A DNA stretch of 38,944 nt from Bacteroidales bacterium. GTDB taxonomy: Bacteria > Bacteroidota > Bacteroidia > Bacteroidales > UBA12170. Below are positions 1 to 38,944 of the stretch, in pieces. Below the pieces are notes generated by a model. The model was given only the letters and a program-made list of their open reading frames with translations. It ran no database searches and was not told where the DNA came from. The number at the start of each line of letters is the position of its first letter. Position 1 is the stretch's first letter. A program made the translations under genes and the position numbers. The DNA is taken from assembly GCA_027858955.1 (NCBI GenBank), contig JAQIBR010000203.1, positions 1 to 38,944 on the forward strand, in the 5' to 3' direction.

Positions 1-68
1 TTTAGCTCCTTGTTTTCTGCATTTCTTCTTACAGATCTTGACTTCCAATATTGCGCATTATAATCCAT
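1..68 (-). CDS. Possible N-terminus of a gene leaving the left edge
   Basis: An ATG at 68 on the minus strand opens a frame that stays open to the window edge (22 codons, beginning MDYNAQYWKSRSVRRN). The composition is charged and plausible for a protein start. A weak TAATATTG -7-like sequence lies upstream on the same strand. I do not recognise the family, and 22 codons are too few to exclude chance. Confidence 0.28.
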   Translation of the reverse strand, partial: MDYNAQYWKSRSVRRNAENKEL

Positions 69-178
69 GACATATAGGCTTTATTCCCGACAAGTTACAA
101 TATTATCAGCTCGTTTAGAATTTTTTGGGGTGATATTTATTAACATTATTATTAACATTTTTAACTCCCCACCTGACA

Positions 179-254
179 GGTCGAAGCGACCTCGCCAAGG
201 TCGAATATTTCCAGTGAGGGCTTCACTTAGAGTGAAGCCTTCACTATGTCGAAT
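179..254. repeat. Cluster of hairpins (REP-like intergenic element)
   Basis: Two overlapping small hairpins (GGTCG-AAG-CGACC at 179-191; CGACCT-CGCCA-AGGTCG at 187-203) are followed by a strong hairpin at 213-245. The latter has a stem of about 15 bp, AGTGAGGGCTTCACT on the left arm, a TAG loop and one G-T pair. The word GTCGAAT occurs on both sides of it (201-207 and 248-254). Such dense short palindromes between genes suggest a dispersed REP-like element, possibly also acting as a bidirectional transcription stop for ndk and the left-edge gene. No protein is supported between 69 and 308. Confidence 0.55.
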
Positions 255-308
255 TCAACAGTATAAATTTTTTTCAACAGACACTATTTAAAATAGCAGC
301 CTGTTTAT

Positions 309-728
309 TTAATATCTTTCAGTCTGAGAAAAGAAGAATGAGGCTTCAACTGCAGCATTTTCATCACTATCTGAACCATGAACTGCATTTTCTCCAATAT
401 TCGTTCCACATTCTTTGCGTATTGTACCTTCAGCAGCATCGGCAGGATTAGTTGCTCCAATTAACTCACGATAAGCTTCAACAACATTTTCTTTTTCCAG
501 AATAGCAGCAATTATTGGTCCTGATGACATAAAATCAACTAATTCATTATAAAAAGGCCGTTCGGCGTGAATTTCATAAAACTTCATTGCCTGTTCTTTT
601 GATAATTTGGTGATTTTCATAGCTGTAACGCGAAAACCAGCTTCAGTAATTTTATATAATATTTTCCCAGTGCAATTATTTTTAAATGCGGTTGGTTTAA
701 TCATTGTTAGGGTAATGTTATTGTCCAT
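309..728 (-). CDS. ndk: Nucleoside diphosphate kinase
   Basis: Transfers the gamma phosphate of ATP to nucleoside diphosphates through a phosphohistidine intermediate, balancing the NTP and dNTP pools in the cytoplasm. The 139-residue length is normal for the family. The start LTMIKPTAF is the conserved first strand, and the active-site segment NAVHGSDS places the catalytic histidine at residue 117, with the usual C-terminal EASFFF. The gene is divergent from the nrnA-like gene. The ATG at 728 gives the expected N-terminus. A single-gene transcript is likely. The family call is firm. Confidence 0.95.
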
Positions 729-838
729 GTCTTAAATTTTGTTAATTAATGCTGTAAAAGTAAGCATTATCATTCAGTGGAGCTTAAAAATTGTTTCAAA
801 AAGTTTACTTTTGTTTTTCATTTTCATAAATCTAAATA

Positions 839-1876
839 TTGCTTAAAGACTTGAAATACAACAAATATCAAAATATCTCTCAACTGCTTAAAAATGCTCA
901 AAAAATCGTTTTAACAGCACATGCCAATCCCGACGGTGATACAATTGGTTCCTGTTTGGCTTTGTATCATTATTTGATTCAATTCGGACATCAAGTAACG
1001 GTTATAAGTCCAAATGAAGCTCCGGGATTTTTGCAATGGTTACCATATTATAATCAGGTAATTATTTATGATGCAGATAATCAAAAGGTTGAAAGTGAAA
1101 TTAAAAATGCCGATCTTATTTTTGCCATTGATTACAATGCTTTTCATCGTGCAGGCCAAGGAATGGAAGACTTATTATCAAATGCATCTGCTAAAAAAGT
1201 AATGATTGATCATCATCCTAATCCTGATAATCTCTTTGACGAAAAAATTTCAGATACTTCTGCAAGCTCAACCGCCGAATTGGTTTTTCGCTTTATCAAT
1301 GATTTGGGGCATTTGGATAAAATTAATAAGGAAGTTGCGGAAAACTTATATGTTGGCCTTCTTACTGATACAGGCTCCTTCAGCTATTCAATCAACAGCG
1401 ATCAGCCTTATAAAATTGCAGCATTTTTATATAATACCGGCATTGATTTACAGGTAATTAATCAAAGGATATACAGTACTTTTACTGAAAGTCGATTGCG
1501 TTTGACTGGCTACGCCATAAGTGAGAAATTAGTGGTAAATCACTCATTGCGTTTTGCTTATATATCACTGTCAAAAGAAGAACTAAATCGTTTTATTTAT
1601 CAAACTGGTGATACTGAAGGTCTTGTAAATTATGCCTTGGCAATGGAAAATATTGTTGCTGCTGTTTTACTCACAGAAAAAGATGATAAGATCCGACTTT
1701 CATTTCGTTCGAAAGGTGATTTTGCTGTGAATAGTATTGCCAATAAGTACTTTGAGGGTGGTGGTCATAGAAATGCAGCTGGTGGAAACAGTTTTATTTC
1801 TATGGAAGAGACTATCAAAAAATTAAACAATATTATTCCCCTATATATCGCAGAATTAAATGCTGTTCAGCTTTAG
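839..1876 (+). CDS. nrnA: DHH/DHHA1 phosphoesterase, NrnA-like oligoribonuclease/pAp phosphatase
   Basis: Predicted cytoplasmic Mn-dependent phosphoesterase that degrades very short RNA and/or 3'-phosphoadenosine 5'-phosphate. The 345-residue protein shows the DHH-family motifs in order: ANPDGDTIGS near residues 29-38, FAIDYN near 97, IDHHPNPD near 123, and the DHHA1 substrate-binding GGGHRNAAGG near 306-314. The start is a TTG at 839; no earlier in-frame ATG exists and the reading begins only about ten residues before the conserved fold, so TTG is the best choice. A TACTTTTG box at 806-813 could be its -7 element, but no well-spaced -33 was found. Substrate preference (nanoRNA, pAp or cyclic dinucleotide products) cannot be told from sequence. 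Confidence 0.88.
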   Translation: MLKDLKYNKYQNISQLLKNAQKIVLTAHANPDGDTIGSCLALYHYLIQFGHQVTVISPNEAPGFLQWLPYYNQVIIYDADNQKVESEIKNADLIFAIDYNAFHRAGQGMEDLLSNASAKKVMIDHHPNPDNLFDEKISDTSASSTAELVFRFINDLGHLDKINKEVAENLYVGLLTDTGSFSYSINSDQPYKIAAFLYNTGIDLQVINQRIYSTFTESRLRLTGYAISEKLVVNHSLRFAYISLSKEELNRFIYQTGDTEGLVNYALAMENIVAAVLLTEKDDKIRLSFRSKGDFAVNSIANKYFEGGGHRNAAGGNSFISMEETIKKLNNIIPLYIAELNAVQL

Positions 1877-1927
1877 GCATAGGAAATTGATATTGAATAT
1901 AAGAATATATTAGAGGAATATTTTAAA

Positions 1928-1989
1928 TAAATCAGACAATAAAGCCTGATTTATTTTACCTTCGCAACTTGCAAAGTTTTGCAGGTTGC
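1928..1989 (+). terminator. Two hairpins downstream of the nrnA-like gene
   Basis: The first hairpin has 8-bp arms TAAATCAG / CTGATTTA (1928-1953) followed by TTTT, and fits a rho-independent terminator. The second (1964-1989, arms GCAACTTGCAAA / TTTGCAGGTTGC with one G-T pair) resembles a dispersed intergenic palindrome more than a terminator. Confidence 0.5.
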
Positions 1990-2054
1990 TAAGATTTAAT
2001 CCATTGAATATCCGAAAGGATAAATTGAAATATAACTAATTGAATTAGAATAAG

Positions 2055-2933
2055 ATGAAAATAATTTATTGGAAAAAATGGCAGCTCTTAATTTTAATTG
2101 TAGCTTTAGGAAGTTCTATTTTATCTTCTTGTAGTTATTTTAGTGATTACCCTGGATTTAAAGAAGATGAATCAGGCTTGCTTTATAAATTTCATGAGAA
2201 AACTAAGAGCAGAAAAGCTGAAATTGGCGATTTTATTACAGTAGAAATGCGTTATAAAACGAATGAAGATTCCTTGCTTTTTGACGGAAATGGAGCAACG
2301 ATTCCCTTGGAATTAATAAATCCAGTATTTGCTGGTGATATTAATCAAGCTCTCGCAATGATGAGTAAAGGAGACAGTGCAACTTTCGTTATCAGAGCAG
2401 ATTCCTTCTTATTAAAGAATGCAATGTTGACGATATTACCTGATTTTATTGATGATGATAGTCGAATTATTTTCAATATAAGGATGCGCAATGTTCAATC
2501 GCTGGAGGAACTGGAATTAGAAAAAGAAAAAACACTTAGAGAAGGTTTGAAAATAGAAGAAGAAGCAATAAATGCTTATATACTGGAAAATAATATATCA
2601 GTGAATGCTGAAATCAGCGGACTTTATTTTATCCCTATTCGTAGTGGAAAAGGGCAACAGGCAAATATAGGTCAGCATGTAAGTGTTCATTATACAGGTA
2701 AATTTCTTGATGGTACAATCTTCGACTCTTCATACGATCGTGGTAAACCTATTGAGTTTGATTTAGGATTGGGACAGGTTATTGCTGGATGGGACGAAGG
2801 AATTGCAAAAATGAAAAAAGGAGGGAAGGCTTTACTGCTTATTCCATCTGATTTAGGGTATGGAACTGGTCGTGGTCAAATTCCACCATATACACCTTTA
2901 GTCTTTGAAGTAGAATTAATTAATGTAAAATAA
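2055..2933 (+). CDS. FKBP-type peptidyl-prolyl isomerase, lipoprotein
   Basis: Predicted envelope-anchored cis-trans prolyl isomerase/chaperone. Residues 1-26 are a lipoprotein signal ending in the lipobox LSSC (Cys26). Residues ~55-150 form a degenerate FKBP-like segment (ending IIFNIRMRNVQ) without the canonical active-site pattern. A charged helix follows, and residues ~205-292 are a canonical FKBP domain with VHYTG, FDSS, VIAGWDEG, GYG and VFEVEL. The next gene starts 14 bp after the stop and encodes a larger relative, so the two are probably co-transcribed duplicates. Gliding-related GldI proteins are also FKBP lipoproteins, but nothing here proves that role. Confidence 0.9.
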   Translation: MKIIYWKKWQLLILIVALGSSILSSCSYFSDYPGFKEDESGLLYKFHEKTKSRKAEIGDFITVEMRYKTNEDSLLFDGNGATIPLELINPVFAGDINQALAMMSKGDSATFVIRADSFLLKNAMLTILPDFIDDDSRIIFNIRMRNVQSLEELELEKEKTLREGLKIEEEAINAYILENNISVNAEISGLYFIPIRSGKGQQANIGQHVSVHYTGKFLDGTIFDSSYDRGKPIEFDLGLGQVIAGWDEGIAKMKKGGKALLLIPSDLGYGTGRGQIPPYTPLVFEVELINVK

Positions 2934-2947
2934 AAATTAAAAAACAA

Positions 2948-4294
2948 ATGAACTGGAATATTTTAAAAACAAGTGGATTATTACTCATTCTTGTAACTTT
3001 TTTTGTGAGTTGTAACAACCCACATCCCGGATTTGAAAAAACAAAAAGTGGTATTTATTATCAAGTAATCAGTCAAGTAGATTCTGTAAAAGATATGAAA
3101 GCCGATAGTGGTAAGTTTTTGGTTATGGATATGAATTATGGAACAAAAGATTCTATCTTATTTAATAGCCAATTATTGCCTGATAAGATTGTAAAAATGC
3201 CTTTCCGTGAGAAAGACTTTGATGGAGATGTTTGGGACGCACTTTCCTTATTTAATAATGGGGATAGCGCTAATTTTATTATCCGGGCCGATTCTTTTTT
3301 CTTGAAAACAACTCGCGCACCTGAAGTGCCTGAACTTTTTCTTGAAAAAAACGAAGTACATTTCTCTATTAAAATAAAGAACATTCAAACAAAAGAAGAA
3401 ATTGATGCGGAAAAAGCTGCCTTTGTTAATGCACGTCGTTATGCTGAGCAGATCGAGATTGCTAAATTCAAAGCAGAAAATAATTGGACTTTTGAAGCTT
3501 TAGAAAGCGGATTATATTTTAATAAAATTAAAAGTGGCAGTGGTCGTAAAGTAAAAGAAGGATTGTTTCTCACTTTCGATTTTGATATTAGGCTTTTAAA
3601 TGGTAAAACTATTTATTCGTCGATTGAAGCAAATTTTCCCGGAACTTTTGAATATGGTAAACAATTCGATACCAAAGGTTTAATGCAAGCTTTGGGAATG
3701 ATGCGCCAAGGAGATGAAGTAGAACTTATTATTCCTTCTTCTTTAGCATTCGGTGAAGGTGGACGTCCTGGTATGATAGAACCACATACACCACTTCATT
3801 ATTTTGTTAGTTTAAATGACGTTAGAACAAAAGCTGAGAATGAAGCAGTTGTTGAAGCAAAACGTAAAAACGAAGAAGCACAAAAACTTACTTTAAAATT
3901 ACAGGAGTCGTCAATATTAGCCAAATATATTGCTGATAACGAAATTACCGTAGAGCCAACTGAAAGTGGATTATATTTTATTTCCACTCTTGAAGGAGAA
4001 GGTGAACAAGCTTTAGCTGGCAATAAAGTTAAAGTACATTATACCGGTACTTTATTAGATGGAACAAAATTCGATTCCTCAGTTGATAGAGATCAGCCTT
4101 TTGAATTTGTACTTGGTCAAGGTCAGGTAATTAAAGGTTGGGACGAAGGAATTGCAATGTTAAAAGTTGGTGGAAAAGCAACTTTAATATTGCCTTCAAG
4201 CATTGCTTATGGCGAGCGCCAGGCTGGTGAAATTATTAAACCATTTTCTCCTTTGAAATTCGATGTTGAATTGTTGGAGATAATTACTGAATAA
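2948..4294 (+). CDS. Multi-domain FKBP-type peptidyl-prolyl isomerase, lipoprotein
   Basis: Second FKBP lipoprotein of the pair, 448 residues. The signal peptide ends in FVSC (Cys22). Three FKBP-like segments follow: a degenerate one at ~50-145 similar in position to that of its neighbour, a second at ~205-295 (SSLAFGEGG kept, but the HYTG and GWDEG motifs lost), and a canonical C-terminal domain at ~355-448 with VHYTG, FDSS, VIKGWDEG and AYGE. Long charged helices separate the segments. Only the last domain looks catalytically complete; the others may bind clients. It sits 14 bp behind the shorter paralogue and ends in a clear terminator, so the two form an operon. Confidence 0.9.
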   Translation: MNWNILKTSGLLLILVTFFVSCNNPHPGFEKTKSGIYYQVISQVDSVKDMKADSGKFLVMDMNYGTKDSILFNSQLLPDKIVKMPFREKDFDGDVWDALSLFNNGDSANFIIRADSFFLKTTRAPEVPELFLEKNEVHFSIKIKNIQTKEEIDAEKAAFVNARRYAEQIEIAKFKAENNWTFEALESGLYFNKIKSGSGRKVKEGLFLTFDFDIRLLNGKTIYSSIEANFPGTFEYGKQFDTKGLMQALGMMRQGDEVELIIPSSLAFGEGGRPGMIEPHTPLHYFVSLNDVRTKAENEAVVEAKRKNEEAQKLTLKLQESSILAKYIADNEITVEPTESGLYFISTLEGEGEQALAGNKVKVHYTGTLLDGTKFDSSVDRDQPFEFVLGQGQVIKGWDEGIAMLKVGGKATLILPSSIAYGERQAGEIIKPFSPLKFDVELLEIITE

Positions 4295-4312
4295 AGAAAA
4301 TTTAAATATTAT

Positions 4313-4349
4313 AAAAAAGCGTATTCTTAATTGATTACGCTTTTTTTTT
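4313..4349 (+). terminator. Rho-independent terminator of the FKBP operon
   Basis: Arms AAAAAAGCGTA (4313-4323) and TACGCTTTTTT, with a 12-nt loop and a nine-T run ending at 4349, 19 bp after the stop codon of the second FKBP gene. Confidence 0.85.
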
Positions 4350-4379
4350 GAGCTCAATCTTCTATTTTTCATACATTTG
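4347..4379 (+). promoter_or_regulatory. Bacteroidota-type promoter for the trmH-like gene
   Basis: TTTG at 4347-4350, a 21-bp gap, and TACATTTG at 4372-4379 match the -33 TTTG / -7 TAnnTTTG consensus of this phylum. The -33 box overlaps the end of the preceding terminator T-run. The coding start is 79 bp downstream. Confidence 0.6.
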
Positions 4380-4458
4380 CGTAGCTGGAATGGATAAAAG
4401 AGATTTTGGTTAAACGAATTGTTAATATGTATAATTTTAATCAAATGATGAAGTAAAT

Positions 4459-5139
4459 ATGAATTTGACAAAAGACCAGAAAACACAACTTCTTGAAAAG
4501 CTTTTAGGCTTTATTTCAGATCATAAAAATCAATTATTCGATAAGATAATACAAAATCGCACACGTTATTTAACGCTAGTTTTGGAAGATATTTACCAAG
4601 CGCAAAATGCCAGTGCTGTGCTTCGAACTGCTGACTGCTTTGGTATTCAGGACGTACATATTATAGAAAACAGAAATGAATATATGATTAATCCCGAAGT
4701 TGCATTAGGTGCTACAAAGTGGTTAACATTACATCGATATAATGAAGAAGAGAACAATACTTTAGCAGCTATTCAAAAACTCAAATCCGAGGGTTATAGG
4801 ATAGTTGCAACTATGCCACATACTAATGATGTGCTTTTGCCGGAAATGAATATTAATCAGAAAACGGCATTATTTTTAGGCAATGAATTGAATGGCTTAT
4901 CGGAAATTGTACAGGAACATGCTGATATGTTTGTTAAAATTCCAATGTATGGATTTACTGAAAGTTATAACATAAGTGTCTCAGCTGCATTATGTTTACA
5001 GGATTTAACAAATAAAATACGGACTGTAAATATTAATTGGAAGCTCACTGAATCTGAATTTTTGGATGTAAAACTCGATTGGGCCAGATCTGTTGTCAGA
5101 GAGTCAGAAAATGTTGCAAATCATATGTTCAGGAAATAG
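4459..5139 (+). CDS. trmH: SPOUT-family RNA 2'-O-methyltransferase, TrmH-like
   Basis: Uses S-adenosylmethionine to methylate a ribose 2'-OH of RNA; the architecture suggests tRNA Gm18. The 226-residue protein contains the three SpoU/TrmH motifs: NASAVLRTADCFG with the catalytic Arg (~50-62), LFLGNELNGLSE (~138-149), and YNISVSAALCLQDL (~173-186), the trefoil-knot cofactor site. The C-terminal helix with DWARSVVRESENV resembles the TrmH-specific tail rather than the TrmL or RlmB arrangement. It has its own promoter. The substrate is inferred from family likeness. Confidence 0.85.
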   Translation: MNLTKDQKTQLLEKLLGFISDHKNQLFDKIIQNRTRYLTLVLEDIYQAQNASAVLRTADCFGIQDVHIIENRNEYMINPEVALGATKWLTLHRYNEEENNTLAAIQKLKSEGYRIVATMPHTNDVLLPEMNINQKTALFLGNELNGLSEIVQEHADMFVKIPMYGFTESYNISVSAALCLQDLTNKIRTVNINWKLTESEFLDVKLDWARSVVRESENVANHMFRK

Positions 5140-5344
5140 TTCAATAAACTTTTCCAACCAGGATATTTTACTTTAAACAGGAACATTAGTAGTCTAATTG
5201 CTAAACCCACATCGTGTTGCTTATGTTACTTTAAGGTAAGGAACAATTATGTTGTTATTATCAGTACTTTAATCAAATTCAATTATTTTAAGACTAATTT
5301 TCTTATAACAATTTGTTAAAAATGTATTTAAATTGATAATTTCT

Positions 5345-5365
5345 AATTTAGAATTAGTCTAAATT
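5345..5365. promoter_or_regulatory. Perfect 8-bp inverted repeat upstream of the kinase array
   Basis: AATTTAGA, a 5-nt spacer ATTAG, then TCTAAATT. It lies about 400 bp before the first complete kinase and 30 bp before a TACATTG sequence that could be a weak -7 box. It could be an operator, but the composition is very AT-rich so chance is possible. The rest of 5140-5444 shows no gene. Confidence 0.3.
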
Positions 5366-5577
5366 AAAATAATGTTGTACATTGTCCCGCAAATAACAAT
5401 AAATGAGTTAATTAATAAATATTTGTGAATATAAAATATATGATTTGCGGTGTTTATTAGCTACAGCAGAATTAAAAATCGGAACTATTTATCCATTATC
5501 GAATACCATGAAAACTCAGAAGGAGTATTGCTATATAGGTATAACTGAACTTAGTTTATTTTTCAAATACATTTTAA

Positions 5578-5762
5578 ATTTATTTGAAAGCATAAAGAAA
5601 AAGATCTTCCACCCCTTTTTCACCACCAAGCCTATAGTGCAAGGAACAGGATTGGGTTTCTTATTAAGCTATGATATCATAAAAGCATATGGCGGTGTGC
5701 TAAATGTCGAATCGGTTGAACATGATGGGTCAAATTTTACAATTGTAATTCCTAATAAGTAA
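5578..5762 (+). pseudogene. Decayed C-terminal tail of a seventh histidine kinase
   Basis: The frame reads KKKIFHPFFTTKP, GTGLG and SYDIIKAYGG up to a stop at 5760-5762. This matches the last ~60 residues of the six kinases downstream: F box, G2 box and final strands. The upstream part of the open frame (from 5445) has no kinase homology, and the H box, N box and G1 box are absent, so it cannot be an active kinase. Changes inside the motif (LGFLLSYDI where the others read LGLSLSYDI) fit relaxed selection. It ends only 4 bp before the next kinase. Most likely a remnant left by recombination or deletion between paralogues. Confidence 0.75.
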
Positions 5763-5766
5763 ATGC

Positions 5767-8700
5767 ATGAAGCTATTAAAAAAAGAAAAAGAGGACGTTC
5801 TTAAAGTTTATGATACATGGCTTTACAGTTACCTTAATGGTGATGTAAAAACTTATGATTCATTTTTAGATGATGAATATCGATTCATTGGATCAACGGA
5901 TAATGAAGATTTCTTAAACAGAAAGGATACCACTAAATTTTTTGAAAATACAGCTGATCAGTTAGCTGGACAGGTTGAAATTAGAAACAGTAGAAAGACC
6001 TTTGAGAAATTTAATGAACTCATTTTTATTACCGACTTGTTCGATGCTTATTTCCTTAATGCCAACAACTGGGAATATTATGGCAAATTTCGATTCACAT
6101 CCTCCCTTAGAAAACAAAAGATTGGTTGGCGTTTTGTATATCAACATTTCTCAACACCCGATACAAAGGCACAGGAAGGAGAAACAATTGGTACAGAACA
6201 AATCGCTGCTGAAAACCTGCAACTTCGAGAAGCTATAAAAAGACGTACAACTGAGCTTGAGAATAAAAGCCAGGAACTAGAAATTGAGGCTTCACTTGAA
6301 AGAGTTAGAACAGTCGCAATGAGCATGCGAAAACCAGATGACATGCTGGATGTATGCCGCATTATTTCGGAACAACTGCAAGTGCTGAATGTTAAGGACA
6401 TAAGAAATGTTCAGACAGCCATTATCAATGAACAAAAAGGCACATATCTCAATTATCAATATTTTACAGCCTATTCAAAAAGCGTTGTTGAAGAAACCGA
6501 ATACAACAAAAACCCGTTGGTAAACGAAATGGTTAATGAATTGAAAAGATCTGCTGATGCATATTTTACAGGTTGCCTCGAAGGTGAGGAACTAATTTCA
6601 TTTAGGGAATACCGAAAACTTGATAAGCAATTTCCTGATCCATTATTAGATAAGGCAACAAAGGCTCACTATAATTTTTATTCTATTGGTCTTGGCGGAT
6701 TAGGATTAACTACTTACAAACCATTACCTGAAGCGGGACTTGAAATCTTTAAACGTTTTCATAATGTATTCAAATTGGCTTACAGCAGGTTTATTGATAT
6801 TCAGCAAGCCGAAGCTCAGGCAAGAGAAGCAAAAATAGAAGCTTCACTTGAGCGTGTAAGAAGTAGGGCAATGGCAATGCACAATAGTGATGAATTATTG
6901 GATGCAGGTACACTATTGTATCAAGAGCTAACTAAATTGGGTATTGAAAGTGTAACAAGTGGTTATGTTTTGGTAGATGAGGAAAATAAGATTGATTGGA
7001 ACTACACGGCAAATCCTGCTAATCAGGCTATTATGCCAGTTCCTGTTGGTATACCAAATAACAAAACCAAAGTCATGCGTTCTATAAATGCAAGTTGGAA
7101 AGTCCTGAAACCCTATCTGTCTACAGAGCTCGACCCAAAGGAAACTATAAATCATCAGACATTTGTTGCTGAACGCAGTACAAACTTCCCCATATCAGCT
7201 GCAGAATTAATTGCAGTTACACCCGAAAGATTGATTTTAAACAATTTTAATTTCAAACAGGGCTATTTGCTTATTGTTGGCGGACGAAAACTGGTTAATG
7301 AGCAGATTGAAATTATGCTCCGTTTCACAAAAGTTTTTGCAATGACCTATCGCCGCTTTCTCGACCTAAAGCAGGCCGAAGCACAGGCCAAAGAAGCGCA
7401 GATAGAAGTATCACTGGAACGTGTTCGATCCAAAACAATGGCCATGCATAAAAGTGATGAATTACAAGATGCGGCTGTAATGCTGTTCCAACAGGTTGAG
7501 GCTTTGGGTTTACAGATCGTTGGTTGTGGTTTTAATATCTGGGACGATGACCGAAATGCCGCCACCGCATGGATGTCAGGATTAGATCGTATTCAGCCAC
7601 CTTTCAAAACGTCTAGTAAAGAAGATATTTTTCTTCGAATATATGAAGCTGCACAAAGGGGAGAGTCATTATTTGTTGAAGAACAAAGTGGTAAAGAATT
7701 GGAAAATCACTATAAATACATGGCCTCAATTCCTGTTTTTAAGAAGATATTAAATCAATTGGAAAAGCAAGGTCTTTCGGCCCCTTCATTTCAGATTATG
7801 CATTGTGCCTTTTTTTCTCATGGCTACCTTATGTTCATTACGTCTGAACCAGTTATAGACGCTTATGATCTTTTCAAACGCTTTGCCAAGGTTTTTGAGC
7901 AAACATACACCCGCTTCCTCGATCTGCAAAAGGCCGAAGCGCAAGCAAGAGAAGGACAAATAGAATTAGCATTGGAACGCGTGAGGGCAAGAACCATGGC
8001 TATGCAACACAGTAATGAACTAGCCGATGCATCTTTTCTATTGGTGCAACAAGTAAAGGCCTTGGGGATAAATACGTGGGGTTGTGCTTTTAATATTTTT
8101 GATGAAAATCAAAATTCATCTACCGAATGGTTTAGCAACGACGAAGGTTCTCTCCCGATGTATAAAACGCCTAGAAAAGGTATATTTCTTCGTTATTATA
8201 AGGCTGGTCAAAGAGGCGAAACATTACATATAGAAAAAATTGAGGGCAAAGTTTGTCAGGATCATTACGAGTTTTTATGCACCTTACCGGTTGTTGGTGA
8301 GGCACTGATTAAAGTAAAAGAATCCGGCATTCCTTTTCCAACTTCTCAGATTGATCATGTAGCTTATTTCAAATATGGCTATTTGTTGTTTATCACTTTT
8401 GAACCAGTGCCTAAAGCTCATGAAATATTTAAACGTTTTGCCAAAGTATTTGAACAAACTTATACACGTTTCCTCGATCTGCAAAAAGCAGAGGCAGAGG
8501 CACAGGCGATGGAAGCTCAAATTGAATTAGCACTTGAGCGAATCCGAGCACAAGCCATGGCGATGAATGAATCATCAGACTTACTCGACATCGTAGTTAC
8601 AATGAGGACTGAGTTCATCGCTTTAGGCCATGAAGCACACTATTTCTGGCATATGCGATGGCTGCCCGAAATGTACCAAAAGGCCATGACATCAGGGGAT

Positions 8701-11664
8701 GGCACACGTATTGGAATGGTGATGACATTGCCAAGGCACATACATGGTGATATTAAGCTCGTAGACCAATGGGAAAAAGGAAAAAAACCTTCTTTAATCT
8801 TTCCTATGGATATTGAGACCGCAGTAAATTATGTTGATAAAATGATCAATCTGGGCGATTTTGAGCTAGTAGATCCAAATGCGCCCACCCTTGATGACGT
8901 ACGCCATATTGGAGGACTTACTTTTATTATGGCAAGAACTACCCATGGAGAAATTGGCTATAGTTTACCAGGCAATGTCCCCAATCCACCGACTGATGGT
9001 GTTGATACATTGACTCGCTTCGCTGGTGCTTTTGATCTCGCTTATAAAAGATTTGAAGACATAAAGGAGGCTGAAGCACAGGCTAGAGAAGCGCAGATTG
9101 AAGCAGCACTTGAAAGAACTCGTACTCAAAGTATGTTCATGCAACACTCAAATGAAATTAAGAGCATTTCCAATGTCTTTCATGAGCAATTACTTCTACT
9201 TGGTATCCCATCGGAATTTTCTTATGTGTGGTTGCCTGATGAAACAAAAGATGAACATCAGTTTTGGGCTACCTGGGCAGAAGAAAAAAAAGGAAGCTTA
9301 CTGTTTAAAAGCAAAGCAGTAACATATCCACTAGATAAGACCGAAGCATATACTGCAGCATGCTTTTCAGCATGGGAAAGCGATGAACTTGTTCATGTAA
9401 GTAAAATACAAGCTGAGGAAGTTGAAAAATTCTTTACTACTTGGAAAGAATTATTGCGTGGAGCGAAAAAATTAAAAACAGAATTATTTCCTGATGGCTT
9501 GTATTATGCTGAAGCATATATGAAATATGGATGCTTTGGTATTAATATTCGGAGGGAGCTTACAAATAATGAAAAGCAGATTCTTCTTCGTTTTACAATC
9601 GAATTTGAAAGAGCCTACACACGTTTCCTTGATCTTCAAAAGGCTGAGGCACAGACGCGCGAATCTCAAATTGAAGTAGCTCTGGAAAGAGTTAGAGGTC
9701 GCTCTCTGGCTATGCATCAAAGTAATGAATTGAATGATGTGGCGTATGTTTTATTTCAACAACTTAAAAACTTAGGTGGAAATCTTTGGGGAACAGGTTT
9801 TGGACTATTCAATGATGAAGGTGATGAAGATGAGTTTTGGTTTGCCAATGAAAAAGGAATTATGCCACCTGTAATGATTCCACATAAAAAAGATCCCATA
9901 CACAAAAAAATATATGAGGGATGGAAAAATAAAATCGATTTTTATTCTGAATCGAAAGAGAAGATTGAACTAAAGGCACACTACGATTACATGCTTTCGT
10001 TACCCGATGTAAAACCATTCTTTCAGGGCATATTGGATGCCGGATTGGCATTTCCTGACTGGCAACAGTGGAATGCAGCTTATTTCTCGCATGGTTGTTT
10101 ACTGATTATAACCATTGATCCTTATCATGACGAGCAAATTCTAAAACGCTTTGCAAAAGTCTTTGAACAAGCTTATATCCGTTTTCTCGACTTGCAAAGA
10201 GCAGAGATACAAACGTACAAAGCAAATATTGAAGTGGCACTGGAAAGGGTACGTGCAAGAGCCCTGGCCATGCATCAACCCGAAGAGTTGATTGAAGTTG
10301 CGGAAGTATTGCGCTATGAGATGGGATTATTAGGCGTGGAAGAATTGGAAACCAGTTCAATTTATATCAATAAAGCAAATCAAGCTGATGCAGAATGTTG
10401 GTTTGCTCTTAAAGATATCCGTATTCCTGAAAAACAATTACTATCCGATCATTTTAAATTGGCCTACCATGAAACCTGGGTGGGTCGACAAATGTTTGAT
10501 TTCCATCTGTCGGACAAAAATGAAATTTCCATAGCCATGAAAGGCGAAAACAGAAAAGAATGGATAGACTATTGCTCAAAACAGTCAACAAATTTTGAAG
10601 GATATTATGGCGATATTATTCCTGAGCGAACCTATCATTTATGCAAATTCTCCAATGGAGCGGTAGGTGCTGCAACACCTGGCAACATTTCTGCTGAAAG
10701 TTGGGAATTGCTTCGACGGGCTGCATCAGTGTTTTCATTGGCATATTCTCGCTTTAAAGATTTAACAAAAGCCCGCTTTGATTTACAATTATTGAAAACA
10801 GAAAAACGAAGAGCCGAAGAAGCACTGACAGAATTGAAAGCTACCCAATCACAACTCATCCAGGCCGAAAAAATGGCCAGTCTTGGTGAACTCACCGCTG
10901 GAATAGCTCACGAAATTCAAAACCCATTAAACTTCGTGAATAATTTTTCGGAAGTGAACTCAGAATTAATATCCGAACTGGTAATAGAACTTAAAAAAGA
11001 GATTCGCGACGCCGAAAATGAAGATATGATATTGAATGATATCAAAGAAAATGAGCAAAAAATAAACCATCACGGCAAACGAGCCAGCAATATTGTTAAA
11101 GGGATGCTCGAACATTCAAGAGCAAGTGATGGTAAGAGAGAACTAACTGATATCAATACACTTGCTGACGAATATTTACGTTTGGCATATCATGGATTGA
11201 GAGCTAAAGACAAAAATTTCAATGCAGATTTTAAGACTGACCTTGATAAATCACTTCCTAAAATCAATATTGTGCAGCAAGATATTGGACGAGTGCTTTT
11301 AAACCTGATTAATAATGCATTTCATGCTTGCACTGAGCGAAGTCGAATTGGCACTGAGCAAAGTCGAACTAGCACTGAGCGGAGCCGAAGTGCGGATGAC
11401 AAAGATTTCAAACCACTTATTACAGTTTCAACTTTGAATGGAAATGATGAGCTTATCATAAAAGTAAAAGATAACGGTAATGGAATTCCGGAAAGTATTA
11501 AGGAAAAAATTTTCCAACCCTTCTTTACCACTAAACCAACAGGGCAAGGAACAGGCTTAGGTTTATCATTAAGCTATGATATTATAAAAGCGCATGGCGG
11601 GGAGCTGAAGGTGGAAACCAGAGTCGGGGAAGGCGCAGCATTTATTATTCACTTACCCATTTAA
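5767..11664 (+). CDS. Giant soluble histidine kinase: NTF2-like domain, eight tandem sensor repeats, transmitter
   Basis: A 1965-residue cytoplasmic kinase with no signal peptide and no membrane segment. Residues ~1-130 resemble an NTF2/SnoaL-like cone fold, followed by a short coiled coil. Eight copies of a ~187-residue unit then follow, beginning near residues 173, 357, 546, 732, 919, 1111, 1302 and 1488. Each opens with a helix of the form IExxLERVRxxxMAM and closes with [24 protein letters not shown]. The core between looks like a mixed alpha/beta small-molecule sensor, perhaps GAF-like. The transmitter starts near 1695: H box [13 protein letters not shown] (His1715), N box [10 protein letters not shown]1 DNGNGIP, F box [10 protein letters not shown]2 GTGLGLSLS. 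Three 21-bp repeats sit between N and G1. It has no receiver. The signal sensed is unknown. Confidence 0.9.
11331..11393 (+). repeat. In-frame 21-bp repeat, 3 copies, in kinase 1
   Basis: Units at 11331, 11352 and 11373, each a variant of CACTGAGCGGAGTCGAA plus 4 bases; the last unit ends AAGTGC. Read in frame they add TERSR-type heptapeptides between the N box and G1 box. Confidence 0.9.
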
Positions 11665-11670
11665 TTAGAT

Positions 11671-14067
11671 ATGAAACTCAGGCTGAACATAATATTAGTA
11701 CTCTTAAGCATCGGCATCTTTGCATCGAATGTGCATGCTAAAAGTAGTATGATGCAAAAAAGTATTGATGACACTACTCGCATCGGGTTGTTGAATGCCC
11801 TTGCTTTTGAATTTTATAAACAAAGTGAGTTTGATAGTTGCCTGCATTATTCATTAAAAGCATTAAGCTTATCAGAAAATCTTTTATCATCAAAGCAGGC
11901 AATAAATAACGCTGAGTTTTTGAAACAAAGCAAAATACTTAAAGCGAAATCTTTGGCCAACATTGCTATGGGTACGCTAAAAAGCAACTCTAATGTGGCG
12001 TTGGATACGTTGAGAGCAGCTTTATTACTAATGAAGGAGACTGGAAATAAAGAGGGACAAGCCGACATTTATTCAGCCATTGCAGCAGTTTATGATTTTA
12101 ATTTTAAGAATGAAGAGGCATTTAAAAATCATCTATTAAGTATTGAATTATACAGGGAAACAGGAAACAAAAATAAACTCGCTCCAGAGTTGACGAATTT
12201 AGCCATATTACAAAGATATTTAGGTAAGTATGGCGATGCTCTTGAAAATTTGGTTGAATCCCTTAAAATCAGCAGCCAAATCAACGACAGCAGCACAATG
12301 GTTGAAACCTTACTGGCCATGGGATTTGTCTATCTTTTTGTTGAAAAATATGATGATGCCCTGAAAAGTCAAAATGATGCCCTCCTAATTTATGAGGCAA
12401 TGAAAGATACACTGGGTATAGCCATAATACATAATGATATGGGCGTTGCAAATATGAAGGCAGGAAATCTTTCCGAAGCATTAAAACAACACCAGGCAGC
12501 TTTGGAAATTAGATTAAAATCAACTGAGTATTATTACACTTTCGCATCATATTCATATATTGGCTCTATTTATGAAGAGTGGGCCAATTACACCGAGGCT
12601 CTCAGAAATTATGAGGCTGGATTAGAGTATGCAGCACTTTCAGATTTAAAGACCAGCATTGTTGATGCTAATCTTGAATGTGGAATGATACATTTCAAAA
12701 CAGCAGAATATGATAAAGCAATGCAACATTTTAGGGTTGCGCTTGAGTTGAGCCGCAAAATTGAAGACCATACCGGTGAATCTAAAGCAGCCATGAATAT
12801 TGCCGAAATTTACCTTTCCACTGATGAAACAGCAAAAGCTATTTCCTGGTTAATTAAAGCTGAAAAAGTAGTGCCAAAATCGGCATTTAAATTTATGGCA
12901 GCTATCTATGAAAGGATTGCCGCCAGCTACTATAAAATTGGTGATTATGAAAATGCTTACAAGAATCAACAGTTATACTCCCAGGTTAAGGATTCTCTTG
13001 TAATTGCTGAAAATAGGGTGAAAATAACCACTCTGATAAACCGGCTAGATATTGAAAACAAGCAGGCTTTACAAAATGAGAAATATAATAAGATGCTTGA
13101 GATCAAACAGTCAGAACTAAAACGCCAAAAAGTACTTCGGAACTTTTTCCTTTTCGGGATGTTCATAATATTGGTAATGGCAGTAATTTATTTCATCCGC
13201 TATACCGAAAAGAAAAAACTAAATACTAAATTGAACAACTTATTATCGAACCTCAAATCCACTCAAACTCAACTTATCCAATCCGAAAAAATGGCTTCGC
13301 TTGGAGAACTTACTGCCGGAATTGCTCATGAAATACAAAATCCCTTAAATTTTGTAAACAATTTCTCGGAGGTAAGTGTTGATATACTTGAAGAATTGAA
13401 AGATGAGTTGGAAAATGGAAATTTGGCTGAGGTAATAGCCATTGCAGGTGATTTAAAGCAAAACCTTGAAAAGATCGGCGATCACGGCAAAAGGGCAAGC
13501 AGTATTGTAAAAGGTATGTTGGAGCACTCCAGAACTAGTGACGGTCAACGTGAACTCACTGATATAAATGCACTAGCAAATGAATTCTTAAGTCTTGCAT
13601 ATCATGGTTTAAGAGCAAAGGACAAATCGTTCAATGCTGATTTTAAAACTGAATTTGATAACAACTTGCCAAAAATTAAAGTTATTCCACAAGATATTAG
13701 CAGGGTATTATTAAACCTAATCAATAATGCTTTCCATGCTTGCACTGAGCGGAGTCGAACTAGCACTGAGCGAAGTCGAAGTGCAGTTGATAACAAAGAT
13801 TTCAAACCACTTGTTTCAGTTTCAACATCAAAAGAAAATGATCAGTTTATCATAAAAGTAAAGGATAATGGTAACGGTATACATGAAAATATTAAAGACA
13901 AAATTTTTCAACCATTTTTCACAACCAAGCCAACAGGGCAAGGAACTGGCTTAGGGCTTTCATTGAGTTACGATATTATAAAAGCGCATGGCGGAGAGCT
14001 GAAAGTTGAAACAACGGAAGGTCTCGGATCAGAATTTGTGATCATATTACCAATAATAAATAGTTAA
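11671..14067 (+). CDS. Membrane sensor histidine kinase with periplasmic TPR domain
   Basis: A 798-residue kinase. The signal peptide is residues 1-24 (ending NVHA). A long helical region (~30-450) is built of tetratricopeptide-like repeats, with recurring patterns such as GDALENLVESLKI, GNLSEALKQHQAALEI and AEYDKAMQHFRVALEL. A coiled coil and one transmembrane segment at ~491-512 (FFLFGMFIILVMAVIYFI) come next, followed by the shared transmitter with His553 in [14 protein letters not shown] and N, G1, F and G2 boxes. It starts 6 bp after the previous stop, so it is part of one transcript. TPRs at the surface suggest sensing of a protein or peptide partner. No receiver is attached. Confidence 0.9.
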   Translation: MKLRLNIILVLLSIGIFASNVHAKSSMMQKSIDDTTRIGLLNALAFEFYKQSEFDSCLHYSLKALSLSENLLSSKQAINNAEFLKQSKILKAKSLANIAMGTLKSNSNVALDTLRAALLLMKETGNKEGQADIYSAIAAVYDFNFKNEEAFKNHLLSIELYRETGNKNKLAPELTNLAILQRYLGKYGDALENLVESLKISSQINDSSTMVETLLAMGFVYLFVEKYDDALKSQNDALLIYEAMKDTLGIAIIHNDMGVANMKAGNLSEALKQHQAALEIRLKSTEYYYTFASYSYIGSIYEEWANYTEALRNYEAGLEYAALSDLKTSIVDANLECGMIHFKTAEYDKAMQHFRVALELSRKIEDHTGESKAAMNIAEIYLSTDETAKAISWLIKAEKVVPKSAFKFMAAIYERIAASYYKIGDYENAYKNQQLYSQVKDSLVIAENRVKITTLINRLDIENKQALQNEKYNKMLEIKQSELKRQKVLRNFFLFGMFIILVMAVIYFIRYTEKKKLNTKLNNLLSNLKSTQTQLIQSEKMASLGELTAGIAHEIQNPLNFVNNFSEVSVDILEELKDELENGNLAEVIAIAGDLKQNLEKIGDHGKRASSIVKGMLEHSRTSDGQRELTDINALANEFLSLAYHGLRAKDKSFNADFKTEFDNNLPKIKVIPQDISRVLLNLINNAFHACTERSRTSTERSRSAVDNKDFKPLVSVSTSKENDQFIIKVKDNGNGIHENIKDKIFQPFFTTKPTGQGTGLGLSLSYDIIKAHGGELKVETTEGLGSEFVIILPIINS
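13743..13784 (+). repeat. In-frame 21-bp repeat, 2 copies, in kinase 2
   Basis: Units at 13743 and 13764, the same element and same site in the ATPase domain as in kinase 1; the last copy ends AAGTGC. Confidence 0.9.
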
Positions 14068-14073
14068 TATAAA

Positions 14074-16395
14074 ATGAAGCTAACTTATAATAATATTTTT
14101 CTGACTTTAATGCTCATAATCACTTTTGAAAGGGATGGATTCTCACAATCTGTCCACTTCAATTATGATTATGATTCAATAGTTAATCAATTACCACTAC
14201 TAAAAACTGATGCAGAAAAAATAGAGTCTCTTATTTTATTAATTGATGGAAATCCCGAAGTTATCACTGAGCCTCAATCAAATCAAATATCTTTTTTAAA
14301 GCAATTGATTGAACTCAATAATAAAAATATGACCATCAACATTGAACCATATGCTGAATTGGATGAAGCTTTTTCAATATGGCTAGCCGGTGATTATGAA
14401 AATGCATTAGTTAAAATCAAAAGATCAATTGACTTATTTGATCAGCAAAAGAAAATAATTGCCCCACTTCTCATGCAAATGAGAACACTCTTTAACCTAA
14501 TGAATAATCAGGATGAAAGATTTAATTTCTATAAAGAAAAACTTAATTATTATCTGATAAATGGTCCTGCTGAAAATACAGCATCTTGTTACCATGGAAT
14601 AGCAGGATACTATAACTATAAAGCCGATTACAATCTAGCCATTAGCAATTATCTTAGAGCAGGTGCTATATACAAACCTTTTTGGCAAACTATGTATAAT
14701 AATGAAATAGCTGTCGTTGGTCAGATGTATGAAACATGGGGCAATGAAGAGAAAGCAGTTTATTATTTAAACTTAGCCCTGCCTTTGATTAGGAAATCTG
14801 TTGATACTGTGAACATTGCATTTACATTAATGCCTCTGATAAATATAAGTATCAATCATAAAAAGTTTGAACTAGCTCATAAATATGCAGATGAATCCAT
14901 TGAAGTAACCAGTCGATATAAGAATGAGAATAGCCCCATTTATGCACTCGCTGTACTTTCCAAGGCTTTGGTTTTCTTGGCAATGAAAGAAGCTGATTTG
15001 GCATATCCCTATTTAATGGAAGTACAAGGATTGGTTGAAAGATTTGATTTTCAATTTATAAATAATGATGGAGATTTAGAAAGTGATTTTGGCTTCTACA
15101 GGTATTATATGCTTAAGAACGATCGTAAATCTGCTATTAGCTATCTACAGACAGCCTATAATAAATCAGTTAAAGAAGAGGCTAATATCTTCCAACTGAA
15201 ATACCTGAAAGATCTTGCTTCATACTATGAAAAACAGAACCCGGCTTTATCCATACGGTACATCAATAGCTATTTTAAACTTCAGGAAACACTTGAAGAA
15301 GACAATCAAAAAGTCAAAGTAGCTCAGTATGAAATTGAGCAAAAAGAACTGGAACAAAACCAAAGTATAATTGTTTTAAAACAGGAAAAAGCTATACAAG
15401 AAGCCACCATTAATCAACGCAATACTATTATCTGGATTTCTTTGATAGCACTTATTCTAATTATTGTATCGATGATCTTTTTATATCGACAATTCAGGCT
15501 AAACAAGAAAACACTTTTATCACTACGCAAAACACAGCGTCAATTAATTCATGCAGAAAAAATGGCATCTCTTGGAGAACTCACTGCAGGCATTGCTCAT
15601 GAGATCCAAAACCCTTTAAACTTTGTTAATAATTTTTCGGAAGTAAGTGTTGATTTAGTGACTGAGATGAATGAAGAAATAGAGACAGGAAACACCGAAG
15701 ATGTAAAAGCAATTTCTAATGACTTAAAACAAAATCTTGAGAAAATAAGTCATCACGGAAAACGTGCAAGCAATATTGTAAAAGGAATGCTTGAACATTC
15801 AAGAGCGAGTGATGGTAAGAGAGAACTAACTGATATCAATACACTAGCTGATGAATATTTACGTTTGGCTTATCATAGTTTAAAAGCAAAAGATAAATCC
15901 TTCAATGCTGATTTTAAGACAGACTTTGATAAAACACTTCCTAAAACCAGTATTGTTCCCCAAGATATTGGAAGAGTGCTTTTAAATTTAATTAATAATG
16001 CTTTTCACGCTTGCACTGAGCGGAGCCGAACTGGCACTGAGCGGAGCCGAACTGGCACTGAGCGAAGTCGAACTAGCACTGAGCGAAGTCGAACTAGCAC
16101 TGAGCGGAGTCGAAGTGCAGTTGATAAAAATGATTTCAAACCACTTGTTTCAATTTCCACTTCAAAAGAAAATGATCAGGTTGTTATAAAAGTGAAGGAT
16201 AATGGTAATGGAATTCCAGCAAAAGTCTTGGATAAAATCTTCCAACCCTTCTTCACCACTAAACCAACAGGGCAAGGAACAGGATTAGGTTTATCATTAA
16301 GCTATGATATTATAAAAGCGCATGGCGGGGAGCTGAAAGTGGATACAAAAGAAGGTGAAGGAAGTGAGTTTAGAATTCAATTACCAATATTTTAA
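14074..16395 (+). CDS. Membrane sensor histidine kinase with periplasmic helical/TPR domain
   Basis: A 773-residue kinase starting 6 bp after the previous gene. The N-terminal hydrophobic segment (residues ~7-25) reads as a signal peptide. Residues ~100-420 are alpha-helical with degenerate TPR units such as YKADYNLAISNYLRAGAIY and GNEEKAVYYLNLALPL. A coiled coil rich in Glu/Gln precedes a transmembrane helix at ~450-471 (IIWISLIALILIIVSMIFLY). The transmitter has His509 and all ATP-binding boxes. It carries five 21-bp repeat copies, the longest array in the locus, which add 35 residues to the loop before G1. The ligand is unknown. Confidence 0.9.
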   Translation: MKLTYNNIFLTLMLIITFERDGFSQSVHFNYDYDSIVNQLPLLKTDAEKIESLILLIDGNPEVITEPQSNQISFLKQLIELNNKNMTINIEPYAELDEAFSIWLAGDYENALVKIKRSIDLFDQQKKIIAPLLMQMRTLFNLMNNQDERFNFYKEKLNYYLINGPAENTASCYHGIAGYYNYKADYNLAISNYLRAGAIYKPFWQTMYNNEIAVVGQMYETWGNEEKAVYYLNLALPLIRKSVDTVNIAFTLMPLINISINHKKFELAHKYADESIEVTSRYKNENSPIYALAVLSKALVFLAMKEADLAYPYLMEVQGLVERFDFQFINNDGDLESDFGFYRYYMLKNDRKSAISYLQTAYNKSVKEEANIFQLKYLKDLASYYEKQNPALSIRYINSYFKLQETLEEDNQKVKVAQYEIEQKELEQNQSIIVLKQEKAIQEATINQRNTIIWISLIALILIIVSMIFLYRQFRLNKKTLLSLRKTQRQLIHAEKMASLGELTAGIAHEIQNPLNFVNNFSEVSVDLVTEMNEEIETGNTEDVKAISNDLKQNLEKISHHGKRASNIVKGMLEHSRASDGKRELTDINTLADEYLRLAYHSLKAKDKSFNADFKTDFDKTLPKTSIVPQDIGRVLLNLINNAFHACTERSRTGTERSRTGTERSRTSTERSRTSTERSRSAVDKNDFKPLVSISTSKENDQVVIKVKDNGNGIPAKVLDKIFQPFFTTKPTGQGTGLGLSLSYDIIKAHGGELKVDTKEGEGSEFRIQLPIF
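16014..16118 (+). repeat. In-frame 21-bp repeat, 5 copies, in kinase 3
   Basis: Units begin at 16014, 16035, 16056, 16077 and 16098. Adjacent units are almost identical: two GGAGCCGAACTGG types, then two GAAGTCGAACTAG types, then the terminal AAGTGC type. This suggests stepwise local duplication. Alternative frames across the array are also open because 21 is a multiple of three. Confidence 0.92.
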
Positions 16396-16405
16396 AAATT
16401 CAAAT

Positions 16406-18901
16406 ATGGATCAAATTATCGCAAATACAAAAGTTATTCCAGCTAAAATAATCAAGAAAATTGATGATTTAAATAAGCGTGCATGGCTGGTACATGACAC
16501 TCAAGCTACACTTGGATTAGAATTAAGTAGTGAAGCAAAAAATCTGTCTGAAGAATATTCTTATCAAAAAGGATTAGCTTATTCCATACGCAATATGGGT
16601 GTAAGTAATCGCTATTTATCCAATCTTGAATTGGCATTATCCCTTTCCATGCAGGCAATGGATATGTTTTTAGAATTGGATGACAAAAGTGGAGAATCAC
16701 AATCGTTGGTATCCATAGCTGCAATCTATTATTATATGGGCGATTATGACAAAGGACTTGATTATTTTTTACATGGCCTGAAACATGGTGAAGAAGTTGG
16801 TAATAAAGAATCTACAGCTTATGCTTATAATGGTGCCGGCTACATTTATGCCTTGCTGGGTGATCTTAAGAAAGGCCTTGAATTTCTTCAAAATGCATTG
16901 CCACTGAGCAGGAAATTACAAAATTTCAGTCTTGAATCTTCTGTTCTTGAAAGTATTGCATATGTATACTTGCACGATGAACAGTTTGACAAGGCTTATG
17001 AAACTTATATTGAATGCCAACACTTAAGTGAACAAAAGAATGATAAAAGAAATCTTGGTTATGCACTTTTTGGAATTGGCGAGATATTAATGAATCAAAA
17101 AAAGCTGACAGAAGCTAAACCATATTTTTTGAAAAGCCTTTTAATGCACAGAGAGATAGGTTATAAAGTAGGAGAGGCTAACTCCCTATTGCTTTTGGGA
17201 AGATTATCATTTCTTCAGAAAGAAACAGAACAAACGAAAGAGTATTTACTTGAATCTCTAAAAGTTGCCGAAGAAATTAAAGCAAAAGCTGCGATCTATA
17301 TGGCACATGAGGCATTGGCTGAATTATACGAAAGAAAAGAGGAATTTCAATTATTTGTAAAACATTACAAGCTCTTTCAAAAAATTAAATCTGAGGTTTT
17401 TAAAGATGAACAGGAAACCAAACAAAAGTATTTGAATATTCAGTATGAAATGGAAAAACTACAAAAGGAAGCTGAGATCAACCGGCTTACTAATGTTGTG
17501 ATGAAAGAAAAGAATACTGAACTGGAAAAGAAAACCGAAGAGCTTGAAAAATCTTATAACAGTGTATCTGTCTTAAGTAAAATCGGCAGGGATATTACTT
17601 CAACGCTTGATCTGGAAACAATTTTAAATACGGTCTATGAAAATGTAAATCAATTGATGGATGCAACTGTTTTTGGAATTGGTATCTATAAATCTGAAGA
17701 AGCTGCTATTGAATACCGCTTATCAGTTGAGGAAGGAAAACGCTACCAACCATACATCAGAATGATGAGTGACAAAAGTCAGCTGGCAGTTTGGTGTATT
17801 GAAAATGAAAAAGAAGTTTTTATAAATGATATTGAAAAGGAATTCTCCAGATATTTGAAAGATATAGATATAACCTTTCTTAAATCAGCTGCTCTTGAAG
17901 ACGGCAGTATGCCAAAAAGTCCTAAATCTCTTATTTATCTTCCATTACAGGTTAAGGATAAAACGATTGGTCTTATTTCGGTTCAGACTTTCGAAAATAA
18001 CGCTTATACTCAATACCATTTAGATATTCTAAAAACACTCGCTTCTTATACTTCAGCAGCATTATATAATGCAAGCTCGTTTGAAACACTTCAAGGTACG
18101 CTTAGCGAACTTAAATTAACACAGGAGCAACTCATTCAGTCCGAAAAAATGGCATCACTCGGTGAACTGACTGCCGGAATTGCTCATGAAATTCAAAACC
18201 CTTTAAATTTTGTAAACAATTTCGCTGAAGTGAGTGCTGATTTAGTAACTGAGATGAATGAAGAAATGGATGCTGGAAATACAGAAGACGTAAAGGTCAT
18301 TTCTAATGATTTAAAGCAAAATCTTGAAAAAATCAGTCACCACGGAAAAAGGGCAAGTAATATTGTAAAAGGAATGCTTGAACATTCAAGAGCTAGTGAT
18401 GGCAAAAGAGAACTAACTGATATCAATACACTTGCTGATGAATATTTACGTTTGGCCTATCATGGTTTAAGAGCAAAAGATAAATCCTTCAATGCTGATT
18501 TTAAGACAGACTTTGATAAAACACTTCCTAAAATCAATATTATTCAGCAAGATATTGGAAGAGTGCTTTTAAACCTGATTAATAATGCTTTTCATGCATG
18601 TGCTGAGCGAAGTCGAACTGCAAATGATAACAAAGATTTCAAACCACTTGTTTCACTATTCACTTTGATAGAAGAAGATACTGTTGTCATAAAAGTAAAA
18701 GATAATGGTAATGGAATTCCTGAAAGCATTAAAGACAAGATTTTCCAGCCATTTTTTACAACCAAACCAACCGGACAAGGAACAGGATTAGGATTGAGTT
18801 TGAGCCACGACATTATTAAGGCACATGGTGGGACCATTTCTATTGAATCGAAAGAAAATTCGGGAACTGAATTCATAATTTTTCTACCAATTAAAATATA
18901 A
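16406..18901 (+). CDS. Soluble histidine kinase with TPR array and GAF domain
   Basis: Read from the ATG at 16406 (831 residues); an in-frame ATG at 16355 would overlap the preceding gene and add residues that look like its shadow. No signal peptide or transmembrane helix, so cytoplasmic. Residues ~30-350 hold TPR repeats (GDYDKGLDYFLHGLKHGEE, GDLKKGLEFLQNALPLSRK, KKLTEAKPYFLKSLLMHRE). A coiled coil follows, and then a GAF domain at ~385-560, with GRDITSTLDLETILNTVYE at its start and IYLPLQVKDKTIGLISVQTF near its end. The transmitter has His594 and intact N, G1, F and G2 boxes. Only one 21-bp unit is present. Likely an intracellular small-molecule or redox sensor. Confidence 0.9.
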   Translation: MDQIIANTKVIPAKIIKKIDDLNKRAWLVHDTQATLGLELSSEAKNLSEEYSYQKGLAYSIRNMGVSNRYLSNLELALSLSMQAMDMFLELDDKSGESQSLVSIAAIYYYMGDYDKGLDYFLHGLKHGEEVGNKESTAYAYNGAGYIYALLGDLKKGLEFLQNALPLSRKLQNFSLESSVLESIAYVYLHDEQFDKAYETYIECQHLSEQKNDKRNLGYALFGIGEILMNQKKLTEAKPYFLKSLLMHREIGYKVGEANSLLLLGRLSFLQKETEQTKEYLLESLKVAEEIKAKAAIYMAHEALAELYERKEEFQLFVKHYKLFQKIKSEVFKDEQETKQKYLNIQYEMEKLQKEAEINRLTNVVMKEKNTELEKKTEELEKSYNSVSVLSKIGRDITSTLDLETILNTVYENVNQLMDATVFGIGIYKSEEAAIEYRLSVEEGKRYQPYIRMMSDKSQLAVWCIENEKEVFINDIEKEFSRYLKDIDITFLKSAALEDGSMPKSPKSLIYLPLQVKDKTIGLISVQTFENNAYTQYHLDILKTLASYTSAALYNASSFETLQGTLSELKLTQEQLIQSEKMASLGELTAGIAHEIQNPLNFVNNFAEVSADLVTEMNEEMDAGNTEDVKVISNDLKQNLEKISHHGKRASNIVKGMLEHSRASDGKRELTDINTLADEYLRLAYHGLRAKDKSFNADFKTDFDKTLPKINIIQQDIGRVLLNLINNAFHACAERSRTANDNKDFKPLVSLFTLIEEDTVVIKVKDNGNGIPESIKDKIFQPFFTTKPTGQGTGLGLSLSHDIIKAHGGTISIESKENSGTEFIIFLPIKI
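18601..18621 (+). repeat. Single, degenerate 21-bp unit in kinase 4
   Basis: GCTGAGCGAAGTCGAACTGC lies at the same codon position as the arrays in the neighbouring kinases. It encodes AERSRTA and may be the ancestral single-copy state or a contracted array. Confidence 0.75.
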
Positions 18902-18906
18902 ATAAA

Positions 18907-20961
18907 ATGATGCGATATATCTTATTACTCGTTTTTATAGTTTCAAATGTTCAACTCATGGGGCAAAAAGGCAATACCAATTTAATTCGCCAAATAGACA
19001 GCCTTAAACAGGAACTTGTGAAGCCACAACCAGACTCAATAAAAGCTGAAATACATAGCCGCATCACTATAAATTATATGCACATTAACCCTGATTCGTC
19101 CAAATACTATGGTGAAAACGCAATAAAATTCTTTGAAAAGACAAAGAACTTTCGCCAACAAGTATTTATAACTGGTCATATGATGGAAACCAACATAAAA
19201 CTTGGAAATTTACCAATGGCTTTAGAGTTAGGCTTAAGTATTCTTCCCTTAATTGAAGGCCGAGGTGTTTATAAATCCGGTGTAAGTCCCATTTATGACA
19301 ACCTTGGATTAATCTATCATTATCTGGGAGATAATGAAAAATCCATTCAGTATTACCGAATGATGCTTATCAGGGGCGATGTAGATATTAGAGGGGTAGC
19401 TTTCGGATACTTTGGTATGGCAGTGGTTTATGAAAGCATCAACAAGTTGGATTCTGCTTTGATTTGTCTTGATAAATCCCATGACGCTTTTTACGAGGGT
19501 AACCATTCAACTAACTATGAAGATATTAATTGGGACAAGCCATATCAGTATAAAGTCTATCCGGCCTGGTATAACCTGAGAGCTAAGGTCTATCTAAAAC
19601 AAAATAAACCAGAGTTGGCATTGGCTGATCTGCGGGAAACTTTGAATACTACTCTTAACAGTAAGGAAGTTTTTCATACCTCCAACACCTACAATGATAT
19701 TTCTGCTCTCTATAAAACATTAAACAAATCCGATTCCAGTATTTATTATGCTGAAAAAGGAATAGAAGAAGCAAATAAAATTTCATATATCTCAGGTATT
19801 TTAGATGGTAGCAAGATTTTAGCTGAATATTATGAATCCATCGATCCGCAAAAAGCCCTAAAATATTTCAAACTGACTTCTGAAACAGAAAAAAAATTGT
19901 ATGGTGCAGGAAATATGCAGGTAATGAAGGACATGATTGCGCAAAGCGATAAAAAACAAGTGGAAATAGAAGCAGCAAAAGACAAATACCAAAACCGCTT
20001 AAGAATGAATGCCATTATGGGTATTGCTTTCACATTACTGGTTATTGCAATTTTCCTTTTCATAAACAGCAGGCGAAAACAAAAAGCGAAACTAAAAATT
20101 GAAAAGGCTTACGACCTTCTCAAATCCACCCAATCCCAACTTATTCAATCTGAAAAAATGGCGAGCTTAGGCGAACTTACAGCTGGAATTGCTCACGAAA
20201 TTCAAAACCCTTTGAATTTTGTCAATAATTTTTCGGAAGTTAGTGTTGATTTAGTGGAAGAAATGAGAGAGGAAATGGCAACGGGAAATACAGATGAAGT
20301 TGATGTGCTTTCCAATGATTTAAAACAAAATCTTGAAAAAATCAGTCATCACGGCAAAAGGGCAAGCAGCATTGTAATCGGTATGTTAGAACATTCAAGA
20401 GCTAGTGATGGCAAAAGAGAACTAACTGATATCAATACACTTGCTGATGAATATTTACGACTTGCTTATCATGGTCTAAGAGCAAAAGATAAATCGTTCA
20501 ATGCAGATTTTAAAACAGCATTTGATGACGAATTGCCTAAAATCAGTGTTGTTCCGCAAGATATTGGAAGAGTTCTGCTCAACTTAATTAATAATGCATT
20601 TTATGCCTGCACTGAGCGGAGTCGAACGAGCACTGAGCAAAGTCGAACTAGCACTGAGCGGAGTCGAAGTGCGGATGAAAATGATTACAAACCTCTCGTA
20701 TCAGTTATTACATTAAAGGAAGAAGATAAAATAATAATAAAAGTGAGAGATAATGGTAATGGCATTCCTGAAAGCATTAAAGACAAGATTTTCCAGCCAT
20801 TTTTTACAACCAAACCTACCGGTCAAGGGACAGGATTAGGACTAAGTTTAAGTTATGATATTATTAAAGCTCACGGTGGATCACTTGAACTAAATACTGA
20901 AAAAAACGTAGGAACAGAATTTATCATTACATTTCCTTATCAGGAAATAACTAAAGAATAA
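18907..20961 (+). CDS. Membrane sensor histidine kinase with short periplasmic TPR domain
   Basis: A 684-residue kinase, 5 bp after the previous stop. The signal peptide spans ~1-20 (ILLLVFIVSNVQLMG). Residues ~25-340 are helical with TPR-like units (LIYHYLGDNEKSIQYYRMML; KPELALADLRETL). A coiled coil and one transmembrane segment at ~368-390 (IMGIAFTLLVIAIFLFI) precede the transmitter. His430 lies in [14 protein letters not shown], and the N box reads NLINNAFYA. The 3' end of the ATPase domain is very close in DNA sequence to kinase 4. Three 21-bp units are present. No receiver is attached. Confidence 0.9.
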   Translation: MMRYILLLVFIVSNVQLMGQKGNTNLIRQIDSLKQELVKPQPDSIKAEIHSRITINYMHINPDSSKYYGENAIKFFEKTKNFRQQVFITGHMMETNIKLGNLPMALELGLSILPLIEGRGVYKSGVSPIYDNLGLIYHYLGDNEKSIQYYRMMLIRGDVDIRGVAFGYFGMAVVYESINKLDSALICLDKSHDAFYEGNHSTNYEDINWDKPYQYKVYPAWYNLRAKVYLKQNKPELALADLRETLNTTLNSKEVFHTSNTYNDISALYKTLNKSDSSIYYAEKGIEEANKISYISGILDGSKILAEYYESIDPQKALKYFKLTSETEKKLYGAGNMQVMKDMIAQSDKKQVEIEAAKDKYQNRLRMNAIMGIAFTLLVIAIFLFINSRRKQKAKLKIEKAYDLLKSTQSQLIQSEKMASLGELTAGIAHEIQNPLNFVNNFSEVSVDLVEEMREEMATGNTDEVDVLSNDLKQNLEKISHHGKRASSIVIGMLEHSRASDGKRELTDINTLADEYLRLAYHGLRAKDKSFNADFKTAFDDELPKISVVPQDIGRVLLNLINNAFYACTERSRTSTEQSRTSTERSRSADENDYKPLVSVITLKEEDKIIIKVRDNGNGIPESIKDKIFQPFFTTKPTGQGTGLGLSLSYDIIKAHGGSLELNTEKNVGTEFIITFPYQEITKE
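20610..20672 (+). repeat. In-frame 21-bp repeat, 3 copies, in kinase 5
   Basis: Units at 20610, 20631 and 20652. The unit order (GG, AA, GG variants, last ending AAGTGC) parallels kinase 1, suggesting a shared or converted array. Confidence 0.9.
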
Positions 20962-20993
20962 TTATGTATAGAATGTTGACATACAAAAATCAC

Positions 20994-24884
<3,891 letters not shown>

Positions 24885-24896
24885 AAAAATATAAAT

Positions 24897-25271
24897 ATGA
24901 AAATTTTAGTAGTTGACGATGAAAAAGATATTCAACCTTTATTTCAACAAAGGTTTAGAAAAGAAATTAAAAATGGTGAAATAGATTTCGTTTTTGCTTA
25001 TTCAGGTATAGAAGCATTGTCTTGTTTGAAAGACTGTAAGCACGAGGCAGTTCTTATTCTTTCTGATATTAATATGCCTGGTATGAGTGGATTAGAATTA
25101 TTGAGCGAAATCAAACAGAAAAATCATGTACCGCCACCTGTGGTGATGATGATTACAGCTTATGGTGATGATGAGAATTATAAAAGAGCAATGGAATTAG
25201 GTGCAGATGATTTTCTTGCTAAGCCAATCGATTTTATATCCTTAAAAGATAAAATTAAAACTTTTGTATGA
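24897..25271 (+). CDS. Stand-alone receiver (CheY-like response regulator)
   Basis: A 124-residue single receiver domain with no output domain. The acidic pocket is in VVDDEKD, the phospho-acceptor is Asp57 in [11 protein letters not shown], the switch Thr is in MITAYGD and the conserved Lys is in LAKPIDF. It begins 12 bp after the last kinase and overlaps the following cyclase gene by 4 bp, so the two are translationally coupled. As the six kinases carry no receivers, it is the natural phosphate acceptor. It could relay, act as a phosphate sink, or bind a partner protein. Target unknown. Confidence 0.92.
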
Positions 25272-26311
25272 TGACAAAAATATTAGTTGTTGATGACGAA
25301 ACTGATCTTGAAATACTAATCAAGCAGAAATTTCGCAGAAAAATAAGAGAAAATGAGTATGAGTTTATTTTCGCAATAAATGGTGTTCATGCTTTGGAAC
25401 AATTAGAACAGCATAAAGATATTGATGTAGTGCTTAGTGATATTAACATGCCTGAAATGGATGGTCTTACTTTGCTTTCACGATTGAATGAAAAACATAG
25501 CTTACTCAAGGCTGTTGTTGTTTCTGCCTATGGCGATATGGAAAATATTAGGATAGCGATGAACCGTGGAGCGTTTGATTTTATAACCAAGCCGGTTGAT
25601 TTTACTGATCTGGAGATGACTATTGAAAAAACCATCGCCCACGTAAATTATATCAAAAAAACTATACAAGCTGTTAAAGAAAACAACATACTTAAGATGT
25701 ACGTTGATGAAACGGTACTTAGTTTTATGGATACGCGTGAGTTTGAATCGTCCATCATGGCGAATGAAACAGTGGATGCTTCGGTTGTTTTTATCGATAT
25801 TTGTGGTTTCACCTCGATAAGTGAAAATGAAACTCCTGATACCGTTGTTGAATTGCTGAACAGTTATTTTGATGTGATGGTAACAGAAATAATTGAACAG
25901 GAAGGTTACATTGATAAATTTATTGGTGACGCCGTAATGGCTGTTTTTAGAGGTGATCATCATTTGGATAAAGCCATTGATGCCTGTCTCTCAATTAGAA
26001 CCAAAATTGATAATTTACCTTCATTTTCCAAAAAAGTCACTTTTAAACCTAATGTGAGCATAGGAATTAATTGTGGTGAATTGGTATCAGGAAATATTGG
26101 TTCTGTTAGCCTTCGACGACTAGATTATACAGTGATTGGAGACGTAGTGAATACCGCCCAAAGACTAGAATCTGCAGCTGAACCAGGGCAAATTATAATT
26201 AGTGAATCATCTTATGAAAAGGTAAAAGACTCTTTTAAATGCAAAAAGGTGGGTGAAGTGAAGCTAAAAAATAAATCCAAACCTATAATGATTTACGAAG
26301 TGATAGAGTAA
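25268..26311 (+). CDS. Response regulator with class III adenylate/guanylate cyclase output
   Basis: A 347-residue protein: receiver at 1-~120 (Asp58 in [11 protein letters not shown], Lys in ITKPVDF), a helical linker at ~120-165, and a class III cyclase domain at ~170-347. Metal-binding Asp177 (FIDICGF) and Asp221 ([10 protein letters not shown]) are present. The base-selecting pair is Lys217 and Asp286, the combination associated with ATP rather than GTP, and the transition-state residues Asn295 and Arg299 (VVNTAQRLE) are intact. It should therefore be an active homodimeric adenylate cyclase controlled by phosphorylation. The start overlaps the preceding stop (ATGATGA). Last gene of the kinase locus. 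cAMP as product is inferred from residues only. Confidence 0.9.
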
Positions 26312-26447
26312 GAAAATTAGTAGAACTTTATTAAATAAAATTTATCTAAAAATGACGAATTAGACAATTCTTATTAGGAAATTAACTAGATTTAAGATTT
26401 TTTAAGGTAAAATAGCAAGCTTTTTGTCATTCTGTAACCGTATTGGC

Positions 26448-26478
26448 TTTGGCTATTCGGTATTTCTCAGTATATTTA
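26448..26478 (+). promoter_or_regulatory. Promoter for the bTHX gene
   Basis: TTTG at 26448-26451, a 19-bp gap, then TATATTTA at 26471-26478, close to the TTTG / TAnnTTTG consensus. The ATG is 33 bp further on. The rest of 26312-26511 contains no gene. Confidence 0.5.
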
Positions 26479-26511
26479 CGGATTGATATTTACATTAAAT
26501 AATTTTTTGAT

Positions 26512-26922
26512 ATGGGTAAAGGAGATAAAAAAACTAAAAGGGGAAAAATCATAATGGGATCTTATGGAAAAAGACGCCCTCGTAAAGAAGAAAAAAGAAT
26601 TATAATTGCCGAAAAAACAAAAAAAGTAAAAGTTGAAAAGGAAGAAGTTCCTGTAAAGAAAGTTATTGCTAAAAAAGCTCCTGCTAAGAAAACAGTTGCT
26701 GTGGAAAAACCTGCAGCCAAGACTGTTGTTAAGGAAACTTCGACTCCGAAAAGTACTGCTTCAGTGACTACCGCAAAGGAGACAGTTGCAAAAAAGGATA
26801 CTGCAAAGAAACCTGTTTCTAAAAAAGCTACTACTAAGAAGAAAACAGTTGCTGAAAAAGCTCCTGCCAAGAAAACTCCTGCTAAAAAAACTGAAAAGGC
26901 TGTCGAAGAATCAGCAAAATAA
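26512..26922 (+). CDS. Ribosomal small-subunit protein bTHX with histone H1-like tail
   Basis: The first ~30 residues, MGKGDKKTKRGKI then MGSYGKRRPRK, match the short ribosomal protein bTHX (Thermus THX type), which sits in the head of the 30S subunit. The normal protein ends there. Here about 105 more residues follow, composed mainly of Lys, Ala, Val, Thr and Pro with repeated KKAPAKK and AKKTPAKK units, like a histone H1 or HU-tail sequence. There is no folded domain in the tail; it should be disordered, strongly basic and bind nucleic acid. The frame has its own promoter and terminator. Could be annotated simply as a histone-like protein if the N-terminus is missed. Confidence 0.82.
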   Translation: MGKGDKKTKRGKIIMGSYGKRRPRKEEKRIIIAEKTKKVKVEKEEVPVKKVIAKKAPAKKTVAVEKPAAKTVVKETSTPKSTASVTTAKETVAKKDTAKKPVSKKATTKKKTVAEKAPAKKTPAKKTEKAVEESAK

Positions 26923-26948
26923 GAATTACATTTTTTTATTGATATAGG

Positions 26949-26979
26949 AAACCATTTGACAATTGACAGATGGTTTTTT
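26949..26979 (+). terminator. Rho-independent terminator after the bTHX gene
   Basis: Arms AAACCAT (26949-26955) and ATGGTTT (26970-26976), with the T-run continuing to 26979, 27 bp after the stop codon. Confidence 0.7.
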
Positions 26980-27216
26980 GTTTGCCGATTAATTTGTAAC
27001 GTTTTAAGTTTTAACACTTTTCTGGATTATTGGAAAATATATATAATGGTAGATTATATTTAGATGATTTTAAAATAGAACAATTTTAAAACATCTTTTT
27101 ATTTTCTCTAACCTACTATATAACTAAATATAACTTATTGATAATCAGTTACGATAAATTACGGTTTTTATTTGTCCTTTTATTTTGCTCTGAAGTGTAT
27201 AAATTAAGACAATGAA

Positions 27217-27300
27217 TTGCCGAGAAGCGGCAAAATATGAATAACCGTGGGTGCAACCCACGGAAATGTAATGAGCTGAACCACAGCCATAAAGGGGCTG
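27217..27300 (+). repeat. Three-hairpin element, left copy
   Basis: Three palindromes in order: TTGCCG-AGAAG-CGGCAA (27217-27233), CCGTGGGT-GCA-ACCCACGG (27245-27263) and CAGCC...GGCTG (27284-27300). The joining words AATAACCGTGGG and AGCTGAAC recur in the inverted right copy. No coding potential. The interval 26980-27656 contains no gene. Confidence 0.8.
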
Positions 27301-27404
27301 AACTTTACTATAAATGAATTTAGAAAAATTAATAATTTGAAAAAGTTTACTTATGGATAAACGGGGAATTAACATTCAGAAAAAACTCCCATATTACTGC
27401 AGTT

Positions 27405-27494
27405 CAGCCCTTTCAGGGCTGTGTGTTCAGCTTATGACAGTACCGTGGGCAAAAAAAAGCCCACGGTTATTGAAATTAAGCTCTTTCAGAGCTT
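27405..27494 (-). repeat. Three-hairpin element, right copy (inverted)
   Basis: Read on the minus strand: a hairpin with arms AAGCTCT/AGAGCTT (27478-27494), ACCGTGGGC / GCCCACGGT around an eight-base homopolymer loop (27442-27467), and CAGCCCT/AGGGCTG (27405-27421). The order and the joining words match the left copy, so the two form an imperfect inverted repeat about 105 bp apart. Confidence 0.8.
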
Positions 27495-27656
27495 TGAGCA
27501 ATCAGTCGTCCAATTTTTTTTCGGGGTTTTTACATTTTTACTATAAATTGTGCTCAAATTAATGGCAATCAAAAAGTTATCTGTTGCGATGTTGGATTTC
27601 AAAAAAAAATCCTGTGGACTTAGTAGCTATTTTTAGTTTTGCCAAGATTTCAAATC

Positions 27657-30600
27657 CTAATTAATTTTTACCTGAATCTCTTCAAATTGACGAACACCAA
27701 TTAAGAATTCTTTGGGATTGACTCGCAATTTAGTAGGACGCAATGCCAGACGTTCTTCTTTATCAATAATCTGAAGATAAACATTTGCTTTTCCAGGGTG
27801 ATTCTTAGAAAAGCGACTAAGTTCTGAAACCATCTTTTCTGATATTGAAGCTAAAGGAACTCCTAAACCAATCTTGTTTACATATTTATTAAAAACATCA
27901 GTTAGAAGTTCTAATTGGATAATTTTAAGTTCGTAATCGTCAGTATCTTTTTTCCATTTTGGCTTGGTAACCAGTGCTTTGACCATTAAAAACTGACCTA
28001 ATCTGTCGAGTAAGTCTTTGTATTTTTCAAAATCTGCTCCAAAAAGTGTAATGTTAATACTTCCTGAATAGTCCGTTATTTGAAAGGATCCGAATGGTTT
28101 ACCGGTCTTTGTAATTTTATTTTTATCAGCAGACAAAGTAATTATACCGGCAAAAGTAATCGTTTGATTTTTGAATTTATTCAGATTTTCAGAAAATGCA
28201 CCAATATTTTGGTTTGTAAAATAGTTGATCTCTTCATGAAAATTATCTAGGGGATGCCCCGTCAAATAAAAACCAATAACTTCTTTTTCCTTAGCAAGCT
28301 TTTCTAATTCAGGCCATTCTGGTACGATAGGAATTTCAGGGTCGGGGAGTTCTACTGATCCCAAATCACCAAAAAGGCTTACCTGAGAGGAATTTTGTTC
28401 ATCTTGAAATTTATAACCAAAACTAATTAACTGCTCAAGGAAATTCAAATTGCTTTCAGGCATTTTATGGTAAAAAGTTGCACGATTTATATTATCAAAA
28501 TCGTCGAAAGCGCCTGCCAAAACCATCGATTCAACACTCTTTTTATTAACTGTTCTTAGATTTACTCTCTTAACAAAATCGAAGATATTAGTTATGATTC
28601 CGTTTTTTTTACGTTCTTCAAGCAAACTAAGAACAGCAGCTTCGCCAACTCCTTTAATAGCTGCCAACCCAAAACGTATATTGCCTTCACTGTTAACAGT
28701 GAAATTGATATACGATTCATTTATGCTAGGGCCTAAGACCTTTATTCCCATTCTGTTACATTCATTAATAAAAAAAGTAACTTTATCAATATTATTCATA
28801 TTGTTACTTAAAACCGCAGCTAGGAACTCAGCCGGATAATTGGCTTTTAAATAAGCTGTTTGGAATGAAACATAAGAATAACAAGTGGCGTGCGATTTAT
28901 TAAATGCGTATTCTGCAAAGGCTTCCCAATCGTGCCAAATCTTATTGATTATTATATCGGCATCTTTGTTATTTTCTACACATTCTTTTACAAATTGAGG
29001 GTTTTCTTTACATCCATCGATAAAAAGGATTTTCAATTCATCCATCATCGATCTAATCTTCTTTCCCATTGCTTTGCGTAAAGAATCTGATTGCCCACGA
29101 GTAAAATTGGCAAGTTTCCTTGCAAGAAGCATCACCTGTTCTTGATATACTGTAATACCATAAGTTTCCTTTAGGTATTCATTCATCATTGGTAAATCGT
29201 ACTCGATTTTTTCTTTGCCATTTTTCCTTTTTGTAAATTGAGGAATATATGCCATTGGTCCTGGGCGGTAGAGGGCATTCATCGCAATCAAGTCTTCAAA
29301 CTTATTGGGTTTTAGATCTTTTAGATGTTTTTTCATACCATCTGACTCGAATTGGAATAGGGCATTTGTTTCGCCATTCGAATACAAATCATAGGTTTTA
29401 GTATCTTCTAAATCAACATTATTAATATCAATGTCTATTCCTTTAGAAAGCTTGATATTCTCAACAGCATGTTTGATAATCGACAAAGTTTTCAATCCTA
29501 AGAAATCCATTTTCAATAAGCCTATGTCTTCTACATGATTTCCATCATATTGAGTAACATAAGTGAGTTCCGAATCTTTTGCGGTACTAATTGGAATATA
29601 GTTTTCAAGATCGTCTTTCCCAATTATTATTCCACAAGCATGGGTTCCTGTATTTCGTACAGTGCCCTCCAGTGTTTCGGCATACTTGAGCACATTGGCA
29701 GCATCTGTATCAGATTCTTTAATTGCGCGTAATTCCTGAACTTCTTTAAATGCATTTTTTAATGTTATACCCGGACGATCAGGAATGAGTTTAGCAATTT
29801 TATCTGTTTCAGATAGAGGGTATTGCTGAACTCTAGCTACATCACGTATGGCAGATTTGGCAGCCATCGTTCCAATAGTAACAATATGGGCTACTCTTTT
29901 CTCTCCATATTTTTCAACAACCCATTTTAAGATTCTTGATCGGCCTTCATCATCAAAATCGATATCAATATCAGGCATTGAAACTCGGTCGGGGTTTAAG
30001 AAACGTTCAAATAGCAAATTGTATTTTAATGGATCGATTTCTGTTATCCGCAAAGAATATGCTACTGCTGAACCAGCTGCAGATCCACGTCCTGGACCTA
30101 CCACGACGCCCATATTTCTAGCTGCTACTAAAAAATCCCAAACAATTAAAAAATAACCCGGGAAGCCCATATTTTTTATCGTTTCCAATTCAAAATCAAG
30201 ACGTTCAATTATTTCAATGCTTAGTTCTTCGCCCCATCGCTTTTTCGCTCCTTCATTAACTATATGACGTAAGTAAACATTTTCGTCATCAAAGCCTTCG
30301 GGTAATTTAAAGTCAGGCATGATAGCTTTTCTGTTGAGCTTATAATTTTCTACTTTGTCGACTATTTCTTGGGTGTTGGATAAAGCTTCCGGGAAATCAT
30401 CGAAAATGACTTTCATCTCATCTTGAGTCTTAAACCATTCCTTACCAGTAAATTTTATTCTATTTGTATCTGTTACATATTTACCCGTACTAATACATAT
30501 TAAACGATCCTGTGCTGCTGAATCTTCTTCGTTTAAGAAATGAACATCGTTAGTTGCTATTATCTTAATATTGTGCTTTTTACCAATTTCAACCAATTTC

Positions 30601-31964
30601 TGATTAGTAAATATCTGATCGTTATACACTTTTTGATTCATTTCGGTATCATCGCTTTTATGCCGCATAATTTCTAAATAGAAATCATCACCAAAAAGAT
30701 TTTTATACCACAAAGCAGCTTCCTCGGCAGCTTCAAAGCTATCATTCATAAGCTTTTGTGATATTTCACCCGCCAAGCAAGCAGATGTAGCAATAATTCC
30801 CTTGTGATATTTTTCGAGTAATTCTTTATCAATTCTAGGTCGATAATATTGCCCTTCAAGCCAAGCAAGAGAAACTAATTTCATCAGATTATGATAGCCG
30901 ACTAGATTTTTAGCAAGCAAAACCATATGCCAACCTGATGCGTCTTGTTTACCTTCTTTTTTGGCTCTGCCGCGATGAGCTACATAAACTTCGCATCCAA
31001 TAATTGGCTTAATACCAGCCTTATTCATTGTTTTGTGAAACAATTTGGCTCCAAACATATTCCCATGGTCAGTAATTGCAACCGCTGCCATATTATCAGC
31101 TTTAGCCTTTTTTGCTAATAAATGTATATCTGTAGCGCCATCTAGGATGGAGTATTGAGTATGTACGTGTAAATGTGCAAAAGTATATTTACTAGAAGCG
31201 TTTTTAGATGACTGAAAATCACTTAGACTCTCTTCTTTTTCTTCAATTTGAGTTTTGTTTGTAAGCTCTGATTCAATCTGCTCTTTAGGATTATATGGAT
31301 CTGTATTAAGCCCAATAGCTTTGATAGACTTAGGATTGTGTGTTTTAAATGTATCTAGTTCTTCGCTTCCAAATCCAATTTTTTCTTTTGGAATAACTTC
31401 TAAACGAATCATTTCTAAAAAGCAGCGGGTTGTAGCTTCAACATCAGCAGCGGCATTGTGTGAATCGATAATTTTTTCCCCAAATAGTTTTTGGTGTAAT
31501 TCTTCTAATTTTGGCCATTTGAATCCTCCGCCACGTCCACCCGGAAGAGCACAATATTCTGTAGAATCTTCCTTTGTATCAAGTGTTTTTCTACGATGCA
31601 GCTGAGTATCTATTTCTTTTCGAACAAATTCTGCGCCCAGAATATTAATATCAAACTCGATATTATGACCAACAATATAGATGCTCTGTTCCAATGCTTT
31701 GTTAAACTCACCCAAAATAAAGTCCAATGCAACACCTTGTTTCAAAGCTCGTTCTGTCGTAATGCCATGAACCTTAACAACGGAATATGGAATTTCGTAG
31801 TTTTCGGGTTTAACGATGAAATTTTTAACTTCGATGAGCTTGCCTCTTACATCATGTATCTGCCACGATATCTGTACCATACGTGGCCAGTTATCGACAT
31901 TCTTATAGCTGGCTTTGTAGTCTAGAGGAAGTCCTGTTGTTTCTGTATCGAAAATTAAAAACAT
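27657..31964 (-). CDS. dnaE: DNA polymerase III alpha subunit with N-terminal DEDDh proofreading exonuclease
   Basis: Main replicative polymerase, 1435 residues. Residues 1-~195 are a DnaQ/epsilon-like 3'-5' exonuclease: FDTETTG (Asp6, Glu8), HNIEFD, and HNAAADVEAT with the DEDDh His and Asp. After a linker (~195-260) comes the PHP domain with a full metal set (HLHVHT, ITDHGN, CEVYVA, SACLAGE, TNDVHF). The palm catalytic motif PDIDIDFDDEGR lies at 664-675. Then come the fingers, helix-hairpin-helix, a likely clamp-binding QVSLFGD near 1192, and an OB fold at ~1270-1345. The family without exonuclease is ~1160-1250 residues, so the extra length is the fused domain. It is monocistronic and has only hairpin elements downstream. 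Confidence 0.95.
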   Translation of the reverse strand: MFLIFDTETTGLPLDYKASYKNVDNWPRMVQISWQIHDVRGKLIEVKNFIVKPENYEIPYSVVKVHGITTERALKQGVALDFILGEFNKALEQSIYIVGHNIEFDINILGAEFVRKEIDTQLHRRKTLDTKEDSTEYCALPGGRGGGFKWPKLEELHQKLFGEKIIDSHNAAADVEATTRCFLEMIRLEVIPKEKIGFGSEELDTFKTHNPKSIKAIGLNTDPYNPKEQIESELTNKTQIEEKEESLSDFQSSKNASSKYTFAHLHVHTQYSILDGATDIHLLAKKAKADNMAAVAITDHGNMFGAKLFHKTMNKAGIKPIIGCEVYVAHRGRAKKEGKQDASGWHMVLLAKNLVGYHNLMKLVSLAWLEGQYYRPRIDKELLEKYHKGIIATSACLAGEISQKLMNDSFEAAEEAALWYKNLFGDDFYLEIMRHKSDDTEMNQKVYNDQIFTNQKLVEIGKKHNIKIIATNDVHFLNEEDSAAQDRLICISTGKYVTDTNRIKFTGKEWFKTQDEMKVIFDDFPEALSNTQEIVDKVENYKLNRKAIMPDFKLPEGFDDENVYLRHIVNEGAKKRWGEELSIEIIERLDFELETIKNMGFPGYFLIVWDFLVAARNMGVVVGPGRGSAAGSAVAYSLRITEIDPLKYNLLFERFLNPDRVSMPDIDIDFDDEGRSRILKWVVEKYGEKRVAHIVTIGTMAAKSAIRDVARVQQYPLSETDKIAKLIPDRPGITLKNAFKEVQELRAIKESDTDAANVLKYAETLEGTVRNTGTHACGIIIGKDDLENYIPISTAKDSELTYVTQYDGNHVEDIGLLKMDFLGLKTLSIIKHAVENIKLSKGIDIDINNVDLEDTKTYDLYSNGETNALFQFESDGMKKHLKDLKPNKFEDLIAMNALYRPGPMAYIPQFTKRKNGKEKIEYDLPMMNEYLKETYGITVYQEQVMLLARKLANFTRGQSDSLRKAMGKKIRSMMDELKILFIDGCKENPQFVKECVENNKDADIIINKIWHDWEAFAEYAFNKSHATCYSYVSFQTAYLKANYPAEFLAAVLSNNMNNIDKVTFFINECNRMGIKVLGPSINESYINFTVNSEGNIRFGLAAIKGVGEAAVLSLLEERKKNGIITNIFDFVKRVNLRTVNKKSVESMVLAGAFDDFDNINRATFYHKMPESNLNFLEQLISFGYKFQDEQNSSQVSLFGDLGSVELPDPEIPIVPEWPELEKLAKEKEVIGFYLTGHPLDNFHEEINYFTNQNIGAFSENLNKFKNQTITFAGIITLSADKNKITKTGKPFGSFQITDYSGSINITLFGADFEKYKDLLDRLGQFLMVKALVTKPKWKKDTDDYELKIIQLELLTDVFNKYVNKIGLGVPLASISEKMVSELSRFSKNHPGKANVYLQIIDKEERLALRPTKLRVNPKEFLIGVRQFEEIQVKIN

Positions 31965-32051
31965 GTGATTTTTTGGGCTTTAATTGAGCTTACAAAAATA
32001 GAGAAAAAGACTAGTTTTAGGGGAGATGTTGATAAGTTATAGGAATTTGTG

Positions 32052-32085
32052 TTGGCTCAAGTTTAATTGAATTTGTCTACTTTTG
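32052..32085 (+). promoter_or_regulatory. Possible promoter for the methyltransferase gene
   Basis: TTG at 32052-32054, a 23-bp gap, and TACTTTTG at 32078-32085. The spacing is at the long end of the known range. The interval 31965-32203 separates divergent dnaE and the methyltransferase and contains no other gene. Confidence 0.4.
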
Positions 32086-32203
32086 CCTCTGACTAATTCT
32101 AATATAATGCAATCGGAAAAACTGTATGCAAGTATAACTTAAAAAAGTGCGAGACTGATGATGATAAATCGAAAATTGATAATCAATACTCAATATAGCG
32201 TAA

Positions 32204-32821
32204 ATGGGATTAAAGCATTATTTTTCTAGCGATCCAGATAAAAGAGCTCGTTTCATATTTAATTTTATCGCTCCTATTTATGGTTATTTGGGTACCTCAT
32301 TAGAACGCAATTTTGTGTACTCTATGAATGCCGTAGAAAAGTATATTCCTATAAAGGGGAAAGCAGTAATTGATCTCGGAACCGGAACTGGAGCTTGGGC
32401 TGCTAATTTTAAACATCGTGGGGCTGATCAAGTAATGGGTCTTGATTTTGCAGGAAAAATGCTGGATAAAGCTAAAACAAATTATCCTAATATGGAATTT
32501 GTTCACGGCGATGCAGAAAACCTAGAAAACTTTGCTGATAATTCTTTCGATATTGTGACAGCGTCTTTTGTATTGCATGGATTGAAAGAACATAAAAGAG
32601 CCAATATGCTAAGAGAAATGCGTAGAGTTTCTAGAAAGCATATTGTGATTCACGATTTTATTGGAGAAACTCCACTATTTATACGTTTCTTGGAATTTAT
32701 GGAACGCAGTGATTATAAGTTCTTTAAAATAAATATTTGCAAGGAATTAAAAGCCCATTTTATCAATGCAAGAAAGATTCCAACAAAATTTGGAACTGGA
32801 ATTTATATTGCGGAAAAATAA
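32204..32821 (+). CDS. Class I SAM-dependent methyltransferase (UbiE/methyltransf_11-like)
   Basis: A 205-residue Rossmann-fold methyltransferase. Motif I VIDLGTGTGAW (~49-59) binds SAM, GLDFAGKML (~73-81) is the acidic strand-2 loop, GDAENL (~96-101) precedes motif II, and FDIVTASFVLHGL (~108-120) and an R-rich helix follow. Similarity to UbiE/MenG is general; the substrate cannot be deduced. The gene converges on the thioesterase gene with only 2 bp between the stop codons, so the two are not co-transcribed. There is no nearby quinone-biosynthesis gene to support a ubiE/menG name. Confidence 0.85.
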   Translation: MGLKHYFSSDPDKRARFIFNFIAPIYGYLGTSLERNFVYSMNAVEKYIPIKGKAVIDLGTGTGAWAANFKHRGADQVMGLDFAGKMLDKAKTNYPNMEFVHGDAENLENFADNSFDIVTASFVLHGLKEHKRANMLREMRRVSRKHIVIHDFIGETPLFIRFLEFMERSDYKFFKINICKELKAHFINARKIPTKFGTGIYIAEK

Positions 32822-32823
32822 GA

Positions 32824-33240
32824 TTATACTTTTTTATCTACTTCCCTTTGAAGAATTTCAACAAACCAATCAGGTGCACGCATCGGACGGTGAGTTTCTC
32901 TATCGATAAAGGCAAGTGCATTTTCACCTGTATTTATTTTTTTTCCATTCTCATTAAAAATTTCGTAATAAAAAGTTATTCTGGCTTTTGGCATTTCTGA
33001 AATTTTAACTTTTATCGTAAGTAAATCATCGTAAAAAGCAGGGGAGTAGAAGCGAGAATTTTGGTAAATTAAAGGCATAACAACGCCTCTTTCTTCAATC
33101 TCTTTATAACTCAAGCCCATAGTTCGAATAGCAGCTGCTCGTCCCACCTCGTAATAAGTAGCATAATGTCCGTTGTAAACAAAGCCCGATTGATCGACTT
33201 CGGAATAGCGTATTCGAAAAGTAGTAGTAAATTCCAGCAT
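32824..33240 (-). CDS. Hotdog-fold acyl-CoA thioesterase (4HBT / YbgC-like)
   Basis: Hydrolyses acyl-CoA thioesters. The catalytic segment SEVDQSGFVYNGHYATYYEVGR is split by the usual Asp (residue 16 from the start used) and the long helix; MPLIYQNSRFYSPAFYDDLL and ITFYYEIFNENG are the following strands. I use the ATG at 33240 (138 residues), which starts six residues before the first strand; an in-frame ATG at 33258 adds MNKKLN. YbgC-like enzymes often sit with tol-pal genes, but not here, so the natural substrate is open. Confidence 0.88.
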   Translation of the reverse strand: MLEFTTTFRIRYSEVDQSGFVYNGHYATYYEVGRAAAIRTMGLSYKEIEERGVVMPLIYQNSRFYSPAFYDDLLTIKVKISEMPKARITFYYEIFNENGKKINTGENALAFIDRETHRPMRAPDWFVEILQREVDKKV

Positions 33241-33364
33241 ATTTAGTTTTTTATTCAAATGTAAGAATTTTGATAGTTTAAGCCAAGATTATTCTCAATT
33301 TTATTGTGCATAACAATATTGAAAATCAATAGTTTTAGCATTCAAAAAAATCTAAAATTATCGG

Positions 33365-33395
33365 TTGTTTAATCAACAAAATATATTTACTTTTG
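33365..33395 (+). promoter_or_regulatory. Promoter of rpsA
   Basis: TTG at 33365-33367, a 20-bp gap, then TACTTTTG at 33388-33395, an exact match to the -7 consensus. The predicted leader is about 105 nt, long enough for autoregulatory structure; I did not identify a defined fold in it. Confidence 0.6.
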
Positions 33396-33505
33396 CAGCC
33401 CAATTAGAAAATAATTTAAATAATTGATTATTAACCCGGTTGATGATATTGTTAGATTGGGACAAAGGAATCTACCATAGAGTGTCGACAGACATAAAAT
33501 CACAT

Positions 33506-35476
33506 ATGAGTGAAGAACAAAAAAAAGATGAAAAAGCAGTAGAAAATTCTACTGAAAATCAAGAAGTAAAACAAGATGAAGTTTCTGAAACTAAAGAAGA
33601 AGCTGTAGCTGAAGTTAAAGAAGAAGTTGTAGCTAAAGTTAAAGAAGAAGTTGTAGCTGAAGTTAAAGAAGAAGTTGTGGCGGAAGTTAAAGAAGAAAAA
33701 GTTGAAGAAGCATTTGACTGGGATTCTTTTGGTAAAAAGCAAGAAGTATATTCTAAAAAAGATCGTGAAAAATTAGAAAGTACATATTCAAATACTCTAA
33801 AATCAGTAAATGAAAATGAAGTAATTGATGGTATTGTTGTTGGTAAAAACAATCGCGAAGTAATTGTTAACATTGGTTTCAAATCTGATGGTGTTATCTC
33901 TCTTTCTGAATTGAGATACAAAAGCGATTTAAAAGTTGGTGATACAATTGAAGTTTATGTTGAAAGCCAAGAAGATTTAAGTGGTCAATTGATACTTTCT
34001 CACAAAAAAGCACGTATTCTACGTTCTTGGGATCGTGTAAATGCTGCTCATGATAACGACGAAATTATTACTGGTTTTGTTAAGAGTCGTACAAAAGGTG
34101 GTTTAATTGCTGATGTATTTGGTATTGAATCCTTCTTACCTGGTTCTCAAATCGATGTTAAACCTATCCGCGATTACGATATCTATGTTGGAAAAAACAT
34201 GGAATTCAAAGTAGTTAAAATCAACCACGAATTTAAAAACGTAGTTGTTTCACATAAAGCTCTAATAGAAGATGAATTAGAAGCTCAAAAAATTGAAATC
34301 ATTGCTAAACTTGAAAAAGGCCAGGTTCTTGAAGGTATCGTTAAGAATATTACTTCTTACGGTGTGTTTATCGATCTAGGTGGTGTTGATGGTTTAATAC
34401 ACATTACTGACTTAAGTTGGGGTAGAATAAATCATCCAGAAGAAGTTGTTACATTGGATGAAAAAATCAATGTGGTTATACTTGATTTCGATGAGAACAA
34501 AAAACGTATTGCTTTAGGATTGAAACAATTAACTGCTCACCCTTGGGATGCTTTAAATACTGAATTAAAAATTGGTGATAAAGTTAAAGGTAAAGTTGTT
34601 GTTATTGCTGATTACGGTGCATTTATTGAAATTCAACCTGGTGTTGAAGGTTTAATACATGTTTCTGAAATGAGCTGGTCTCAGCATTTAAGAACTGCCC
34701 ACGACTTTGTTAAAATTGGTGACGAAGTTGAAGCTATCATTATTACTTTAGATCGCGAAGAGCGCAAGATGTCTTTAGGAATGAAACAATTGATTCCTGA
34801 TCCCTGGACTGATATCAAAGGTAGATATCCTGTTGCATCTAAACATAAAGCTACCGTTCGTAACTTTACCAACTTCGGAATCTTTGTTGAATTGGAAGAA
34901 GGTGTTGATGGTTTAATTCATATTTCTGATCTTAGTTGGTCGAAAAAAATTAAGCATCCTGCTGAATTCACAAAAATTGGAGAGGAACTTGAAGTAGTTG
35001 TTATGGATGTTGACGAAGAAAACAGAAGACTTTCTTTAGGTCATAAACAATTGGAAGAAAATCCTTGGGATGTTTTCGAAACTGTATTCGAAATTAATTC
35101 TATCCAAAAAGGTACTGTTCTAACAGTTTCTGATAAAGGTGCTGTTGTTTCTCTTCCATATGGTGTTGAAGGTTTTGCTCCTTCTCGTCATATCAAGAAA
35201 GAAGACAAGAGCAATATGAAGGTTGATGATGTTCTTGAATTTAAAGTTATTGAATTCTCTAAAGAGAACAAAAAAATCATTCTTTCTCACACTTTCATTT
35301 GGAAAGATGAAAAACCTGAAAAAACAGAATCAGAAAGCAAAAAACCTGCTAAAGCTAAACGTGCTTCTGCTAAGAAAGTTGCCGAATCTTCTAGTGATAG
35401 CACTACTCTTGGTGATATCGCTGGTGAATTGGGCGCTTTAAAAACTGCAATGGAAAAATCAGAAAAGAAAAAGTAA
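33506..35476 (+). CDS. rpsA: 30S ribosomal protein S1 with repetitive acidic N-terminus
   Basis: Helps the 30S subunit capture and unfold mRNA. I start at the ATG at 33506 (MSEEQKKDEKAVEN, 656 residues); an in-frame ATG at 33440 would add an unrelated stretch inside the leader. Residues ~1-75 are acidic and contain imperfect KEEVVAEV repeats encoded by 24-bp units. Six S1 (OB-fold) domains follow; the middle ones are the most canonical (YGVFIDLGGVDGLIHITDLSW, cut here as one blade; YGAFIEIQPGVEGLIHVSE; FGIFVELEEGVDGLIHISD). The tail is Lys/Ala/Ser-rich. It carries highly expressed-type codon use and is followed by a strong terminator. S1 matters in this phylum because Shine-Dalgarno sites are rare. 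Confidence 0.95.
   Translation: MSEEQKKDEKAVENSTENQEVKQDEVSETKEEAVAEVKEEVVAKVKEEVVAEVKEEVVAEVKEEKVEEAFDWDSFGKKQEVYSKKDREKLESTYSNTLKSVNENEVIDGIVVGKNNREVIVNIGFKSDGVISLSELRYKSDLKVGDTIEVYVESQEDLSGQLILSHKKARILRSWDRVNAAHDNDEIITGFVKSRTKGGLIADVFGIESFLPGSQIDVKPIRDYDIYVGKNMEFKVVKINHEFKNVVVSHKALIEDELEAQKIEIIAKLEKGQVLEGIVKNITSYGVFIDLGGVDGLIHITDLSWGRINHPEEVVTLDEKINVVILDFDENKKRIALGLKQLTAHPWDALNTELKIGDKVKGKVVVIADYGAFIEIQPGVEGLIHVSEMSWSQHLRTAHDFVKIGDEVEAIIITLDREERKMSLGMKQLIPDPWTDIKGRYPVASKHKATVRNFTNFGIFVELEEGVDGLIHISDLSWSKKIKHPAEFTKIGEELEVVVMDVDEENRRLSLGHKQLEENPWDVFETVFEINSIQKGTVLTVSDKGAVVSLPYGVEGFAPSRHIKKEDKSNMKVDDVLEFKVIEFSKENKKIILSHTFIWKDEKPEKTESESKKPAKAKRASAKKVAESSSDSTTLGDIAGELGALKTAMEKSEKKK
33605..33700 (+). 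repeat. 24-bp tandem repeats within rpsA
   Basis: Units at 33605, 33629, 33653 and 33677, each reading GTAGCTGAAGTTAAAGAAG plus 5 bases with few changes (the fourth is extended by one codon). They encode VAEVKEEV units, a charged helix-prone linker. Confidence 0.85.
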
Positions 35477-35501
35477 TATTTTCTTTTTATTGATTCACTA
35501 T

Positions 35502-35537
35502 AAAATCCTATCTCGCATTGCGAGATGGGATTTTTTC
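35502..35537 (+). terminator. Rho-independent terminator of rpsA
   Basis: Left arm AAAATCCTATCTCGCA and right arm TGCGAGATGGGATTTT, with one G-T pair and a T-run, 25 bp after the rpsA stop. Confidence 0.88.
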
Positions 35538-35569
35538 TTTTTAAGAAGGCATAAGGATTTCATTGTTTG

Positions 35570-35587
35570 AGACCTTTGCAAAGGTCT
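35570..35587. repeat. Perfect 18-bp palindrome
   Basis: AGACCTTTGCAAAGGTCT lies between the converging rpsA and dehydratase terminators. It may be an auxiliary stop or a dispersed palindrome. Confidence 0.6.
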
Positions 35588-35601
35588 TTATTCAAAGGCA
35601 T

Positions 35602-35636
35602 AAAAAAAAGCGACTATCGGAAGATAAATCGCTTTT
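35602..35636 (-). terminator. Rho-independent terminator of the fused dehydratase gene
   Basis: Minus-strand hairpin with arms AAAAGCGA and TCGCTTTT and a 15-nt loop, followed by further T residues on the minus strand, 18 bp after the stop. Confidence 0.75.
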
Positions 35637-35653
35637 GCTTTTATTATTTTTGT

Positions 35654-37456
35654 TTAGAACAATCCACCTTGCTGGTATATTTCCATTTGAACTTCGTAAA
35701 AAGGAGTTGCTTGAATTTTAGTTTTTTTAGTCTTATTTTCAATAATTCCTGTTTCAAAATCCACTTTAATTTGATCACCATCTTTTAGTTGCAAAGCTTC
35801 TACAGATTGATAAGTAATAATAGGAAAGGCTGCGTTTATGGCATTTCTTTCATAAATAGCACCAAATGATTCTGCAATAATAGCCTGAATACCAAGTGAT
35901 TTAAAACAGTCGACAGCTTGCTGACGAGAACTTCCACTTCCGAAATTTTTGGTAACAACCACAATGTCACCAGGCTTAGATTTTCTAGTGAAGTCTTCGT
36001 ATCCTTTTAAATTATCAAAAGTATATTGCCCCATTTCTGCTAATTCAGTTATAGCCAAATAGCGATTATGGAAAATCATGTCTGTATCTATATTGTCTTC
36101 TTTGATATACCAAACGCGACCTTCTATAATATTCGGTTTTTCATTTATCTGATCATCAACTAGCGCTTTCTGAATTCGATCTAGTTTCTCTTCAGGATGA
36201 AAAGTTAAAGGAACCTCTGGAATATGAAACTCATCAGTAATATAACCAGCAATTGCAGAAGCAGCAGCAGAAGCTGGTGATGCTAAATACACACTTCCTT
36301 TTCCTTGTTTTCCTGGAAAATTTCGATTACCTGTACTGATTGTAATTTCGCCTGGTCCGTTTTGTCCAACTTGTCCAGCTGCACAGCCTGCACAACCGGC
36401 ATTTGAGACCAATGCTCCGGCTTCTTTAAAAATGCTAAACAAACCTTCGTTCATCGATTGTATCCAAACTTCATCAGTGGAAGGAACTATTTTTAGCACA
36501 ACTCCTGGAGCTACTTTGCGTCCTTTTAAAATACGTGCGACTTGGCGCATATCTTCAATGCGACCGTTGGTACAACTTCCTACAAAAGCAGAATCGATTT
36601 TAATTTTATCTTGTTTTGGAATGGCAATTGTATCGTGGGGAGCTCCCGGGAGAGAAACCATAGGAACAAATTTACTTGCATCAATTTCAATGGTTTTTGC
36701 ATAAACGGCATTTTCGTCAGCTGCTATTTTTTCCAATTTTCTGCCACACGCATTTTCGGCGAAATCCATTATCTCATCGTTGGGAGGGAAGAGAAGAATT
36801 ATCACACCCATCTCAGTTCCCATGCTGGCAATTGTAATCCTGTCGGAAAGGCTTAATTTATCGATAAGCTCACCATGTAATTCAACTGAATATCCGAGTA
36901 AAGTATTAGCGCCAAATTCATTCAGAAGATTCAATACAATATCTTTAGATGTAACATTATCAGGTGCTAAACCTTTAAAAACTAACTTGACAGATTCGGG
37001 GACTTTAAACCATATTTTTCCCCTATTAAATGCGGCTGCAATATCCTGATCGCCCATCCCTTGACCAAATGCTCCAATAGCACCTAAAATATTGGCATGA
37101 GAATCGGTAGTAACAGCTGTAGAGCCAGGAACTACTAATCCTTCGTTTATCATTGTATGTGTTCCAATTCCTTTGTCAATATCGTATACTTTTACGCCAT
37201 TATTTCTTGCCCACACACGTACAACTTGTTGATTTACAGCATATTTTTGATCGGATCCTGTTGGATTGGTATCGAAAGTAAAAAAAGTCTTTGACGCATT
37301 TTCAATAGCCAAGTCCTTTTCAATCATAGTTTTAACTACATTTGGGCCACCAAAATCGCGAGCAGCACGAGCATCTATTTCAATATCAACAATATCACCG
37401 GGTTTAACGGTAACGTATTTAGAGTGATTGGCAATTATTTTTTCAATTAGATTCAT
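35654..37456 (-). CDS. Fused large+small subunit aconitase-family hydro-lyase
   Basis: [4Fe-4S] dehydratase of the aconitase/isopropylmalate isomerase superfamily, 600 residues from the ATG at 37456 (an ATG at 37483 adds nine residues). The large-subunit part (1-~420) holds VTTDSHAN, GSCTNGR (Cys295) and GCAGCAAG (Cys355, Cys358), the three cluster ligands. After a linker, the small swivelling domain (~435-600) has DNIDTDMI, HNRYL and NFGSGSSRQQA. LeuC and LeuD are normally separate proteins; here they are one chain. Just upstream on the same strand is an isocitrate/isopropylmalate dehydrogenase-like gene, so citrate-isocitrate isomerisation is as likely as leucine synthesis. I therefore give no symbol. 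Confidence 0.88.
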   Translation of the reverse strand: MNLIEKIIANHSKYVTVKPGDIVDIEIDARAARDFGGPNVVKTMIEKDLAIENASKTFFTFDTNPTGSDQKYAVNQQVVRVWARNNGVKVYDIDKGIGTHTMINEGLVVPGSTAVTTDSHANILGAIGAFGQGMGDQDIAAAFNRGKIWFKVPESVKLVFKGLAPDNVTSKDIVLNLLNEFGANTLLGYSVELHGELIDKLSLSDRITIASMGTEMGVIILLFPPNDEIMDFAENACGRKLEKIAADENAVYAKTIEIDASKFVPMVSLPGAPHDTIAIPKQDKIKIDSAFVGSCTNGRIEDMRQVARILKGRKVAPGVVLKIVPSTDEVWIQSMNEGLFSIFKEAGALVSNAGCAGCAAGQVGQNGPGEITISTGNRNFPGKQGKGSVYLASPASAAASAIAGYITDEFHIPEVPLTFHPEEKLDRIQKALVDDQINEKPNIIEGRVWYIKEDNIDTDMIFHNRYLAITELAEMGQYTFDNLKGYEDFTRKSKPGDIVVVTKNFGSGSSRQQAVDCFKSLGIQAIIAESFGAIYERNAINAAFPIITYQSVEALQLKDGDQIKVDFETGIIENKTKKTKIQATPFYEVQMEIYQQGGLF

Positions 37457-37540
37457 TTCTATTATTTCAAGGTTTAAAAACAAGGAATTAATGCTAAAAT
37501 TAAAGCTATAATATGATACTATTTTTTGAAGTCATCTTTT

Positions 37541-37653
37541 CGCCACAAAAACACAAAAACACAAAATTTCACCAAAAAATAAAAATTATACAAGATTTTT
37601 GTGGGTTTTAGTGTGTTGTTCCATAGGAATCCCTGCGGGAGTGATTTAGTGGC
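37541..37653. repeat. MITE-like element with imperfect terminal inverted repeats
   Basis: The left end CGCCACAAAAACAC (37541-37554) pairs imperfectly with the right end GTGATTTAGTGGC (37641-37653). Inside are ACAAAAAC-rich direct repeats on the left, a TTTTGTGGGTTTTAGTGTG stretch on the right, and a small palindrome TCCCTGCGGGA (37630-37640). No coding potential. It fills the gap between the dehydratase and HD genes. Confidence 0.55.
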
Positions 37654-37675
37654 TATTTAATTTTTAACATAAAAT

Positions 37676-38227
37676 TTAAACTTTTAATCGTTCTTTAAAT
37701 GGGAGGAAAGTCATAAAATCGGCATGATGTACTACATAAGCTTCTGTACTACGTTTTACCATATCTCCTTCGCCAGCATGAGCAGCGATAATATGACAAA
37801 CTTCTGCAGGAACACCTGCATGTTCGGCTATTGATACACCAGAGAATGGATGTCGTAAGTATTTTCCATAATTACCTTGAACAGCATTTCCCTCTGTATC
37901 TAGTTCGTACTCTAGTAGTTTTCCAACATCTGCTAAAATTGCACCGGCAATTAAAACGTCCATATCAACAGTAAGTTCACCATGATACATATCGTTAATC
38001 TTTTGTCCGGCATCACGCGCAATATGAACTACCGATCGTTTGTGGTCCATAAAGGTTACTTTTAAATCTGGACCACAAAGCAATGTAAAAGGAATTCTAT
38101 TTAAATCAGCAGGAGTTAAAACACTTTTTTCTAGAGCTAATTCCCAAGTTTTTGCTGTTTTATTACGCAAATCTGTGTTTTCAATCCAATTTAGTTCGGG
38201 CCAAAGATTGTATACTTCTTTTGTCAT
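37676..38227 (-). CDS. HD-domain family protein lacking the signature histidine
   Basis: A 183-residue protein with an HD-superfamily helix bundle: first metal-ligand His in SVVHIARDAG, the HD position reading AILADVGKLLEYE, then RHPFSG, AAHAGEGD and VHHADF. HD enzymes are metal-dependent phosphohydrolases. Here the central His of the His-Asp pair is Ala, while the other positions seem kept, so activity may be altered or lost. It lies between the four-helix-bundle gene and the fused dehydratase, all on the minus strand, and could be co-transcribed. Substrate unknown. Confidence 0.8.
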   Translation of the reverse strand: MTKEVYNLWPELNWIENTDLRNKTAKTWELALEKSVLTPADLNRIPFTLLCGPDLKVTFMDHKRSVVHIARDAGQKINDMYHGELTVDMDVLIAGAILADVGKLLEYELDTEGNAVQGNYGKYLRHPFSGVSIAEHAGVPAEVCHIIAAHAGEGDMVKRSTEAYVVHHADFMTFLPFKERLKV

Positions 38228-38253
38228 AATTATCTAGTTTTTATTAAAATTGA

Positions 38254-38292
38254 TGATTAATGAATAGTGATTTGTGAATAGTGATTAGTGAA
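38254..38292. repeat. GTGAATAGTGATTAGTGAA repeat array, downstream side
   Basis: A run of 7-base words of the type TAGTGAA/TAGTGAT between the HD gene and the four-helix-bundle gene. Its inverted counterpart lies on the other side of the four-helix-bundle gene. Confidence 0.7.
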
Positions 38293-38325
38293 ATGTTAGA
38301 AACAGTATGATAATTAAAAATTTGA

Positions 38326-38709
38326 CTATTTTTCCATATTCTTTTTTGCTGTTTGAATACTCTTTACAAATATTGAAATCAGTTCATTGCTTTCATTTAA
38401 AAGAATTTCTAACAATTTTGAATCTACTGAGAACTTTCCTCTAAATATATATTTTAAACCTATTCTTGTTTCTCGAAGTTCTTTTAAACAAATTTTCATC
38501 TTATGAATAAAATCTCTAGATGATTCCGCACTCTGAGCTTCACCATAATTAAATGCTGGCGATGCACTAGATCGTGTTAGTTGATCTTTCAAATATAAAC
38601 CTATATTGCTTTTTGGCAGTTTTTCTATAAGCTCAATTATGTTGATAGAAAAATCAATTAATCTATCTTCAAGGTTAACCCGTTTATATTTAGAACTTTC
38701 GTAGTTCAT
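38326..38709 (-). CDS. Four-helix-bundle protein (23S rRNA intervening-sequence protein family)
   Basis: A 127-residue all-helical protein of the family first seen encoded in 23S rRNA intervening sequences and related to the Avd accessory proteins of diversity-generating retroelements. Typical signatures are KDQLTRSSASPAFNYGEA, RDFIHKMKICLKELRET and the C-terminal LLNESNELISIF. These proteins form pentameric barrels and are thought to bind nucleic acid; no reverse transcriptase or variable repeat is present here, so it is not part of a retroelement. It interrupts an otherwise metabolic gene group and is flanked by inverted GTGATTAGTGAA-type arrays. Confidence 0.9.
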   Translation of the reverse strand: MNYESSKYKRVNLEDRLIDFSINIIELIEKLPKSNIGLYLKDQLTRSSASPAFNYGEAQSAESSRDFIHKMKICLKELRETRIGLKYIFRGKFSVDSKLLEILLNESNELISIFVKSIQTAKKNMEK

Positions 38710-38722
38710 GCTTTTATTTTTT

Positions 38723-38770
38723 ATTCACTATTCACTAATCACTAATTATTGTTCACTAATCACCATTCAC
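38723..38770. repeat. TTCACTATTCACTAATCAC repeat array, upstream side
   Basis: The inverted counterpart of the array at 38254-38292, made of ATTCACT/AATCACT words. It ends 7 bp from the dehydrogenase stop codon. Confidence 0.7.
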
Positions 38771-38776
38771 CTTTCA

Positions 38777-38944
38777 TTAAAGTTTCTCAATTATAGCATC
38801 TGCCATTTGCTGAGTAGAAGCGGCTCCTTTCTCAATAACATTTGGGCGGCCCGCCATCTTCATCATATCGTAAGTTCTAACTTTTCCTTCTGCTATTACT
38901 TCTGCAACTGCTTTCCTGATTTTCTTTGCAATCTCCTGTTCTTC
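38777..38944 (-). CDS. C-terminus of an isocitrate/isopropylmalate dehydrogenase family protein (partial)
   Basis: The last 55 residues of a gene that enters from the right edge; the stop is TTA at 38777-38779. The sequence KVRTYDMMKMAGRP, GAASTQQMADAIIEKL is the characteristic C-terminus of NAD-type isocitrate/isopropylmalate dehydrogenases. The active site lies outside the window, so isocitrate and isopropylmalate activity cannot be separated here. Together with the fused aconitase-family gene on the same strand it suggests either a TCA-cycle or a leucine-pathway pair. Confidence 0.82.
   Translation of the reverse strand, partial: EEQEIAKKIRKAVAEVIAEGKVRTYDMMKMAGRPNVIEKGAASTQQMADAIIEKL

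Follow-up and report, generated by a model that had tools for sequence, protein, structure and literature searches.

A probable REP-type palindromic repeat in frame at one nucleotide site of tandem sensor histidine kinase genes

Five of the six tandem sensor histidine kinase genes in the window (the whole 38,944-nucleotide stretch of DNA that we analyzed) carry repeat inserts at the same site, which is empty in the sixth. We consider it probable that a REP-family repeat entered transmitter genes, was carried along with the transmitter module, and varied in copy number by slippage within a loop that tolerates it. An earlier note on this DNA had drawn attention to the arrays; its observation is confirmed as real and its interpretation as a whole is partly supported, and the occupation of the same site in kinases of many other genomes goes beyond what its author could see.

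RESULTS

The kinase cluster and its repeat arrays

All six genes lie on the plus strand, as do their arrays. Kinase 1 (5767..11664) encodes a SnoaL-like domain, HisKA (below cut-off), and HATPase_c, and its sensor region is long and, judged by eye, repetitive; its array of three units (11330..11393) has a 21-bp period and a last unit ending AAGTGC. Kinase 2 (11671..14067; TPR sensor, HisKA, and HATPase_c) carries two units (13742..13784), and kinase 3 (14074..16395; TPR-like sensor with TPR_12 just below cut-off, HisKA, and HATPase_c) carries five (16013..16118). Kinase 4 (16355..18901; TPR and GAF sensor, HisKA, and HATPase_c) holds a lone degenerate unit of the 24-bp form (18598..18621), and kinase 5 (18907..20961; TPR sensor, HisKA, and HATPase_c) has three units (20609..20672). 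In kinase 6 (20964..24884), the transmitter of which is more distant, the insert site is empty and NNAFYA is followed directly by VTDKKKQQPENYKPTV. The gene directly after the cluster, coding for a response regulator fused to an adenylate/guanylate cyclase (25268..26311, plus strand), is by its neighborhood a possible common output partner of the kinases. Two further repeats were seen in the window: a (TAG)12 trinucleotide run at 23480-23516, which encodes poly-serine in the sensor part of kinase 6, and a 24-bp tandem repeat of 4.7 copies within an S1-domain protein gene (33585-33697).

The unit has the form (G)CACTGAGCRNAGYCGAA.., and a 20-mer allowing up to 3 mismatches matched 11 times in the window versus 0 times in 100 dinucleotide shuffles. 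Tandem Repeats Finder reported three 21-bp arrays among the kinases, namely, in kinases 1, 3, and 5. All units are read in a single frame, C-(TERSRTx)n-TERSRSA or near, and the insert stands directly after the N box (NNAFH/YA) and ahead of the G1 box (DNGNGI). Open reading frames and an alignment of the units bear out what the earlier note had described, i.e., 3, 2, 5, 1, and 3 units between these boxes and none in kinase 6, copy changes that keep the frame (copy number varies by whole codons), and near-identical neighbors in kinase 3, in which unit 1 equals unit 2 and unit 3 equals unit 4. Two of its statements needed narrowing: the repeat is open in frames other than the kinase one, though in four of the six rather than in all, and the final AAGTGC is not universal, since the kinase 4 unit ends AACTGC. 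Rfam gave no match at window positions 11000-21000, and an RNA family was rejected as the identity of the repeat on that account. Folded as single-stranded DNA, the arrays of kinases 1, 3, and 5 showed no greater stability than their shuffles (z -0.54, 1.75, and 0.86, respectively), so the palindrome is visible mainly in the last units and in dispersed relatives.

A dispersed family of REP-type repeats

The unit also occurs outside kinase genes, as the earlier note had suspected: of 19 exact matches to a stringent pattern in its own genome (the pattern misses the kinase 4 unit), 13 are in the kinase arrays and 6 lie outside the cluster, where one non-kinase copy is nested within a second. The exact pattern is present in 13 of 59 relatives (own genome left out), and six relatives gave 100 matches, 17 at kinase sites by position and 83 elsewhere. 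We examined 82 dispersed copies, which are part of the matches from the own genome and the six relatives. These copies have the core CTGAGCNNAGYCGAAG in common and form a short, imperfect hairpin, CT-GAGCGNAGYCGA-AG, the outer stem of which is variable and which often bears a 5' GTC or CCTGT tag (GTC in 42 of the 82). The outer stem letters change in pairs (TA..TA, GG..CC, CC..GG, TC..GA, CA..TG, and TG..CA), and 2.29 of 3 outer pairs are formed versus 1.34 in re-dealt copies, i.e., the hairpin covaries. Among the same 82 copies, the canonical tags are nearly missing, with CGTC at the foot in 2 and GTAG within 18 nt upstream in 1. From this REP anatomy, and despite the missing canonical GTAG/CGTC tag, we assign the unit to a REP-type repeat family. 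The claim of a palindromic repeat thus holds for the family, with its covarying dispersed hairpins, even though the three window arrays have no folding advantage over shuffles.

Several dispersed copies lie within open frames, also in reading frames other than that of the kinases, and 24-bp tandem copies occur outside kinases. These observations bear on whether the arrays could have arisen from coding sequence native to the kinases by plain slippage of tandem repeats, without a mobile-type element. Identical neighboring units are what such slippage would leave; however, the unit is found outside kinases, in other reading frames, and with hairpin covariation, and clean empty sites exist (see below), so we regard this explanation as scarcely credible.

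A RAYT-like open reading frame was found in the same genome. At locus L014, an inverted REP pair, which includes one of the six copies outside the cluster, lies in frame in an HsdS-like gene (39-827; Methylase_S, E 1.7e-9), and the RAYT-like ORF follows that gene at 830-1501, with the REP pair ~0.6 kb upstream of it. Its match to REP_Tyr_transpos (NF047646; E 1.3e-15, 57.6 bits) is below the 80-bit curated cut-off, and it had no Pfam match. Judged by eye, its motifs NHIH, WQ, and YIINNP fit those given for RAYT subclass 2.4 (NH[IFV]H, WQ, and YIxNNP; PMC6006769), and a repetitive GVGFGV tract lies between the HuH and WQ motifs. Y1_Tnp matches in the genome number 12.

Probable carriage with the transmitter module and slippage

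The resemblance among kinases 1 to 5 is limited to the final 726-856 bp, where identity is 72-87% (in two pieces for kinases 3 and 4), as exemplified by the shared transmitter module of kinase 1 (10852..11660, plus strand; 77% DNA identity to kinase 3), and a comparison of their sensor parts gave no match over 60 bp. A loop-masked tree likewise places the five in one group (SH-aLRT 83, not starred). With homology limited to the transmitter and the genes grouped in this way, the likeliest course is that a single loaded transmitter was copied onto sensors unrelated to one another. Of the proposal that an intergenic-type palindrome had colonized coding DNA, in-frame entry is supported, but separate colonization of each of the five kinases is not. 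Ten congeners were also searched, 4 of which are under 90% complete: at E 1e-25, nine were without a match and the tenth gave one of 38%, and because the cluster was not found in them it was probably acquired.

Copy number changes in steps of 21 or 24 bp. Neighboring paralogues differ by eight residues, and eight-residue tandem units are present in other kinases. The identical adjacent units of kinase 3, these tandem units, the 24-bp tandem copies outside kinases, and the eight-residue differences between paralogues fit slippage.

The same nucleotide is occupied in other kinases

A frame-locked scan of genome contigs yielded 74 stretches with 85 matches, and 82 further kinases were recognized by N-box context; the matches at L030, L037, and L040 are not kinases. 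By record title, nearly all 82 kinase genes are from Bacteroidota or Balneolaceae, with one record titled Desulfobacteraceae and one labeled only "bacterium." In these kinases the insert comprises eight residues, C-A/T-E-R-S-R-S-A/T, and a similar peptide recurs in many lineages. As the frame-locked pattern itself fixed the position, position was tested separately by allowing a gap of 0-30 bases. All 63 matches, in 44 of 45 genomes picked for holding an exact-site copy, fell at gap 5, and the reversed element was found at the kinase site in 0 of the 45; since most of the 63 are genes of the frame-locked scan, the new information is the absence of other positions. Likewise, in an even phylum sample, 3 of 394 genomes matched (own included), only at gap 5, and none of the 394 had the reversed element. 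The gapped patterns start with AAT and so miss AAC variants, and because the filled kinases were found with an element-fixing pattern, diverged copies are undercounted. In the literature searched, none of the titles and abstract openings listed described a REP insert at the kinase N-box site. Kinase contig L028 is placed in a Desulfobacteraceae metagenome bin, yet the identity of its transmitter to those in the window reaches 82% (125 columns); this contig is either misbinned or transferred.

A kinase-type 23-mer, TGYRCTGAGCNNAGYCGAAGYRC, matched 47 times in 26 of 31 genomes, and 45 of these matches fall at kinase sites, where 5 represent the second unit of an array; the two others, one in a tandem array and one at another locus, are apparently intergenic. 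The own genome gave 0 matches to the 23-mer because its units end differently, so the argument for a resident subclass rests on the other genomes; in addition, the 23-mer letters coincide with the codons of C-A/T-E-x-S-R-S-A/T, and coding constraint could also produce the pattern. Both outer stem pairs are Watson-Crick in 64 of 82 dispersed versus 25 of 85 kinase copies (p 2.6e-10), the latter being 80 copies from loci and 5 from the window, with the kinase copies of L059 and L085 excluded. In other genomes, the kinase copies thus appear to form a resident subclass that differs from the dispersed copies nearby and in which the hairpin has eroded. Since they are a separate subclass there, we rejected the view that each kinase was filled solely by fresh insertion from the local pool.

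Empty and filled sites, gains and losses

Paralogues within one genome read NNAFDA/MR (the slash marks the empty site) and NNAFDA[CAERSRST]MR, and a second pair, again within one genome, reads NNAFYA/VHEK and NNAFYA[CAERSRST]VYEK. Clean empty sites adjoin filled ones in the same tandem clusters. The Ala codon is GCC in 27 of 38 filled sites (Met or Val directly after) versus 10 of 47 empty sites (p 5e-5), and this excess of third-base C probably arrived with the insert. The last insert base differs from the third base of the empty Ala codon (p 0.013), which counts against plain displacement of the Ala third base to the end of the insert.

With the insert-free kinase 6 as query against 158 genomes and at most 18 candidates scored per genome, family kinases were found in 16 genomes (own included), with at least 53 matches in the other 15. 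The element core was found in none of the 45 stretches covering 53 unselected family matches in these 15 genomes; loops were readable in 43 by the loop motif and in 49 stretches by a looser motif (some misread), and those of G158 by neither. With 0 of 53 unselected kinases carrying the insert, an empty site looks like the ancestral condition, and the insert looks derived and rare. On the same count we rejected a single ancient insertion retained in all kinases.

We then have to weigh a site-specific landing pad, whereby a RAYT would repeatedly insert a REP at the N-box DNA (..AYGC/N) and most kinases would have been filled separately. Presence of the insert is scattered: a loop-masked tree of 117 cores requires 24 changes, 11 of them forced by starred branches, versus a shuffled mean of 27.6 (22 of 500 shuffles were as low as 24). 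A tree of 226 cores (93 filled, with partial and decayed forms scored as filled) requires 46 changes, which under an empty root, and with both kinds of change costed equally, resolve into 29 gains and 17 losses; if a gain costs as much as ten losses, however, 2 gains are enough, with 66 losses. The two trees were built quickly from selected rows and have many weak forks. Slippage between the flanking TGC repeats could also remove the insert exactly and so mimic the scatter. The single position and single orientation would suit a landing pad, as would the NNAFDA and NNAFYA families, which differ in the codon upstream of the Ala (D/Y) and in that downstream of the insert (M/V). Since these codons flank the insert within a few bases, they are unlikely to have been left behind by conversion, and gene conversion moving the insert between the two families was accordingly judged unlikely; at least two insertions at the same nucleotide would follow. 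That the insert recurs at exactly this site in two deep families suggests that inheritance was supplemented by some targeted re-insertion. Moreover, in three REP-in-REP nested insertions (L164 386, L164 458, and L019 1489, two of them thus in one locus) the break always comes immediately behind CTGAGC, which is likewise a GC junction and a possible target preference. Against separate filling stand the kinase copies in other genomes, which are not of the locally abundant subclass and whose hairpin is eroded. On balance, we rate a landing pad as the cause of most filled sites a clearly weaker candidate, albeit one to be taken seriously, and favor entry followed by carriage with the module.

The loop and the predicted structure

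Element-free loops of 85 kinases fold with a mean z of -1.12 versus -0.04 and 0.01 in equal-length same-gene controls, with z below -2 in 24% versus 4% and 2% of the controls, and element-bearing loops (33 kinases) fold less well than element-free ones (mean z -0.60); 118 of 121 cores were used, and paralogues are not independent. The better folding of element-free loops relative to controls suggests that several palindromic repeats gather in this turn. Other peptides recur in the same kinase loop (L202-L233), namely, NSEFLIHNSEL, KTEDGRRKTEDG, LEGFENLQGL, and KSPSGDLG, which are possibly further palindromic repeat families; sharing of 13-mers between other loop inserts and dispersed repeats was weak, with unequal controls, and is given no weight here. 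In L213 (minus strand, core 13761), a second repeat apparently sits in frame within the kinase insert itself, CAER[LAQSEVEG]SRSTVNEKAKS. A broader proposal is that a REP/RAYT system has specialized on sensor-kinase genes, with one nucleotide of the conserved N-box sequence as a strand-specific target filled many times across Bacteroidota and the loop serving as landing pad for other palindromic repeats as well; we hold this to be rather doubtful.

For the kinase 3 transmitter, 49 sequences gave a structure model with a mean pLDDT of 81. The insert spans residues 180-215, and in the model the N-box helix runs on through about 15 of them, as far as residue 194; pLDDT then drops under 50 for residues 201-217, before a strand follows at 224. 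What we take to be the ATP lid is a different low-confidence stretch, 262-270, with the F-box and G2 motifs on either side. The insert is thus predicted to be a flexible extension, i.e., a helix extension followed by a disordered loop, apart from the presumed ATP lid. The earlier suggestion that it may tune the ATP-binding loop finds no support in the model, in which the insert connects the N-box helix to the strand that follows.

These data also bear on a functional loop, in which the peptide, which often has a Cys and contains two Arg, or the number of its copies would tune the catalytic domain or a partner contact and be kept by selection. Much the same peptide is found across many lineages and the arrays keep the frame, as such selection would have it. 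However, none of the 53 unselected family matches carries the insert, decayed forms exist (CNERNQST and CAERGRST), unrelated inserts occupy the same loop, and the model places the insert away from the ATP lid, for the most part at low confidence. Nor is there an excess of Arg conservation: the Arg codons are present in 80 of 85 kinase versus 73 of 82 dispersed copies (p 0.27), counts by which protein-level selection is neither shown nor excluded. We find a functional loop very improbable, and the insert is apparently a tolerated passenger rather than a tuning device.

DISCUSSION

In the scenario that we favor, i.e., entry, carriage with the module, and slippage, the REP would have entered transmitter genes in the form of a 24-bp piece, CTGTRCTGAGCGNAGYCGAAGYRC. 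It would have split the last codon of the N box, an Ala codon, after its second base, thereby adding the eight codons C-A/T-E-R-S-R-S-A/T to a length-tolerant surface turn. A RAYT-type HUH transposase may have made the original insertion. The insert would then have been carried with the transmitter module through duplication, joining to new sensors, and horizontal movement, and slippage between short direct repeats would have expanded or removed it, as 21-bp arrays here and mostly 24-bp ones elsewhere. The peptide itself most likely forms a flexible loop that the kinase tolerates and that plays no part in catalysis. As one site appears to have been filled repeatedly and clean empty neighbors exist, the target choice of a REP transposase, the tolerance of the loop, and the spread of the module become directly testable.

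In-frame REPs have been described before. GTAG/CGTC-tagged REPs are short palindromes, mostly intergenic and some in frame in genes, and CGTC repeats are reported in Bacteroidetes (PMC3733652). That account places them in a variety of unrelated proteins, whereas here one homologous site is occupied in many genomes, and the term "histidine kinase" does not occur in its main text. The same source describes rickettsial palindromic elements, in-frame palindromic repeats in coding DNA. The likeness to these that the earlier note had drawn is apt as regards the in-frame entry of a palindromic repeat into coding DNA, but it is one of mode only: host phylum and genes differ, and the tandem 21/24-bp arrays set our case apart.

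Among the published descriptions considered, the closest precedent is RAYT/TnpA_REP subclass 2.4, which is reported to be abundant in Bacteroidetes and Cyanobacteria and in which REPs lie in frame in a variable region of the transposase gene itself (PMC6006769). In both systems, a single gene family has received REPs in frame, and in both the region concerned is variable. They differ in the host gene, a transposase there and a sensor-kinase transmitter with one nucleotide-exact site here, and in the tag, GT[AG]G there versus GTC or CCTGT here. In-frame REPs have thus been reported in assorted genes and in the REP transposase gene; in our case, one homologous nucleotide site of a very large signaling family appears to have been filled more than once, in one orientation.
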